Below are positions 1 through 64,000 of a DNA stretch of 64,000 nucleotides, piece after piece. Positions within the stretch are counted from its first letter, which is position 1. Each line of letters starts with the position of its first letter. The translations under genes were made by a program, and so were the position numbers. The stretch is from a candidate division KSB1 bacterium (GTDB lineage Bacteria > Zhuqueibacterota > Zhuqueibacteria > JANLFK01 > Oleimicrobiaceae), in assembly GCA_024655945.1 (NCBI GenBank), contig JANLFK010000005.1, forward strand, positions 317 through 64,316, given 5' to 3'. The notes under the pieces are model-generated. The model did not search any database and was not told the origin of the DNA. It saw nothing but the letters and a program-made list of their open reading frames with translations.

Positions 1-82
1 GGCGCAATGACAACCATGCCACCGCCCGGGGACAGAATGACGCGAAGCTCTCCCTGATCACCTCACGGATCACCTCACCAAG

Positions 83-1810
83 GTGGGAAGGTTTTGCCTG
101 GTCCCTACATGGGCGCGCTCCTTTGGCCTTGCCGTCGCCCAGCATACGCTGTTCCTTGTGGTGGTGCTTGGGGCGCTGTACTTGCTCCGCCGCACCGAGG
201 CAAGGATCCGCTACGTCGTGGCGATGATCGGGTTTGTCAAGCTTCTGCTCCCTCTCTTTGTGCCTGGGCCTGATCTCTTTTCCACTGCGCCTCCTCCGGG
301 CGATGTCAGCGTGGACGCGGTTGTAGTGGAGCCAGCGGCGCTGCCTCCCCAGGCCACCCCTTCTGCACCGCAACTGAGCCTGGCGGGAGCACTCTTTATT
401 CTCTGGGCATGCGGCGCCTTGGTCTCCCTGTTGCTTCCCGTGCTGCACACCGCGCGTCTTTTGCACCGACTACGCCTTAGGACAACGCTGTCACCCTGGG
501 AGCACAAGCCAGAATGGCGCCCGCTGCGGGTTTTTGCCAGCCCATTAGTGAGCTTGCCACTGAGCGTGGGCCTGCGCTGCCGCACGGTTTTCGTGCCGCC
601 TGAGTGGCAGGGCTGGCCCGCCCGGACCAAGGATGTGACGATGTACCACGAGTTAGCGCACGCCGCGCGGGGCGACAGCTGGGCGCAACTGGCACAAGTG
701 ATCACCCGCGCAATCTATTTCTTCCACCCGTTCGTTTGGGTGCTCTACCGCCTGGCGGAGGACTACCGCGAGATGGCGTGCGACGACAGGGCCCGCCAGG
801 CAGCGCAAGTGTCAGCCGTGGAGTACACCCGTCAGCTACAGCAGCTTGCAGGGGCTGTGCTTGGTGCCGAGCACGGTAGCGCCGGCGTCACGGCCCTGCT
901 CAGGCAGAGGAACAGGCTGCTGCGCCGGGTGCAGTACCAAATGGAGGACAAAGCCATGAGAAAGGCCGCACAAAGACGCGCGCTGGCAGTGGTGGTGGCC
1001 CTTGCCCTGTTGGTGTTCTCGCTGTCGTTCTACTGTGGGAAGAAAGCCCCTCAAGCCGACACGGGGACGATCAAGGGCTTTGTGACAGAGGCGGCCACCG
1101 GCACACGGATAGCAGGGGCACGCATTGCCCTGGTTGGGACGCGCCTCAGCGCGCGCACGGACGAGAACGGGGAATTTGCCATCCCAGACGTGCCACCAGG
1201 GACCTACATAGTTGAAGCCCAGGCCGCAGGTTATCATGTCCACCGCATCGAGGCCTTTGCGGTGCAGGGCAACACGGTCCACATGCTTGCCCTCAATCTG
1301 CCCAAGAGCGGAGAGCCTGCCAAGCAATTGGGCACACCTCCCGTCGTGTTCGTCGCCTGGGACGAACCTCCTGAGCCTATTGGCGGCTTTCAAGCGATTC
1401 AAGCCAACCTGCGCTACCCGGAGGAGGTGAGAAAGGCTGGGATTGAGGGCAAGGTCTACGTGATTGCCGTCATCGACAGCAACGGGACGGTGCGACAGGC
1501 CTACGCGCAGCCGGACACGACACCCGCCCACCTGCTGCTCGAGAAGGCGGCCCTGGAGGCTGTGAGCAACGTAGCCTGGAAGCCTGCCAGGAAAGAGGGA
1601 CGACCTGTGGCAGTGCAGATTGGCGTCCCCGTCATGTTTAAGGTAAAGGGGGGCATCCCGCAGAACTTCCCGTGCAGCCCGGCGCTGCAGGCTGCTTCTC
1701 GCCTTACAATGAGCCGCCAGAACCAATCGGCGGATTGGCGGCAATTCAGCAAAACCTGGTTTATCCCGAGCAGGCCAAACAAGCCGGAATCGAAGGAAGG
1801 GTCCTGGTGA
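83..1810 (+). CDS. BlaR1-type M56 membrane metallopeptidase with TonB C-terminal domain (frameshifted)
   Basis: Hydrophobic helices lie at residues ~16-36, 44-60 and 100-122. They are followed by the zinc site HELAH (189-193) and a downstream glutamate in REMACD, as in M56/BlaR1 sensors. A fourth helix (~303-320) ends the membrane part. Residues ~328-405 look like a carboxypeptidase-regulatory beta-sandwich, and ~428-520 are a TonB C-terminal domain. GTG is used as start because the first helix begins soon after it; a start outside the window is possible. After residue ~522 the reading frame leaves homology at a run of six G (1648-1653), so the last ~50 residues are not real. Two further TonB domains follow in other frames. 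M56 proteins usually sense and cleave; with TonB domains the protein may signal across the envelope. A BlaI-type repressor would be expected just upstream, outside the window. Confidence 0.8.
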   Translation: MGRFCLVPTWARSFGLAVAQHTLFLVVVLGALYLLRRTEARIRYVVAMIGFVKLLLPLFVPGPDLFSTAPPPGDVSVDAVVVEPAALPPQATPSAPQLSLAGALFILWACGALVSLLLPVLHTARLLHRLRLRTTLSPWEHKPEWRPLRVFASPLVSLPLSVGLRCRTVFVPPEWQGWPARTKDVTMYHELAHAARGDSWAQLAQVITRAIYFFHPFVWVLYRLAEDYREMACDDRARQAAQVSAVEYTRQLQQLAGAVLGAEHGSAGVTALLRQRNRLLRRVQYQMEDKAMRKAAQRRALAVVVALALLVFSLSFYCGKKAPQADTGTIKGFVTEAATGTRIAGARIALVGTRLSARTDENGEFAIPDVPPGTYIVEAQAAGYHVHRIEAFAVQGNTVHMLALNLPKSGEPAKQLGTPPVVFVAWDEPPEPIGGFQAIQANLRYPEEVRKAGIEGKVYVIAVIDSNGTVRQAYAQPDTTPAHLLLEKAALEAVSNVAWKPARKEGRPVAVQIGVPVMFKVKGGIPQNFPCSPALQAASRLTMSRQNQSADWRQFSKTWFIPSRPNKPESKEGSW

Positions 1811-2076
1811 TTGCAGTGATCGACAGCAATGCACGCGTCGAGCGCGCATGGGTACAAGACGGTGGATTCATGGCGGGGTACGGCTTGGAAGCGGCGGCCA
1901 TTGAGGCGGTCCGTAGCACACCTTTCACCCCCGCAAAATACAACGGAAAACCGGTGTCAGTGCAGATTGGGATACCAGTCATCTTCAAGCTCGATGCAAG
2001 GGTCGCCTACGACACTCCACCGACCGACGCCCCGGGGAGGATTCGAGGAGCTGCAGCGCAACTTGGTCCACCCTGA
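1672..2076 (+). pseudogene. Second TonB C-terminal domain of the M56 protein, in a shifted frame
   Basis: From about 1696 this frame encodes a TonB-type domain nearly identical in pattern to the preceding one: EPPEPIGG, then AIQ-NL-YPE, then GIEGRV-VIAVIDSN, ending in a VIFKL strand. It has no ribosome binding site of its own. It is best read as the continuation of the M56 gene after a shift near the G6 run at 1648-1653. The frame runs out of homology near 2025, where the third domain begins in the original frame. Confidence 0.65.
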
Positions 2077-2302
2077 TGAGGCTCGCCGTGCAGGTGTGGA
2101 AGGCAAAGTCCTAGTCCGGGTCTTGGTCGACAAGGAGGGACGCGTTGTCTCGGCAACCGTACAGCAGTCGTTAGAGCCAAGCTGCGACGAAGCGGCCGTC
2201 CCCGCGGTGAGGGCAACCAGCTGGTCGCCCGCCCTCAAGGACGGCAAGCCAGTGGAGGCGAGTACCTCGGTGCCGGTCGTTTTTCGCCTAAAGAACGAGT
2301 AG
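1829..2302 (+). pseudogene. Third TonB C-terminal domain of the M56 protein, back in the original frame
   Basis: Homology to TonB domains starts near 2024 (RGGFEELQRNLVHPDEAR) and ends with PVVFRLKNE at the stop. The second frameshift lies close to a cccc-gggg run at about 2030-2037, a typical place for a sequencing indel. Restoring both frames would give a protein of about 740 residues with three tandem TonB domains. Residues before ~2024 in this frame are not coding. Confidence 0.6.
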
Positions 2303-2504
2303 TGGCCCTGTTGGGAGGGTGCCGACCCGGTACTCTCCCCTTTTTCCTTCTGGGCTCTTGGGGGGATCCGCTTTCGCTCAGCTCCCGCAAGACGCCACAA
2401 TTGCTTGCGCCCCCGAGGGCTTTCCTTGCGCGGCGCACGGCCCTCTCCCCGGTCTGCGGCGCTTGTCCACCGGACAGGCGGGTTTCACCTCGGCGTTTTT
2501 CCCC

Positions 2505-2532
2505 TTGCAATTGACGACTATTTTGCTAACTT
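2505..2532 (+). promoter_or_regulatory. Sigma-70-like promoter of the sodium:solute symporter gene
   Basis: TTGCAA (2505-2510), 16 bases, then TAACTT (2527-2532). The -10 also reads as TAACTTTG, the TAnnTTTG form of Bacteroidetes promoters, with TTG 19 bases upstream. It sits ~50 bases before the start codon. The rest of the 2303-2580 gap shows no gene. Confidence 0.5.
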
Positions 2533-2580
2533 TGCAGAGCACCAGGAACCGGCTCTTGCAAAAACGGAAAAGGACGGCGC

Positions 2581-4041
2581 ATGGGCTTTTCTGCCATTGA
2601 CTACGTGCTGCTTCTGCTCTATTTGGTGTCCATTGCTTGCTTTGGCATCTGGATGGGGCGCAGGCAAAGAGACGCGCGAGACTATTTTCTCGGCAGCCGC
2701 ACCCTCCCCTGGCCGGCGGTCTGTTTCTCGGTGGTGGCAGCCGAGACCAGTACGCTCACCTTCATCAGCATTCCGGGTTTGGCATACTTGACCAACCTGT
2801 CGTTCTTACAGGTGACCTTCGGCTACCTGCTTGGGCGCATCGTGGTCAGTGTGCTTCTTCTTCCAGCCTACGCCCGTGGAGAGGTGAGCACCGCCTATGC
2901 CTTCTTGGAGCGGCGTTTCGGCCAAAAGACGCGGCGCTTTGCCTCGCTGGTCTTCCTCTTCACCCGCCTGGCTGCCGATGGGGTCCGCCTCTTTGCCACT
3001 GCCATCCCCCTCAAGTTCATCCTGAATGTGGACTACCCGGTGGCGATCGGCATCCTGGCGGTGGTGGCATTTGCCTACACCTTTGCCGGCGGCGTGCGCA
3101 GCGTGATCTGGATCGATGCCGTGCAGATGTTCATCTACCTCGGCGGGGCCTTGGCAACTGCGGCCATCATTTTGACACACAGCGAAGGGGGAGTGACTGC
3201 CACCTTCAGTCGGCTGCTCGCAGAGGGGAAGCTGCAGGTGTTCGATCTTGGCTTTGGCAAGGCCTTCCTCCAAAAGCCCTATTCATTGCCTGCGGGTCTG
3301 CTGGGAGGGGCTCTGCTCTCCATGGCCTCCCATGGCACCGACCAGCTCATCGTGCAGCGCATCTTGACCACCAGGAACATTGCCAATGCCCGCAAGGCGC
3401 TGATCGGCACCGGGATAATCATCATCGGGCAATTTGCGATTTTCCTGATAGCGGGCGCGCTGCTCTACGCACATTTTGCAGGGGCGCCGCTTGCGAGCCT
3501 TGGTCTGCTGCGGTCAGATGAGGTCTTTCCCTACTTCATCGTGCACGCTCTGCCCAGCGGTGTGGCGGGGCCGGTCATTGCCGGCCTGTTGGCTGCGGCC
3601 CTTTCCACCTTGGCCGGTTCCATGAGCTCCATGGCGTCGTCGGTGGTCTTCGACCTGGGGCGAATGGGCCGCGCAGACGAGCGTGCCGGCTCAGGGCTGC
3701 GCTTGGCTCGCCTGGCCACGGCTGGCGCTGCAGCAGCGCTGGTCTTGTCGGCGTTGCTCTTCATGAGCTCCACGCGCGCGGTGGTGGAAACGGCGCTGAG
3801 CATTGCCTCCTTCACCTACGGAGGACTCTTGGGCACCTTCCTCCTGGGCATCTTCTCACGGAAGGCGAGTCAAGAGGACGCCCTGGCCGCCTTTGTGGCC
3901 GGCATCCTGGTGATGATTACGGTCATTTCCCTCAAGCTGGTGGCTTGGACTTGGTTCACCTTCATTGGTGTCGTGACCACCTTGGCCGTTGGCAAGCTTC
4001 TGTCGGCGCTGTCTGAGGGCAGGTCAGAGGCCAGGCCTTAG
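2581..4041 (+). CDS. Sodium:solute symporter (SSS family)
   Basis: A polytopic membrane protein of 486 residues with about 13 hydrophobic helices. The N-terminus has the SSS signature: a first helix, then RDARDYFLGSR before the second helix, and VVAAETSTLTFISIPG. This family couples Na+ uptake to import of sugars, amino acids, carboxylates or similar solutes; the substrate cannot be read from the sequence. Start ATG has AAGGA about nine bases upstream. It has its own promoter (2505-2532) and no partner gene, so it is probably transcribed alone. Length is normal for the family. Confidence 0.9.
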   Translation: MGFSAIDYVLLLLYLVSIACFGIWMGRRQRDARDYFLGSRTLPWPAVCFSVVAAETSTLTFISIPGLAYLTNLSFLQVTFGYLLGRIVVSVLLLPAYARGEVSTAYAFLERRFGQKTRRFASLVFLFTRLAADGVRLFATAIPLKFILNVDYPVAIGILAVVAFAYTFAGGVRSVIWIDAVQMFIYLGGALATAAIILTHSEGGVTATFSRLLAEGKLQVFDLGFGKAFLQKPYSLPAGLLGGALLSMASHGTDQLIVQRILTTRNIANARKALIGTGIIIIGQFAIFLIAGALLYAHFAGAPLASLGLLRSDEVFPYFIVHALPSGVAGPVIAGLLAAALSTLAGSMSSMASSVVFDLGRMGRADERAGSGLRLARLATAGAAAALVLSALLFMSSTRAVVETALSIASFTYGGLLGTFLLGIFSRKASQEDALAAFVAGILVMITVISLKLVAWTWFTFIGVVTTLAVGKLLSALSEGRSEARP

Positions 4042-4188
4042 GGGTGATCTGTGGGTGCGGGTCGGACGCCACCACCGGAGGATTGGGCTGCGGGCAGATC
4101 AGTTCCTGAACTTCGCCGGTTGCCGTCCGGCTGTGTACTTTTGCAACAAATGACAGAACAAACAGCCAAGAATTTGAGAAATTCGCTA

Positions 4189-4217
4189 TTGACAATGGCG
4201 CGAAGAGTGGGTATATT
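4189..4217 (+). promoter_or_regulatory. Sigma-70 promoter for the collagen-like surface protein
   Basis: TTGACA (4189-4194), exactly 17 bases, TATATT (4212-4217): very close to the bacterial housekeeping consensus. It lies in a 418-base gap (4042-4459) with no gene. The transcript would carry a leader of about 230 bases before the ATG at 4460; I see no clear riboswitch in it. Confidence 0.7.
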
Positions 4218-4459
4218 TACAGCGTGAGTGTCCAGGATGGGCGATGCTTCGCGGGGCAGCCGTGGGAACAAGCAAGGAGGAAAGGCAGGCCAAGCGAGCC
4301 GGCCCCCCGGATGAAAGTGCCTTTGCGGCGAACCTCTGCCAACTGCAGTGAGACTGGCGCTGCACAGGCGCAGCGTAAAGCCCCCCATTCCTCGGTAGGT
4401 CCGCCGCGCAGTTTCTCGCCGCTCGCCCATTGCACCTTAACTGGAGGAGGGCACATGCC

Positions 4460-5980
4460 ATGAGAAAGGTCACGATTTTCGTCGCCGTGCTCGTCATGCT
4501 CGCAGCGACCGTCGGCCGCGGGCAGATACCCCAGACCATGAGCTACCAGGGGTTACTCACCGACGCCAGCGGCCACCCGGTTCCTGATGGCACGTACGCG
4601 CTCACCTTCAGGCTCTACGACGTGGCCACAGGGGGGACGGCGCTGTGGACTGAGACGCAGCCAGTAGTGGTCAGCGGCGGCGTGATGAGCGTCACCCTGG
4701 GAGCCCTCATTCCTCTGTCGCTGCCTTTTGACCGCCAGTACTGGCTGGGGATCGCCGTCGGTACGGAGCCCGAGCTGATGCCCAGGATACAGTTGACCTC
4801 TTCCCCCTACGCGTTCGCGGCGCGCGGCGTGTACGGCACCGGAAACGTGTTTCCGGCAGCGGGGTCAGTGGGTGTCGGCGTCACCTCTCCTGGTGCCTCT
4901 TTGGAAGTCGCCGGCGACATGATTGTGCGCGTAGCCCACGACGCCGGTACCGTGGAGCCCGGGACCAAGCTGCTCATCCACGGAGCCGATGGTCACCTGC
5001 TGACCAAGACGGTGCGCGAGGTGACATTGCAGGGGCCTCCAGGGCCGCAGGGGCCGGAGGGTCCGCAAGGCCCTCCCGGGCCGCAGGGTGAGAAGGGCGA
5101 GCGAGGCGAACCTGGTCCGCAAGGCATCCAAGGGCCTCCAGGACCGCAGGGGCCAAAGGGCGACCCTGGCGATGTAGGGCCGCAGGGCCCCCCGGGACCA
5201 CAGGGACCTGCGGGACCTCAGGGGCCGAAGGGGGACAAAGGGGACAAGGGGGACAAGGGCGATCCCGGCCCGCAGGGGCCGCAAGGTCCCGCTGGCCCCC
5301 AAGGACCTGCTGGACCGCAGGGGCCTCCTGGACCGCAAGGCCCGGCAGGTCCACAGGGGCCTCCCGGGCCAATCGGTGGCAACGATGGCCAGGTGGTGTA
5401 CAATAACGGAGGGGTCGCCGGCGGCGCGGATATCTACTATGACGACGTGCGCAACCGCGTGGGCATCGGCACCGAGACCCCCAAGGGCAAGCTCCATGTG
5501 CGTAGCGAAAGCATCGGCGTCACCGGCTCGCACGTGCCGCGCCGCGGCCTAGTGCTGGAGGGCGAGACCACTGCCCTCTACATCATCAGCAACCGCCAGA
5601 GCACCGGCGGCTCCGGCTTGACCTTAGGCGAGGTGCACGAAGGCACGTTCATCGACACCTGGTCGCTGGACAGGCAATCCAACGCCCTGGGCGACGGCAA
5701 CATGCGCCTGCGCTACGGCACCGACCCCAGCCACTGGCATAACACCGCGCACCTCGTGGTGACCAAGACAGGACTTTTTGGCTTTGGCACTGAGGCGCCC
5801 ACCGCGCGCGTAGATGTGAACGCCGCCACCGGCTACAACCAGCTCCGCCTGCGCACCTCTTACACACCCACTGGCACCGAAGACCCGAATGGCAATGTGG
5901 GCGACATCGCCTGGGACAATGACTACATCTACGTTAAGACCAGCGCCGGGTGGAAGCGCGCCGCATTGAGCGTGTGGTAG
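4460..5980 (+). CDS. Secreted collagen-like repeat protein
   Basis: A signal peptide (MRKVTIF, hydrophobic core, cleavage near GRGQ) is followed by an N-terminal domain beginning [14 protein letters not shown], a module common at the start of fibre-like surface proteins of FCB bacteria. Then come 38 uninterrupted Gly-X-Y triplets (5033-5374), rich in GPQ, GPP and GDK. A C-terminal head follows, with [10 protein letters not shown]-type motifs as in S74/tail-fibre proteins but without an obvious S74 domain. Start 4460 is chosen because GGAGGAGG (4443-4450) lies nine bases upstream and the signal peptide begins there. Expected to form a trimeric extracellular stalk. The next gene is also secreted. 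Confidence 0.8.
5033..5374 (+). repeat. 38 collagen Gly-X-Y triplets
   Basis: A 342-base tract encodes 38 consecutive Gly-X-Y triplets without interruption. Many are GPQ or GPP, with a charged cluster [12 protein letters not shown] in the middle that could favour triple-helix stability without hydroxyproline. It is a protein-level repeat; long antisense reading frames across it are artefacts of its composition. Confidence 0.9.
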
Positions 5981-6032
5981 CCACACGGGCGAGGCGGAAT
6001 TGCATGCCAGGCATGGCATGAAGGAGGCAGTC

Positions 6033-6557
6033 ATGAGATCGCTCATCGTCACCATGCTGCTGCCGGCGGCGCTGGCAGTTGAGGCCGTAGCGCAACACCG
6101 CATCCCATGGGGCACGCTGTCCAACGGCGGAGGTGTAAGCAGCGGCACCACCTACTGCGCCAAAGTAGTCCTTGGGCAACCAGGCATTGCCCAAGGCGGT
6201 GGCACGGCCTACACCATCCGCAACGGCTTCTTGTTCATCCTGGCGGAGCTAACCCCGGCAACTGGCGTACCTGCTGCCGAAGGCCAAGTGCCTGCGGAGT
6301 TTGGGTTGGGACCGAACTTCCCCAACCCGTTCAACCCGAGCACGACCATTCCCTTTAGCCTCAAGACCAGGTGCTTCGTCACCTTGCGTCTGTTTGACGG
6401 CTTGGGAAGGGAGGTGGCCACTCTGGTGCAGGGGAATCTTGAGCCAGGCCGCCACACAGTCATCCTGGATGGTAGCGCCCTGCCCAGCGGCGTGTACTTC
6501 TACAGGATAGAAGCAGGCCCGTTCGTCGCGCTGCGCAAGGCCACGCTGCTGAAGTAG
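6033..6557 (+). CDS. Secreted protein with NPFNP-type C-terminal sorting domain
   Basis: A short exported protein (174 residues): signal peptide, a small domain resembling the start of 'skip-sequence' style secreted proteins (GGGVSSGTTYCAKVVLGQPG), then a C-terminal domain. The C-terminal part NFPNPFNPSTTIPFSL, LFDGLGREVATLV, ALPSGVYFYRIEAG is the T9SS type A sorting / FlgD-like module found on many secreted proteins of FCB bacteria. Start 6033 is chosen from AAGGAGG at 6021-6027. It follows the collagen-like gene by 52 bases and probably shares its transcript. A strong terminator follows. Confidence 0.8.
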   Translation: MRSLIVTMLLPAALAVEAVAQHRIPWGTLSNGGGVSSGTTYCAKVVLGQPGIAQGGGTAYTIRNGFLFILAELTPATGVPAAEGQVPAEFGLGPNFPNPFNPSTTIPFSLKTRCFVTLRLFDGLGREVATLVQGNLEPGRHTVILDGSALPSGVYFYRIEAGPFVALRKATLLK

Positions 6558-6580
6558 GCGCAGACCAATGCGGCAAATCC

Positions 6581-6615
6581 CGGCAGGCGTCCTCGTGGCG
6601 CCTGCCGCTCTTTTT
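6581..6615 (+). terminator. Rho-independent terminator
   Basis: Nine-base stem CGGCAGGCG / CGCCTGCCG (6581-6589, 6599-6607), nine-base loop, then CTCTTTTT. It ends the collagen-like / NPFNP operon. Confidence 0.85.
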
Positions 6616-6637
6616 GCGCACCTGGTGCACATTCCTC

Positions 6638-6666
6638 TTGAAAAGGCCACCACAAATTCGCATATT
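6638..6666 (+). promoter_or_regulatory. Sigma-70-like promoter of the sigma factor operon
   Basis: TTGAAA (6638-6643), 17 bases, CATATT (6661-6666), just after the preceding terminator and ~130 bases before the sigma factor gene. Confidence 0.5.
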
Positions 6667-6795
6667 TAGGCAGCAGCACAAATGCCAGAATGGAGACCGC
6701 CTCCAAGAAGCGAGCCAAAGCATCTCTCCCCTGAGCGCGTACGTGCTGGAATGCCGAAGGAGCCACGCATCGCGCACCACTTCTGACTCGCCGCA

Positions 6796-7713
6796 ATGGA
6801 CTTCTCCCTTCTTCCTGCTGGCAGCGAGCGCCTACACGAGCAGGGTATCCTCGCCATACACGAGGAAGAGTTCCTCCGCCTTCTTCCTGTGGATGAACAT
6901 CGGGCGTGGCAGCTCTTTGTGAGTGACTACTCCGCGTTCATCCTCCGGCTCATCGGCCATTTCGTCACCGACTATGACGATAGGATGGAGCTCTACCTCT
7001 TCGTCTGCCAGAGGTTAGCTGCTAACCGCCTGCGGAGGCTCAAGCGCTTCGTTTGTGACCCGTATGCACCATGCAAGTTGACCACCTGGCTCGTCCCGGT
7101 CATCCGCAACCTGGTCATAGATTGGTTTCGCCACAAGGAGGGGCGCAAGCGGCCGAGCAGGTGCATTGCCGCCCTGCCAGAGCTGACGCAGATGGTTTTC
7201 AAGTACTGCTATCAGCAGGGGTACACGCCGGGAGAAGCGTTCGAGCTCATCAGAACCAGGCACGACCCGCGCCTGCGCTTTGAGGAGGTGAGCAGAGCCC
7301 TCGATCAGATTCACGATGCCTTGGCCGGGGCCAAGATGTGGGCAGTGGCGAGAGCCATGCTGCGCAACGCACCAGCCTATCCCGTGGAAGGCGAGCGTGC
7401 GTCAGAGGATCGTCCTGAAATCGAGCTCTCGGCTCCCGAGGCACCGCCGGACATGGAAACACAGATGGTGCAGCTTCGCCGCACCCTGCAGGAAGCCATC
7501 GAAAGCCTGCCTGCGCACGAGCAGTTGCTGCTGCGGCTGCGGTTCGAGGAAACCCTTTCGGCCTCGGAGATCGCAGACCTCCTTCATCTGCGCGACAGCC
7601 GCGCGGCTTACCAGGGCATCCGCCAGGCCATAGGGCACCTGCGCAAACGGCTCCACGAAAGCGGCTGGCAAGCGGAGGATTTCTCGGTCTTGTTAGAGGG
7701 TGAGAGGCCCTAA
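6796..7713 (+). CDS. RNA polymerase sigma-70 family factor
   Basis: A 305-residue sigma factor. Residues ~45-125 resemble region 2 (helices around VCQRLAANRLRRLKRF and TWLVPVIRNLVIDWFRHKEGRKR). Residues ~225-290 are region 4, with a helix-turn-helix around LPAHEQLLLRLRFEETLSASEIADLL. The two are separated by about 80 extra residues, so it is longer than a normal ECF factor. The next gene encodes a membrane protein with two zinc-finger-like cysteine motifs, the expected anti-sigma partner, and then a CHAT-type protein. This sigma / anti-sigma / CHAT arrangement suggests a dedicated signalling unit. Confidence 0.8.
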   Translation: MDFSLLPAGSERLHEQGILAIHEEEFLRLLPVDEHRAWQLFVSDYSAFILRLIGHFVTDYDDRMELYLFVCQRLAANRLRRLKRFVCDPYAPCKLTTWLVPVIRNLVIDWFRHKEGRKRPSRCIAALPELTQMVFKYCYQQGYTPGEAFELIRTRHDPRLRFEEVSRALDQIHDALAGAKMWAVARAMLRNAPAYPVEGERASEDRPEIELSAPEAPPDMETQMVQLRRTLQEAIESLPAHEQLLLRLRFEETLSASEIADLLHLRDSRAAYQGIRQAIGHLRKRLHESGWQAEDFSVLLEGERP

Positions 7714-7785
7714 TTTGCAGAGCTTGTCCGTTTAATTATTTCGCAAGCCGGAAAAATTCCCTCGTGCTAAGCCAGGGAGTTCAGC

Positions 7786-8649
7786 ATGCAACACTTGACC
7801 ATTGGCCGGCTCCTGGCCACTCCGGAGCTTGGCGGCAGCGAACCACTTTCACCTGCGGCGAGGCAGCATTTGGCGCAGTGCTCGCGTTGCAGGGAGACGT
7901 ACACCCTGGTAGCAGCTGCCGCCACAGAAGTTCGACGTCAGCAGCTCAGCCGTGGTGCCCCCGAGACAGCCTGCCTCTCCGAAGAAGAAATCGCCGCCTA
8001 TCTCGAAAGCGGTTCAGAGCGGGAGCAGGTTGAACTGCACCTGCTGAGGTGCACCCGTTGCCTCCAGGCCGTGGTGGACACCTACCGGATGCTCGGCACG
8101 GCAAGCGAACAGGAGCCAGTGGAGGTGCCGGCCTGGGCTCTGCGCAAGGCGAGGTCATTGGTACGTCCGAGACCAGGGGATGCATTAGCAAAGTTCCTCA
8201 CGCGAGCATGGGAGGCATTGGGGAGGACTTCTCTGGGCTGGCGATGGGCTGTCGCTGGAGGAGCAGCAATCCTCGTGCTTGCCGCCGTGCTCGTGGGCAA
8301 TCCTGAGCTGCGAAGCCGCCTCCGGCCAGGGGAGGCAACCAGGGTTGCCGCATTGCAGCAGGGTCGTCCGACTCTCCTGTCGCCAGCGCGGGGCAGTTTG
8401 GTTGAGTCAGAAAGCATCCAGCTTCGTTGGCAGACGGTACCCAGGGCCCTTCGCTATCGCGTAGTGGTGCTGAACGCCATCGGCGACACGGCATGGACAG
8501 GGCAGACCTCCGCAGTGCAAACCACGCTCGCTCGCGGCGCCACTCCCCTGAAGCAGGGGGAGACCTATTTCTGGACGGTGAAAGCGCTCATGCCGGACGG
8601 GAACACCGTTTCTTACGAACTGGGTTACTTCCAGGTGGCCTGGCCGTAG
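7786..8649 (+). CDS. Zinc-finger membrane protein, putative anti-sigma factor
   Basis: The cytoplasmic part carries two H-L-x-x-C-x-x-C motifs (HLAQCSRC near residue 28 and HLLRCTRC near 85), each like the zf-HC2 fold of anti-sigma factors. One transmembrane helix lies at ~150-170 (WAVAGGAAILVLAAVLVG). The outer part is a fibronectin-III-like or S-layer-like beta domain (IQLRWQTVPRALRYRVVVL; TYFWTVKAL). The gene begins 72 bases after the sigma factor and is followed 15 bases later by the CHAT-type gene. Most likely it holds the sigma factor at the membrane and releases it on an external cue. Confidence 0.7.
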   Translation: MQHLTIGRLLATPELGGSEPLSPAARQHLAQCSRCRETYTLVAAAATEVRRQQLSRGAPETACLSEEEIAAYLESGSEREQVELHLLRCTRCLQAVVDTYRMLGTASEQEPVEVPAWALRKARSLVRPRPGDALAKFLTRAWEALGRTSLGWRWAVAGGAAILVLAAVLVGNPELRSRLRPGEATRVAALQQGRPTLLSPARGSLVESESIQLRWQTVPRALRYRVVVLNAIGDTAWTGQTSAVQTTLARGATPLKQGETYFWTVKALMPDGNTVSYELGYFQVAWP

Positions 8650-8664
8650 AAGGCGACAACTACC

Positions 8665-10803
8665 GTGCGAAGCCTCGTCCTCATCCTCCTGTTGGTGGTT
8701 TTGCAGGCCGTGTCTGCGTGGACAGTGGCCACTGCGCAAGAATGGTTCTCGGAGGACTTTTCCGCCCCAACGCTAAGTACCGCGTGGCCAATATCCACCT
8801 GGTCGGGCACGCCGTGGTCGTACCACGTCCCCTCGCGCTTTTCCCTTTCCGCACATCCCGGACATCTCAGGTTCTTGCTCGGCGCCATGGTGTTGGACCG
8901 TCCCCAGCCTTCCTTCAGTGGCTATTGGCACTATCCCTCACTTGAGCTCAGGCGAAGAATCACGGGCAGCCGCTGGGTGTGCCTTCTCAAGGTCACCTAC
9001 TTCCTGCCGCTGGCCAACATGCGCGAGTTCTACACTGACATCTGCTTTGGCAACCCAGAGGAGCCGGCCGGCCTTTTGCGCTTAGCCCGGTGCAGGGACA
9101 TTGAACCGCGTTTCGACCGGCACATCGCGACAGTGAGAAGTGGCGACCGTGCCGCCCAGGCCTCCATGCTCCACCCGGATGACCAATGGGGCAGCGCGCT
9201 CTTCACCTACTACTACCGCATCGTACGAGAAGGCCAGACACTCACCGTGCAATGGAGCGCGGACGGCCATGCGTACACGACCGCCCTCGTTTTCAACATG
9301 GGGCTGCAGATGAGCAGGAGCGAGCAGTGGCTGGCCATCCGCGGCACCCCATGGTTCACGCCCTCCGACTCGTTCGCCGACTACATCATCCTTGCGCCCC
9401 CGGGTGGAGCAGCAGAATCGGTCAATTCCTTGCTCGAGCACGCCTGTGCCGAGGCAGCTATCAAGACCGGCCAGTCTGTCCCGGCATCCGGTCACGCGCG
9501 GCTTGCGCGCTTGGCGCGCCTGGTGCAGGAAACCGAGCAGGTGACCCGCCACCTGCTGGAGGAGGAGTTCAAGGCAAGCTTTGTAACCAGCAGGGTGTGG
9601 GTCTACGAGGAGGTGGTTTCCACCCTTTTCGAGTTGCACCAACGCCAGCCTGGACATGGGTACCAGCGAGAGGCCTTTCGCTACGCCGCGAGGGCAAAGG
9701 CCCGCGCCTTTCTCCTGCTCCTTGCCGAAGGGCACGTGCGCGTGCGCGAGGGATCTTCACCCGTGCTCCTGGCGCGCGAGCAGGAGCTGATGGAGCAGGT
9801 GGCCTCGGTAGAGGCGCGGCTGGCCCGCTCCACCGTCACGGAGGCAGACAAGAGACAGCTGGCGCGGGACCTCTCGTCTGCCATCACCGCGCTCGGAAAG
9901 CTGCGCACTGAGATCATGCAGGAGAACGCGCGTTACGCGCAGCTCTCTTACCCCGAGCCGTTGCCCACAGATAGCATCCAGAATGACTTGCGTGATGGGC
10001 AGATCGTGGTGCTGCACCCCGGTCGCACCCTGGGCGCCATCGAGTTCAATAAGGTGCTCTGCGACCAGGGCTGCAAGGCGGAGGTCACTGTCGCGGAAGC
10101 CGGCACATTCATCTACGCCAGCCGCTCCGACGGCCCGGCCCAGGCGCGCGTCTTCCGCATCAAGGATGCGGTGCCGTTGGCTGCGCTGCCGGCCACGCGC
10201 ACGGCGCAAGTCCTGGCAGCCCTGGCGCCGGTTTACCCGCAGTTCATTGACGGGATCAATGTGCTGCGCACCGGGCTCGACAATATGGGGGCCATCTTCC
10301 ACCCGGCCCTGACGTTGCTCAACGCCGGGCGCATCGAGTCCACACACGGCGACTATGAGTTCTATATCGAGGGGGTGACACCGTCGGTGGCGCGGGTGCT
10401 GGAGGCGTTGGACCGGGAACGGGTGACTGTAGCGGCGTCGCTGGGCATCCGCGCACAGACCGCCCAAGAGTGGCTCAAGATGGCCTACGACGCCGAAGGT
10501 GAAGACCTCAACGAGGCGATCCACAACCAACCGGGCTACTACGGCATTAAGGCGCCCAGTACGCTGAACCATCGTTACATCTTCGAGGACATTCCGATGA
10601 GCCTGGTGCCGATCGCGGCGCTGGGCCAACACTATGGCGTCTCGGTGCGTGGGATGGATGCGATCATCCGCCTGGCGTGCATCATCCACCGCACCGACTA
10701 CTGGCGCCGCGGCCGCACGCTGGAAAAGCTGGGGATCAACCGGCTCAGCGTGACTGAATTGACGCAGTTCGTCGAGGACGGCCTGCGCTGTTGGGAGGAG
10801 TAA
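8665..10803 (+). CDS. Chimeric frame: N-terminal part of a CHAT-type protein fused to a headless opine dehydrogenase
   Basis: Residues 1-~441: signal peptide, a concanavalin/LamG-like beta domain (~27-255), then helices ending in the conserved lead-in to a CHAT caspase-like domain (ARAFLLLLAEG; then YPEPL-TDSIQ-D). At ~9985-10000 the protein switches without a stop to the middle of an NAD(P)-dependent octopine/nopaline dehydrogenase: IVVLHPGRT, LPATRT, YPQF, then the C-terminal domain with DMGxIxHP-like text and HRYIFEDIP. The CHAT catalytic domain and the first ~90 residues of the dehydrogenase (NAD-binding GxGxxA) are both missing. The dehydrogenase part belongs with the next gene, which starts three bases after its stop. 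Either a real replacement fused the two, or the assembly joined two genomes here. No function is expected for the fusion. Start is GTG. Confidence 0.7.
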   Translation: MRSLVLILLLVVLQAVSAWTVATAQEWFSEDFSAPTLSTAWPISTWSGTPWSYHVPSRFSLSAHPGHLRFLLGAMVLDRPQPSFSGYWHYPSLELRRRITGSRWVCLLKVTYFLPLANMREFYTDICFGNPEEPAGLLRLARCRDIEPRFDRHIATVRSGDRAAQASMLHPDDQWGSALFTYYYRIVREGQTLTVQWSADGHAYTTALVFNMGLQMSRSEQWLAIRGTPWFTPSDSFADYIILAPPGGAAESVNSLLEHACAEAAIKTGQSVPASGHARLARLARLVQETEQVTRHLLEEEFKASFVTSRVWVYEEVVSTLFELHQRQPGHGYQREAFRYAARAKARAFLLLLAEGHVRVREGSSPVLLAREQELMEQVASVEARLARSTVTEADKRQLARDLSSAITALGKLRTEIMQENARYAQLSYPEPLPTDSIQNDLRDGQIVVLHPGRTLGAIEFNKVLCDQGCKAEVTVAEAGTFIYASRSDGPAQARVFRIKDAVPLAALPATRTAQVLAALAPVYPQFIDGINVLRTGLDNMGAIFHPALTLLNAGRIESTHGDYEFYIEGVTPSVARVLEALDRERVTVAASLGIRAQTAQEWLKMAYDAEGEDLNEAIHNQPGYYGIKAPSTLNHRYIFEDIPMSLVPIAALGQHYGVSVRGMDAIIRLACIIHRTDYWRRGRTLEKLGINRLSVTELTQFVEDGLRCWEE

Positions 10804-10806
10804 ATT

Positions 10807-12147
10807 ATGTCTGGTATTGCGGGCATCGAGCGCACGGGCGCGCGAGCAGAAGTAGAGGAAATGTTGAGCCGGATCGGTCATCGCGGGCCGGCTGGCCGAG
10901 AGATCATTGAAACGGGAACGGCGACCCTGGGCCTGGTGTTTTCTGAAGGCGAGACCGAGGTAGGCGAAGACCTGCGCAAGCGGAACATCCTGCGGGATGG
11001 TGAGGGCTACAGCCGGCTGGCTGAGGCGCGCAGCGCCGGCGACCGGTTGACGTTGACACGCGATGCACTAGGCGTCGCGCCACTTTACTACGGTCGGAAG
11101 GCCGATGGTGCGTTGTGCTTCGCCTCAGAAGTTAAGGCGCTTCTGCCGCTCACCGGCCATATCCAGGAGTTCCTGCCGGGCAGCTTTTACGATGGCGTGC
11201 AGACTCAGACGTACTTTCGGTTGACGCAGCAGCCACCTCTCCTGATATCGCCCTCGCGCATGGCCCAGGATCTACGCGGCCACCTGGCCGCGGCCGTGGA
11301 ACGCCACATCGGCAACGGTGAGGTCGGCGCCTGGCTTTCGGGAGGTCTGGATTCCAGCGCCATGGCCGCCCTGGCCCGCCCGCATGTGGATCGACTGCAC
11401 ACCTTCGCCGCTGGATTGGCTGGCGCACCCGATCTAGCGTACGCGGCCGAGGTGGCTGCATTCATCGACGCGGATCACCATGAGGTCGTGATCACGTTGG
11501 ACCAGATGCTGGCCGCCTTGCCTGCGGTCATCTACCATCTGGAGTCTTTTGACGCGCTGCTGGTGCGTTCGAGCATCACGAACTACCTCGTAGCGAAAGC
11601 CGCCTCCGACTACGTGCCCGCCGTCTTCTCCGGCGAGGGGGGTGATGAGCTGTTTGCAGGTTATGCGTATCTCAAGGCACTCGATCCCGCCAAGCTCCCC
11701 GCCGAGCTGATCGACATCATCGGGCGCCTGCACAACACGGCGCTGCAGCGGGTGGACCGCTCCGCGTCGGCGCACGGTACGGTCGCGCATGTCGCCTTCC
11801 TCAACCCCGACGTGGTGGCGTACGCGTTGCAGATTCCGGCCGAGTTCAAGCTGCGGGATGGTGTGGAAAAATGGATCCTCCGCCGAGCGTTGGACGGTGC
11901 TCTACCCGAACGGGTGCTAAACCGCACCAAGTTCTGGGAGGGCGCCGGCGTAGGTGAGCTGCTGGCCGAGTACGCCGAGGGACGGGTCAGTGACGCTGAC
12001 TTTCGTGCCCAGCGCGCCCTGGCCAACGGGTGGACGCTGAATACAAAAGAGGAGTTGCTGTACTATCGCATTTTCCGCGAGCATTTCGGTGAGTTGGAGG
12101 ACCTGGCCTGGATGGGCCGCACCAAAGGCGCGCCCCTGGATACATGA
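10807..12147 (+). CDS. Asparagine-synthetase-like amidotransferase/ATP-pyrophosphatase protein
   Basis: The C-terminal part has the ATP-pyrophosphatase loop SGGLDSS (about residue 178) and the later FSGEGGDELFAGY motif of the AsnB family. The N-terminal Ntn-like domain begins MSGIAG instead of MCGIAG: the catalytic N-terminal cysteine is replaced by serine. That domain is also short (~135 residues), so glutamine hydrolysis is doubtful. It may use free ammonia or another amine, like beta-lactam synthetase-type relatives. It starts three bases after the opine dehydrogenase stop, so the two likely shared an operon and perhaps a pathway making an opine-derived amide. That pathway is inference. 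It lies within the foreign segment. Confidence 0.75.
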   Translation: MSGIAGIERTGARAEVEEMLSRIGHRGPAGREIIETGTATLGLVFSEGETEVGEDLRKRNILRDGEGYSRLAEARSAGDRLTLTRDALGVAPLYYGRKADGALCFASEVKALLPLTGHIQEFLPGSFYDGVQTQTYFRLTQQPPLLISPSRMAQDLRGHLAAAVERHIGNGEVGAWLSGGLDSSAMAALARPHVDRLHTFAAGLAGAPDLAYAAEVAAFIDADHHEVVITLDQMLAALPAVIYHLESFDALLVRSSITNYLVAKAASDYVPAVFSGEGGDELFAGYAYLKALDPAKLPAELIDIIGRLHNTALQRVDRSASAHGTVAHVAFLNPDVVAYALQIPAEFKLRDGVEKWILRRALDGALPERVLNRTKFWEGAGVGELLAEYAEGRVSDADFRAQRALANGWTLNTKEELLYYRIFREHFGELEDLAWMGRTKGAPLDT

Positions 12148-12467
12148 AGGTTGGCCCGAATCCCATTCGTGAAACGCCGGACGGCAACTCCGCTCGGCTC
12201 AACACCTGCAGTGAGTTCGCCTAGCTGCCACAGAGCACATACCCCAGGTGAGGTGCATGCCGCTCTCACAAATAGCTGCCTGCCTTGTGAGCGCCAATCG
12301 AATGCCCGCACCAAGTCAGCCCAACGCGACACGCCAAGCAGCAGTCGCACCGGCAGCCGGTCCACGCTCATCTGGCGCCGCGCCGCGGCATTCATGGGGA
12401 TACGCTACGAGCAGATCATGGATGCAGATGGCGCCGACTTCCGCATGGAACGCATGCTGCCCGACGC
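12148..12467. other. Convergent intergenic region without a recognisable gene
   Basis: 320 bases between two genes that point at each other. Open frames here have no recognisable motif. I see no T-tract terminator and no RNA gene. Confidence 0.5.
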
Positions 12468-13709
12468 CTATGCGGCCTTGAGGTACTCGCGGATTAACAG
12501 CGCGGCCGTCGCGCCCTCGCCTGTGGCGGCAGCGACCTGCTTGGTGCTGCCCGCGCGCACGTCACCCGCGGCGAAGATGCCCGGGAGACTGGTCTCCAGC
12601 AAGCCAGGCTCGCGTTTCTCGAAGCCGCGCGGACGAGCGCCGTCGTGCACCAGGTCGTGCCCGGTAACGAGGAAGCCCGAGCGGTCGCGCCGGAGCTGCT
12701 CGGGGTTCAGGAACCCGGTGTTGGGGGTCAAGCCGATGAAGACGAAGACGCCTGCGGGGTGGATGACCTCGGTGCTGGCGGCCTGGCTGTCTCGGATCGT
12801 GACCGCCTTGAGCTTGCCGCCCGCACCGTCGAAGCGCACGACCTCGGTGTTGAAGCGCACCTCGATCTTGGGATGACGCAACACTTTTTCCTGGATGACT
12901 TGGCTGGCCTTCAAGCGGTCGCCGCGGACAAGCAGCGTCACTTTCTCGCTCAGGCTGGCCAGGAAGAGGCTCTCTTCGGCGGCGCTGTTGCCGCCGCCGA
13001 GAACCGCGACCGGCAGACCCTTGTAGAACGGGCCGTCGCACGTGGCGCAGAAGTGGATGCCGGCGCCGATGAAGTCGTTTTCGCCCGGTGCGCCCAGGCG
13101 GCGATAGCGGCTGCCGGTGGCCAACAAGAGCGCGCGAGCGCTGTACTCGCTGCCGTCGGCTGTGGCCACACAGTGATAGTTGTCGTGGCTGTGCACATCA
13201 ACCACGTCCTGCGCCTGCAGCATCTCGACGCCGAAGCGAGCGGCCTGCTGGCGCAACTGATCGGCGAACTTCGCGCCTTCGATGCCCTCGACGACACCGG
13301 GCATGTTGTCCAGGCGCTCGGTGGCGGCGGCCTGGCCGCCCAGCGCAGCGCGTTCGATCACCAACGCGGCGATGCCCTCGCGGGCCGCGTAAAGCGCCGC
13401 GGTCAGCCCGGCCGGCCCACCGCCGACCACGATCAGATCGTAGTGGCTGCGCTCGGCGGTCAGCTTCAAGCCCAGTTTGGCAGCCAACGCGGCATTGGAG
13501 GGTTCTACCAGGAGCGTGCCATCGGCGAACTCGATGGTCGGGATGATGCGTTTGCCGGCGTGTTTCGCCAGCACGTAGGCCTCGCCCGCTTTGTCCTGCT
13601 CGATATCCACCCAGCGGTAGGGGATTTGATGCTCGCCCAGGAACTGCTTGCTGCGGCGGCAGTCGGGACACCAGTACGCGCCGTAGATGGTGATGCCGGG
13701 TTGAATCAT
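12468..13709 (-). CDS. Glutaredoxin-thioredoxin reductase fusion
   Basis: Residues ~1-80 form a glutaredoxin-like domain with active site WCPDC (near residue 14) and the cis-proline IIPTI. Residues ~88-413 are a thioredoxin-reductase-like flavoprotein: FAD loop VGGGPAG, the redox pair CATC (about residue 225), NADP-binding GGGNSAAE and the C-terminal GDVR. The family passes electrons from NADPH through FAD and CATC to a thiol partner; here the partner is fused at the N-terminus. The start overlaps the DUF427 stop by four bases (ATGA), so the two are translationally coupled. It is part of the foreign segment. Confidence 0.88.
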   Translation of the reverse strand: MIQPGITIYGAYWCPDCRRSKQFLGEHQIPYRWVDIEQDKAGEAYVLAKHAGKRIIPTIEFADGTLLVEPSNAALAAKLGLKLTAERSHYDLIVVGGGPAGLTAALYAAREGIAALVIERAALGGQAAATERLDNMPGVVEGIEGAKFADQLRQQAARFGVEMLQAQDVVDVHSHDNYHCVATADGSEYSARALLLATGSRYRRLGAPGENDFIGAGIHFCATCDGPFYKGLPVAVLGGGNSAAEESLFLASLSEKVTLLVRGDRLKASQVIQEKVLRHPKIEVRFNTEVVRFDGAGGKLKAVTIRDSQAASTEVIHPAGVFVFIGLTPNTGFLNPEQLRRDRSGFLVTGHDLVHDGARPRGFEKREPGLLETSLPGIFAAGDVRAGSTKQVAAATGEGATAALLIREYLKAA

Positions 13710-13987
13710 TGCTCCACCTTCACACCGCGCCAGAACGCGACGTAGTTCTCGATCTGCCGGGCGGCGTCCTTCGGTTGGAGATAGTACCAGGCTGCACCGG
13801 CATTGATTTTGCCGTCAACGACCACATCGTAATAACTGGCTATGCCCTTCCAGGGGCAGGTAGTGTGTGTGGCGTTATCGGCGAAGTGTTCGCGCCGGAT
13901 AGCATCCGGTGGGAAGTAGTGATTGCCTTCGATCACAATGGTCTGATCGCTCTCGGCCAGGATGACCCCGTTCCAGGTGGCTTTCAT
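13706..13987 (-). CDS. DUF427 family protein
   Basis: 93 residues with the DUF427 pattern: MKATWNG, YFPPDAIRREHF, THTTCPWKGIASYY, WYY, PK-AA. Function is unknown in the family. The ATG at 13987 is chosen because GGGAG lies upstream and the domain starts there. It is coupled to the downstream glutaredoxin-thioredoxin reductase, which hints at a role with redox-active or oxidised small molecules; that is weak inference. Confidence 0.85.
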   Translation of the reverse strand: MKATWNGVILAESDQTIVIEGNHYFPPDAIRREHFADNATHTTCPWKGIASYYDVVVDGKINAGAAWYYLQPKDAARQIENYVAFWRGVKVEQ

Positions 13988-14104
13988 GCTGTGACTCCCT
14001 CTCTCTATGACGAGCACCTTGCATTTGACGAAAAACGGGCACGCACGGCGCTCGGTTGAGCAGCCAGCGCGCCCGCAGCTTCACTCCTCGTTGCCGCGCC
14101 GCCC

Positions 14105-14629
14105 TTACGCTTGCTGGACGAATTCGGCCTCGATGTGGACGTTGATCTCTTTGCTCACCAGCCAGCCGCCGGTCTCCAAGGCCACATTCCAGGTCAGGCC
14201 CCAATCTTCGCGATTAATCTTGGCGTTAGCTTCAAAACCCAGCGCCGTGGCGCCCCACGGGGACTTGGATGTGCCCAGGTATTCCACGTCAAGCACCACC
14301 GGCTTGGTCACGCCGCGGATGGTCAGTTCACCATGAAGCTTGGCCGTCGCTTCACCGGTGCGTTCGACACGGGTGCTCTTGAAGACCAGTTCAGGGAACT
14401 CGGCCGCGTTAAGGAAGTCGGGGGACTTCAGATGGGCGTCGCGCTGGGCGTCACGCGTGTCGATGCTGCTGGCGTCTATTCGTGCTTCAACGGTGGTGTT
14501 CTCCGGCTGGTCCTGGTCCAGATTGAACTCAACTGTGAACTTCTGAAATTCGCCTCGCGCTTTCGATAACATCATGTGGCGCGCCACAAACTGAACGGAA
14601 CTGTGGGAAAGATCGAGTTGCCAAGTCAT
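14105..14629 (-). CDS. YceI-like family protein
   Basis: 174 residues beginning WQLDLSHSSVQF and containing the YceI lipocalin-like pattern (ARIDASSIDTRDAQRDAHLKSPDF, FKSTRV, GELTIRGVTKPV). YceI proteins bind isoprenoid-like lipids in a long beta-barrel. There is no signal peptide, so this one is probably cytoplasmic, as in many actinobacterial and Chloroflexi homologues. It is on the same strand as DUF427 and Grx-TrxR, 117 bases upstream of DUF427. Confidence 0.88.
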   Translation of the reverse strand: MTWQLDLSHSSVQFVARHMMLSKARGEFQKFTVEFNLDQDQPENTTVEARIDASSIDTRDAQRDAHLKSPDFLNAAEFPELVFKSTRVERTGEATAKLHGELTIRGVTKPVVLDVEYLGTSKSPWGATALGFEANAKINREDWGLTWNVALETGGWLVSKEINVHIEAEFVQQA

Positions 14630-14730
14630 TGTATTTCTCCTCGCGTCTGCTGCTTCGATTGTATAGCCAGAGGATACCCGCTGGCCTCACCCCTTCTGAC
14701 GTCAGGTGTGCGGCGGATCTTACCCCGCGA

Positions 14731-15027
14731 CTACGCGCTCTCCACTTCGGCTTTCAGGGCAGCCAGAAGCGCCTCAAACTCCTCTCGACATTCGGCACAG
14801 CGGTCCAGGTGGTCCTGGACCAGCGGCATGGCATCGGAGGCGTTCTTGCCTGCCAGGTGCAGGTCGGCGAAGCGGTCGAGCTGCTCGTAGCATGCATCGC
14901 ACCCGATCTCATCCGGACGCGTGGCGGCGACCATGCTCACCATCTGGGCAAGCTGGTCCGGTTGCAGTGGGGTCATGTGGGCCTTTTGCTTGCCCCCCGT
15001 AATTCTGGCCCAAAGTCGTCGCATCAT
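14731..15027 (-). CDS. Zinc-finger anti-sigma factor
   Basis: 98 residues with a CDACYEQLDRF segment and H-L-D-R-C-A-E-C, the zf-HC2/ASD pattern of small soluble anti-sigma factors. It begins 11 bases after the sigma factor stop, the usual sigma/anti-sigma pairing, so it probably binds and inhibits that sigma factor. Confidence 0.75.
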   Translation of the reverse strand: MMRRLWARITGGKQKAHMTPLQPDQLAQMVSMVAATRPDEIGCDACYEQLDRFADLHLAGKNASDAMPLVQDHLDRCAECREEFEALLAALKAEVESA

Positions 15028-15038
15028 ATGTACTTCGC

Positions 15039-15395
15039 TCAGCTCTCAGCAAACATCGCCAGCAGTTCGTCTGGCGACAGTCCCTCACGCATCATCCGAC
15101 CCTGCAACCGTTGGCGCGCGTCGTGTAACAGCTTGTACATGGCATTGCGATTCGTGCCCATGCGCTCCGCGACCTCTTGCAGGGGCATGCCGCCCTGCAT
15201 CACCGCCATCATCGCCTGCCGTTGTTTGTCGGTCAGTTCCTCGGCAATCATGCGCTGGATTTTCTCCATCATCATCGTCCGGACTGCGATCTGTCCGGGG
15301 TCCGGAGACTTGTCGGTCAGCGCATCCGGCGTGAAGTCGGACTCTTCGTGCTCGGCCATCAAGTCTTGCAGTGAAACATCGCGCCAGCGGCGGCG
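15039..15395 (-). pseudogene. Sigma-70 family factor, C-terminal fragment
   Basis: The frame encodes region 4 (ELTDKQRQAMMAVMQGGMPLQEVAERMGTNRN is its helix-turn-helix, 15160-15250) and its lead-in ([19 protein letters not shown]). Upstream of about 15395 the frame continues into sequence that is really the opposite strand of a fibre protein, so region 2 is missing. The cut coincides with a gcggcggcggcg stretch and marks the right edge of the foreign segment. As it stands it cannot encode a working sigma factor. Confidence 0.7.
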
Positions 15396-15963
15396 GCGCA
15401 GACGGGTGGATTGGTCAGCGTTGGCGGCGTGAGCAATCCGGGCGGCAACATCAACCTCGTTCCGGGAGCGAACATCGCCATTGCCTCCGATGATGCGGCC
15501 AACACTATCACCATCTCGGCGGCCGCCGCCGCTGGCAACACATTGGAACAGGCCTACAACCAGGGCGGACCAGGGGCAGGGCGAACCATTACCGCCGATG
15601 CTGGAGCCGTGAATATTGCAGGGCCAGACGGGTTGACGGTGAACGGCAACGTCGGAATCGGACTCACCGGCCCGGCCGCCAAGTTGCACGTCGCCGGCGG
15701 AAACGTCTACCTCGAGAACGACCTGAACCTCTGCTGGAGGAATGCGGCTGGCACGTCATACCCGAGAATACTCGAACTGAACGCTTCCGACGGCGTGTTC
15801 GTGGGGAGCAGCGCCGCCACTGGCGGGTTGCAGATACAGAGTGGCGATGACATCAAGTTCGTGAGCGGTGCAAACACCCTCATGCACCTGGAGAAGAGCA
15901 CCGGTTACGTCGGGATCGGCACAACCGTCCCAGCGCAGAAGCTGGACGTCGCCGGCACGGTGC

Positions 15964-16047
15964 AGATGGCCGGCTTCAAGATGCCCACCGGCGCGGCAGC
16001 AGGACGCGTGCTGACCTCTGATGCCTCAGGCGTGGGGACGTGGCAGG
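15964..16047 (+). repeat. 84-base repeat, copy 1
   Basis: Encodes [20 protein letters not shown]. Nearly identical DNA recurs at 16601-16684, including a shared block gcggcagcaggacgcgtgct. Confidence 0.8.
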
Positions 16048-16524
16048 CGGCTCCTGCGACCGGAGACATAACTGCGGTCAATGCCGGGGCAGGACTGGCT
16101 GGAGGCGGTGCCTCAGGGGACGCCACGCTTTCGCTTGCTGATGGAGGTGTGAGTACGGCGAAGATCGCGGACAACGCAGTGACTACAGGTAAGATTGCGG
16201 ATGGCACTATTCAAACCACTGACCTCGCCTTTCCCGTGCCAGACGGGCACTCTCTTGATGCGGCGGATGGCAGTCCGACAGATGCGGTCTATGTGGATAA
16301 TGCTGGCAAAGTGGGCGTCGGTACAAGTACACCTTCAGCTAAGTTGGATGCTGTAGGAAGTGTCCGTGTGCTCCCTGGTACAGGAACCTACTATCCAACA
16401 ACTGGCAAAGGCCTGGAGCTCAATTACTCTGACGCCACCGACATAGGAAGTGTCGCCGGTTATGACCGTGGTACAAGTATGTACAAGACACTCTGGCTAA
16501 GGGGAAATCCAACAATCATCAACT

Positions 16525-17367
16525 ATGCTGGGCCTGGATACAACGTGGGAATCGGACTTATCAACAACCCCACTGAGAGACTTAGTCGATGGGACGGTAA
16601 AGATGACCGGCTTCAAAATGCCGACCGGCGCGGCAGCAGGACGCGTGCTGACCTCGGACGCCTCCGGAATGGGTACCTGGCAACCCGTCGCCGGGGGAAT
16701 TGGTGGTAGTGGCACGGCTAATTACATCCCCAAATTCACAGCAGGAACCACTCTTGGCAATTCAATAATGTACGAAACCGGTGGAAAAATCGGTATCGGG
16801 ACGACAACACCCAATAACCTATTGACGTTGCGCTCTGCCGGTCCCTGGATTGAATTTCAGGATAGCGACGGAGGCAATTATTGGGTTATTGGAGCTTATG
16901 GAGGAAACTACTTTGCTTTGACTGAAGCGACTCCTGGTGGTATGGGATACACGAGACTCACTGTCAAAGAGGGTGGCAACCTGGGAATAGGGACGACATT
17001 CCCCGCCAACATCTTGCCAGTCCAGCAATCCTCCGCCACCGACCCGATCGCCGATACATGGACGACTTACAGCTCGAAGAGATGGAAGACAAATGTCAAT
17101 CCAATCCAGGGGGCTTTGTCTAAGGTCCAGAGCTTGCGCGGCGTTTCCTTCGATTGGAAGGCAGATGGCAAGCACGACATCGGGCTGGTGGCCGAGGAAG
17201 TGGGTGAGGTCATCCCAGAGGTGGTGACCTACGAGGAAAACGGCAAAGATGCCAGGTCTATTGACTACGGCCGGCTGGTGGCAGTATTGATTGAGGCGAT
17301 AAAGGAACAGCAGCAGGAGATCCAAAGACTCGAGGCCGCTGTGCAGTCGCTTAGCCAGAAGAAATAG
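16525..17367 (+). pseudogene. Tail-fibre-like surface protein (3' part) with S74 intramolecular chaperone domain
   Basis: Real homology begins near 16585 ([15 protein letters not shown]). The C-terminal ~90 residues (from about 17065) are a peptidase S74 domain: TYSSKRWKTNV, then V-SFDWK-DGKHDIGLVAEEV, SIDYGRLVAVLIEAIKE and a coiled-coil tail. The S74 domain helps trimer assembly and normally cuts itself off with a Ser-Lys pair. In this phylogenetic group such proteins are usually large surface proteins, not phage parts, and no phage genes are nearby. There is no independent ribosome binding site; it is the rest of the gene starting before 15411. Confidence 0.7.
16601..16684 (+). repeat. 84-base repeat, copy 2
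   Basis: The second copy of the fibre module at 15964-16047, in a different frame relative to the upstream part of the gene. The frameshift lies about 20 bases before it. Confidence 0.8.
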
Positions 17368-17517
17368 GTTCTTTCGCCTTTTTTGACGCCCCACACGGAT
17401 CGCCGATGGCTCGGCCTCGCCAACACTGCCAGTTACTGCGACGAGGGTTTGCTCCTCTGTAGCGCGGAGAGAAGAAAGCTCCGCGAGATCCTGGCCGGCA
17501 GCCCGCATCATGAGCGG

Positions 17518-17547
17518 AAAAAGCAGGGACTTGCCCTGCTTTTTTTG
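17518..17547 (+). terminator. Rho-independent terminator
   Basis: AAGCAGGG-acttg-CCCTGCTT stem (17521-17528, 17534-17541) followed by a run of T. It ends transcription of the S74 fibre gene about 150 bases after its stop. Confidence 0.85.
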
Positions 17548-17703
17548 TTTGCGAAAATCGCGCCGCTTGTCCGTTCATTACAATTGGAACGAAGCGGTGG
17601 CCTTGGGCACCGCCTGCGGGACGCGCTCAGCCACCGGAAGAGCATGTAAGCCCGCGTCGATGCGCGCGGGAGGAAGCCGCATGTCTATGCAAGGAGACAA
17701 GCG

Positions 17704-20700
17704 ATGCGCACGCGTGCACAGATCGTGATATCAGTCGTGGTCGCAGCGGCGCTGCTCTCGGCGCCGCACATAGGAATGCAAGCAGCCACCAAGAGTGGTG
17801 CAAACTCCGCGCGAACGGCGCCGGGTGATGGTTCCGGACTCCGGGCAACTGGTCAGTCGGGAGGTGGATTGACAAGCACGGTCACCGTTCTAAGTACTGC
17901 CTCGTTTCGCTCTTACGGCTACGGCGGCCTTTTCTGCGGGCCCGGCGGCGCCCCAGTGGATGCCGGTGTGAATCTTAGTGGCCTGGATTCGTGCACGGTG
18001 CAGGTGGTAGCCACCGGAGTCGTGCTCGCTGCGGGTGAGGCCTTGCACAACCCGGATGGGACAATAGTCAGTGGCACTTTCCGGGCCCCAGGAGGACGCA
18101 CCTACGGTCCTGGAAGTTGTGCCCCAGGAAGCAGCGCCGCCGCCGGGCTCCCCGTGCCCTCAGGATGCTTTGGCAGCCTGATCGCTTTGTTTGTGGACGA
18201 AAAGCTGCACCCCATCGGAGGGCCTTTCCAGGCGGGGGCGTTCTGTGAGCTTCCCATTCCTGAGGGCGCCACTCGGCTGCTCTTCGCCATAAACGATGAC
18301 GGATACTGTGACAACGGTGGATCCTTCCAGGTGGAGACCACCCTGTCGGCTGCGGCCCTCCGCCAGGCACCCATGGCAATGCTCCGCCAAAGTGCGGGGC
18401 AAGTCTCGATTAACGGGAGAGCCGTCCTCTCCGCTACGCCTCCGGCTTTTGCCGGCGACAACTTGGCCACGAGCCAAGGGAGTTCTTTTCTCATGGATCT
18501 ACTTAGCGGATACCAATTCCGCAGCCTGCCAGGTACAGAGCTTTCCCTTCAGAGCGGCACATCCCCTGGTTGCCTACTGGGGTACAATGCGAAAATTGAG
18601 AAAGGTGGCGGCTTTTTCAAACGCCTGCACGATGTGTTGCATCCACCAAGCAAGTTCGAAATCAGAATGCCAACAACCGTAATTGCAGTTAGAGGCACCG
18701 CATTCAGTCTCTTCGTTGACGAACTGACGCACGAGACGACCGTGACGGTATTCGACGACACCGTTGCATTGCGGAGCGCCACAAGCAGCGAGCTCCTCGC
18801 TACCCTTTGGGCACGAGGTGACGCGCTCTGCCAACAGGCTGTAGTGGATGCCGAGGGGCATATTTCCGGACCCATGTGGGTCGACTGCGATAGCTCGAAC
18901 TATTCCTTCCCGCCATACCAGGACATTCCTTTGGACACTGTGGCGCCGCACGTCGTGTCTCTCACCGACGTCACCTTGCCCGGTGGCGTCGTGAGCATTT
19001 CCGGACGGGTGCAGGACAATTGCGCCCCTCCATACCGCATTGCCGTCCGCGCCCGGCCAGGAACCCAGGAAAACGTTGCCGAACCCATTGTGGTCACAGG
19101 CCCTGACGACTCTGGGCTTTTCTCCGTGGAGGCCACCCCTGTGGATGGCTCCAAGCCAGCCTCTCTCCTGTTAGGAATCTCCGACCCGGCCAACAACGTC
19201 CTCTGGCGAGAAGTGGACATCGTCCTTCGGACCTATCGGACGGTCTACGTGGACAGCGCCAACACCTCCGGCGTTGAGGATGGTACCCAGGCCCATCCCT
19301 TCAACACCATCCAGGAAGGGGTCGATGCTGCCAGCGATGGGGACACAGTCAGAGTGGCCGCAGGCACGTACAGGGAGAGAATAGGGTTTCCGGAGGACAT
19401 ACACCTCACGCTCATCGGTGCCGGGCCTGGCGTTACCGTGGTGCGGCCTCCAACCTACGAGGGGGCCGCGTTACTCATCCGCGGGGATGCGACGGCTCAG
19501 GTTCGAGGAATGACTATTCGAAGAAGTACAAACGGGATCGACCTGGCGGAACATGCGCACTTGGTCCTCGAAGATTTCCTGATCGAATACTGTGAGCGTG
19601 GCCTCTCCACTTCGGACGAGGGCGCAGGAGTAACCGCGCGGCGGGGGAGAATCTCGGACTGCGCGATCGGCATCGACCTGTGGAACCACCTGCCGCTGCG
19701 CCTCACCAACATACTCTTCGAACGCATCGGAGGCGACCACGCCGAGGAGGCGGGAGTCATAGCCGACGGCACAGTGGAAATTGTCAACTGCACCTTTGCA
19801 GAGCACTACGGCGAGGATAACATAGTCCCGGCGGTCAAGATTGTCAGCGGCCTGGTCACCATCCGCAACACAATCATCTGGTACTGTGGAAAAGCCATCG
19901 AAGGGAACGTAGGGGAGTGCCAGGTGGAGTACTCGTGCTTCAGCCAGTTTCCTGTAGGCCCCTGGTACCGGGACACCTCGCAAGGAGGTACCAATCTCCC
20001 TTGTGGCACCGACCCCATGTTCGTCGCTCCTCATTACCCAGACTATGATTATCATCTTCTGCCAACCAGCCCGTGCATCGATGCAGGGGACCCCGCTGAC
20101 GACTACTCCTTGGAGCCGGAGCCTAACGGCGGACGCATCGACATGGGGGCGTACGGAAACACACCGGAGGCGACCTCCAAAAGCCTGGGGGCCATCTTGG
20201 CACTGCCGGACACCAGCGCAGCCCCAGGTACCACCGTCGTCCTCCCAATCACCGTCTCCACCGACTCTGCCATTGCATTGGCCCAGTTCGTTGTCGAATT
20301 CGACTCGGCCGTCATCGCCTTTCAGAACGCGCAGGTGGGGCCGGGCGCCCCTGGGTTCTCCGTCAGCCTGGTCAACCGAAACCTACCGTTCCCCCCTGAG
20401 CACGGAATGAGCCCGAGCAGGAACAACGTCCTGGTACAAATCTCTGGTGGTGGAGGCGCATCGTTCACGGCCTCCGGGAAAAAGGTGGTTCTGCTTCACT
20501 TTGTGGTGACCGGTCCTCCCGGGTGGGGGTGCAGCCTCCGTTTCGACACCAGACCGTCCCACTGCTTCTTGACCACGCGCAACTTGACAGACATTCAGTC
20601 GGAACGGATTCGTTTCATCCAAGGTGCGTTTGCGGTGCCTGTCCACTTTTCGATCTCCGGATATGCCGGGTATTGCCCCACAGGTGGGCCGGTACCGCAG

Positions 20701-22182
20701 GCAGAAGTGGTGTTGGACAATCAATCGCTCGGCGTCACCGGGCAAGACGGCCGGTATCATCTCCCGTCGGTGCTTACCGGGACTCATACGTTGGCCCTGC
20801 AGAAGAGTGGCCACACAGCCGGTGCCATCTCAGGCGCGGACGCCATAGCTGTGCTAAGGCACTTGGCCTTCCTGCCGCCTGCACTTGGCGCCTGCAAGTT
20901 GCGCGCAGCCGATGTGACCCTGGACAAAGCGGTCACCGGTGCCGATGCCTTGGCACTTCTTCGCTATCTGGCCTTTTTCCCCACGAACGTCGGTCACACG
21001 GGCAGTTGGACTTTTGCCCCTGCCGAGACGACCTTCACCCTGCTCGCCGATGCCTTGCTTGATTTCGTTGCGACTCTCCTGGGAGACGTGAATGGCAACT
21101 GGACCCCAAGCCAGGGCCTTCCTCTTGCCCTCGTGAGCGCAGGGGAGGGCGCTGCCTCGCAGCCCAAGGCTATCCTTGCTGCGCCCGCCGTAGGAAGCAC
21201 CCCTGGAGAGTTGGTCACCGTGCCGGTGACCTTGAGCACCGACTCGCTCGTGGCCCTGGCGCAGTTTGTCTTGGAATACGACTCAACGGTGGTCACGTGC
21301 GACACGGTTGTGGTCGGTGCCGATGCAGCAGGCTTCTCCTTGTTGGTGAACCGCAAACTGCCATTTCCTCCTTCGTGTCCGGGCACGAACAAGAACGTCC
21401 TGCTACAACTCAGGTCATCGGATCCCGCCTGGGGAATCACTGGCACAAACCGCCAGATTGCGGTTCTGCGTTTTCTGGGCGTTGGCGCATTCGCGAGCGT
21501 CACGCCGCTGGCCTTTGATCCGCGACCCGAACGCACGTTCCTGACGACTCCGGGGTTAGCAGACCTGTGCGGGAGCGATTTAGAGTTCGTGAACGGTCAG
21601 ATCAGCCTCCCGGTCGAGCTCCTCTCCTTTTCAGCGGAAGTGGACAGGGGCATGGTCCACCTGTGCTGGGTTGCGGAGCCCGAGGCCAATCTGCTCGGCT
21701 TTGAGGTGCACCGCAGCCTGGACCGGGCCCACTTTGCCAGCGTAGGGTTCGTGCCTGCCCACCGGTCCGCCGCGCCCGCACAAGTCTATCGCTTCACGGA
21801 CACGCCGGCCATCAGCGGCGTCTACTACTACCGCCTGGTGCAGAAAGATGCCGACGGTTCGTCGACCTGCTCAGGTTGGCTGGAAGTCATGGTCTCGCCC
21901 CCCAGGGAGTCCCGCCTGCTCCAGAACCACCCCAACCCGTTCAACGCCCAGACGGAGGTGCGCTTCCAGCTGGCGCAGGCGTGCCAGGTGGTGCTGACCG
22001 TGTGGAACGTGCAGGGTCAGCAGATTCGCAAGCTACTGGAGGAGGAACGGGCGGCCGGCTATCACACCATTCACTGGGACGGAAAGAACGAGGGGGGTCT
22101 GGCAGTAGCCTCGGGGGTGTATCTCCTGCGCATGAAAGCGGGAACGGTTGTGGAGACGCGTAGACTCCTGCTCATGCGCTGA
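17704..22182 (+). CDS. Large secreted FecR / beta-helix / cohesin-dockerin protein with sorting domain
   Basis: 1492 residues. Signal peptide 1-~28; a domain of unknown type with paired cysteines to ~230; a FecR-like domain (~235-400; TTVIAVRGTAFSLFVDE). Then a right-handed parallel beta-helix (~510-790) opening YVDSANTSGVEDGTQAHPF. A cohesin-like domain (~815-975), a carboxypeptidase-regulatory-like segment, and a dockerin-type pair (SGADAIAVLRHLAFL and ADVTLDKAVTGADALALLRYL) follow. A second cohesin-like domain (~1155-1300) and a C-terminal NPFNAQTEV / SGVYLLRM sorting module end the protein. AAGGAG precedes the ATG by about eight bases. It is probably surface-bound or secreted; cohesin and dockerin in one chain could drive self-association. 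No enzymatic residues are evident. Confidence 0.8.
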   Translation: MRTRAQIVISVVVAAALLSAPHIGMQAATKSGANSARTAPGDGSGLRATGQSGGGLTSTVTVLSTASFRSYGYGGLFCGPGGAPVDAGVNLSGLDSCTVQVVATGVVLAAGEALHNPDGTIVSGTFRAPGGRTYGPGSCAPGSSAAAGLPVPSGCFGSLIALFVDEKLHPIGGPFQAGAFCELPIPEGATRLLFAINDDGYCDNGGSFQVETTLSAAALRQAPMAMLRQSAGQVSINGRAVLSATPPAFAGDNLATSQGSSFLMDLLSGYQFRSLPGTELSLQSGTSPGCLLGYNAKIEKGGGFFKRLHDVLHPPSKFEIRMPTTVIAVRGTAFSLFVDELTHETTVTVFDDTVALRSATSSELLATLWARGDALCQQAVVDAEGHISGPMWVDCDSSNYSFPPYQDIPLDTVAPHVVSLTDVTLPGGVVSISGRVQDNCAPPYRIAVRARPGTQENVAEPIVVTGPDDSGLFSVEATPVDGSKPASLLLGISDPANNVLWREVDIVLRTYRTVYVDSANTSGVEDGTQAHPFNTIQEGVDAASDGDTVRVAAGTYRERIGFPEDIHLTLIGAGPGVTVVRPPTYEGAALLIRGDATAQVRGMTIRRSTNGIDLAEHAHLVLEDFLIEYCERGLSTSDEGAGVTARRGRISDCAIGIDLWNHLPLRLTNILFERIGGDHAEEAGVIADGTVEIVNCTFAEHYGEDNIVPAVKIVSGLVTIRNTIIWYCGKAIEGNVGECQVEYSCFSQFPVGPWYRDTSQGGTNLPCGTDPMFVAPHYPDYDYHLLPTSPCIDAGDPADDYSLEPEPNGGRIDMGAYGNTPEATSKSLGAILALPDTSAAPGTTVVLPITVSTDSAIALAQFVVEFDSAVIAFQNAQVGPGAPGFSVSLVNRNLPFPPEHGMSPSRNNVLVQISGGGGASFTASGKKVVLLHFVVTGPPGWGCSLRFDTRPSHCFLTTRNLTDIQSERIRFIQGAFAVPVHFSISGYAGYCPTGGPVPQAEVVLDNQSLGVTGQDGRYHLPSVLTGTHTLALQKSGHTAGAISGADAIAVLRHLAFLPPALGACKLRAADVTLDKAVTGADALALLRYLAFFPTNVGHTGSWTFAPAETTFTLLADALLDFVATLLGDVNGNWTPSQGLPLALVSAGEGAASQPKAILAAPAVGSTPGELVTVPVTLSTDSLVALAQFVLEYDSTVVTCDTVVVGADAAGFSLLVNRKLPFPPSCPGTNKNVLLQLRSSDPAWGITGTNRQIAVLRFLGVGAFASVTPLAFDPRPERTFLTTPGLADLCGSDLEFVNGQISLPVELLSFSAEVDRGMVHLCWVAEPEANLLGFEVHRSLDRAHFASVGFVPAHRSAAPAQVYRFTDTPAISGVYYYRLVQKDADGSSTCSGWLEVMVSPPRESRLLQNHPNPFNAQTEVRFQLAQACQVVLTVWNVQGQQIRKLLEEERAAGYHTIHWDGKNEGGLAVASGVYLLRMKAGTVVETRRLLLMR

Positions 22183-22256
22183 CACAACGCTTGCTGGGCG
22201 GCACGCTTCCAGGCACGCCGTCCAGTCCCTCGCCAAGGGCAAGTCACCAAGGGCCA

Positions 22257-22273
22257 GGCAGGAGAAACCTGCC
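22257..22273. other. Short hairpin in the gap after the cohesin protein
   Basis: GGCAGG-agaaa-CCTGCC, without a following T-tract. It may be a weak terminator. The 449-base gap 22183-22631 otherwise holds only the promoter of the next gene. Confidence 0.3.
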
Positions 22274-22530
22274 AGGGCGGGCTGTCTTGTTTCTTGCCTG
22301 AACTCTACCTCCGACTGGGCCATGTCCTGCCCACTTCACCTTCTTCTCCGCCTTGTGCAACCAGCCGATTCCGCCACTATGAACCGTGATGTGCCCCACG
22401 GGCGGCTTCGTTTTGCTCATCCTTTTGCCAACCATAGCAGCGCTGGGCGTACCCGGTGTCCCCGTGGCATGCGCTGGAGCTGACAAGGGCGCTGCGGCCT
22501 GCCACCTCCGCCAGGCCTTGCACAAAGCTC

Positions 22531-22558
22531 TTGCAATTGTGCGCATTTTTGCTATATT
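22531..22558 (+). promoter_or_regulatory. Sigma-70-like promoter of the GHL10-type gene
   Basis: TTGCAA (22531-22536), 16 bases, TATATT (22553-22558). Its -35 and spacing match the symporter promoter. Its position excludes start codons upstream of ~22570 for the next gene. Confidence 0.65.
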
Positions 22559-22631
22559 GCCCTGCAAGAAAACAGCTCCACGCAAGGGAAGCTCGGTTAC
22601 TCAAATGGTAGTTCGTGTGGAGGAAGTGAGG

Positions 22632-24974
22632 ATGGGCCACCGCATTCTTCGAGGCATTACCCTTAAGTTTGCATTTGTATCTTTGCTGGCACCGCTCGCC
22701 GTGCGCGGCGGCGAACTCCGTGCCCTCTGGGTCACGCGCTGGGACTATCGCACAGCCGAAGACGTGCGCGCCATCGTGCAAAACGCCGCCCAGTACCATT
22801 TCAACACTCTCCTTTTTCAGGTCAGAGGAAACGGCACGGTCTGCTATCGCTCGAGCATCGAACCCTGGGCAGAGGAGTTTGGAAGCCAGGACCCGGGCTG
22901 GGATCCCTTGCAGATGGCCATCGACGAGGCGCACGCGCGGGGCATTGCGCTCGATGCCTGGGTCAACGTCTACCCGGGCTGGCGCGGGACGGCTCCCCCG
23001 GCCAACCCGCAGCAGCTCTGGAATTCCCACCGTGACTGGTTCATGGTGGATCCCGAGGGCGCCGTGCAACACCTTAACAGCCACTACACCTGGCTCTCCC
23101 CCACCAATCCGGAGGTACAAGCCTACCTACACAGGTTGTTCGTTGAGCTCCTCGAGCGATACGACGTAGACGGCATCCACTTGGACTACTTCCGCTTTCC
23201 AGGACCGGGCTTTTCATTTGACTTGCCTTCGCTCATGCAGTTTCGCCTGTACAACGATGGTCGCTCGCCTGCAGAAGCGCCGGCCGCCTGGGACGAATGG
23301 CGCCGCAGCGCCCTGACCCGCCTGCTCACCGTGCTCTATAGCACCGTCAAGGCTCGTAGGCCTGATGCGGTGGTCTCCAGCGCGGTGATCGGTGACCCGC
23401 AGACCGGCAAACAGCTTTTCCTGCAGGATAGCCACCGCTGGCTGGCCATGGGGATCATCGATGTCCTCTTCCCCATGATTTACACCAGCGACACTACCCT
23501 CTTTCGCCGCCTGGCCGCCGACCACCTCCAGGACGACAAAGGCCGCTTGGTCTGTCCTGGCATCGATGCCACCGCAGATTGGCGCACCCAGGTGGCGATA
23601 GCACGCCGCCTTGGCGCCCAGGGTTTTGCCCTGTTCTCCTACCAGGCCCTTTTCCCGAAGCACGCGGCCACCCCTGGGGCTGTCCAGAATCTGATGGCGG
23701 TGCAGCCCGAACCCACGCCGCTGCCTGAGCTGGCCTGGAAGACTTCGCCCAAAGACGTACAGGGGCCACTCATCCCGGCGTTGTTCACCGCCCCGCCGGT
23801 GGTCCGCGAAGGGGAGCCGTTCAAGGTGCTCTGCCACATCAGCGACCCGAGTGGTGTGTACGACGACAGTACCGGCTCGGAAGGCCAGGGTGTACACCTG
23901 GTGTGGAGCATGGCGGGCAAGGGAGAGGAGATGCGCGAACTCCGGATGTCTGCCCTGTCCTCGCAGGAGGGTTGGTACATCACCGACCAGGAGGTTCCAG
24001 CTCAAAGGGCAGGAACCGAGCTGCTGCTCCGCGTCTTTGCCAGAGACAACGCCGACCCCAAGAGGCGCAACCTCGGCTACAGTCCGGTCACGGCCATCGT
24101 GGTCGACTTCAGCCAGCCTCTCTTCTCTTGTCAAGGCGAGTATGGCCCGCTGGTGTGGAACGCCGCGGCGGTGGCAGTGGATTCCACTGGCCAAGTGTGG
24201 GTCAGCTCCCTTGAAGACCGCTGCGCCCATGTGCTTGCCCCAGATGGAAGCGAAAAAGACTCCTCGCCGGTGCGCGTGGGCCTCACCGCCAGCAATCAAC
24301 TTGTGGCTCTGCGCAGTCCGACTACCCTGGCTGTGGACGGTCGGGGCGTCATCCACATCGGCTGTGCCACGTCCCCGGGGCTCATCTTCCGCTTTGGCCC
24401 TGACGGGCGAGGCCTCCCTGGCCTCGAGCTGCCCTATCCTGTGGGATGCATAGATTTCGACCGCTTCGGCCATGCCTTCGTCTCAGAGAGTGGCCGGGCG
24501 CTTTGGCACGTCTACGATGCCACCTGGCAGGAGATGGAAAACGGCCCTTTCGGGGATGGCTCAGTGGGAAATGGCTTAGCCGCTTCCCCGGATGGAAGCA
24601 GAGTCTACGTGGCCAGCGAGTCGGAAGGAACGGTGCAGGTATGGCGCGGCGAGGTTAGCGGCACGAGCTCCCAGTACCAGCGAGAAGGCAGCTTGCCCGT
24701 GCGCGGGATCGGCAAGGGCAGTGTCCATACCGACCGGCGAGGGACGGTCTTTGTTTCCCACATGCCTGCCGGCCGCATCACCGTTCTGGACGGGGAAGGG
24801 AACGTGGTCGGCTTTCTCCACGGTGGGTCGCCGCCCCTGCGTGCCCCCAAAAACGTTGCCCTCTGCGCTGCCGGTGATATCCTCTACGTCTTGGAAACCG
24901 GCGCTGCCGGGCCGAGCAGGCTGAGCAGGTGGGTGCGAGCGCCGGGAACCTCCCTCGGACGGCAGGAGCAGTAG
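22632..24974 (+). CDS. Secreted GHL10 (DUF187)-type glycoside hydrolase with C-terminal beta-propeller
   Basis: 780 residues. After a signal peptide the protein begins ELRALWVTRWDY, the hallmark of GHL10/DUF187 proteins, with a TIM barrel to ~residue 360. Barrel motifs include FQVRGNGTVCYRSSIEPW, the DAWVNVYPGW strand, DGIHLDYFRFP (likely catalytic Asp/Glu region) and DVLFPMIYTSD. A middle beta domain is followed by NHL/SMP-type beta-propeller repeats (~490-770; e.g. AVDGRGVIHIG, SPDGSRVYVASESEGTVQV). The family acts on polysaccharides, possibly peptidoglycan or exopolysaccharide; the substrate is not clear here. Start 22632 is chosen from GGAGG eight bases upstream and the promoter at 22531-22558. 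Confidence 0.82.
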   Translation: MGHRILRGITLKFAFVSLLAPLAVRGGELRALWVTRWDYRTAEDVRAIVQNAAQYHFNTLLFQVRGNGTVCYRSSIEPWAEEFGSQDPGWDPLQMAIDEAHARGIALDAWVNVYPGWRGTAPPANPQQLWNSHRDWFMVDPEGAVQHLNSHYTWLSPTNPEVQAYLHRLFVELLERYDVDGIHLDYFRFPGPGFSFDLPSLMQFRLYNDGRSPAEAPAAWDEWRRSALTRLLTVLYSTVKARRPDAVVSSAVIGDPQTGKQLFLQDSHRWLAMGIIDVLFPMIYTSDTTLFRRLAADHLQDDKGRLVCPGIDATADWRTQVAIARRLGAQGFALFSYQALFPKHAATPGAVQNLMAVQPEPTPLPELAWKTSPKDVQGPLIPALFTAPPVVREGEPFKVLCHISDPSGVYDDSTGSEGQGVHLVWSMAGKGEEMRELRMSALSSQEGWYITDQEVPAQRAGTELLLRVFARDNADPKRRNLGYSPVTAIVVDFSQPLFSCQGEYGPLVWNAAAVAVDSTGQVWVSSLEDRCAHVLAPDGSEKDSSPVRVGLTASNQLVALRSPTTLAVDGRGVIHIGCATSPGLIFRFGPDGRGLPGLELPYPVGCIDFDRFGHAFVSESGRALWHVYDATWQEMENGPFGDGSVGNGLAASPDGSRVYVASESEGTVQVWRGEVSGTSSQYQREGSLPVRGIGKGSVHTDRRGTVFVSHMPAGRITVLDGEGNVVGFLHGGSPPLRAPKNVALCAAGDILYVLETGAAGPSRLSRWVRAPGTSLGRQEQ

Positions 24975-24988
24975 GAAACAAGCCTGCA

Positions 24989-25885
24989 CTACGGCAGGAT
25001 AAGGGGTAGGGCTGCTTTCTCAGTCCCAATGGGCTTGGGGTTGGCGTAGCAGTACAGGCAGCCGCCCACGCAGCTCTTGTACCACCCGATGTCTATGCTT
25101 TCCGTGCAACCGCAAAGCGGCCTTTGTCCTGTGGCGCGCCGGGTGGAACAGGCCAACCCTCGCGGGTGCAGCCTCGTCAGAAGAAAGCCGTCGATGCACC
25201 GTGAAGGCGGCCAGCCCGGCACACAGCATCCGTGCACCCGCAATCCGAAGCGCGCGGCCACCTCCAACACCTGGCGCGCCTCCTCTGCCCAGGCCTCTGC
25301 GCTCGGCTCCTCCGGCTCTATGCCGGCGCGCCCTAGCCGGTTTGCCACTTTCCGGTAGACCTGCAACCAGCTCGTGGACACGTCGCGCACCCCAAGCGCG
25401 GCGCAGGCTGCGGCGATTTCGGCAAAGTGGGGCAGATTCGTGTAGCGCTGTCCGTCCGGGAGGCGCAAATGCACAATGGGGTCGAAGCGCAGCCGCACCC
25501 GCTCTGGGCTTCTGGTCAGCTCGATCACCCCCGGCAAGTGGGCCAGCGCCTCTTGGGCCGGAGGGATGCCTGGCTCCAGAAACGTCCCGCCCATGCCGGT
25601 GATGCTGTAGTGCACGTACAACTGCTCAAAGCGCAAGAGGGCCTTGCGCAGCGTGGCATGCAGCAGCAGGTTAGCGCCATTCTTGGTCCAGATGACGACG
25701 GTGTGCACTTCGTCCGGGGAGAATCTGCTCTGCAGGATGGCGGCCAGCTCATCCGGATAGCCCGCCACCATGTCTACGCGGCGACTTGCGGAGATGACTT
25801 TCGTGGTTGGAGGCCCGCCGCGCTTTGCGCGCTGCGCTTTGGTCATGCTTGTCGCCAGCCCATCGCCCACCGCATCGCATCCCAC
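24989..25885 (-). CDS. DUF1848 family iron-sulfur-type protein
   Basis: A 298-residue protein with the DUF1848 opening VISASRRVDMVAGYP and the text HTVVIWTKNGANLL. Near the C-terminus, CGCTESIDIG is followed by a C-x3-C-x2-C cluster (CVGGCLYC), which could bind an iron-sulfur cluster as in radical SAM proteins. Function in the family is unknown. The start is uncertain: GTG at 25885 or ATG at 25846, neither with a strong ribosome binding site. It is the last gene of a long minus-strand series. Confidence 0.8.
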   Translation of the reverse strand: MGCDAVGDGLATSMTKAQRAKRGGPPTTKVISASRRVDMVAGYPDELAAILQSRFSPDEVHTVVIWTKNGANLLLHATLRKALLRFEQLYVHYSITGMGGTFLEPGIPPAQEALAHLPGVIELTRSPERVRLRFDPIVHLRLPDGQRYTNLPHFAEIAAACAALGVRDVSTSWLQVYRKVANRLGRAGIEPEEPSAEAWAEEARQVLEVAARFGLRVHGCCVPGWPPSRCIDGFLLTRLHPRGLACSTRRATGQRPLCGCTESIDIGWYKSCVGGCLYCYANPKPIGTEKAALPLILP

Positions 25886-25924
25886 GAATTGTGCACCGTA
25901 AGCCGGGAGGTGCCCCGTGCTTTT

Positions 25925-26908
25925 TCACTCCCACCTGTTCAGATGCACTGCCCCACCCTTCACGCGCTCTGGATAGCCCTCCAAGGTCATGCGCAGGTCG
26001 GAATGGATGATCTTGAAACCGTGGTTCAGCGCCCAGCGCAGGGCCCAATGGCTGTTTGCCGGCACCCGCAGGCAGAGCAGTTCCAGCTCCTCCCGGCGCG
26101 CGTGCACTTCGAGCAAATTGACGAGCGCAGGGAAAAGTTCCTCGCGCCACTGCTCCGGCACCACCCCGACGACTAAGCGAGCGAGGTTGCGCTGCTGTCC
26201 CATGAAGTACGCTTCGGTGTGCACCACGGCCAGCGCCAGGGCGCTCCCGTTCCGCTCCAAAAGGAAGGTCTCCCCAAAGCGAAATGTTCGCGTCTGCCGG
26301 ATCAGCGGCGCGTAGTCAGTCCCCTCGGCCACGCCGTTCGCCAGTTCGGCCGCTCTGCCCAAGAAAGACCAAGAACCATGCTCATCTTCCTGGCTGAACC
26401 GCCGCACCTGGATACCCGCCCTCAACTCCGTCGCCCCGGCTCTGGCCACCGGGCGTATCAGCTCGCACGTGAGCTGTTGCGGCACGAAGCCCAGCTTCAG
26501 GTAGAAGCCGAGATTGCGAGAGCTGCGCGGCATGGTCTCTAAGCCAATCGTGGCACACCCGGAGTTCATCAGGAAATCGACGCTGTGCCGCGTGATCTGC
26601 GTACCCACGCCCCGTCCCTGCCATTGCGGCGCAACGGCGATTGGGCCTATCCATCCCGTGGTGCCGTAGAGGTGCGAGAAGGCAACACCCACTGCCGTAT
26701 CACCCCGTTGGGCAACGATGCACCCAGGGGGCGTCGTGGAAAGGTACATCTCCAGCATCTCGATCCGACACGGCGGCACGTGGATATCCGCATACCCGTC
26801 CTCCTCGCGCCCCGTGGTAAAAGCCTCAGCGATGAGGCGGCTTATGGGCACCAGATCCTGCCTGAGCAACGGGCGGATGTTGACGCCCACTCTTGTCGCA
26901 GTACTCAT
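25925..26908 (-). CDS. GNAT family N-acetyltransferase (two-domain)
   Basis: 327 residues. The first half is a complete GNAT fold, with GWIGPIAVAPQWQGRGVGTQI as acetyl-CoA binding motif A and a FYLKLGF end strand. The second half looks like a degenerate GNAT or sterol-carrier-like domain, as in enhanced-survival-type acetyltransferases. The substrate is unknown. Its start overlaps the stop of the NlpC/P60 gene by four bases, so it is co-translated with it. Confidence 0.82.
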   Translation of the reverse strand: MSTATRVGVNIRPLLRQDLVPISRLIAEAFTTGREEDGYADIHVPPCRIEMLEMYLSTTPPGCIVAQRGDTAVGVAFSHLYGTTGWIGPIAVAPQWQGRGVGTQITRHSVDFLMNSGCATIGLETMPRSSRNLGFYLKLGFVPQQLTCELIRPVARAGATELRAGIQVRRFSQEDEHGSWSFLGRAAELANGVAEGTDYAPLIRQTRTFRFGETFLLERNGSALALAVVHTEAYFMGQQRNLARLVVGVVPEQWREELFPALVNLLEVHARREELELLCLRVPANSHWALRWALNHGFKIIHSDLRMTLEGYPERVKGGAVHLNRWE

Positions 26909-28041
26909 CTGCGCACTCGCCTGATCTGCCGCAGCGTGCGCGTGCGGTAGGCATTGAAGTTAGGATCCTTGGGATTGAAGCTGTCCTGACTGACCATCCC
27001 GCTGCTATGGATGAACTGGTAGTTGCCTGCGTAGATGCCTACGTGGGTAATCCGTTCCGGGCTGGGACCGAAAAAACACAGATCCCCGGGGCGCGCCTGG
27101 CTGAAGGTGGAATCGATGGGCACCGGCTCCCCGACGGTCACCTGCATGTTGGCATCGCGCGGCAGTGCAATCCCGTGCCAGCCGAACACGATGAAGGTCA
27201 ACCCCGAGCAGTCCATGCCTTTGGCTGAGGTGCCGCCCCACACGTAGGGGTAGCCTATGAAGCTCCGCGCGTCGGCCACGATGGCCTCGGGCGTGGCGAC
27301 GATGTGGGCACGCAACGAGTCATAATCGGCCACAATGCTGCTGTGCACAAAGCCCACGCGTCCGTCCGGGTAGAGCACTTCGTACCAGGCACCCCGCGCG
27401 CCGACTGCCGCCAACAAATTGCCGCGCACCAGATCGCTGATCGGCCCTGCGCCTTCTCCTGGCGAGGCATACGCGCGCGCCCAATGCTCCTTGACCACCA
27501 GCAGCTTTTTGCTCTCCCACTCCCGCAACCCAGCTGCGTGCACCGGAGTTATGCTCTCGTCGGCGATCCAGCCCAAGTAGCCGTCTTCCGCACGACAGAA
27601 GTACCACCCCCGATTGCGCTTGAGCAAGTCCACTTTGTGTCCGAGCAGAACTTGATCTAAGAGTTCGGCCTTGAAGGAAGGCTCCTTGCGCAGGTCGGCG
27701 ACGCTGACCCGCACGAGGCCGAATCGTTCCTCGCCCAGTTGCGGGTCGGGCAGCACCACGATGCTATCCACCAGGGGGATCTGGCCAACCCCTTGCAGCC
27801 GCGAAAGCAGGGCCTGCTTGGCTTCCGCCGAAGTGGTCTGCCCGGTGAGCACAATCCCGTTGACCCCTGGGTGTGCCTGAACCGCGTACAACGCCAGGCG
27901 CTCGTCTGGGCAAAACTCCTTTCCCACCTGCTCAACGGTCGCCTGCATCTCCGGGGTGACCGTCGGAATGCGCACGCAACCCGCAAGCAAAGCGACGGCA
28001 GCAACGATGGCTGCGCTGGCGAAAAAGCGGTCCCTTCTCAC
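26905..28041 (-). CDS. NlpC/P60 lipoprotein peptidase with SH3 domains
   Basis: An exported lipoprotein (lipobox LLAGC near residue 18) with bacterial SH3-like segments in the middle (RVSVADLRKEPSF; WARAYASPGEGAGP). A C-terminal NlpC/P60 domain carries catalytic Cys in GMDCSGLTFIVF and His in ITHVGIYAG. The family hydrolyses peptidoglycan stem peptides (gamma-D-Glu to diamino acid). Start GTG 28041 is preferred over ATG 28056 because AGGAGA lies just before it and the signal peptide then starts VRRDRFF. It is coupled to the downstream GNAT gene. Confidence 0.87.
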   Translation of the reverse strand: MRRDRFFASAAIVAAVALLAGCVRIPTVTPEMQATVEQVGKEFCPDERLALYAVQAHPGVNGIVLTGQTTSAEAKQALLSRLQGVGQIPLVDSIVVLPDPQLGEERFGLVRVSVADLRKEPSFKAELLDQVLLGHKVDLLKRNRGWYFCRAEDGYLGWIADESITPVHAAGLREWESKKLLVVKEHWARAYASPGEGAGPISDLVRGNLLAAVGARGAWYEVLYPDGRVGFVHSSIVADYDSLRAHIVATPEAIVADARSFIGYPYVWGGTSAKGMDCSGLTFIVFGWHGIALPRDANMQVTVGEPVPIDSTFSQARPGDLCFFGPSPERITHVGIYAGNYQFIHSSGMVSQDSFNPKDPNFNAYRTRTLRQIRRVRR

Positions 28042-28059
28042 CTTCTCTCTCCTCATTTT

Positions 28060-28671
28060 TCAGACCAGCAGGTCAATGGGCCCCTTGCCCTGGCGCACTA
28101 TCACCGGCTCCTCCCCGGTCAAATCAACTACGGTCGACGGCTCCAGCCCCAGCGGGCCGCAGTCCAAGAAAAGGTCAATGTGGGGGGCAAGCGCTTCGGC
28201 AATTTCATCGGGGTCATGAAGAATCTCACGGCCGGGCAAAGAGGCGCTGGTGCTGACAATGGGCTTCCCGAACTCTTCCAACAGCATCATGCAGATGCGG
28301 TTGTCCGGTACGCGGATGCCCACGGTCTTGCGATTGGACAGCATCATTTTGGGCACCAAGCGCGTGGCCGGGAGAACGACCGTGTAGGGGCCGGGCAAGA
28401 GCCTGCGCATAATCCGGTAAGCATGGTCAGAGACGTGCGCATACTGGGCGATGCCTTGCAGGCTCGGGCAGATGAAGCTCAGCGGATCCCTGTGCCCTTT
28501 GCCTTTTAGCCTGTAGATCCGCTCGCTGGCCTTCTTGTGGAATATGCCGCACCCGATCCCATACACGGTGTCGGTGGGGTAGCAGACCACCCCGCCGTCG
28601 GCCAGCACCGCCGCCGCGCGGCGGATGAGCCTCCCCTGCGGGTTTTTCGGATTGATGAGCAGGCGTTTCAC
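28060..28671 (-). CDS. YciO/YrdC/Sua5-type protein
   Basis: 203 residues with the YrdC fold: YPTDTVYGIGCG, RIYRLKGK with PLSFIC, SNRKTVGIRVPD, STSASLPG and GLEPSTVVDLTG. Sua5/YrdC makes threonylcarbamoyl-AMP for t6A in tRNA. The sequence KKASERIYRLKGKGHRDPLSF is closer to the YciO branch, whose exact role is less clear. No Sua5 C-terminal domain is present. It lies 18 bases upstream of the NlpC/P60 gene on the same strand. Confidence 0.88.
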   Translation of the reverse strand: MKRLLINPKNPQGRLIRRAAAVLADGGVVCYPTDTVYGIGCGIFHKKASERIYRLKGKGHRDPLSFICPSLQGIAQYAHVSDHAYRIMRRLLPGPYTVVLPATRLVPKMMLSNRKTVGIRVPDNRICMMLLEEFGKPIVSTSASLPGREILHDPDEIAEALAPHIDLFLDCGPLGLEPSTVVDLTGEEPVIVRQGKGPIDLLV

Positions 28672-28695
28672 AGCGCTTGCCTCCTTCCTGTGTGA

Positions 28696-28830
28696 TTAAC
28701 GCTTTGGCGCGCCGCCCTGCTGACGACGCTGCGCCTGTTTCTGCCGCTGGAAGTGCCCGCGGTCCTTACCATACTCCCGCTTAGGGGTAACCACCTTCTT
28801 CTGTCGGTTGTCGATCTTGCGTCCAGCCAT
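28696..28830 (-). CDS. Small highly basic protein, 44 residues
   Basis: An ATG at 28830 preceded by GGGAGGAA, eight bases away, opens a 44-codon frame. It encodes MAGRKIDNRQKKVV, then PKREYGKDRGHFQRQKQ and QRRQQGGAPKR. It has 17 Lys/Arg residues and almost no hydrophobic core, so it is probably an RNA- or ribosome-binding peptide. It lies between asnA and the YciO gene on the same strand. I do not recognise the family. Confidence 0.65.
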   Translation of the reverse strand: MAGRKIDNRQKKVVTPKREYGKDRGHFQRQKQAQRRQQGGAPKR

Positions 28831-28875
28831 TGCTCGTGTTCCTCCCGACGGTCTCTGCTGAGCCCCATGATCGGC

Positions 28876-29940
28876 TCACAGCAACGGGATGCCATGTTTG
28901 CGGCACGCCTCTCTGACGTCTTTCGGCCAAATTGCCGCCTGCACCTCGCCAATGTGCGCTTTGCGCAGATAGAGCATACACAGTCGCGACTGTCCGATGC
29001 CGCCGCCGATGGAGAGAGGCAACTCTCCGCGCAGCAGGCGCCGGTGGTAGTAGAGCATCTCTCGGCGTTGTTCTCCACAGGCCGCGAGCTGCCTACGCAA
29101 GGCGTCCTGGTCCACTCGGATCCCCATCGACGAAAGCTCCATCGCGCATCCCAGCACTGGGTACCAGACCAAGATGTCGCCGTTGAGTCCGGTCTGACCA
29201 TCCATCGTGGTCGTCCAGTCGTCGTAGTCGGGGGCGCGCAGGTCGTGAGGCTGACCATCGCTCAGCGGCGCACCGATGCCCATGATGAACACCGCCCCGC
29301 GCTCCTGGCAAATGGCATCTTCGCGGGCGCGTGGCGCGAGGCCGCTATACCGCTGCGCAAGCTCTTCGGCGGTAACAAACGCAATGCGCGCCGGCAAAAA
29401 CGGCGGGCCAACTTGCGGAAACCGCGTGCACACCGCCCTTTCCATGGCGCGGATGACCTTGTAGATCTTGCGGACAATGCGCTTCAGGAACGCCGGCCGC
29501 CGCTCCTCAGCGGTCATCACCAACTCCCAATCCCACTGGTCGACGTACAGCGAATGGAGATTGTCCAGCGTCTCGTTGGGCCTTATGGCGTTCATGTCCG
29601 TGTACAGCCCTTCCCCGGGGCCAAAGCCATAGTCTGCCAGGGCCAGGCGTTTCCATTTGGCCAGCGACTGCACGACCTCTGCCTCCGTGGCCAGGTCGGC
29701 CACACAGAACGAAATCGGTGCTTCCCTGCCTGTCAGAGTATCGTTCACGCCGCTATTGGCGAGCACAAAAAGCGGCGCCGTAACGCGGGTCAGATTGAGC
29801 TCCCGCGCTAAGGCTGCCTCAAAGCGGTCTTTGATGAACTTGATGGCGTGCTCTGTCTCGCGCAACCCCAGGCGCGGGAGGTAATCCGCAGGGAGCACGA
29901 GCCTTGTCGTGTCGGCCATGACGCATTCGATCTCGGACAT
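28876..29940 (-). CDS. asnA: Aspartate--ammonia ligase
   Basis: 354 residues with AsnA signatures: LTRVTAPLFV near the N-terminus, GREAPISF, WKRLALADYGF, GEGLYTDMNAIR, YVDQWDWE, and the C-terminal SIGGGIGQSRLCM. It makes asparagine from aspartate, ammonia and ATP through an aminoacyl-tRNA-synthetase-like fold. It starts 14 bases after the M28 peptidase stop, so they probably share a transcript. Confidence 0.95.
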   Translation of the reverse strand: MSEIECVMADTTRLVLPADYLPRLGLRETEHAIKFIKDRFEAALARELNLTRVTAPLFVLANSGVNDTLTGREAPISFCVADLATEAEVVQSLAKWKRLALADYGFGPGEGLYTDMNAIRPNETLDNLHSLYVDQWDWELVMTAEERRPAFLKRIVRKIYKVIRAMERAVCTRFPQVGPPFLPARIAFVTAEELAQRYSGLAPRAREDAICQERGAVFIMGIGAPLSDGQPHDLRAPDYDDWTTTMDGQTGLNGDILVWYPVLGCAMELSSMGIRVDQDALRRQLAACGEQRREMLYYHRRLLRGELPLSIGGGIGQSRLCMLYLRKAHIGEVQAAIWPKDVREACRKHGIPLL

Positions 29941-29954
29941 GCGCGGTCAGCCCT

Positions 29955-31538
29955 CTACTGCCGCTGGCTCTGCCGAACAGCAGAGCCGTGAGGCTCCTGC
30001 CCGACATAGGGCAACAAGTCCTCATTGGCCAGCAGCCACGCCGTGCCAAACACTAAGCGAGCCACTTCGACAAGGTGTGGGAGCATCAGCTTGTCCACGT
30101 CGTCAGTGGGCTGATGATAGTCCTGGTGCAGCCCGGTGGTGAAGTTGAGCGCCGCAACCCTCCGCCAGTAGAATGGTGTCGCATCGGATGCAGGCGCCGT
30201 CTTGCGCGCGCTGTAGCGGAGTCGCAGCCCAATGCTTGCATTGGCCCTTTCCACCACGTCACGCAACCAGGGAAAATGCCCTGTGCCGTCGACCTCCACG
30301 GCGGCGGTGTCGTTGCGGCCGATCGTGTCCACGTTTAACATCGCCACCGTGGTGCGCAAGGGGAAGACGGGGTTGGCGGCGTAGTAGCGCGAACCGTACA
30401 GGCCCTTCTCCTCCCCGGCAAAGGCAACAAACACCACCGTGCGCCTTGGGGGACTCCCGAGCGCAGCAAACGCCTCAGCAATCGCAACCAAGCCTGCCGT
30501 GCCTGAGGCATTGTCGTCCGCCCCGTTGAAAACCAGCGTGTCGTTGCGCGTCCCGATGTGATCATAGTGCGCGCCAATGACGACCGCCTCGTCCCTGAGC
30601 TTCGGGTCTCCGCCTCTGAGCACGGCCACGACGTTCTGGGTGGGCAGGCGTTTCTGCTCCAGGTTCGCGCACATGTGCACCGTCACCCCAGGGACGACAA
30701 AGCTCTGGGGCACAAGTAGACTGTCGATTTCCGCCTGCAGCCTGCTCAGGGAGCGCCGGCTCGGCGCAAGCACATCTTCGGCCAGGCGTTTGCCCACGCG
30801 CATCACGATCAGAGACGCCCCCTGGCGTTCCTCCAAAGTGAACGCTGACCATCCACGCCCTAACTTTCCGGAGGATGTCCACTCGCTTGCCGGACGCTCG
30901 AAGCGGTGGTTGTTCGGGTCGGTCACCACCAGCACGCCCACGGCGCCACGAGCGTGCGCGTTCCACACCTTCTGCTGCAGGGCCGAATGCTCCGTTTCTC
31001 GCGTCCCGTCAAACACACTGCTCGAATCCTGCTCTTGCGGCTCGTGGGTGAGGACCAGCACCACTTTGCCCCGCACGTCCACTGCCTCATAGTCGTCGTA
31101 GCCGTACTCAGGGGCAGTGATGCCATAGCCGGCAAAGGCCACTGGGGCGTCCACCTCCCCGCTGCTGCTCAGGGAGAGCGGGACAAAATCCTGGCGGAGC
31201 CGGTAGACAAAGTGTTTCTCGTCCACGGTCAACACCACACTATTCGGCTCCCCGAGGCGCGCCCCTAAGAGATTGAACGGCTGGAAAAACGCCAGCAGGC
31301 CCGCTGCCCGCATGCGCGTGGCCAGGAACGCTGCGCAGCTATCCAGCTCAGGACTGGGCGTGTCCCGCCCCCGCATGCCGTCCGAGGCTAAGAAGGCAAC
31401 GCATGAGCGTACGCTCTGCTCCGTGATCGCACCGAGGCCCCTCTCAGGCACCTGGCGGGGTTGGCCCCTGAGCCCACTGGCCAGCAGCAAGCTGGCCAGT
31501 GAAGCCGCCCATGCTCGAAAAATCGCTCTGTTTCTCAC
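29955..31538 (-). CDS. Secreted M28 family aminopeptidase with PA domain
   Basis: 527 residues. Signal peptide (VRNRAIFRAWAASLASLLLASG), a PA-domain insert around residues 130-280 (VAFAGYGITAPEYGYDDYE, GKVVLVL), then the M28 catalytic domain. The metal site can be followed: GAHYDHIG (His, Asp), FNGADDNASG (Asp), AGEEKGLYGS (Glu-Glu), NVDTIGRND (Asp) and HQDYHQPTDD (His). GTG 31538 is chosen because GGGAG stands five bases upstream. The family removes N-terminal amino acids from peptides outside the cytoplasm. Confidence 0.9.
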   Translation of the reverse strand: MRNRAIFRAWAASLASLLLASGLRGQPRQVPERGLGAITEQSVRSCVAFLASDGMRGRDTPSPELDSCAAFLATRMRAAGLLAFFQPFNLLGARLGEPNSVVLTVDEKHFVYRLRQDFVPLSLSSSGEVDAPVAFAGYGITAPEYGYDDYEAVDVRGKVVLVLTHEPQEQDSSSVFDGTRETEHSALQQKVWNAHARGAVGVLVVTDPNNHRFERPASEWTSSGKLGRGWSAFTLEERQGASLIVMRVGKRLAEDVLAPSRRSLSRLQAEIDSLLVPQSFVVPGVTVHMCANLEQKRLPTQNVVAVLRGGDPKLRDEAVVIGAHYDHIGTRNDTLVFNGADDNASGTAGLVAIAEAFAALGSPPRRTVVFVAFAGEEKGLYGSRYYAANPVFPLRTTVAMLNVDTIGRNDTAAVEVDGTGHFPWLRDVVERANASIGLRLRYSARKTAPASDATPFYWRRVAALNFTTGLHQDYHQPTDDVDKLMLPHLVEVARLVFGTAWLLANEDLLPYVGQEPHGSAVRQSQRQ

Positions 31539-31717
31539 CTCGACTCCCGGCACCACCCTTGCCGTGCCTGCGCACCGCCAAGGACCCGACCCTTGCCCGC
31601 GTCAGCTTTGCCTAATCCGTTCGCTGCAGTCTCTCCCTGGGGCGCGATGCGCCTCCTGCCGCGGCTGCCAAAGGGGCAGTGGTGTACCTCCGGCCTACCT
31701 CCTGTTTTCGCGCTTCC

Positions 31718-32050
31718 TCAGAAGGAACGAATATGCGACAGTCGTCCCGGGAAGGTAAGCCAATACCTGAGGAAGTACGAGATAACCACCACCAGCAGCA
31801 CGCCCATGATGAGGCCCACCAGCCCAAGCCAAAATCCCCATTGCGCCAAGGCGCGCCCTTGCACAGGAGACCTGCCCTCGGCGATGGCGCGCTCCTCCTG
31901 CTTGCCAAGCACCATGGCAATCACCCCCAAGGGCAACCAGAGACAGCAACACCAGCTGCCAAAAAGGACTGCGCACAGGCCGCAGACAAAGGCGGCCACA
32001 GCTTGCCCACTGGCACTGGTCTTTTGCACGGACTCCGGATTCTCGCTCAT
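31718..32050 (-). CDS. Small membrane protein, DUF4190-like
   Basis: 110 residues with two hydrophobic segments (AVAAFVCGLCAVLFGSWCCCLWLPLGVIAMVLG and a second near the C-terminus) joined by a polar loop. This is the layout of DUF4190 proteins, often linked to membrane signalling or development. The start 32050 follows GGGAGGA. It has its own promoter at 32105-32132. Function is unknown. Confidence 0.6.
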   Translation of the reverse strand: MSENPESVQKTSASGQAVAAFVCGLCAVLFGSWCCCLWLPLGVIAMVLGKQEERAIAEGRSPVQGRALAQWGFWLGLVGLIMGVLLVVVISYFLRYWLTFPGRLSHIRSF

Positions 32051-32104
32051 CTGTCCTCCCTCCGCCAAGGCGCGATTCGAACCCTCTCAGTGTTTGCAAC
32101 GCTA

Positions 32105-32132
32105 ATTTAAGTTTTGTACACGAGAAAGTCAA
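32105..32132 (-). promoter_or_regulatory. Sigma-70-like promoter of the DUF4190-like gene
   Basis: On the minus strand TTGACT (32132-32127), 16 bases, TTAAAT (32110-32105), about 55 bases before the start at 32050. Confidence 0.45.
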
Positions 32133-32243
32133 GCCAGAAAAGGGGCAAAGCATCAAGCGTGCCACCGGGACCTTCCGCTCACGCTCTGCCGGTTGGGTGC
32201 AAGGGGCAAGGTCATTGCCCAACGCTGGCGGGCAATGGAGCAG

Positions 32244-35200
32244 TCAAAGGCCGTGCTCGCGCCAGCTCTTGATCTGCAACTGGGCGGGCGATTTTCGCGC
32301 CATGGCCTCGACAAAACGCCGCGCCAGTTGCATGTTCGTAATCACCGGCACGTTATAGTCCACGGCGGTGCGGCGGATGATGTAGTCGTTGGTAAGCTCT
32401 TCTTCCTGATAGTTCTTGGGGATGTTGATGACCAGGTCGATCTTCCCCTGGCTGATGTACTGCACGGTGCTGGGCGACTTGCCGCTCAGCGGCCAGTGGA
32501 GATGGATGGAGTGCACGCCGTTCGCCTCCAAGAAGCGACAAGTGCCGCCGGTGGCGTACAGAGTAATGCCCATGCTGGCCAATACCCTGGCGCTGCCTAA
32601 GAACTCCGCCTTGCTCTCGATAGGGCCAGTTGACAGAAGAACCGACCTGATGGGCAGCCGATACCCTACCGCAAGGAGAGCCTTGAGAAATGCCTCCTCA
32701 AAATCATCGCCAAGACAGGCAACCTCTCCTGTCGAGGCCATCTCCACCCCGAGCGTGGGGTCCGCACCTTCCAGGCGGGTGAAGGAGAACTGGGGGGCCT
32801 TAACGCCCACGTACTCCAAGTCGAGCAGGGAGCGAGAGTTCTTCGGCACTTCCAGACCCATGACCACTCTGGTAGCCAGATCGATAAAGTTCACCTTGGC
32901 GATCTTGGACACAAATGGAAAGCTCCGTGAGGCGCGCAGGTTGCATTCGATGACCTTGACCTCGTTATCCTTGGCCAGAAACTGAATGTTGAAAGGTCCG
33001 TTGATACGCAGGGCCTCGGCAATGCGGCGCGTGATGTGCAGCACCCGGCGCATGGTCTCCAGATAGGTGCGCTGCGGCGGCAACACGATGGTGGCATCCC
33101 CCGAGTGTACACCGGCGTTCTCCACGTGCTCGGTCACCGCGTACACAACCAGCTGCCCATCCTTGGCCACCGCGTCGATTTCGATCTCTTTGGCGTTCTC
33201 GAAGAACTTGCTGATGACCACCGGGTGGTCGACGGACACCTCAGCGGCGCGCTCTAAGTAGCGGGCAAGTTCGGCGTCGTTGGAGGCCACGCTCATGGCC
33301 GCGCCACTCAGCACGTAGGACGGTCGCACCAAGACGGGGTAACCCACCGTTCGCGCAAACTCCTGGGCCGAGGCCAAGCTCTCCAGTTCCTCCCATGCAG
33401 GCTGGTCGATGTCCAGACTGTCCAAGAGGGCGGAAAACTTGCGCCGGTCCTCGGCCTGATCAATGTCCACCGGTGAGGTGCCCAACACGCGCACGCCCGC
33501 GCGATGGCATTTCATTGCCAGATTGTTCGGGATCTGTCCCCCTGCGGAGATGATGACCCCGAGCGGGTTCTCCTTCTCGTAGATATCCAGCACGGTCTCG
33601 AAGCTCAGCTCGTCGAAGTACAGGCGGTCACACTCGTCATAGTCGGTGCTGACGGTCTCGGGATTGTAGTTCACCATGATAGTGCGGTAGCCCAACTGGC
33701 GCAGGGTGTGGACGGTGCTCACACAGCACCAGTCGAATTCCACTGAACTCCCCACCCGATACGCGCCGGAACCCAACACCATCACCGCCTGCTCGTGGCC
33801 TGCGGGGACGTCATCTTCGCTGCCGTTGTAGGTGAGATAGAGGTAGTTGGTCTGCGCGGGATACTCGGCCGCCAAGGTGTCGATCTGCTTCACCACCGGA
33901 ACGATGCCGCGCCGTTTCCGCAACCCACGAACCTGGGCTTCGCTCAATCCGGTGAGGCGGGCTATCTGGAGGTCGCTGAATCCGTGCTGCTTTGCCCGAC
34001 GCAGCAGCGCCGCAGAAACTGCGCTCTTGGTCCGGCTGAGCTCACCTTCGATTGCAACGATATTGGCAATCTTGTGCAAGAACCAGGGGTCGATGTGGGT
34101 GAGCTCGTACACACGCTCCACAGAGAGACCGGCCCTCAGCGCCTCGGCGATGGCAAACACCCTGCGATCGGTGGGCTCGCACAGCTCTCTCTTCAAGTCC
34201 GCAATGGGGTGCCAGCAGTTGGCGACCAGTCCCACCGCGCCGATTTCCAACATGCGCAGGGCCTTTTGCAGCGCCTCCTCGAACTTGCGGCCGATGGCCA
34301 TCACCTCACCCACCGACTTCATGCCAGAGCCAATTCTGCGGGAGACCATGCGGAATTTGCTCAGGTCCCAGCGCGGCACCTTGACCACCACATAGTCCAG
34401 AGCCGGTTCGAAGCACGCCTTCGTCACCTTGGTGATGGAATTCTCCAAGTCGGTGAGGCTGTGCCCCAGCGCCAACTTCGCGGCCACGAACGCCAAGGGA
34501 TAGCCAGTCGCCTTGGAGGCAAGAGCAGAACTGCGCGACAGGCGGGCATTGACCTCGATGACGCGGTAGTCTTCATCGCGCGGATGGAGCGCAAATTGGA
34601 TGTTGCACTCCCCCACAATCTTGAGGTGCCGAACCACTTTGATGGCCACTTCGCGCAAGAGGTGGTACTCACGGTTGTTGAGGGTTTGGCTCGGCGCGAC
34701 CACAATGCTCTCACCGGTGTGGATGCCCATGGGGTCAAAGTTTTCCATGTTGCACACGGTAATGCAATTGTCGAAGTGGTCGCGCACCACCTCGTACTCG
34801 ACCTCTTTCCACCCGTCCAGAAATTCCTCGATAAGCACCTGCGGGGTGAACGCAAAGGCCTTGCTGGTCCGCTCGCGCAGGGCCTCTTCATCCACGCACA
34901 CGCCGGAGCCAAGTCCACCCAGGGCATAGGCCACCCGTACCATCACCGGATAGCCAATGCTCCTGGCCACGCTCACCGCTTCCTCGGTAGAGGTGACCGC
35001 CTGGTTGCACGGGGTCTTGACGCCAATGCCGGTCAGGCACTCCACAAAAAGGCCGCGGTCCTCGGTGCGGCGGATCCCTTCCACCGAGGTACCCAGCACT
35101 GCGACCCCGAGCCGGTCGAGCACCCCTTCATCGTGCAGGCGTAAGCCGCAGTTGAGGGCCGTCTGCCCCCCGAAGCCAAGCAAAATACCATCAGGGCGCT

Positions 35201-35435
35201 CTTTCTCGATCACCTGCGTGACGAACTCCGGAGTCACCGGCAGGAAGTAAACCTCGTCGGCAAGATAGTCCGAAGTCTGGATGGTGGCGATGTTTGGGTT
35301 CACCAGAACGACGGTGACCCCCTCCTGCTTGAGGGCCTTGATGGCCTGGCTGCCAGAATAGTCGAACTCGCCAGCCTCGCCAATCTTCAGGGCCGAGCTG
35401 CCCAGCACGAGTACCTTTTTGGGAAGAGCGTTCAC
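32244..35435 (-). CDS. carB: Carbamoyl-phosphate synthase large subunit
   Basis: 1063 residues, full length. Two synthetase halves each carry an ATP-grasp domain: VLVLGSSALKIGEAGEFDYSG and LGSGAYRVGSSVEFDW open the two halves. They are followed by an oligomerisation segment and a C-terminal MGS-like allosteric domain (~930-1063). It makes carbamoyl phosphate from bicarbonate, ammonia delivered from CarA, and two ATP, for arginine and pyrimidine synthesis. The GTG start overlaps the carA stop by four bases. Opening residues GSSALKIGEAGEFD differ slightly from the common GSGPIVIGQACEFD, a variant seen in some lineages. Confidence 0.97.
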   Translation of the reverse strand: MNALPKKVLVLGSSALKIGEAGEFDYSGSQAIKALKQEGVTVVLVNPNIATIQTSDYLADEVYFLPVTPEFVTQVIEKERPDGILLGFGGQTALNCGLRLHDEGVLDRLGVAVLGTSVEGIRRTEDRGLFVECLTGIGVKTPCNQAVTSTEEAVSVARSIGYPVMVRVAYALGGLGSGVCVDEEALRERTSKAFAFTPQVLIEEFLDGWKEVEYEVVRDHFDNCITVCNMENFDPMGIHTGESIVVAPSQTLNNREYHLLREVAIKVVRHLKIVGECNIQFALHPRDEDYRVIEVNARLSRSSALASKATGYPLAFVAAKLALGHSLTDLENSITKVTKACFEPALDYVVVKVPRWDLSKFRMVSRRIGSGMKSVGEVMAIGRKFEEALQKALRMLEIGAVGLVANCWHPIADLKRELCEPTDRRVFAIAEALRAGLSVERVYELTHIDPWFLHKIANIVAIEGELSRTKSAVSAALLRRAKQHGFSDLQIARLTGLSEAQVRGLRKRRGIVPVVKQIDTLAAEYPAQTNYLYLTYNGSEDDVPAGHEQAVMVLGSGAYRVGSSVEFDWCCVSTVHTLRQLGYRTIMVNYNPETVSTDYDECDRLYFDELSFETVLDIYEKENPLGVIISAGGQIPNNLAMKCHRAGVRVLGTSPVDIDQAEDRRKFSALLDSLDIDQPAWEELESLASAQEFARTVGYPVLVRPSYVLSGAAMSVASNDAELARYLERAAEVSVDHPVVISKFFENAKEIEIDAVAKDGQLVVYAVTEHVENAGVHSGDATIVLPPQRTYLETMRRVLHITRRIAEALRINGPFNIQFLAKDNEVKVIECNLRASRSFPFVSKIAKVNFIDLATRVVMGLEVPKNSRSLLDLEYVGVKAPQFSFTRLEGADPTLGVEMASTGEVACLGDDFEEAFLKALLAVGYRLPIRSVLLSTGPIESKAEFLGSARVLASMGITLYATGGTCRFLEANGVHSIHLHWPLSGKSPSTVQYISQGKIDLVINIPKNYQEEELTNDYIIRRTAVDYNVPVITNMQLARRFVEAMARKSPAQLQIKSWREHGL

Positions 35436-36499
35436 AACAGCCCCACGAATTCGTCAAAGAGAAAGCCTGTGTCCACCGGCCCAGGGCAGGCCTCGGGATG
35501 GAACTGCACTCCCATGAATGGCTTCGCTCGATGACGCACACCCTCGTTGGTACCGTCGTTGGCATTCACGAACCACGGCTCCCACCCCTCGGGCAGGGTG
35601 CGCGTGTCCACCGCATACCCATGGTTCTGCGAAGTGATGAAGCACCGCTTGGACCCAACCTCGATACACGGCTGGTTCTGGCTGCGATGCCCAAATTTCA
35701 GTTTGTAGGTGTTCGCCCCGGCCGCGAGCGCAATGAGCTGGTTCCCGAGACAAATGCCGAGCACGGGCTTTTCCCCTTCCAGCACCTTGCGGAGGGTGTG
35801 GATAGCGGCACGGGCCATCTTGGGGTCACCAGGGCCATTCGACACCACCACCCCGTGGTAGTCTTCGCGGGAGAGGTCATAGTCCCAGGGCACGCGGAGC
35901 ACGCTCACCTTGCGGGCCAATAAGCTCCGCAGGATGCCGTGCTTGCAGCCGCAATCAATGAGCACCACCCGCTTGGTTCCGTCGCCGAGAAGCTGCGGCT
36001 CCTGCACGCTGACCCTGGCGACCAAGTTCTCCTTGTTTGGGTCCCAAAGGGCCGGCTCTCGCCCAGCTCCCACCACCAGCTTGCCCGGCATCGTCCCCTT
36101 TTCCCGCAGGCGTTTGGTCAACATGCGCGTATCCACCCCGAAGATCCCCGGCACCCCTTCAGCGCGAAGCCACTCGTCCAAAGAAAGAGCACTGTCCCAA
36201 TGGCTCGGCTGGTCACAGAGTTCGGAGACGACCACGCCCGACACGTGAATGCGCTGGGACTCGAACTTTGCGGAGACAGGGCCGCGGGGCTCATCACCTG
36301 GCACACCGTAGTTCCCCATCGGGGGGTAGGTGAACACAAGGATCTGCCCGCTGTAGGAAGGGTCGGTGAGCGACTCCGGGTAGCCCACCATGCCTGTGGT
36401 GAAAACCACCTCGCCGGCGGTGGAACCGGCGGAGCCGAAGCCCCATCCCGACATCACGGTGCCGTCTTCAAGAAGTAGTTTCGCCTTGTGTCTCTCCAT
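35432..36499 (-). CDS. carA: Carbamoyl-phosphate synthase small subunit
   Basis: 355 residues. N-terminal CarA-specific domain (KAKLLLEDGTVMSGWGFG; VVFTTGMVGYPESLTDPSY) and a class I glutamine amidotransferase domain with GICLGNQLIALAAGA (nucleophile Cys) and GVQFHPEACPGP (His, Glu). It releases ammonia from glutamine for CarB. ATG 36499 is chosen because GGGAG precedes it and the domain starts there. A perfect 12-base inverted repeat sits 50-80 bases upstream in the leader. Confidence 0.96.
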   Translation of the reverse strand: MERHKAKLLLEDGTVMSGWGFGSAGSTAGEVVFTTGMVGYPESLTDPSYSGQILVFTYPPMGNYGVPGDEPRGPVSAKFESQRIHVSGVVVSELCDQPSHWDSALSLDEWLRAEGVPGIFGVDTRMLTKRLREKGTMPGKLVVGAGREPALWDPNKENLVARVSVQEPQLLGDGTKRVVLIDCGCKHGILRSLLARKVSVLRVPWDYDLSREDYHGVVVSNGPGDPKMARAAIHTLRKVLEGEKPVLGICLGNQLIALAAGANTYKLKFGHRSQNQPCIEVGSKRCFITSQNHGYAVDTRTLPEGWEPWFVNANDGTNEGVRHRAKPFMGVQFHPEACPGPVDTGFLFDEFVGLL

Positions 36500-36548
36500 T
36501 GCTCCCAGCAACAGGTAGCCAAGCCGCTCGTTCTTGCGTCTGCATACG

Positions 36549-36578
36549 GCAATGGCGTCCCCATGCGGACGCCATTGC
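36549..36578 (-). promoter_or_regulatory. 12-base inverted repeat in the carA leader
   Basis: GCAATGGCGTCC (36549-36560), six-base loop, GGACGCCATTGC (36567-36578). No T-tract follows on either strand, so it is not a standard terminator. It lies ~50 bases before carA and could control its transcript or act as an operator. Confidence 0.45.
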
Positions 36579-36675
36579 GGTCCCTGCCCGTTGCACACCG
36601 CACAATCACACCTGGTGCGCCCCAGCTCCTGGTCGCATGCGTCCCTGCCTCACGGGCCGAGGAAGGACCGCCCGC

Positions 36676-37197
36676 CTACTCCACCAGCACCAGGGAAACC
36701 AGATCATAGCACGCATCTGCGGAGGTGACCACCTCCAACGAGAGCCCTACGTTGCGCACTGTCGCATAGACGTCGATGCCGCAGGCTTCCATGGCCGGCC
36801 GCGCCAGCCGCGGATGCGAGCATGGCTTGGTGACGTCGCATTCGTCGCACAGCGGACATGGGCCCGCGCCCAACGCGAAGGCCTTGTAGTAGCCGTCCAA
36901 GAACAAGCGCCGTTCCAACTCCGCCACAAGCCTGCGCCCGAGCAGTCGCACCTTCTCTTCGCCCTCTGCCGGGTTGCGGTCGAAGCGCAGCAACAGCCCC
37001 CGCTGGTATTCCGCCAGCCAGCGACGAGTCACCTCCGGCGTGGGGCTATGAGGCGGGCAGGTAAGGCAGGCGCCGTAGCCCCCGCACCCGTACTGGCACT
37101 TCAGGCGCACCCATTCGGCCACGCTCACCGCCGAGACGGGAATCTCGAGACACGCCGTCGCTCCGCCCTGCAGGGCTTGCTGTACGTATTTTTCCAT
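36676..37197 (-). CDS. DUF2284 cysteine-rich metal-binding protein
   Basis: 173 residues with the DUF2284 pattern of cysteines: RLKCQYGCGGYGACLTCPPH near residue 35 and GPCPLCDECDVTKPCSHP near 115. DUF2284 proteins are putative metal-binding proteins of unknown function, perhaps iron-sulfur. Start 37197 is chosen because GGAGGG lies directly upstream. It lies 79 bases downstream of the KamA gene on the same strand and may be the last gene of that operon. Confidence 0.85.
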   Translation of the reverse strand: MEKYVQQALQGGATACLEIPVSAVSVAEWVRLKCQYGCGGYGACLTCPPHSPTPEVTRRWLAEYQRGLLLRFDRNPAEGEEKVRLLGRRLVAELERRLFLDGYYKAFALGAGPCPLCDECDVTKPCSHPRLARPAMEACGIDVYATVRNVGLSLEVVTSADACYDLVSLVLVE

Positions 37198-37276
37198 CCC
37201 TCCACCCGACACATTTCAGGGAAGGCCAAAGCGAGCCCAGTACTCGGTCGACAGGGCCCTGAGGCCAGACCTCGGC

Positions 37277-38395
37277 CTACGCCAGCAGGTCTGCCTCCTC
37301 TGGCAACGCGCCAACCAGCTCAAGCTCTGAGGCTGCGCTGACCGGAACCGTGCGCGATCCCGGCTGCCGATAGCGGAATATGCACCCTTCGTAGTTGCGG
37401 AGCACCACCTCGCGTTCATCCATGGCCACGACGTAATGGGGCAGGAGCGGAATCTTGCCACCACCGCCAGGGGCATCGATGACAAAGTGTGGCACCGCCA
37501 AGCCGGAGGTCCAGCCCCGCAGCGCCTTGATAATCTCCAGCCCTTTCTCTACCCGTGTGCGGAAGTGCTCCGTACCGAAAACCATGTCGGCCTGGTAAAT
37601 ATAGTAAGGCCGCACCCGGGCCTGCAAGAGTTTTTGTACGAGCCGCTTCATCACTTCCGGGTCGTCATTGACGCCCTTCAGCAGCACCGTCTGGTTGCCC
37701 AGGGGGATGCCCGCGTCTGCCAGACGAGCGAGCGCACGCACGGCAAGAGGCGTCAGCTCGTCGGGGTGATTGAAGTGGACGTTGACGTACAAGGGGTGGA
37801 ACTTCTTGAGCAGCTTGGCGAGCTTGGCGGTCACGCGCTGGGGCAGGAAGCACGGGACGCGCGTACCAATGCGGATGATCTGCACATGGGGGATGCGCCT
37901 AAGCTTCTGCAAGACAAAGCCGAGCATTTCGTCGCTGAGCAGCAGCGGATCCCCGCCCGAGAGAATCACGTCCCGGATCTCAGGGTGCTGCGCGATGTAC
38001 TCGATCCCCTCGTCGATGTACTTCATGCTGATTTTGCTCGGGTCGCCCACCTTGCGCTTGCGCGTGCAGAACCGGCAGTAGGAAGCGCACACATGCGAGA
38101 TCAAAAACAGGCACCGGTCAGGGTAGCGGAGCACGATGTTGTTGACCGGCGAATCTTTGTCCTCGGCCAGTGGGTCCTGAAAAAGCTCACTGTCTTCCAG
38201 CTCGCGGACGTCGGGCACCACTTGCTTATAGAGCGGGTCGCCCTTGCTCTTTATCAACGAAAGGTAGTACGGGGTAATGCGGATCTTGAATTGGCGTTCT
38301 ACTCTCTCCAGGTCCTCCAATGAAATGTTGAACTTCTTGGCCAGTTGCTCAGCGCTGGTGATGCTCCGCTGTAGTTGTCGCCGCCAGCCTTCCAT
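37277..38395 (-). CDS. kamA: Lysine 2,3-aminomutase (KamA family radical SAM enzyme)
   Basis: 372 residues. The radical SAM cluster motif C-x3-C-x2-C is CASYCRFC (Cys 103, 107, 110). DAPGGGGK provides the PLP lysine (Lys 314). Asp 270 (in YQADMVFG) and Asp 307 (in VIDAPGGGG) sit 37 residues apart, and Asp 307 lies seven before the PLP lysine. That is the spacing of Asp293, Asp330 and Lys337 in the clostridial enzyme, where the two aspartates hold the epsilon-amino group. So lysine, not glutamate, is the likely substrate and beta-lysine the product. It is shorter than clostridial KamA at the C-terminus. ATG 38395 is chosen from GGAGG 11 bases upstream; it overlaps the acetyltransferase gene by 47 bases. 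Confidence 0.9.
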   Translation of the reverse strand: MEGWRRQLQRSITSAEQLAKKFNISLEDLERVERQFKIRITPYYLSLIKSKGDPLYKQVVPDVRELEDSELFQDPLAEDKDSPVNNIVLRYPDRCLFLISHVCASYCRFCTRKRKVGDPSKISMKYIDEGIEYIAQHPEIRDVILSGGDPLLLSDEMLGFVLQKLRRIPHVQIIRIGTRVPCFLPQRVTAKLAKLLKKFHPLYVNVHFNHPDELTPLAVRALARLADAGIPLGNQTVLLKGVNDDPEVMKRLVQKLLQARVRPYYIYQADMVFGTEHFRTRVEKGLEIIKALRGWTSGLAVPHFVIDAPGGGGKIPLLPHYVVAMDEREVVLRNYEGCIFRYRQPGSRTVPVSAASELELVGALPEEADLLA

Positions 38396-38900
38396 GTGGT
38401 GTTTGCCCTCCTTCAGGCGTTGCGTTGAGGCGCTTGGCAAAGATCAGTCTATCGTCACCTGGACGGTAGAAATCCTTGATGCGCGCCTCCACCGTGTAGT
38501 TATTCCGCAAATAGAATTGCTGCGTTGGCAGATACTTCTTCTGCGAGGACGTGTCAATGATGATGAGGCGACCGCTCTGGCTCTTCACATACTCCTCCAC
38601 GAACTGCAAGAGTTGCTTGCCGACTCCCTTGTTCTGCATGGCCGGGGCGACCGCGATCCAATAGAGGTCGAAGGTGCCCTCCGTCGCCGGCGTGGGGCCG
38701 AAACATACATAGCCTACGACCTGTCCACCCTCGGCAACTGCCGCATAGACCAGGTAGTCCTTCTGATCCTTGTTGAAGAGATAGGTGTCGATCAGTTCCA
38801 TGGCCACGTTCACCTCGGCCATGGTAAACATATCTGTCTGCTGGAGGATCTCATAGACCGCGGCACGATCCTCCGGCCCCAGTTTTCTAATTGTGATCAT
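38349..38900 (-). CDS. GNAT family N-acetyltransferase of the KamA cluster
   Basis: 183 residues with a full GNAT fold: FDLYWIAVAPAMQNKGVGKQLL gives the acetyl-CoA loop, and QQFYLRNNYTVEARIKDFYRPGDDRLIFAKR is the C-terminal strand pair typical of RimI-like enzymes. Its gene overlaps the upstream ATP-grasp gene by 14 bases and KamA by 47 bases, so the proteins are co-expressed. In archaea, KamA-type AblA works with an acetyltransferase AblB to make N-epsilon-acetyl-beta-lysine. This GNAT may play the AblB role, but it is not clearly orthologous to AblB. Confidence 0.82.
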   Translation of the reverse strand: MITIRKLGPEDRAAVYEILQQTDMFTMAEVNVAMELIDTYLFNKDQKDYLVYAAVAEGGQVVGYVCFGPTPATEGTFDLYWIAVAPAMQNKGVGKQLLQFVEEYVKSQSGRLIIIDTSSQKKYLPTQQFYLRNNYTVEARIKDFYRPGDDRLIFAKRLNATPEGGQTPHGRLAATTTAEHHQR

Positions 38901-39915
38901 TGCAACCCCTACTCAATGCGTGCGCAAGCAGGTGATCCACAAACTCCTCGAAGGTAATCCCCGCCGCCCTGAGGGCGCGGGCGTACCCGGCCGCCGGGGA
39001 GATGTCCGGGTTGGGATTGAACTCCAGCACGAAGATCGCCCCTTTGGCGTCTAGCCGCATGTCCACCCGGCCGTAGTCGCGGCCATGAAGCAGGTGGAAC
39101 ACACGCAGTGCCGTCCGCTCCAGTCGCCGCCGAAGGCCCTCCTCCACTCGTGCCGGGCACACAGCAGGCGTGCTCTGGAAGAGCGGATGGTCGGGCAACC
39201 ACTTCGCTTCGTAGCTGGTAATCCGCGGGGTGTCGGCGTCCAGTACCGAAAAGTCAATCTCCGACAGCGGCAGTACCTGCGGCGGCTCGCCATCGAGCAC
39301 GCTCACGTTGAACTCCCGGCCGTCGACATACTCCTCCACGAGCACCGGTTGGCGATACTTGGTCAGCAGTGCCTCCACCACCTCCGGCAGCTGCGTTGCC
39401 TCTTTCACCACCGACTGCGCGGTAATGCCGAGGCTGGCATCCTCTTGCGAAGGCTTAGCGATCGCCGGAAGAGGGAGGCAGAGGTCCGTGGGTCTCGGCA
39501 CGGCGGTGTAGACATGATATGCCGGAGTGCGGATCCCCGCAGCGGCGAAGAGTCGCTTGGCCACTACTTTGTTCTGCGCCATGCCCAAGGCGAGAGGCGG
39601 ATTACCCGTGTACGGCACACCCAGCAGTTCCCACACGCCTGCCACCGCCATCTCATGCTGCGCCTTCCCCTTGTAGGCCTCACACAAGTTGAAGATGACG
39701 TCGGGCTTGGCCCTGCGTACCTCCTCGATGGCCGATCCGATGTCATCCACGGCTAAGTGGGCCGGCTGGTGACCGAGACGCAACAGCGCCTGGTAGACAG
39801 CCTCCACCTCATATCTGACAGCCGCTTCTGAAACCCAGTCCGGATCGTCGTCCACTGGCGGCACCAGCTTGTCGTAGGCCACCAGCACCTTCAGCCCTTG
39901 TCGGCTCGTCCTCAT
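38887..39915 (-). CDS. ATP-grasp ligase B, D-Ala-D-Ala-ligase-like
   Basis: 342 residues with D-Ala-D-Ala ligase layout. An N-terminal domain (PDVIFNLCEAYKGKAQHE; LLGVPYTGNPPLALGMAQNK) is followed by the central ATP-grasp domain (LPAIAKPSQEDASLGI; PVLVEEYVDGREFNVSV). The metal-binding end is GRVDMRLDAKGAIFVLEFNPNPDI. The family forms amide bonds through an acyl phosphate. Start 39915 overlaps the upstream ligase stop by four bases (ATGA). Two related ligases side by side may act in sequence on one small molecule. The substrate is unknown; beta-lysine or its acetyl form is a candidate by context. Confidence 0.85.
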   Translation of the reverse strand: MRTSRQGLKVLVAYDKLVPPVDDDPDWVSEAAVRYEVEAVYQALLRLGHQPAHLAVDDIGSAIEEVRRAKPDVIFNLCEAYKGKAQHEMAVAGVWELLGVPYTGNPPLALGMAQNKVVAKRLFAAAGIRTPAYHVYTAVPRPTDLCLPLPAIAKPSQEDASLGITAQSVVKEATQLPEVVEALLTKYRQPVLVEEYVDGREFNVSVLDGEPPQVLPLSEIDFSVLDADTPRITSYEAKWLPDHPLFQSTPAVCPARVEEGLRRRLERTALRVFHLLHGRDYGRVDMRLDAKGAIFVLEFNPNPDISPAAGYARALRAAGITFEEFVDHLLAHALSRGCNDHN

Positions 39916-40964
39916 GCGGCGGTCATCCCGTATCGCGCTGCGGCAATCTCCACTACGTGGTTCACCATCCGCTGGTAGCTGTATCCTGCGGTGCGCGCCG
40001 CCTTGGGGAAACATGAGTTATCCTCTGGGTTCGGCAAGATCCCCGGCAACGGATTCAGCTCCAGGATGTGCGGACGACCTGCGGCATCTGCCCGCACGTC
40101 GATGCGACACCAGTCCCGAATGTGCAGCACACGGTAGGCCCGCTTCACCAGCAGTTGGAGCTCGGCCCGCGCTTCATCCGCCAAAGGAGCCGGGCACTCG
40201 AAGATGCGCAGTGGCTGCTCGGGCCTATCCCACACCCACTTCGCCTCGTAAGAGTACAAGGGGCGCGCCCCGGCAGGAAGCTCGTCATAGACGATCTCGA
40301 CGATGGGGAGCACTTCCAAGTCATCGCCGTTGCCCCAGACTGCGACGGTGAATTCACGGCCAGCGAGGAATTCCTCCACCAACACCGGTTGCTGGTACGT
40401 GGCCCAGCACTTTGCCACCTGCTGCCTCGCCTGCGCGGGCGTGTCGGCCACTGAGTCGTTGAAAACGCCTTTGCTGCTGCCCTCCGACACCGGCTTCACA
40501 ATCACCGGGAACCGCAGCCCGCGCAGGTCTACTTGCTCGCCCACCTGCGCAACTCTAAAGCGCGGCGTAGGGATGCCGTAGTAGCTGAGAATCTCCTTCG
40601 CCCGCGCTTTGTTCAGACAGATGGCGAGAGTCAGAGGGCCTGAGCCCGTGTAAGGGATGCCCAACTGTTCGCACACCATGGGCACATAGGACTCGCGGAA
40701 ATCGCCGAACAGCCCCTCGGCGATGTTGAAGACAAGGTCTGGCCGGTGGCGCCGTAACGCGGCCGCAGCTCGGTCGTCGCCTTCCACACCCTGCACCTTG
40801 TGACCACCACTGCGCAGGGCATCGATTACCGCCTGGATGGTTTCTTCCGAGTCCCCTTCGGCAAAAAAGTCCGGAGGGATGTCGGCCCCCGCCTTATGGC
40901 GGCCATTCCTTCGGTACTGAGCCAGAAGCCCATCCTTGCTGCTAAAGGTGACGACAATATTCAT
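39912..40964 (-). CDS. ATP-grasp ligase A, D-Ala-D-Ala-ligase-like
   Basis: 350 residues, first gene of the cluster. It has the D-Ala-D-Ala-ligase layout: PDLVFNIAEGLFGDFRES, LGIPYTGSGPLTLAICLNK, then FPVIVKPVSEGSSKGV and PVLVEEFLAGREFTVAV in the ATP-grasp domain, and CRIDVRADAAGRPHILELNPLPGI for metal binding. The N-terminus begins MNIVVTFSSKDGL. ATG 40964 is chosen because the sigma-54-type promoter (41037-41052) puts the transcript start near 41025. It is coupled to ligase B. A role in cell wall D-Ala-D-Ala synthesis is unlikely given the pairing and the aminomutase context. Confidence 0.85.
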   Translation of the reverse strand: MNIVVTFSSKDGLLAQYRRNGRHKAGADIPPDFFAEGDSEETIQAVIDALRSGGHKVQGVEGDDRAAAALRRHRPDLVFNIAEGLFGDFRESYVPMVCEQLGIPYTGSGPLTLAICLNKARAKEILSYYGIPTPRFRVAQVGEQVDLRGLRFPVIVKPVSEGSSKGVFNDSVADTPAQARQQVAKCWATYQQPVLVEEFLAGREFTVAVWGNGDDLEVLPIVEIVYDELPAGARPLYSYEAKWVWDRPEQPLRIFECPAPLADEARAELQLLVKRAYRVLHIRDWCRIDVRADAAGRPHILELNPLPGILPNPEDNSCFPKAARTAGYSYQRMVNHVVEIAAARYGMTAA

Positions 40965-41036
40965 GCTTCTCTTCTGAGCTACAGGGCACACGTGCCCATG
41001 CAAGACACACCCCCTCCTCTTAGCTCACACAGGTCT

Positions 41037-41052
41037 TACAATGACTGTGCCA
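41037..41052 (-). promoter_or_regulatory. Sigma-54 (-24/-12) promoter of the ATP-grasp/KamA operon
   Basis: On the minus strand TGGCAC (41052-41047), five bases, TTGTA (41041-41037). The -24 half is a perfect match to TGGCAC; the -12 half has GT where GC is usual. The transcript start would be near 41025, 60 bases before ligase A. The gene just upstream encodes a sigma-54 activator. Confidence 0.6.
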
Positions 41053-41078
41053 AGATGAGGACGGCAATGTAACCACCT

Positions 41079-41101
41079 GTTGTATAAGCCGGTTAGACAA
41101 C
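41079..41101 (-). promoter_or_regulatory. Dyad upstream of the sigma-54 promoter, candidate activator site
   Basis: GTTGTATAAGCC followed directly by GGTTAGACAAC: an imperfect inverted repeat of about 23 bases centred near 41090, 27-49 bases upstream of the -24 element. Activators of the NtrC family bind such dyads. The rest of the 40965-41287 gap holds no gene. Confidence 0.45.
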
Positions 41102-41287
41102 TGTGAGATTGTCGCGGCGGCCACGCCTGGGGGGCCTATTTCCCAGATTGAAAATCGCGGGCGCTTGCGTCTCAGGCAGGCTATCAAAATGAGAGAAGAG
41201 GTGGTCGACGTGCGGGTTTAAAGCTTCCCTTAGGGCTTGGGGCTGGCTATCTTGCCAGAAGCGGGGTGAGCTCTGTGCCTCTTCCCG

Positions 41288-42646
41288 CTACTGCTTCTCG
41301 AGGTTGTACTCTTTGATCTTCCGGTACAGGGTGGCAAGGCCTATTTGCAGCACGCGGGCAGCCTTCTGTTTGTCATAGTTGTGGAACTCCAAAGTCTTTT
41401 GCAGCGCCACGCGTTCGATTTCGGCGAAGGACATTCCCACCTCCAGTCCCATGTTGCGCGCCGAGCCCTCTGCCCCAGTGGCGAGCGCCGGAAAGTGGTA
41501 CGAGCGGAGCAGATTGTCCTGCGACAGCACCACCGCTCTTTCCACCATGTTCTCCAGCTCGCGGACATTTCCTCGCCACGGGTGACGCAACAGCTGCTTC
41601 ATCACCTCCGGCTCCACGCCCTGGATGTTCTTCCCATTGAGATGGTTGTACTTTTCGATAAAGTGCTGCACCAAGAAGGGGATGTCCTCCTGCCGCTCGC
41701 GCAGCGGTGGCACATGAATGCCGATGACGTTGAGGCGATAGTAGAGGTCCTCTCGGAACGTACCCTCCTCGACCTTCTTTTCCAGGTCGGCGTTGGTAGC
41801 GGCGATGATGCGCACGTCCACTTTGAGGGTAACCGTGCCCCCCAGCCTCTCGAACTCACCGTCCTGCAAGAAGCGAAGCAACTTGACCTGCATGGCCGGG
41901 GTGATCTCGCCAATTTCATCTAAGAAGAGCGAGCCACCGTCAGCCATCTCGATCTTCCCTTTCTTCTGTCGCACTGCACCGGTAAAGGCGCCCCGCTCGT
42001 ACCCGAACAGCTCAGCCTCGAGGAGATTCTCAGGGATGGCGCCACAGTTGATTTTGACGAAAGGCTTGCTGGCCCTTGGGCTGTGGTAGCGAATGGTAGC
42101 CGCGATCAGCTCCTTGCCTGTGCCGGTTTCGCCGGTAATGAGGATGGTGCTGCGCGAGGGGGCAACTTGCTTTGCTAACTCCACGACACGCTTAAAGGGC
42201 GGGCTGACGGCGACAAGTTTGGGCACGGCCTGAGAAAGTTCGAGCTTTTCTCGGAGACGTTCGTTCTCGCGTCGCAGCAGTATCGTCTCTCCAAGGCGGT
42301 CAAGCAGCCGCTGGAGGTCAGCCATGCGGAACGGCTTGACCAGGTAGTCATAGGCGCCGCTCCGGATAGAGGCCACCGCGGTCTCAACCGAGCCGTAGGC
42401 GGTGATCACAATGACCGCGACCTGCAGGCGGTGTTCCTGGACGTAGTTGACCACCTCAAGCCCTGATCCGTCCCTCAGCTTCAGGTCGGTGACCACAATG
42501 TCCACATCCTCGCTCTCCAGGGTCTTGAGGCCGCTGCGCAAGGATGTGGCGGTCTTGAGGAGATAGCGTGGCGAGGTCAATCCCTTCTGCAGAGCCTGAA
42601 GGGCCTCGACATCATCATCGATGATGAGAATGCTGAGCTCACTCAC
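41288..42646 (-). CDS. NtrC-family sigma-54-dependent response regulator
   Basis: 452 residues. Receiver domain (1-~120) with IIDDD acidic pocket, phosphoacceptor Asp in VTDLKLRDG (~53) and Lys in VKPFR (~104). AAA+ domain with Walker A GETGTGKE, the sigma-54 contact loop GAFTGA, Walker B GGSLFLDEIGE and an arginine finger region. A Fis-type helix-turn-helix ends the protein (QKAARVLQIGLATLYRKIKEY). It overlaps the kinase gene by eight bases. It should activate sigma-54 promoters on phosphorylation; the ATP-grasp/KamA operon starting 320 bases downstream has such a promoter. Confidence 0.95.
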   Translation of the reverse strand: MSELSILIIDDDVEALQALQKGLTSPRYLLKTATSLRSGLKTLESEDVDIVVTDLKLRDGSGLEVVNYVQEHRLQVAVIVITAYGSVETAVASIRSGAYDYLVKPFRMADLQRLLDRLGETILLRRENERLREKLELSQAVPKLVAVSPPFKRVVELAKQVAPSRSTILITGETGTGKELIAATIRYHSPRASKPFVKINCGAIPENLLEAELFGYERGAFTGAVRQKKGKIEMADGGSLFLDEIGEITPAMQVKLLRFLQDGEFERLGGTVTLKVDVRIIAATNADLEKKVEEGTFREDLYYRLNVIGIHVPPLRERQEDIPFLVQHFIEKYNHLNGKNIQGVEPEVMKQLLRHPWRGNVRELENMVERAVVLSQDNLLRSYHFPALATGAEGSARNMGLEVGMSFAEIERVALQKTLEFHNYDKQKAARVLQIGLATLYRKIKEYNLEKQ

Positions 42647-44195
42647 TGGTGACCTCTCCCTGTTCCACCTGCGGCAAGCTCACCGAAAAAAGTGCCCCTT
42701 GACCCACTTTCGAGCTGCAGGTAATGCGCCCCTCGTGGGCGGCAACGATCTCTCTTGACACAAAAAGGCCCAGACCTACACCGCTCTCCTTGGTCGTGAA
42801 GAAAGGCTCAAAGATTCTCTTCAAGTGCTCCGACTCGATGCCGGGGCCGTTATCGCGGATTGCCACCAACACTCTTTTCCCCCGGCGGCGCATGGCGACC
42901 CAGACATCCCCGCTGCCGTTCAGCACTTGCAGGGCGTTGGTGAAAATGTTGGCAAAGACCCGACGCAGTTGCACCCAATCGGCCATCACCCAGCACGACC
43001 AAGACGGGCGTCGGAAGTGGACCCGCACTTTGCGCAAGGCTGCCTCGTAGGCCGCATCCTGCACCCAACCGTCGACTAGCCCGACCAGCTCCACCGGCAC
43101 CATGTTGAGATCGGCCAGATGGGTATAGGCAAGGTAGTGGTTGAGGCTATCGCTGAGCTGCTGGATCTGTCCTTGGATCTTGCGCGTGAGTTCGCTCACC
43201 TCGGGATTCACGCCATTGGACCCACTTTCCAGGAGGCGCTCCAAGAGCTCGACGTGCAGGCCGATGTTGTTCAGCGGGTTGCGGATGTCATGCATCATGG
43301 CGCTGGTCAGCCGGGAGATGGCCATCAGCCGGTCGATCTGCCTGATCCGCGAGGCAAAACGCACCTGCTCGCCCAGCTCTTGGAAGCTGATGATGTAGTA
43401 GACGTTGCCAATGGACGGTTGTCGGAGGCGGGCGATGGAGACCATCGCCGGAAAGTAGTCGCCGCCCTTGCGGTAGATGCGCAGCTGCAGGTTGTGGCGG
43501 CGGCGCCGCTCGCAGCGGATCTCCCGCAAGAAGACCTCCCGCGACTGCCCATGAAAGAGCTCGAGGATGTTCTTCTTCAAGATGTCACCAGGGGCAAAGC
43601 CCGTGAGCCGAGCTGCCATAGGATTCCAGTGCAACACGTGCAGGTCCGCATCGCAGTCAGCCACTCCCAGCGGGTACTCCTTGATGATCTGATAGATGAC
43701 ATCCAGCTGCCGCTGCAAGTCGTTTTTAACAATCTTGAGCTCATTGATCAGCTGGTGGTCCTTAGCGCGCAGTTCCTGGTAGACCTTGCCCCACCACTCG
43801 CTCAGGAAGATGAGCGTCGTGTCGAATGCACGCTGCAGGAGCGCAAATTGCTCCTCAAAATCGTCGCTCATTTCCAAAGTGGTGTTGACCAGGAAGTGAT
43901 TGAGCACGATGCGCGCCGCCCCGAGGATGGCAAGTTGAGCGTGAAAGTTGTGTTTGAGGCGCGGGTTGCACTGAAACTCGCGCAGGTAGTATCTGGTGAG
44001 CTGGTAACCAGCTACCTGTCGGTTCTCTCCGCGAAGGTCCCGCTCGAGGTGGGCGAAGATACCCCCCAAGATCTTGGTGTACAAGTCGCTGGGCAAGTCC
44101 AGGTCGACGCCCCAGCGGGAAGTCAGCAGCGTTTCGGTGGCACTCTCCACCAGTGTTTCCACGTGCCCGTGGATGATCTCACTCAATGTAGCCAT
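42639..44195 (-). CDS. Cytoplasmic PAS-containing sensor histidine kinase (NtrB-like)
   Basis: 518 residues without transmembrane helices. The N-terminal ~170 residues are helical and unrecognised (possibly a RsbR-like globin sensor). A PAS domain follows (~190-300; LGVADCDADLHVLHWNPMAARLTGF). The phosphoacceptor His lies in SAMMHDIRNPLNNI (~320). The ATPase domain has N-box NIFTNALQVLNG, DNGPGIESEHLKRIFEPFFTTKESGVGLGL. It likely senses an intracellular signal and phosphorylates the overlapping NtrC-type regulator. Confidence 0.92.
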   Translation of the reverse strand: MATLSEIIHGHVETLVESATETLLTSRWGVDLDLPSDLYTKILGGIFAHLERDLRGENRQVAGYQLTRYYLREFQCNPRLKHNFHAQLAILGAARIVLNHFLVNTTLEMSDDFEEQFALLQRAFDTTLIFLSEWWGKVYQELRAKDHQLINELKIVKNDLQRQLDVIYQIIKEYPLGVADCDADLHVLHWNPMAARLTGFAPGDILKKNILELFHGQSREVFLREIRCERRRRHNLQLRIYRKGGDYFPAMVSIARLRQPSIGNVYYIISFQELGEQVRFASRIRQIDRLMAISRLTSAMMHDIRNPLNNIGLHVELLERLLESGSNGVNPEVSELTRKIQGQIQQLSDSLNHYLAYTHLADLNMVPVELVGLVDGWVQDAAYEAALRKVRVHFRRPSWSCWVMADWVQLRRVFANIFTNALQVLNGSGDVWVAMRRRGKRVLVAIRDNGPGIESEHLKRIFEPFFTTKESGVGLGLFVSREIVAAHEGRITCSSKVGQGALFSVSLPQVEQGEVTSE

Positions 44196-44483
44196 AGCCT
44201 TCCGCTCTGCCGCCCGGCTCGAGCGGAAATCTCATCCTCCTGCCTATTGCGCTCCGCATTGCCGCCCCAATCGGTGCCCGCGTCACCCTGCAGAACATTT
44301 TGTGCCGCCACGCGGGAACCAAGGGGGCCTATCCGCGTTTATCAGTTTGAAAGTCTCTTTTGGCGTTCTCGCGGCGGTCGTTTTCATTCTGATAAGGATA
44401 CTCAGAAAAAGGCAGCCGCGACGGCATGCGATGCCCCTGGTTAACCACTTGTACCGCAAAATGGTTAAGCCAGAGGCCTGAAC

Positions 44484-44517
44484 AGCTGGCACGCTCTTTG
44501 AGACTGTTTTGCCAGCT
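44484..44517 (+). promoter_or_regulatory. Sigma-54-like element inside an inverted repeat before the coiled-coil lipoprotein
   Basis: TGGCAC (44487-44492), five bases, TTGAG (44498-44502): a good -24 half but GA in place of GC at -12. The element is framed by the perfect repeat AGCTGGCA (44484-44491) and TGCCAGCT (44510-44517). A palindrome TGGTTAACCA lies at 44438-44447. The 44196-44687 gap has no gene. Confidence 0.35.
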
Positions 44518-44687
44518 TGTGTACCTCTTGCAGCGGTGGCAAAGGTACGAAAAAATCAGCTCAATGTAAAGGGGAAAATGCATCCTGGGAGGGAAAGCGA
44601 GGGCCTTTTTCCGGCATACACGGAGGATGGGGGAGTGAGTGGTCATCAGTGCTGTGATGTGGAATCAGACGAAAGGAGTGTTGAGAC

Positions 44688-45305
44688 ATGAGAAGCAGAA
44701 TGGTTTTGCCCCTGGTTGCGGTTGTTGCCGTGCTGGCGCTCGTCGCCGGCTGCGCGAAGGCTCCTGATCCCGAGCGCATCGACGCGGTGAAGGCTGCGTT
44801 GCAGGCCGCCAAGGCAGCAGAGGCGGATCGCTATGTACCGCAGCAGTACGCTGCCGCCAATGACTCTTTGAACGCCGCTCTGGCCGAGATCGAGAAGCAG
44901 AATGGCAAGTTTGCCCCCTTCCGCAAGTATGGCGTTGCCGAGCACTTGCTGCAGGTGGCCGAGGAGAAGGCCAAGGAGGCCGCGCAGGCAGCCGCAGTGA
45001 AAAGGGAAGAGGTGAAGAACGAGGCGACCGCCCTGATTCAGCAGGTGACTGACGCCACCGCGCAGGTCAAGAAGCTGTTTGCGAAGGCCCCCCGTGGCAA
45101 AGAAGGTCGCCAGGCGCTGGAACTGATTAAGAGCGATATCGGCGTGGTCGACAACACGGTTGCCGAGGCGAATGCAGCGATGGAGAAGGGTGACTACCTG
45201 ACGGCGCGCGACAAGGCCAAGGCCGCGCTAGACAAGGCAAACGCCCTGATCAATGAGCTGCAGGAAGTCATCAGCAAGAAGGCTGCGCTCACCAAGAAGA
45301 GGTAG
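44688..45305 (+). CDS. Coiled-coil lipoprotein, DUF4398-like
   Basis: 205 residues. Lipoprotein signal peptide (lipobox VAGC near residue 21) followed by an almost entirely helical, Ala/Lys/Glu-rich body. Its pattern (AALQAAKAAEADRYVPQQYAAANDSLNAAL) resembles DUF4398 outer-membrane or periplasmic lipoproteins. AAGGAG lies ~10 bases before the ATG. It ends in a strong terminator before the L,D-transpeptidase genes, which begin with a related helical segment. Perhaps it is a periplasmic spacer or wall-binding lipoprotein. Confidence 0.75.
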   Translation: MRSRMVLPLVAVVAVLALVAGCAKAPDPERIDAVKAALQAAKAAEADRYVPQQYAAANDSLNAALAEIEKQNGKFAPFRKYGVAEHLLQVAEEKAKEAAQAAAVKREEVKNEATALIQQVTDATAQVKKLFAKAPRGKEGRQALELIKSDIGVVDNTVAEANAAMEKGDYLTARDKAKAALDKANALINELQEVISKKAALTKKR

Positions 45306-45324
45306 CTTTTGGCTCTGTAGTCTC

Positions 45325-45378
45325 AGGCCTCGTTCCGTTAACCCAGGGGACCCTCGCTTTGCGGAACGAGGCCTTTTT
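45325..45378 (+). terminator. Rho-independent terminator after the coiled-coil lipoprotein
   Basis: A perfect 13-base stem AGGCCTCGTTCCG (45325-45337) / CGGAACGAGGCCT (45362-45374), 24-base loop, then a T run. It separates the lipoprotein from the transpeptidase genes, although an abundant upstream transcript could read through. Confidence 0.88.
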
Positions 45379-45409
45379 GCGCCCACTCAACTCAGAATGT
45401 CGTCGACGC

Positions 45410-46597
45410 ATGATGCACCCTAATCAGGACCGTTTTCGCACGGCGAGGCGGGCCGCGCCCCACCCGAACAGGCGCTGGGTGGCAGCAGCCCTCATCTCCT
45501 GTGCCTGTACTGCGGCAGTGTACTTTGGCTTGTGGTTCGCCAGGCCCAAGCCACCTTTGCTGCTCCTTAACCAGGCGCGTATGGCGTTAAGCGCTGCTCG
45601 CCACGCAGAGGCACCGACCTATGCCCCCAAGCTCTGGCAGCAAGCAGAGGATTCGTGGGAGCACACCTTGCGCGCTTTTCAGGAGCAGCGGCGGCGCTGG
45701 TTCGTAAAGCGGGACTTTAGCGGCGCGGCCCAGTTAGCCCAGCGCACCTATACCCTTGCGGTTCAGGCGCAGGTCCGGGCAGTTGCCGCCAGGGATTCGC
45801 TTGCGGAACACGCTCGTACCGCAGCCAGTGCAGCGCAGCGCGAGATCGACGACTATCGCGCGCATTTCCGAGACTTGCCCGGAAGCAGCACCTATCGGGA
45901 GCGGGCAACGCGCAGTGAGCTCCTTCTGTTAGAGGCGCAAGCGGCCGCGCGGCGGGGAGACGTGCTGCGCGCGGCGGAGCGCCTCCGCGAGGCTAAGGAA
46001 GCCATCGGCTTGGCGGGCAATGGCTCCGCGAACACAGTGCGCGCCTACTTCGCCAAGGTTCCCACGTGGCAAGAGTGGGCGGAGGAAACAATTGCCTATT
46101 CTAAGGAACACGACTGCACGGTGGTCATCGTCGACAAGTTCGCGCACACGTGCCGCGTCTACCGGGCAGGCAAGCCCGTGGCAGAATTCTCGGTTGAGCT
46201 CGGCCCAAATTGGATGGGGCACAAGCGGCACAGAGGGGACAACGCCACCCCCGAGGGGCAGTACGTGGTCACCCAGAAAAAGGCAAAGCGCTCCACCACT
46301 TACTACAAGGCCCTGGTCATCAATTACCCCAACGAAGCAGACCGCCGTCAATTTGAGGTTAACAAACGAAGCGGCCAATTGCCGCCGGGAGCACAGATCG
46401 GCGGGCTCATCGAAATTCACGGCGAAGGGGGAAAGGGCTTTGACTGGACCAATGGCTGCGTGGCTCTGAGCAACGCCGACATGGACCGGCTGTACGACAT
46501 GGTGGACGTAGGCACCAGGGTGACTATCGTCGGCTCCCTGCGCAGCTGGGAGTCATGCTTTCGCGGCACCAACTATGCAACCCTCGGCACACAATGA
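45410..46597 (+). CDS. L,D-transpeptidase (YkuD) with helical anchor segment
   Basis: 395 residues. One N-terminal transmembrane helix (~25-44), a helical DUF4398-like stretch (LNQARMALSAARHAEAPTYAPKLW onward, ~53-200), then a YkuD domain (~240-375). The active site reads IEIHGEGGKG-x-DWTNGCVALSN: the cysteine and upstream His are present, but the usual S/T-H-G-C is T-N-G-C. The family cross-links or anchors proteins on peptidoglycan by 3-3 links. The start is at the first of two ATGs (45410/45413), with no strong ribosome binding site; a start within the terminator just upstream is unlikely. It is followed ten bases later by a second transpeptidase. Confidence 0.85.
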   Translation: MMHPNQDRFRTARRAAPHPNRRWVAAALISCACTAAVYFGLWFARPKPPLLLLNQARMALSAARHAEAPTYAPKLWQQAEDSWEHTLRAFQEQRRRWFVKRDFSGAAQLAQRTYTLAVQAQVRAVAARDSLAEHARTAASAAQREIDDYRAHFRDLPGSSTYRERATRSELLLLEAQAAARRGDVLRAAERLREAKEAIGLAGNGSANTVRAYFAKVPTWQEWAEETIAYSKEHDCTVVIVDKFAHTCRVYRAGKPVAEFSVELGPNWMGHKRHRGDNATPEGQYVVTQKKAKRSTTYYKALVINYPNEADRRQFEVNKRSGQLPPGAQIGGLIEIHGEGGKGFDWTNGCVALSNADMDRLYDMVDVGTRVTIVGSLRSWESCFRGTNYATLGTQ

Positions 46598-46606
46598 GCC
46601 AGCCAA

Positions 46607-47368
46607 ATGGGCTGTCCACAGCATCTGAGCCCTACAATGTGCAGCGACCTTGACATGAGCAGCTCAGCCCCGGATCAGGCAACCGCAACGGATGCCTTGC
46701 CGCCCGCGTCCAAGCCGCATTGGTTCGCCACTGCTGCGGCGGGCATTGCAGCCGGCTTACTGTTACTCCTCGCGGCGCCGGCACTGGAGAGCAGCATCGA
46801 AAAGGTGGTCGAGTCGGCGCGGGCAACTGCGCCGCCCTCAACAACCTCTGGCGTGCGCACGGCGCAGGAACGGCAGCTTCGGCGCCGCGTGGCGGAACTG
46901 CGCCGCCGCTTCAAGCGGCTTACGCCGGCAGGGCACTACCTCATCGTGGACACGGCCAACAATCGCATCTTTGTCAAGTCCGGCGACCACCTGGTGCATG
47001 AGGGGATCTGCTCCACCGGCAGCTATGTGATGCTCCGCGCCGGGGACAAGCGCACCTGGGTATTCAAGACGCCCAGAGGGATGTTCAGGGTGCACGCCAA
47101 GCTGGAAGCACCGGTGTGGCGCAAGCCCGACTGGGCGTTCATCGAAGAAGGCAGAGAACCACCGCCGCCCACCCATCCGGACAGATTCGAGTTCGGCGTG
47201 CTCGGTGAATATGCCCTCGCGTTCGGGGACGGCTACCTTGTGCACGGCACCTTGTACAAGCGTCTACTGGGAATGCCGGTCACCCACGGCTGCGTCCGCC
47301 TCGGCGACGAAGATCTGCGCATCGTCTACCACAAGCTGCAGGAAGGCTCAAGGATTTTCGTGTATTGA
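46607..47368 (+). CDS. L,D-transpeptidase (YkuD), canonical active site
   Basis: 253 residues. A membrane helix (~43-62), a short Arg-rich coiled coil, then a YkuD domain with YLVHGT and MPVTHGCVRLGDEDL, the complete His/Cys site. The substrate domain has long loops (KTPRGMFRVHAK). It is probably membrane-anchored in the periplasm. The start is uncertain: ATGs at 46607, 46637 and 46655 are all in frame. It ends one base before the next gene. Confidence 0.87.
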   Translation: MGCPQHLSPTMCSDLDMSSSAPDQATATDALPPASKPHWFATAAAGIAAGLLLLLAAPALESSIEKVVESARATAPPSTTSGVRTAQERQLRRRVAELRRRFKRLTPAGHYLIVDTANNRIFVKSGDHLVHEGICSTGSYVMLRAGDKRTWVFKTPRGMFRVHAKLEAPVWRKPDWAFIEEGREPPPPTHPDRFEFGVLGEYALAFGDGYLVHGTLYKRLLGMPVTHGCVRLGDEDLRIVYHKLQEGSRIFVY

Positions 47369-47369
47369 T

Positions 47370-48197
47370 ATGCGCCGCCACGTTCGGAAATCGCTCGCAG
47401 CAACTCCCAGGCACGACGACGCTGTGCCGGAAGGGCCGAGCCCTCGCTTCTGGGGCCGCCTGCTGGTGTTCTTGTTGCCAAGCCTTCTGGTTCTTGTCGG
47501 TGCCGTCCTCTGGCCGTTCCTTCTCGATCCCCTGCCGCCGGAGTCCGCCGCGCAAGCATCTGGCGGCAAGAACCAGCCAAGGCCCGACCCTTCGTTGGTA
47601 CCGCTTCTGGTGGAGGGGGCGTTTTTCAAGAATCGCCTGACCATCGCCAAGACCGATTCCATTGCCCTGAGCATCGACTTGGTCGACAGCCTGGTAACTT
47701 TGGACATCAGAGGGGTTCCGGTGCGCGAGTGCAAGATCCAGCGCTATTCAGCCAGTGGCGCGCTGCACCGCGCCCGGCGCTCGCCTCGGCTCGGCGAGTG
47801 GTTGAACAGGCCATTTGTCTTGCGCAAAGAGTGGGGGACCATCGCCAAGGCACCCATCAAGAAGGTGGACGCGCCCAAAGACACCGTGGAAGCGGAAAGG
47901 CTGGCCAATATGACTCCCCCGCCTGACAGCGGCGATGTAGCGTTCGTCCTCGAATTCACCCGCCATTTGACCATCAAAGTCAGCCAGGCGGAGGGGTTTT
48001 CCGGAAAAGGCCGCCTTCAGAAGTTCGCGGTGCTGGCCCAGCATCGCCTGGCAAGTCTGGTGGAGGGCTTTGCGGATTTCCGCCGGCTTCGCCAACCTGT
48101 ACCGCCGCTCATAGCGCGCATAGAGCTATCGCGCGCGGATGCCAAAGCCGTCTATCGCGCGCTCCCCCGTCACGCCCTATTGGCATTTCGCTTCTAA
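47370..48197 (+). CDS. Membrane-anchored protein of the transpeptidase operon, unknown function
   Basis: 275 residues. A basic N-terminus and one transmembrane helix (~30-52; LLVFLLPSLLVLVGAVLWPFLL) are followed by a periplasmic domain with a beta pattern (FFKNRLTIAKTDSIALSIDLVDSLVTLDIRGVPV) and a helical end. It begins one base after the L,D-transpeptidase stop and is surely co-transcribed. I do not recognise the family. A partner or regulator of the transpeptidases is the natural guess. Confidence 0.7.
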   Translation: MRRHVRKSLAATPRHDDAVPEGPSPRFWGRLLVFLLPSLLVLVGAVLWPFLLDPLPPESAAQASGGKNQPRPDPSLVPLLVEGAFFKNRLTIAKTDSIALSIDLVDSLVTLDIRGVPVRECKIQRYSASGALHRARRSPRLGEWLNRPFVLRKEWGTIAKAPIKKVDAPKDTVEAERLANMTPPPDSGDVAFVLEFTRHLTIKVSQAEGFSGKGRLQKFAVLAQHRLASLVEGFADFRRLRQPVPPLIARIELSRADAKAVYRALPRHALLAFRF

Positions 48198-48221
48198 GCT
48201 CCCCTCTCATTCGGCGTCCCT

Positions 48222-48238
48222 GCCTGCCGACGGCAGGC
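48222..48238. repeat. Palindrome GCCTGCCG-a-CGGCAGGC in a convergent gap
   Basis: Arms 48222-48229 and 48231-48238 with a one-base centre, then GCGGCAGG. It lies between the converging transpeptidase operon and third ATP-grasp gene. It may act as a two-way terminator stem or be a dispersed palindromic element; no second copy is seen here. Confidence 0.5.
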
Positions 48239-48291
48239 GCGGCAGGTCGCCGTTCGACCCCCTCACATCCCCGGTTCAAGCCCAGTCAGGG

Positions 48292-49275
48292 CTACCCCGC
48301 CTCGGGCGGAGCACCGCCCCGGTCGAGAAACTCGCGCACGTAGGAAGCCAGCCGCGTGGCGATGAGGTCAACGAGCTCATCTGGTACGCCATCGGCGTAG
48401 CACGACTGCATGCGCATGTCACAGAGTTCGTTCACATAGTCGATGACCACGAATGTCCCTTGCTGGTTCAGGGCGATCTCTGTGGAAAAGAAGCGCAGCC
48501 GGCAAATAGTGGCAATCTTTTCCACGATGGAGAAGAGCGGGCTCAGCTCGTAGCGTGCGATCTCTTCGGCGCTGAGCAGCTGGTACACGTGCGTGCGGTC
48601 GTTCCACCAGGCGCATTGCGTGAGCCCGCAGACGTAGTAGCCGCGGAACCAGAATTGCTTGCCGTCACGCTCCAGGGGGACGACCTTTTGCTGAAGGAGG
48701 TACTTGTCGTGCCGGTGCTCCTGGCGGGCCTCCAAGACGTCCTGCAATGTTTCGGCCCCCTCGACGACGCCGATGCCGCCGCCCGTGGTATTGGCCGGCT
48801 TGATGACGAACGGCCGCCCCAGATGAGCCAGGTCGGCCACGGACAACCGCACCTCTTCCGTTGAATGAAAGGGCGGCAGGATGATAGTGAAGGGGGTATG
48901 CAGCCCATTGGCGATGAACTCTAAGTGCATGGTCGCCTTGTCCGACGCCCAACGCAGCTTCTCCAGAGGTTCCAGCACTTCCCCACCCTGCTCGGCCACG
49001 AGGCGCTGCAGGGCGTAGAACTCGTGGGCAGCATCGGTGGCGCGGTCGAACAGGAAGCGGATGCGCACCCTTCCCACGTTGAGCAGTTCAAGCGTGCCGG
49101 CGAGATTGTTCTTCCCGACGATGAGCGTACGCAGCCCCAAGGCCTCCGCTCGTTGCGCCACGACCCGGACAAAGTCCCAATCGTACTCCCAGTCGAGCGC
49201 GAGCGCCAAGTCGTAGGTCACCACCGCCCCGCTGTCCGCGCTTGCCGGTGGTAGAGTTCCGCGCAAGGTATCCAT
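48292..49275 (-). CDS. ATP-grasp protein C (glutathione-synthetase-like)
   Basis: 327 residues with a pre-ATP-grasp domain (VVTYDLALALDWEYDWDF) and a distinct ATP-grasp fold: GRPFVIKPANTTGGGIGV, KYLLQQKVVPLERDGK, and metal-binding text IALNQQGTFVVIDYVNE. It is not like the two D-Ala-D-Ala-type ligases of the KamA cluster. ATG 49275 follows a good promoter at 49327-49355. It converges on the transpeptidase operon. It probably ligates an amine to a carboxylate; the substrate is unknown. Confidence 0.8.
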   Translation of the reverse strand: MDTLRGTLPPASADSGAVVTYDLALALDWEYDWDFVRVVAQRAEALGLRTLIVGKNNLAGTLELLNVGRVRIRFLFDRATDAAHEFYALQRLVAEQGGEVLEPLEKLRWASDKATMHLEFIANGLHTPFTIILPPFHSTEEVRLSVADLAHLGRPFVIKPANTTGGGIGVVEGAETLQDVLEARQEHRHDKYLLQQKVVPLERDGKQFWFRGYYVCGLTQCAWWNDRTHVYQLLSAEEIARYELSPLFSIVEKIATICRLRFFSTEIALNQQGTFVVIDYVNELCDMRMQSCYADGVPDELVDLIATRLASYVREFLDRGGAPPEAG

Positions 49276-49326
49276 GCCAAGTTCCACGATTCTGCCAACG
49301 GTGCAAGAACCCCTTTGCACCAGGGC

Positions 49327-49355
49327 AATTTGCCAAAATGCCAGCACTTTGTCAA
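49327..49355 (-). promoter_or_regulatory. Sigma-70 promoter of ATP-grasp gene C
   Basis: On the minus strand TTGACA (49355-49350), 17 bases, CAAATT (49332-49327). It is back-to-back with the lptF promoter. Confidence 0.6.
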
Positions 49356-49401
49356 GCGAAAACTTTGCCCAGGGACGTGCGGCAAGCTGTCGAAAAATCG
49401 T

Positions 49402-49430
49402 TTGCAAAGCCAGAGGCAATTTGGTATATT
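49402..49430 (+). promoter_or_regulatory. Sigma-70 promoter of the lptF operon
   Basis: TTGCAA (49402-49407), 17 bases, TATATT (49425-49430), about 30 bases before lptF. Only 46 bases separate this -35 from that of the divergent ATP-grasp gene. Confidence 0.65.
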
Positions 49431-49461
49431 CCCAGCGCATACGGAAGGAGCAAGGTGGCTC

Positions 49462-50865
49462 ATGCTGATATTGCCCCGGTACATTATCCGCGAACATGTC
49501 GGTCCTTTTCTCTTTGCCTTTTTTGTCATCACGCTCTTTTTCCTTCTCAACATCCTGTTTCGGGAACTGGGCCGGCTGCTGAGTCGCGGTCTGGAGTTTG
49601 CGCTCATCGTGGAGTACCTGTCGCTCCACATGGGGTGGATCGTGGCGCTCACCTTGCCGATGGCCGTTCTGCCGGCGGTGTTGATGGCATTTGGCCGCCT
49701 CTCCTCCGACAACGAGATTGTCGCCATCAAGGCCAGTGGCATCAGCTTGTACCGCATCATCGCGCCGGTGCTGGTGGCGGCCGCTGGCCTCTGCGCCTTC
49801 TGCATCTGGTTCGGCAACAGCATCCTGCCCGACATGAACCATCGCGCCCGCCTGCTCACCGCCGATATCGCCCGCAAGCGTCCTACGCTCACCCTCGAGC
49901 CGGGCGTCGTGTTCGAGGTGAGCCCTTCGCTCCACCTGACGGCGCGGATCATCAAAGAGGCAGAAGGCTATTCCAAGCTCTGGGGCGTCATCGTGGACGA
50001 CTACAGCGAGCCAGATGTGACCCAGACGGTCTTCGCCGATAGCGGCGAGATCCGCGTGGACAAGACCCACGGCATCCTGACTTTGGACCTTTACCACGGG
50101 GCCATTGAGAAGATCGACTACCGTAAGTTGGGCGAATACGTGCACATCTGGTTCCCGCACATGCGCATTACCCCTGAGGTTCCCGGGCTGGTCCTCAGCC
50201 GCAGCGAATCGGAATACCGCGGCGACCGGGAGAAGAGCGCTCGCACCATGCTGCGCGAGGTGCGCCAGAAGCGCGAGCTGCTGGCTACCCAGGAGGCAAG
50301 AACCAAGCAGCTGCTCACGCAGCCTCAAGCCCGGGACCTCCAGGCGTTGTTGCCACGCAAGGCCTTGTCCAAGCTGCGCCTCCAAGATGTGGACAGGCTC
50401 CTCCGCCAGTGGGATTCGGCCAAGACGCAGGGGGCCGAGAAGCTGGAGCTCACCCAGATGCAGATCCGCACCTGGAGCAGCGTGCGCGATGCCTTGCTGA
50501 ACATCGAGTCGCTGAAAAGGAGCATCAGCAAGCTCATGGTAGAGGTGCACAAGAAGTACTCCATCCCAGTGGCCTGTCTGGTCTTTGTGCTCATCGGCAC
50601 GCCGCTGGGGATCATGGCGCATCGCGGCGGGTGGGCAGTTGGAGGTGGCATCAGCCTCTTTTTCTTTCTTCTGTATTGGACGCTCCTTATCGGCGGTGAG
50701 GAGCTGGCCGACCGGCGCATCATCAGCCCGTTTTGGGCCATGTGGTCGGCAGACATTCTGGTGGGAGCCGCCGGCGTCTACCTTCTCATCCGCACTGCTC
50801 GCGAAACCGCCCCAATCGATTTGGGCAGATTGCGCATGCTGTTACGAAAGGGGAGTTCTCCATGA
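49462..50865 (+). CDS. lptF: LPS export permease LptF (YjgP/YjgQ family), with helical insertion
   Basis: 467 residues. Three N-terminal transmembrane helices (LPRYIIREHVGPFLFAFFVI; then two more), a periplasmic beta-jellyroll, and three C-terminal helices (PVACLVFVLIGTPLGIMAHRGG). This is the LptF/G fold that moves lipopolysaccharide from the inner membrane to the LptA bridge. About 100 residues of charged helix (~255-365) are inserted between jellyroll and last helices, so it is longer than the ~366-residue E. coli protein. ATG 49462 is chosen as the family start, after GGAAGGAG. Its stop overlaps the next gene by four bases. Confidence 0.87.
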   Translation: MLILPRYIIREHVGPFLFAFFVITLFFLLNILFRELGRLLSRGLEFALIVEYLSLHMGWIVALTLPMAVLPAVLMAFGRLSSDNEIVAIKASGISLYRIIAPVLVAAAGLCAFCIWFGNSILPDMNHRARLLTADIARKRPTLTLEPGVVFEVSPSLHLTARIIKEAEGYSKLWGVIVDDYSEPDVTQTVFADSGEIRVDKTHGILTLDLYHGAIEKIDYRKLGEYVHIWFPHMRITPEVPGLVLSRSESEYRGDREKSARTMLREVRQKRELLATQEARTKQLLTQPQARDLQALLPRKALSKLRLQDVDRLLRQWDSAKTQGAEKLELTQMQIRTWSSVRDALLNIESLKRSISKLMVEVHKKYSIPVACLVFVLIGTPLGIMAHRGGWAVGGGISLFFFLLYWTLLIGGEELADRRIISPFWAMWSADILVGAAGVYLLIRTARETAPIDLGRLRMLLRKGSSP

Positions 50866-51842
50866 AGCTGCCGTTGGCTTTTTGCCTCGCCATCCTGGTG
50901 GGGGTGACCCTCGTTTGCTCGTGCGCCCGCATGAACTCTCGCGCTGGACTGGCACCGCAGCCCCAGGAGGAGCGCGTGCGCCAGCTGGCGCTTCTCGAAC
51001 CTTCGCTGGTGAAAATTACCTGTTCAGCCTACTACCGCAACTACACGTACGCGCGCCCGGGAGTTGTGGACCTTCCGGTCGAGCAGAAGCTCACCAGCAG
51101 CTCGGTAGCGGGCAGTGGCCTGGTGCTGCTGCAAAACAGCCGCGAAATGCTCGTGCTCACCTGCAACCACGTGGTCGATTTCGCCGATACCATCCGCCAC
51201 TACTTTCTTGACGATGCCAAGCGCCCCACAAATCACTTGCGGCAACTGTCCATCAAATACCGACAGGACATCTTCGTGTTCCACCGCAGCGGCGAGTGGA
51301 CGGCCGGCGAACTGGTCGCCGCTGACCGAGAAAATGACATCGCCCTGCTCAAAACGTCTCGCGCTGGCCAGCAGATGGCAGAGAGCCCCTTGCCTTTCCG
51401 CTTCGGCGACGCCGGAGACCTGAAGCTTGGCCAGGAGGTCTACGTGCTCGGCTTCCCCAAGGGGTTCTTCGCGGTCACCAGGGGACTGGTGAGCCCCTCG
51501 CGAGGGCGCGGAAGGTTCATGCTGGACATCGCCTTCAACCGCGGCTACTCTGGCGGGGTAGTCGTGCATCCCAACGAGCGCGAGGGACGCATGGAATACG
51601 TGGGGATGGCCACCTCGGCTGCCTACGACTCGCACTACCTGCTGGCCCCGCCTGCGGATACTACACCACCCACTCCAGAGCCCGACATTCCTTACACGGG
51701 CGACATCTATGTGGAGGAGCTGAAGCTGATCAACTACGGCATCACTTTTGTGGTCAGCAGCAACACGGTGCGCAATTTCTTGCGGGCCAATCTTGACCTG
51801 TTGCAGCGCAATGGCTTCTCCGCCGCGACTCTTCTCAAGTGA
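50862..51842 (+). CDS. Trypsin-like serine protease lipoprotein (S1C/DegP-like domain)
   Basis: 326 residues. Lipoprotein signal (LVCSC near residue 20), then a trypsin-fold protease with His in CNHVVDF, Asp in DRENDIALL and Ser in NRGYSGGVVV. There is no PDZ domain. It is placed between lptF and lptG with a four-base overlap to lptF, so it is made together with the LPS transporter. It may act as quality control on Lpt or outer-membrane proteins; that is inference. Residues 250-290 contain a Pro-rich loop. Confidence 0.82.
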   Translation: MKLPLAFCLAILVGVTLVCSCARMNSRAGLAPQPQEERVRQLALLEPSLVKITCSAYYRNYTYARPGVVDLPVEQKLTSSSVAGSGLVLLQNSREMLVLTCNHVVDFADTIRHYFLDDAKRPTNHLRQLSIKYRQDIFVFHRSGEWTAGELVAADRENDIALLKTSRAGQQMAESPLPFRFGDAGDLKLGQEVYVLGFPKGFFAVTRGLVSPSRGRGRFMLDIAFNRGYSGGVVVHPNEREGRMEYVGMATSAAYDSHYLLAPPADTTPPTPEPDIPYTGDIYVEELKLINYGITFVVSSNTVRNFLRANLDLLQRNGFSAATLLK

Positions 51843-51875
51843 GGTGAGCCGGAGCCACCGAAGAGGTTGACACCC

Positions 51876-52952
51876 ATGCGCATCCTTGACCGCTACATTG
51901 CCCGCCGTTTCCTGAGCAACCTCACCTTTGCCCTGGTGGCATTCGCCCTCATCTTCATCGTGGTCGACATGGTGGAGAACCTCGACGCCTTTCTCGATCG
52001 CCACGTGTCGTGGACCATCGTGGCCAAGTACTATCTGTTCTACCTGCCCCACATCGTGGTCATGAGTTTGCCGGTGGCTGTGCTGCTTGCCAGCTTGTTC
52101 TGCATGGGAACGTTGGCTAAGCACAACGAGCTGGTGGCGATGAAGGCTACCGGCACATCGCTCTATCGCATTCTCTCGCCGATGATCATCCTGGGAGTGC
52201 TGGTCAGTGTGGCCGACATTTTCGTGGGCGAGGTGGTCTCGCCAGCGGCCAACCGCCGCAAGCGGGAGATCAAGCTGGACTACATCGAGAAGCACGACTT
52301 TAACATTCGGCGCCGCATGACTAACCTCATCGTGCGCGATCGTGCCGACCGACGTGTGCTCATCCGCTACTACGACTCCAAGCAGCAGACAGCCTACCGG
52401 GTCAGCATCCAGGAGTACGAGGGCTCCAGGATGAGGCGGCGCCTGGATGCACCCGTCATGCGCTGGACCGGAAGCAACTGGCGCATGGAAAATGGCTACG
52501 AGCGGCTCTTCTCCGACGGGCAAGAGCAGGCAGCAGCCTTTGCCGGCCTTGATGTTCCGGACCTCGGCGTCACGCATCGGGAGTTGGCGCGGGTGCAATT
52601 GGAGCCAGAAGAGATGTCCTATGGCGAGCTGCGCGAGTTCATCGAGGAGGTGCGCCGCAATGGGGGCAAATCACACCGTTGGCTGGTGGACCTCTACCTG
52701 AAGATTTCCTTCCCGTTCAGCAACCTCATCATTCTCCTCATCGGGGCCTCGCTTGCCTCCAGCAAGCGCCGCAGCGGCGTGGCGGTGAGCTTCGGCTTCA
52801 GTTTGGTGATCTGCTTCCTCTACTTTGGCCTGCTCAAGACCGGACAATCCTTGGGCCACACTGGCACCTTGCCCCCGCTCTTGGCCGCATGGCTGGGGAA
52901 CATAGTGTTCCTTGCCGTGGGCATCGTCTTGGTTGCCCGCACACGGACTTAA
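51876..52952 (+). CDS. lptG: LPS export permease LptG (YjgP/YjgQ family)
   Basis: 358 residues, normal length. N-terminal helices (RILDRYIARRFLSNLTFALVA; VVMSLPVAVLLASLFCMG), periplasmic jellyroll and C-terminal helices (YLKISFPFSNLIILLIGASLAS). It pairs with LptF in the LptB2FG transporter. ATG 51876 is preferred over the TTG nine bases upstream. lptB is not in this window. Confidence 0.9.
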   Translation: MRILDRYIARRFLSNLTFALVAFALIFIVVDMVENLDAFLDRHVSWTIVAKYYLFYLPHIVVMSLPVAVLLASLFCMGTLAKHNELVAMKATGTSLYRILSPMIILGVLVSVADIFVGEVVSPAANRRKREIKLDYIEKHDFNIRRRMTNLIVRDRADRRVLIRYYDSKQQTAYRVSIQEYEGSRMRRRLDAPVMRWTGSNWRMENGYERLFSDGQEQAAAFAGLDVPDLGVTHRELARVQLEPEEMSYGELREFIEEVRRNGGKSHRWLVDLYLKISFPFSNLIILLIGASLASSKRRSGVAVSFGFSLVICFLYFGLLKTGQSLGHTGTLPPLLAAWLGNIVFLAVGIVLVARTRT

Positions 52953-53012
52953 CCGAGGAAATTCCGGGGGGATAGGCCTGGGGACTGCGCATGCCTGGTC
53001 AGGCTCGGCGCT

Positions 53013-54182
53013 TCAACTGGCGGATGCGCCCCCTGAGGCAACATCCAGCCGACGCAGCAGCGCCAAGGCGAAGCGCGAGGCCAGCTCCGACACGCGAAAG
53101 TCCACGTTCTCCTGCGTATCGGTGGGCCAGTGCCAGTGAGGCAAACCACCCGCAGCGTCGGTGGCGAGCAGAAGCAGCGTAGAATAGCCCTTCCGCGCTG
53201 GCACAATGGCATCGGTGCAGGCAAGTCGGTACACCCAGGGGGTGACTTCGCGAAATGCCCCCCGCGAGGCAACTTCACGCGCCATCTCCACCAGCGGCCC
53301 GCGGAAGCGGCACAAGTCGAGCATCCCTTCGCCCACGCAAAAGTGAAGCTGACCGCTGCCCAGAGAGTCGAAGACTAAGAAATGCGTCTGGGCCCTCGGT
53401 AACTCGGCAGCGTGGCGGCGCACGAAGTCGGCCATGCCCAGGGCCCCGGTCTCTTCGCTGCCGGTGGCCACAAACCATACCTGGCAGTTGCGGAGAGGCT
53501 CCTCTTTGAGCGCTGCTGCCACGTCCAACAGCACCGCTACGCCGCTGGCGTTGTCGGCTGCACCTTGCACCAACGGAGCGGCCAGCCCCGCATGCAGCAG
53601 GATAATGAGGTAGGCGAAAACGTACACCAACCCGGCCACGAGCAGCACCTCGAGCAACCATCCGCGCACTCCCAGCGCGCGCAGCAAGAGGGAGAACTCG
53701 ATGGCCACCAGCACTCCTGCGCCAAGCAGAAAGTTCGCTCGAAAGTTTCTCACCTGCTTGGGGTGCCACATCAGTCCGGAGCGAGCCGTGTCATAGTGGG
53801 CACTGACCACGACGCGACATTTCGCCTGCGTACTCCCCAGCTTGGCGACCACATTCTGAGAGGGCGCCCGGCTAAAAAGTCGGGCCAGCGGCTTAAAGCG
53901 AACTGAAAAGTGCCCCCAAAACAGAAGCAAGCCCAAAGTGCAGACCAACAGCCCGCCCAGGGGCCAATAATGGGCAGCCACCATGGCCACGGCAATGGCG
54001 CCAACAATCACGACGAGCTCCCACGTCATGCGCCTCTGGGAGCGGAACGACTCCAGCCATGGCGCCAGGCCCAACGCACGCATCGTGGCCAGGAGGTGCT
54101 CAGCAGCACGGCGCTCGTAGGCGCTGCAGCTACCCCGGTGAGCAAATGCACACAACTCGGCAACGAACCTGCGGATGCGCAT
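53013..54182 (-). CDS. Membrane-bound M28 family peptidase
   Basis: 389 residues. Two hydrophobic helices (~54-90) and two more (~150-205) interrupt a peptidase M28 domain: VVVSAHYDTARSG (His, Asp), GAADNASGVAVLL (Asp), TGSEETGALG (Glu pair), FDSLGSG (Asp) and GGLPHWHWPTDT (His). The membrane insert is a less common arrangement and may place the active site at the membrane. It begins 14 bases after the isochorismatase-like gene stop. Confidence 0.82.
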   Translation of the reverse strand: MRIRRFVAELCAFAHRGSCSAYERRAAEHLLATMRALGLAPWLESFRSQRRMTWELVVIVGAIAVAMVAAHYWPLGGLLVCTLGLLLFWGHFSVRFKPLARLFSRAPSQNVVAKLGSTQAKCRVVVSAHYDTARSGLMWHPKQVRNFRANFLLGAGVLVAIEFSLLLRALGVRGWLLEVLLVAGLVYVFAYLIILLHAGLAAPLVQGAADNASGVAVLLDVAAALKEEPLRNCQVWFVATGSEETGALGMADFVRRHAAELPRAQTHFLVFDSLGSGQLHFCVGEGMLDLCRFRGPLVEMAREVASRGAFREVTPWVYRLACTDAIVPARKGYSTLLLLATDAAGGLPHWHWPTDTQENVDFRVSELASRFALALLRRLDVASGGASAS

Positions 54183-54196
54183 AGGTCTATCCCACC

Positions 54197-54835
54197 TCAG
54201 CTCGACTCAGGTGTCGACGTGTGTACCGGGCCAGTCGCCTGGCGCAAGGCCCGCACAATCTCCTCGCAGGTGACAAGGTAGGCGAAGCCGTAGGCCAAGT
54301 TGCGCAGAGTGGCGTGATGATACGCAGCGTCTGCCGTGGCAGTGCCATCGACCAGAAAGAAGACCCGAAAGTCGCGCACAAAGGCGTCGCGGGCGGTCGT
54401 CTCGCAGCAGAGGTTACTCATCACTCCGCCGATGATGGGGTCCTTGACCCGCAAGGAGCGCAAAGCCCGGCCCAGGGACGTGCGAAAGAAGGCGCTGTAG
54501 CGGGTCTTGGCTACGACCAACTCCTCGGGAAGCGGCGCCACCTCGGGGAGGAATTGCCAGCCGGGGCTTCCTCTCATGATGAGCTCCCCCCACCACTGGC
54601 TGAGCATCCCCCCGTCGCGGGCAGGATCGGTGTGGCCATGCTGCGTGAACACCACCGGCACCGAGGTCGCGCGACATGCATCAATCACGCCGCGCAAGGG
54701 CGCAAGAATCGGCATGGCCACCGCACGAAACTCCTCCTGCATGTCGATCACCAGAAGCGCGGCATGCGCCGGCCGCGGAAGCGTGGGAGCGGCACCCGCC
54801 TCCGGCACAATGCTGAGGAGCTCCTGCCTGGTCAC
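54197..54835 (-). CDS. Isochorismatase family cysteine hydrolase
   Basis: 212 residues with the triad of the family: Asp in LLVIDMQEEF, Lys in VVAKTRYSAF and Cys in GVMSNLCCETTARDA, with the cis-peptide between V and M. Members hydrolyse amides such as nicotinamide or N-carbamoyl compounds; the substrate is not clear. It overlaps the cold-shock protein gene by four bases. Confidence 0.87.
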   Translation of the reverse strand: MTRQELLSIVPEAGAAPTLPRPAHAALLVIDMQEEFRAVAMPILAPLRGVIDACRATSVPVVFTQHGHTDPARDGGMLSQWWGELIMRGSPGWQFLPEVAPLPEELVVAKTRYSAFFRTSLGRALRSLRVKDPIIGGVMSNLCCETTARDAFVRDFRVFFLVDGTATADAAYHHATLRNLAYGFAYLVTCEEIVRALRQATGPVHTSTPESS

Positions 54836-55053
54836 TCTTCCCGTCCCTTGCCGATGACCCGGACATTGATGGCGCGATCGCCCTTCGCCTCGCGCCGCAC
54901 ATCGAATGCCACGCGCTGCCCTTCCTCCAGCCCACCGGAGCGCACGCGCGGGTCCAGGTCATTGACGTGCACAAACAGGTCCTCATCGTCATCGGACAGG
55001 ATGAAGCCAAAGCCCCGCACTGGGTCCCACTTTTTCACCGTTCCGTATTTCAT
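54832..55053 (-). CDS. Cold-shock domain protein
   Basis: 73 residues, one cold-shock domain. RNP1 is RGFGFI and RNP2 DLFVHV, and the N-terminus MKYGTVKKWD is typical. It binds single-stranded RNA or DNA. A tail of Gly-Lys-Gly-Arg replaces the usual end. It is co-translated with the isochorismatase-like gene downstream. Confidence 0.92.
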   Translation of the reverse strand: MKYGTVKKWDPVRGFGFILSDDDEDLFVHVNDLDPRVRSGGLEEGQRVAFDVRREAKGDRAINVRVIGKGREE

Positions 55054-55090
55054 GGCCCTCCCTCCTGTACACAGCCGCAGTTGGCAAAGC

Positions 55091-55894
55091 TTACTTCAAC
55101 TGTTGGCCGACAACGCCGGCCACGAACCACTTCTGGAAAAGGAAAAAGAGCGTGATGGGCGGCAGCAACGCCACCATCCCCGCTGCGGTCAGTCCTCCCC
55201 AGTAGGTTCCCCAACTGCCGAGAAACGAAAGAATCCCCTGCGGCAACACGCGCAGGTGTTGCGACGAAGTCAAGGCGAACGAGTACAGGTAGTTGTTCCA
55301 CGAGTTGATAAACACGAACACGGCCACAGCCACCATGCCGGGCGCGGCCATGGGAACGGCCACGCGGAAGAGCACTCCTAAGCGCGAGCAGCCGTCAAGC
55401 ATCGCCGCCTCCTCCGTCTCCACCGGAGTCGCCGCGATGAAGTTGCGCAGCATCCACACCGTGAACGGCAGGTTAAAGACCACATTGGCAATGATGACCG
55501 CCCAAAGGGTGTTGTACAGTCCAAGTTTGTTGAAATAGGCACTGAGCGGCACCAACACTGCCACGGGCGGCAGCAAGGGTAGCACCATGAGCACTACCCC
55601 AAGGCTCTGTCCCCGAAAGCGGAAGCGGGCCAGGGCATAACCGCCCAGGAGCGAGGTAATCAAAGTGATGGCAATCGCTCCCACCGAGACCACCAGGCTA
55701 TTGCGCAAGTAGAGCAGGAAAGCCGGGCGGCCGAGCAACATCCGGTAATGCTCGAGCGTCCAGGTGCGCGGCAGGAGACGGTACTCGAACTGCCCCACAA
55801 AGGAGGTGCGCAGTCCCCACAAGAAGGGGAAAAGCGTCACCGCCAGCACGATGACTGCGCCACACCAAAACAGAAGGTCGCGCCGCGCTCTCAT
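55091..55894 (-). CDS. ABC sugar transporter permease, MalG/UgpE-type
   Basis: 267 residues, six transmembrane helices. The EAA loop reads EEAAMLDGCSRLGVLFRVAVP. It is the second permease of a carbohydrate importer. ATG 55894 overlaps the first permease stop by four bases. Confidence 0.9.
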   Translation of the reverse strand: MRARRDLLFWCGAVIVLAVTLFPFLWGLRTSFVGQFEYRLLPRTWTLEHYRMLLGRPAFLLYLRNSLVVSVGAIAITLITSLLGGYALARFRFRGQSLGVVLMVLPLLPPVAVLVPLSAYFNKLGLYNTLWAVIIANVVFNLPFTVWMLRNFIAATPVETEEAAMLDGCSRLGVLFRVAVPMAAPGMVAVAVFVFINSWNNYLYSFALTSSQHLRVLPQGILSFLGSWGTYWGGLTAAGMVALLPPITLFFLFQKWFVAGVVGQQLK

Positions 55895-56814
55895 TGTGGC
55901 TCCCGCAGTCCTCCGGTCAAACGCAGATAGGCGAGCATGAACAGGACCCCGACGATGACCAAAACAATCCCGATGGTCGCCCCGCCGTTCAGGTCGAAGT
56001 TGATGAAGGACATCTTGAAAAGACGGACCGCCGCCACCTCCGTGCTGTAGCCCGGCCCACCCTCGGTCATGGCGTAGACGGTCTCTGCGTCCTGGAGGGT
56101 CCACATGGTGATCACCACGAGCACCACGCCGAGATGCACCTTGGTCAGCGGCAGAGTCAAGTAGCGGAATTGCGTCCACCTGCTGCCGCCGTCCACTCTT
56201 GCCGCCTCGTACACCTCCGGCGGGATACTGGCGATGCCGGCGGCCAGAAAGAGCATCATGAACGGGAACGAGCGCCAGAAGCTGTGCAGGATGATGGTCC
56301 CCATGGCTAAGGTTGGCTCCGTGAGAATCACGTGCTGCTGGCCGGTGACCTTCTCGACCACCCAACTGAGTGGCCCAAAGGTGGGATCCACCAAGGAGCG
56401 GAAGAGCAGGGCGCTCACCACCGGCGCCACAATCCAGGGCAAGAGGTAGATGCCGCGCAGGGCGCGCGCTGCTCTGAACGGTTTGGTAATCAAGAGCGCC
56501 GCCGCATAAGAAAAGGGAAGCGACAACGAGAGGTTCCCAAGCACGTAGAGCAAGGAAAGGGTGAGGTTGGTGCGACAACGCGTCTCGCTCAGGAGCAGCC
56601 GATAGTTCGCGCCGCCGACAAAGCTCGTCGTCCCATTGAGCGCCGTCTTGAATAGGCTCAAGACTGCCCCAGAAAAGACGGGGGAGATCATGAAAAACAG
56701 AAGCAGGAGCACGCTCGGCGCCAGGAGGGCATACGGTAGCCACTCCCTCCGCCGCGGCTCCCGACGCCCTGGGCGCGACTTGTCACTCACCGGCGTATCG
56801 GGCATTGTACTCAT
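55891..56814 (-). CDS. ABC sugar transporter permease, MalF/UgpA-type
   Basis: 307 residues, six or seven helices with N-terminal basic segment. The EAA loop is PPEVYEAARVDGGSRWTQF. It overlaps the end of the binding-protein gene by about 30 bases if the first ATG is used; ATG 56805 (MPDTPVSDK) is an alternative. No ATPase gene follows, so it probably shares an MsmK/UgpC-type ATPase encoded elsewhere. Confidence 0.9.
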   Translation of the reverse strand: MSTMPDTPVSDKSRPGRREPRRREWLPYALLAPSVLLLLFFMISPVFSGAVLSLFKTALNGTTSFVGGANYRLLLSETRCRTNLTLSLLYVLGNLSLSLPFSYAAALLITKPFRAARALRGIYLLPWIVAPVVSALLFRSLVDPTFGPLSWVVEKVTGQQHVILTEPTLAMGTIILHSFWRSFPFMMLFLAAGIASIPPEVYEAARVDGGSRWTQFRYLTLPLTKVHLGVVLVVITMWTLQDAETVYAMTEGGPGYSTEVAAVRLFKMSFINFDLNGGATIGIVLVIVGVLFMLAYLRLTGGLREPQ

Positions 56815-58099
56815 TCTGGAAACGCTGTAGCGTCTGTTGCACTGGGGCCTTCTTCACCAAAACCTCTTGCAACGCAGCAGCAACGGTGTTCGCCAGCTCG
56901 TCGTAGTAGGCCGTGTACGGCATCGATTCCCCATGCACCGCCGCGCGGAACCACACCTGGTAGAACGGCGTCTGGAACTCCGGTCGCTGCCAGGCCGAGA
57001 GGCGCGTGGGCAGGCCCGCATCGGGGAACGAGAGCAAGGTTTCTGGTCGGAGCAACGTTTCGATCAAAGCCACACCCAACGCGGGTTCCTTGCACAGCGC
57101 GTGCAGGGACACAGTCCACGCGTTGGTAAACATGGCCCTGGTGCGCGTGGGTGTCTCAAACACGCCAGCGACCGGCGTCTTTACCTCAGCCGTTGGTGGA
57201 AAGGTGCCGACAATCCACCCCTTCTCCTCCAAGACTTGAATCCAGTAGCTGCCCCATCCCCAGGCCATGGCAAACTTGCCGTCAAAGAAGCCTTTGAGAA
57301 TGACGTCGTCGTACGTGCCGCTGGTGACAAAAGTCGGGGTGACCTTGTAGCGGTGCACCAAGTCGAACAAGAACTGGGCTGCACGCACGCCGGCGCTATC
57401 GGCAAAGACGGCCTTCTTGGTCTGCTCATCCCAAAGGGTGCCGCCGAAATGCCAGACCAGGGGGGCGAAATAGATTTCGATGGTGGCCCTGGACGGACCC
57501 ACGTACATGCCCAAACCCCATTGGTCGATCCTGCCGTCCCCATCGGTATCCCTGGTCAGGCGGCGCGCGTACTCAACCAATTCGTCCAAGTTCTCCGGCG
57601 GCCTGTCGGGGTCCAGCCCCGCCTGCTGGAACAGGTCACGGCGGTAGGCCACCACGCGCGTGTGCGCACCCAGCGACACCGCACTGCGCTTGCCATCCCG
57701 CTCACCCACATTCCACACCGGATTCCAGGCAAAGTCGGCGATCTCCTCCGCTGACCAGTGCAAGTAGGGAGAAAGGTCAAGCAGGTCGCCCACTGCCGCG
57801 TGTTTGGCCAGAAGCTGGGGCGAGCTCCACACCACGTCGTGGGGGATCCTTGCGCGAAAGTCGGCCATGCACTTGCTGTCGATCTGATCCCACTTCATCT
57901 GCTCGTGTTCGACCTTCACCCCCGGATGGTCCCGCTCAAAGTCGGCGATGGCTTTGCTGAGCCACTCCCAGTTGGCCTTGGCCGAACCTCCCCCTACCGG
58001 GTCGTAGATGTGGGCAAGTTTTACGACTCTCTGTGGCGACGACTTGTGGCAACTGAGCCCAAGCGCGATGCACAAGAGTATGGCGTTCAGGCGTCGCAT
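56783..58099 (-). CDS. Sugar ABC transporter substrate-binding lipoprotein
   Basis: 438 residues with a lipobox (ALGLSC, Cys 17) and the fold of family 1 solute-binding proteins: FERDHPGVKVEHEQMKWDQ, WGLGMYVGPSRATIEI, GKFAMAWGWGSYW, FTNAWTVSLHA. The protein captures a carbohydrate and delivers it to the two permeases downstream. First gene of the transporter set. Confidence 0.92.
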   Translation of the reverse strand: MRRLNAILLCIALGLSCHKSSPQRVVKLAHIYDPVGGGSAKANWEWLSKAIADFERDHPGVKVEHEQMKWDQIDSKCMADFRARIPHDVVWSSPQLLAKHAAVGDLLDLSPYLHWSAEEIADFAWNPVWNVGERDGKRSAVSLGAHTRVVAYRRDLFQQAGLDPDRPPENLDELVEYARRLTRDTDGDGRIDQWGLGMYVGPSRATIEIYFAPLVWHFGGTLWDEQTKKAVFADSAGVRAAQFLFDLVHRYKVTPTFVTSGTYDDVILKGFFDGKFAMAWGWGSYWIQVLEEKGWIVGTFPPTAEVKTPVAGVFETPTRTRAMFTNAWTVSLHALCKEPALGVALIETLLRPETLLSFPDAGLPTRLSAWQRPEFQTPFYQVWFRAAVHGESMPYTAYYDELANTVAAALQEVLVKKAPVQQTLQRFQNEYNARYAGE

Positions 58100-58166
58100 G
58101 GGCGCTCTTGGCGATGGACAGCTCTGTGTTCAGCCGGGAGCACGGCGTGCTTGCCGAGCCGACACC

Positions 58167-58823
58167 TTAGAGCAGCGCCTTGAGGGCCGGAACCCAGGCG
58201 CTCTGCGGATACTTCTGGATAAAGTACTCCGGCGGTTTGGGGAAGGTCCACACTTGACCCGTGGGGCTCTTCAGTTCCCGCACCTCCGAGGCCGCCTCAT
58301 GTTCCACGTGCCGGGTGCGGTCAGTGGCCCGGTCGATGATGAAGCGGTTGGTGAGCATGTTCACCACGCGCCCCTTCGGCTCAAAGGCAAAGTAGTCGCC
58401 GTCGAACAGGATGATGGTCTTGGACGAAGGTTGCAGCATGTACGTGCTGCCGGAGAAGCGCAACGGGTTGCTGATCGTCAGCAGGTCGCCGGTGGAAAGG
58501 GTGAACCTTATTCCTTTGAGGGCATACTGTCCGGGCGGTACATTGGCCAAGGCGAAGTAGCCGTTCTCGTCGGTCTGCGTCCAGTAGCCCTTGATCTGCT
58601 CCTTGCCATTCTGGGTCACCTTGCCCATGATTGCCACTTCGATGCTTGGACGGTAGATCTCGAAGCGCTCGTTGTAATAGTTGTTCACCACGAAGGCAGC
58701 ACCAACCACCAGCACCGAGTTCTCCGAGGTCGGCTCAACCAGGCCCTGGTAGGTGGTCGCACAGGACAGCACGATGGCGCCACCCATGACCAACCCCATC
58801 AGCAGCGGAGTGCGGACGCGCAT
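58167..58823 (-). CDS. Lipoprotein with carboxypeptidase-regulatory-like segment, unknown function
   Basis: 218 residues. Signal peptide with a lipobox (IVLSC near residue 22), then a beta-sandwich with GYFALANVPPGQYALKGI, the carboxypeptidase-regulatory pattern. AGAGGAGG precedes the ATG at 58823. It lies between malic enzyme and the sugar transporter set. Function is unknown. Confidence 0.72.
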   Translation of the reverse strand: MRVRTPLLMGLVMGGAIVLSCATTYQGLVEPTSENSVLVVGAAFVVNNYYNERFEIYRPSIEVAIMGKVTQNGKEQIKGYWTQTDENGYFALANVPPGQYALKGIRFTLSTGDLLTISNPLRFSGSTYMLQPSSKTIILFDGDYFAFEPKGRVVNMLTNRFIIDRATDRTRHVEHEAASEVRELKSPTGQVWTFPKPPEYFIQKYPQSAWVPALKALL

Positions 58824-58888
58824 TGTCACCTCCTCTTGGCTTATTTCGTTAGCCCCAAGTCCGTGGCTCCCGGAGGCAGACCTCTTTC

Positions 58889-60619
58889 TCAGTAGACCAC
58901 GGGCTCAGGCCGCACGTAGCGGTAAGGCAAATACTTCGGCTCCCACATGGCGTTGGTGATGACCCGCAGCAGCCCTTCGTCGTCCAGGCGCATGCCTAGC
59001 CCGGAGTCACGCGCCACCTTAGCCACCGCCAGGGCCACTAAGGCAGATACCCGCCTGATGTCGGAAATCCGGGGCAGGGTTTGTCCGTTGGCCAGCTCTT
59101 CCGGGGTGAGCATGTCGGCCAAGGCGCGCGAGGCGGCCATGAACATCTGGTCCGTCACCTTCGGCGTCCCAGAGACCAGGGCCCCCAGTCCCATCCCTGG
59201 GAACACATACAGATTGTTGCACTGGGAAACCACGCGCCTCTTCCCATCCACTTGAAGCGGCGGGAAGGGGCTTCCAGTGGCGCACAGGCATCTACCGCCG
59301 GTCACTTCGAAGGCAACCTGAGGGGTACATTCCGACTTTGATGTGGGATTAGAAAGGGGCATAATCACCGGCAGCGGAGAGTTTTCCGCCATCTGCCGCA
59401 GCACAGCCTCGTCGAATGCGCCGCCCTGGCCGGTGACGCCGATCAGCACCGTTGCCTTCGCGTTGCGCACCGTGTCCAACAGGCCGATGTGGTTGGGGTC
59501 GCTCAATTGCCAATCGGCAATGGCCGCCCGAGGCTTCAGCCAGGGGCGTTGTTCTTCTGATACCTGCATTCCTTCCACCAGCAGGCCGTCCTTGTCCAGG
59601 CCGAAGATCAGGGCCTTGGCCTCGGCATCGCTCAGCCCCTCCTCCATCAGGCCGGTGTGAATCTGGCGAGCAATGCCGATCCCCGCCTGCCCCTGGCCGA
59701 GGATGACGAACCGCTGGTCGCGCAGCCTTTCGCCCTTGATCCGCATGGCCGCCAGCAGGGCTGCCACCGTCACCGCGCCCGTGCCCTGGATGTCGTCATC
59801 GAAGGAGCAGATCCGCTCGCGGTAGCGTTCGAGGAGCCGGAAGGCGTTGTGCTTGCCAAAGTCCTCCCACTGCAGCAACGCGTTGGGAAAGGTGCGGCGC
59901 ACCCCCATCACGAATTGCTCGATCACATGGTCGTACTTGTCGCCGGTCAAGCGGCGTTGCTTGAGGCCAATGTACAGCGGATCGCGCAGTGCATCTTCGT
60001 TGTTAGTGCCCACGTCGATGAGCACCGGCAAGCAGAAGGCGGGGTGCAGGCCTGCGGCTGCCACGTACAAGCTACTCTTGCCGATGGGGATACCCATCCC
60101 TCCTGCGCCCTGGTCACCAAGGCCCAGGATGCGCTCGCCGTCGGTGACGACGATGAGCGACACGTTCGAGAAAGGGACATTGGCCAGCACCTTGTCGATC
60201 TTGTGCACGTTGTTCGCCGACACGTACAGTCCCCGTGGCCGGCGAAAGATGTGGCTGAACACCAGGCAGGCTTCGCCCACGGTGGGAGTGTAGACGATGG
60301 GGAGCATCTCCTCCAAGTGGTCCAGGAGCAGGCGGTAGAACAAGGTCTCGTTGCGATCCTGCAGAGAAATGAGGTAGATGTACTTCTCGAGGTTGTTCGG
60401 TTTGGCACAAAAGCTCTCGTACGCCCTGGTGCACTGCAGTTCCAAGGTTGCAACTAACTCCGGGAAGAGCCCTACCAGATCGAGCGCCTCACGCTCCTCC
60501 TGGGTAAAGGCCGTGCCTTTGTTGTACATGGGGTGCTCCACGAGGCGGTGCCCCTTGAACGGTACCTCGATGTACTCCTCTCCGGTGAAGGGGTCTCGCT
60601 GTTTCACATACTTGAGCAT
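58889..60619 (-). CDS. maeA: NAD-dependent malic enzyme
   Basis: 576 residues, full length, matching the SfcA/MaeA branch. IVYTPTVGEAC, the tyrosine and lysine catalytic region (RGLYVSANN; GLKQRRLT), VVTDGERILGLGDQGAGGMGIPIGK, the metal site CSFDDDIQGTGAVTV and the NAD loop LGQGQAGIG. It converts malate to pyruvate and CO2 with NAD. Own promoter at 60686-60713. Confidence 0.96.
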   Translation of the reverse strand: MLKYVKQRDPFTGEEYIEVPFKGHRLVEHPMYNKGTAFTQEEREALDLVGLFPELVATLELQCTRAYESFCAKPNNLEKYIYLISLQDRNETLFYRLLLDHLEEMLPIVYTPTVGEACLVFSHIFRRPRGLYVSANNVHKIDKVLANVPFSNVSLIVVTDGERILGLGDQGAGGMGIPIGKSSLYVAAAGLHPAFCLPVLIDVGTNNEDALRDPLYIGLKQRRLTGDKYDHVIEQFVMGVRRTFPNALLQWEDFGKHNAFRLLERYRERICSFDDDIQGTGAVTVAALLAAMRIKGERLRDQRFVILGQGQAGIGIARQIHTGLMEEGLSDAEAKALIFGLDKDGLLVEGMQVSEEQRPWLKPRAAIADWQLSDPNHIGLLDTVRNAKATVLIGVTGQGGAFDEAVLRQMAENSPLPVIMPLSNPTSKSECTPQVAFEVTGGRCLCATGSPFPPLQVDGKRRVVSQCNNLYVFPGMGLGALVSGTPKVTDQMFMAASRALADMLTPEELANGQTLPRISDIRRVSALVALAVAKVARDSGLGMRLDDEGLLRVITNAMWEPKYLPYRYVRPEPVVY

Positions 60620-60685
60620 CGCTCCTCCAACAGTAGTACGGCTCGCGCGTCAGCTTAGGCACCTCTGCGCGGCTGGCTATACGCT

Positions 60686-60713
60686 AAGATAGACAAATAA
60701 TCCTGAAAGTCAA
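60686..60713 (-). promoter_or_regulatory. Sigma-70-like promoter of the malic enzyme gene
   Basis: On the minus strand TTGACT (60713-60708), 16 bases, TATCTT (60691-60686), about 65 bases before the start at 60619. Confidence 0.55.
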
Positions 60714-60730
60714 GTCAAAAAGTGCCCAGT

Positions 60731-62125
60731 TCAGAACGCAAAATCCTCGTCGCGAAACTCCACTTGTCGGTATGCGCGCAACTCCTTCTTGAACAGCTCG
60801 ATGATCTGCTCGAGGCGCTGCTGGCTCCGCGCCTCGAAGCGCAACACCAGAACGGGCTGTGTGTTGGAGGCGCGCACCAGCCCCCAGCCGTCGCCGAAAA
60901 ACACGCGTGCCCCGTCAATGTCGATCACCTGGTAGCTGGCCTTGAAGCGCTGCACCAACTGCCCGACCACCCGGAACTTGGCCTCGTCGGCGCAGGCGAC
61001 GCGGATCTCCGGCGTGGCGAAGAAATGAGGAATCTCCGCAGCAACCTCTGACAGCGGTCGCCCCTCTTCCGCCACAATCTGCAGCAAGCGCCCGGAGGCA
61101 TAGAGTGCGTCATCGTAGCCGAAGTAGTCGTCGGCAAAGAACATGTGGCCAGACATCTCGCCTGCCAAGGGCGCGTGCAACTCTTTCATACGGGCCTTGA
61201 GCAGCGAGTGGCCAGTCTTCCACATCTCCGGTTTGCCACCGTAGCGCGTGATAAACTCCACTAGGGCCTGGGAGCACTTGACGTCGAACACGATGGGTGC
61301 GCCAGGGTTCTTGGCCAACACCTGTTTGCTGAAGAGCGCCAGGAGCCGGTCGGCGAAGACTATTTGGCCCTTGTCGTCAATGGCGCCGATGCGGTCAGCG
61401 TCGCCGTCATAGCCAATTCCCAGATCGGCCTTGTGGGCCACCACCGTCTTCTGCAGGTCCACCACGTACTTCGGCACCGTGGGGTCAGGCAGGTGATTGG
61501 GAAAGCGTCCATCCGGCTCGCAGTACAGGGGGATAACCTCCATGCCCAGATCTTGCCACAGCTGAGGGGCGAGGGGCCCAGCGGTACCGTTGCCGGCGTC
61601 CACCACTACCTTCAGCCGCCGCGCGAAGTGGAGCTTCTCCTTGAGCGTGGCGATGTAGGCGGGCAGCACATCTTCGGAGACAACTCTTCCCTTTCCTTTC
61701 TCGAAATCCTCGTCGGCGATGAGCCTAGCCAAGGCCGCAATGTCGGCGCCGTACATGGAGACCAGACCCAGCTTGGGGTCGTGCAAGGAAATTTTGAAGC
61801 CGTTGTACTCGATGGGGTTGTGGCTCCCGGTGACCATGACGCCACCGCCCAGCTCCAGGTGCAGGATGCTGAAGTATTGCACGGGTGTGGGCACCATGCC
61901 GATGTCGACCACCTCCAAGCCTGTCGCGGCCAGGCCCGCAACTAACACCTCCTGCAGGTGAGGGGAGCTGAGGCGCACGTCCCTTCCCACCGAGGCCCGT
62001 GCCACCCCCTTTCGCCGCATGGCCGTGCCAATGGCCCTGCCAACCGCTTCCACCGTCGCATCGTCAAAGTCCTTCTCCACCACACCACGGATGTCGTACT
62101 CGCGAAAGATGGCCGGATTGATCAT
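60731..62125 (-). CDS. Phosphomannomutase/phosphoglucomutase
   Basis: 464 residues of the alpha-D-phosphohexomutase family. Phospho-serine loop VTGSHNPIEYNGFK (~100), magnesium loop GYDGDADRIGA (~240), sugar loop LAGEMSGHMFF (~325) and phosphate-binding C-terminus RASNTQPVLVLRFEA. It interconverts hexose 1- and 6-phosphates for exopolysaccharide or LPS. It overlaps prmC by four bases. Confidence 0.92.
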   Translation of the reverse strand: MINPAIFREYDIRGVVEKDFDDATVEAVGRAIGTAMRRKGVARASVGRDVRLSSPHLQEVLVAGLAATGLEVVDIGMVPTPVQYFSILHLELGGGVMVTGSHNPIEYNGFKISLHDPKLGLVSMYGADIAALARLIADEDFEKGKGRVVSEDVLPAYIATLKEKLHFARRLKVVVDAGNGTAGPLAPQLWQDLGMEVIPLYCEPDGRFPNHLPDPTVPKYVVDLQKTVVAHKADLGIGYDGDADRIGAIDDKGQIVFADRLLALFSKQVLAKNPGAPIVFDVKCSQALVEFITRYGGKPEMWKTGHSLLKARMKELHAPLAGEMSGHMFFADDYFGYDDALYASGRLLQIVAEEGRPLSEVAAEIPHFFATPEIRVACADEAKFRVVGQLVQRFKASYQVIDIDGARVFFGDGWGLVRASNTQPVLVLRFEARSQQRLEQIIELFKKELRAYRQVEFRDEDFAF

Positions 62126-63010
62126 TGGGCTTCCTCTCTTCCTTTTCGTGCAATGACCACTCGTTCCTTTCCCGCCAGGTCCGGCAAGAGGGCGATGTCC
62201 ACCAGGCCTGCCTGTGCCAGCAGTCTCATCATCTCTCGTCCCTGGCCCTCGCCGATCTCGGCAAAGAAGGCCCCGCCCGCGCTCAGGAGGTGCGCCAAAA
62301 GAGGAATGAGGCGGCGGTAGAGGTCGAGGCCGTCTGGGCCGCCGTCCAAGGCCAGGAGCGGCTCATGGTCCTTGACCTCCGGAGCCAAGGCCTGAAGGGA
62401 GGCCGTAGGCACGTAGGGCAAATTGGCAATTACCAGGGAAAAGGCACGTCCCGCTTTCCGGATAAAATCAGGCTGGCGGAGATCGGCGTGAACAAGGCGC
62501 ACTCGCTGGCCGAGGCGCAACCGGCGGAGGTTGGCCTGCGCCACCGCCAGCGCTGCCCTGCTGCAGTCGACTGCCACAACCTCGCTGTCCGGCAGGAAGG
62601 TAGCCAGGGCCGCGGCGATATTCCCACACCCCGTGCCAACGTCTAAGCAACGCAGCAGACTGCCTGCTGGGAAGGTCTGGCGGCAGAACTCCACCGCTCT
62701 CTCCACCAGCGTCTCGGTCTCCGGCCTGGGAACAAGCACTGCCGGCGAGACAGACAAAGTCAGCCCCATAAAGTCCACTTCGCCGAGGATGTGCTGCAGC
62801 GGCTCGCGCGCCAGTCGCCGCGCCAGCACACGGGCAAACTGTTGGCGCTGTCGCCGATCCAGGCAGCGCTCAGGTGTGGCATAAAGGTCGGCTCTCTGGC
62901 AACGGAGCACGTGCAGCAACAGGCGCTCGGCGTCACCCTCCGGGCTGTCCAGGCCGGCTCTGCGGAGCAAGTCGCGCGCCTGGCGGAGGAGGGCAGCAAC
63001 GCTGGTCCCG

Positions 63011-64000
<990 letters not shown>

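Follow-up and report, generated by a model that had tools for sequence, protein, structure and literature searches.

The systems closest to the locus described here are NtrC, AtoC, ZraR and GlrR/QseF, with which it shares a regulator of REC-AAA+-HTH_8 architecture, a linked kinase and a -24/-12 box that has dyad sites some 95-180 bases upstream; a review excerpt places activator sites approximately 100-150 bp upstream (PMC7057263). Compared with these systems, the present locus has a dyad of its own, TYTCA-N3-TGARA, with a strict period of 40-42 bp, and two promoters that flank the regulator operon, and its set of target genes is absent from the literature searched. QseE/QseF (GlrK/GlrR) of the Enterobacteriaceae is described, in the excerpt cited, as a two-component system of the sigma-54 type connected with envelope homeostasis (PMC6075780); its targets are glmY and rpoE, whereas here they would be an L,D-transpeptidase and a KamA operon, and the kinase here has a predicted globin/RsbR-like N-terminal fold and no Pfam membrane domain. 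The Salmonella psp promoters (pspA, pspG) share with the present ones a T at -12, but differ in activator and genes; in the part of the study cited, these sites carry T for C at -12 (TTGTA) and were enriched by sigma-54 ChIP (PMC3844500). Among the Salmonella sigma-54 sites displayed there T is the exception, whereas C is absent from the regulon described below. The kind of system, two-component and sigma-54 dependent, is already known; the regulon is new.

Results

The ATP-grasp/KamA operon

The window, that is, the whole stretch of 64,000 nucleotides analysed from a candidate division KSB1 bacterium, carries on its minus strand an operon whose first gene encodes an ATP-grasp protein of the D-Ala-D-Ala ligase family (ATP-grasp 1, 39912-40964). 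It is followed by a second member of that family (ATP-grasp 2, 38887-39915, its start at 39915 being placed from the translation in a frame that opens at 40014), a GNAT N-acetyltransferase (38349-38900) and KamA, of the lysine 2,3-aminomutase family (37277-38440). Aligned to 2a5h, KamA keeps Asp293, Asp330 and Arg134, which we take to be the lysine/substrate-binding residues, and for this reason beta-lysine is favoured as its product. Against the AblA model it scored 493.5 bits, under the curated cut-off of 525.4, whereas it clears the general KamA-family model TIGR00238; we therefore assign it no more narrowly than to the KamA family, with a predicted substrate.

The same four-gene order was found in 75 of 95 distinct loci, from many phyla, and KSB1 and Caldithrix metagenome bins are among the named relatives closest in ATP-grasp 1. 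On four archaeal contigs (L097, L101, L106 and L109, three of them named Bathyarchaeota) KamA adjoins ATP-grasp 1; the pathway is therefore not tied to peptidoglycan everywhere and reaches beyond bacteria. Downstream of KamA in the window, on the same strand, lie a DUF2284 gene and carA/carB (32244-37212), as they do in the same-genus genome G002, and a sigma-54 transcript might run into these pyrimidine/arginine genes. The literature searched yielded nothing on an operon of KamA or another aminomutase with ATP-grasp and acetyltransferase genes, nor on DUF4398 with a transpeptidase, and nothing linking KSB1 with sigma-54; papers on DUF4398, or on beta-lysine with ATP-grasp, concern other systems as far as their titles and the openings of their abstracts go.

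The sigma-54 box

An earlier note, made from this sequence alone, had proposed a sigma-54 promoter ahead of the operon, with the box TGGCAC-N5-TTGTA on the minus strand at 41052-41037, and had made the proposal depend on an rpoN gene in the genome and on conservation of the box in relatives. This -24/-12 box (TGGCACAGTCATTGTA, 41037-41052) is the sole exact TGGCACN5TTGTA match in the window; TGGCA[CT] is present at -24, and the TTG of the -12 element begins five bases past the -24 hexamer. At up to two mismatches the window holds 14 matches, against 11.8 expected from shuffles, which is no excess; the box by itself is therefore no proof, and as stand-alone evidence it was dropped. Such a frequency would also suit a chance match, with transcription of the operon starting at a sigma-70 type promoter or continuing from the regulator gene by read-through, and so would the lack of such a box ahead of the operon in most other phyla.

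The genome (3.94 Mb) has a single rpoN match, which is intact, with an open frame of 497 aa ending in ARRTVAKYRE, presumably the RpoN box motif. TGGCAYN5TTGYW occurs 30 times in this genome, against five for the reversed-pattern control, and exceeds that control in all 13 further genomes, with the smallest margins in G080 (13 vs 9) and G073 (17 vs 9). The organism therefore probably uses sigma-54 type promoters widely, and approximately half of these carry T at -12, a genome-wide statement for which the reversed-pattern control is the sole basis. In this GC-rich genome the sites do not divide cleanly into intergenic and coding ones, because long open frames cover both strands.

The box is kept in relatives. 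High-scoring boxes stand upstream of ATP-grasp 1 in the window and in G002, G009, G043, G053, G030, G022, G080, L034 and L035, with a few more in L084, L061, L058 and L104; few other phyla have them. Two of these loci, L061 and L058, one labelled Aminicenantes and the other Clostridiales, have a good sigma-54 box that lies approximately 240 bases ahead of ATP-grasp 1 and carries C at -12; the flank fetched for them holds no relative of the regulator. Judged from these comparisons, the box at 41052-41037 is almost certainly a true sigma-54 promoter, conserved in related bacteria.

Phased dyads upstream of the box

The regions behind the regulator gene have in common a dyad, TYTCA-N3-TGARA, with centres at approximately -94 and -134, counted from the box's first base. 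In the window, the proximal candidate activator dyad (TTTTCAATCTGGGAA, 41140-41154, minus strand) is centred at 41147, 95 bases upstream of the box, and the distal one (CTCTCATTTTGATAG, 41181-41195, minus strand) at 41188, 136 bases upstream of the box and 41 bp from the first. Several relatives have a third dyad at approximately -175; the window has the first two only. Positions relative to the start are counted with the first T of the box as -26, so that the proximal centre falls at approximately -121 from the expected start and the dyads in general at approximately -120, -160 and -200, with a period of 40-42 bp. Over 17 promoters, the centres are 41 bp apart in 11, 40 in three and 42 in three.

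When the window is aligned with G002, the box and both dyads stand out and little else does. Phased in this way, the dyads supply the candidate activator sites of a sigma-54 promoter, and they are likely to be those of the regulator encoded next to them. The earlier note had overlooked both. Box and dyads were thus kept while their surroundings drifted, and the full arrangement turned up in none of 24,000 shuffles, which argues against the chance match considered above; that explanation is now extremely improbable.

The activator site originally proposed was another dyad, GTTGTATAAGCC/GGTTAGACAAC (41079-41101), and its position, 27-49 bases upstream of the box, stands as given, with the regulator gene ending 187 bases beyond it at 41288. 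Seen in one sequence it was an attractive choice: its arms are perfect over 9 bp and it is the best inverted repeat in the window's 260 bases upstream of the box. Yet it has a single exact match in its own genome and none within two mismatches in G001 or G002, shows no excess over the reversed-pattern control, has no half-site pair in the upstream regions of the 10 relatives examined, and lies where the alignment with G002 shows no conservation. The missing copies in relatives and the lack of conservation led us to reject it as an activator site; a promoter activated through it is highly unlikely, and the dyad, present as it is, lies outside the mechanism proposed here. Comparison has in this case corrected a choice of activator site made on a single sequence.

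Co-occurrence with the regulator

We oriented 101 loci around ATP-grasp 1 (the window, 80 named and 20 others) and removed six duplicate contigs, which left 95 distinct loci; 91 of these were tested, four having fewer than 300 bases upstream. The composite was defined as TGGCAY-N5-TTG with dyads, at up to two mismatches, at -86 to -100 and at -127 to -141. It was present in all eight ATP-grasp loci with a regulator orthologue in the locus and in none of the 83 others, among which are three loci of family f10 whose genomes hold the regulator elsewhere. Fisher's test gives p = 1.2e-11, a value that overstates independence (17 promoters from a handful of related lineages) and is only indicative, because the distance windows were drawn from the same eight regions and the lineages are related. 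All composites in the 3.04 Mb of loci, both strands included, are promoters of this regulon. Of the two outcomes that the earlier note had named as refuting it, absence of rpoN from the genome and an operon conserved without the element, neither holds where the regulator adjoins the operon. In these respects the elements, their spacing and their association with the regulator follow from comparison.

Only after the motif had been fixed did both promoters of each of the genomes G055, G018 and G047 turn up, and likewise the promoter ahead of the L,D-transpeptidases in G001; the model R1 first flagged two unused places in G018, one before a DUF4398 gene and one just behind the regulator orthologue. 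These later sites lend independent, comparative support to the proposed link between dyads and regulator. In G018, G047 and G055 the full architecture stands before the DUF4398/L,D-transpeptidase operon and, across the regulator, before a second GNAT gene, the proximal dyad of the G047 GNAT promoter having three mismatches. In family f10 (L231:8815, L232:6974, L233:1445) the promoter behind the regulator drives this second GNAT, 38-42% identical to that of the window, and not the KamA operon, with unchanged box and dyad spacing. The KamA operon of this family is without the elements, though the regulator is present in the genome.

Of the 21 genomes searched, 10 have a regulator orthologue (E<=1e-125, 58-98% identity); in G003 and G008 there are just relatives of 46-49%. 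The model R1, trained on 15 dyad pairs of which two came from the second promoter (in G000, the window's own genome, and G002), matched eight of 82 genomes of the phylum at E<=0.001, and all eight are among the 10 with the orthologue; G018 and G047 went unmatched in that search, where stricter filters applied. Weak matches (E 0.0017 to 1) in regulator-free genomes, e.g., G043, G073 and G010, were taken as noise. A separate match in G018 (C120, E 0.024) has no dyad-bearing box. A fixed pattern of pairs 41 bp apart missed the second promoter of the window's own genome, because its spacing is 42; R1 found it.

In two loci, L113 (from G009) and L114 (from G043), a box precedes ATP-grasp 1 (L113:7273, with a matching box in L114) and the dyads are absent. 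A different NtrC-type regulator adjoins the ATP-grasp locus of G043; it is 46% identical and has another HTH. Given boxes without dyads and this other regulator, control may in G009 and G043 have passed to a different activator. L084, which has a regulator relative (47%), carries two dyads 41 bp apart, but at -212 and -171 from the box, so that no composite is formed.

The base at -12

The earlier note had described the -24 half of the box as perfect and the GT at -12 as a departure. The description holds; in this regulon, though, GT is the rule. TGGCA and TTG are invariant in the 17 promoters, and TTG is followed by T in 13, by A in four and by C in none, against C in 64 and T in 48 of the other TTGY sites of G000, G001, G002 and G030. 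The contrast has a Fisher p of 4e-5 on all promoters and of 8e-4 when collapsed to one per family and target, to be read with the fact that the promoters are related to one another and that part of the background consists of chance sites. C after TTG is a preference of the consensus and is not obligatory. Since pspA and pspG of Salmonella carry T at this position, GT is compatible with function. Taken together, the counts are a strong hint of selection, and a regulon that has no C at -12 matters for genome scans requiring TTGC.

A second promoter across the regulator operon

A promoter of the same build, missed in the earlier note, lies on the other side of the regulator. Its box (TGGCACGCTCTTTGAG, 44487-44502, plus strand) has a proximal dyad at 44381-44395 (centre 44388, 99 bases upstream) and a distal one at 44339-44353 (centre 44346, 141 bases upstream), both on the plus strand, and the two distances are identical in G001 and G002. 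It precedes a plus-strand operon with a DUF4398-type lipoprotein-like gene (44688-45305, its Pfam match below the curated cut-off), two YkuD L,D-transpeptidases (45359-46597 and 46607-47368) and an open frame of no known family (47268-48197), which is conserved along with its neighbours in the operon (at 63% in G002 and at 38-40% in family f10).

Among the carriers of both the regulator and a DUF4398 gene, the second promoter is present in G000, G001, G002, G018, G047 and G055 and absent from G053, G080 and L034, L035 being left out as its stretch is partly N. G053 and G080 have their DUF4398 genes elsewhere, without the elements, and the divergent DUF4398 operon of L034 has no box. Because box and dyads stand on both sides of the regulator, and the arrangement recurs in a second family that was unseen when the motif was set, it is probable that the kinase and regulator together control the operon on either flank, one encoding a beta-lysine/ATP-grasp pathway and the other a cell-wall module.

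The dyads might also belong to the adjacent regulator while the two operons are paired by position only, with no shared physiology. We take this to be a serious possibility, though not the one we favour: several lineages have the elements on one of the two operons only, and just three of the 80 named loci carry DUF4398/L,D-transpeptidase relatives in the fetched flank of the ATP-grasp operon. The double-sided layout, however, is kept in G000 and G002, and in family f10 with the GNAT in place of the KamA operon, and the linkage recurs outside the group. In the Nitrospinae locus L077 (2119-9189), ATP-grasp 2, GNAT, KamA, ATP-grasp 1, DUF4398 and two L,D-transpeptidases lie on one strand, and the regulator described here is absent from the locus; on this contig the two sets of genes are linked independently.

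Regulator and kinase

The regulator (41288-42646, minus strand) is an NtrC-family response regulator with a receiver, a sigma-54 AAA+ domain and a Fis-type HTH. Its translation contains GAFTGA, which we assume to be the loop contacting sigma-54, and the HTH helix TLYRK[IL]KEY is kept in all 12 orthologues. It scores under the curated cut-offs of the named NCBIfam equivalogs, its best matches being AtoC and NtrC (419 bits against 714 for AtoC).

The kinase (42639-44195, minus strand) is a PAS histidine kinase, and for its first 165 residues in the window protein Pfam gives no family; nor does Pfam give a membrane domain. AlphaFold models these residues with a pLDDT of 88.7. Foldseek returned nothing at E<=0.001 for this domain, the best being the globin sensor domain 5ohf (0.28) and RsbR 2bnl (0.39), and VIA-align was led by the stressosome entry 3zta (Z 14.9, rmsd 2.6, 138 aligned), followed by phycobiliprotein-type chains at Z 12.6 and below. 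For these reasons only a globin-like helical fold is claimed from the model, nearest to an RsbR-type stressosome module, and no ligand; no invariant histidine was seen in 11 sequences. The modelled fold and the lack of a Pfam membrane domain make a cytosolic stress signal the likely input.

Discussion

Taking these observations together, we propose that the kinase (42639-44195) phosphorylates the regulator (41288-42646), which would then bind the TYTCA-N3-TGARA array, centred approximately 95 and 136 bases before the box. A period of 41 bp is approximately four helical turns, and dimers of the Fis-type HTH would therefore lie on one face of the DNA, where they would assemble the AAA+ ring and, by looping, reach and open the sigma-54 holoenzyme. 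The same regulator would fire the mirror-image promoter at 44487, across its own operon, so that a stimulus would switch on both the ATP-grasp/ATP-grasp/GNAT/KamA operon and the DUF4398/L,D-transpeptidase operon. Binding, phosphorylation, looping and transcription are steps that we infer; on the comparative evidence, a sigma-54 promoter with phased dyads through which the adjacent two-component system switches both flanking operons is very probably the correct reading. The suggestion of the earlier note that the adjacent two-component system controls the ATP-grasp/KamA operon thus gains support, and is the most likely one, given the composite in all eight loci with a regulator orthologue. The unit predicted here is larger than had been described, comprising the two-component system, mirror-image sigma-54 promoters and phased dyads.

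Francke et al. proposed, in the text cited, that control of the bacterial exterior is the main role of sigma-54 (PMC3162934), and a joint envelope response would fit that proposal. We advance only tentatively, and as rather unlikely in its entirety, a wider reading in which a cytosolic kinase and its NtrC-type partner, through two mirror-image promoters, run an undescribed envelope-remodelling response in candidate phyla, with a beta-amino acid product destined for the cell wall or linked to it and a -12 element selected to lack C. For the joint response, shared control and gene neighbourhood are the whole of the evidence that speaks for it.

Through this regulon the four-gene pathway, with its two ATP-grasp ligases, GNAT acetyltransferase and KamA, becomes accessible to tests at the level of its regulation, and in one lineage the pathway is tied to cell-wall cross-linking enzymes.
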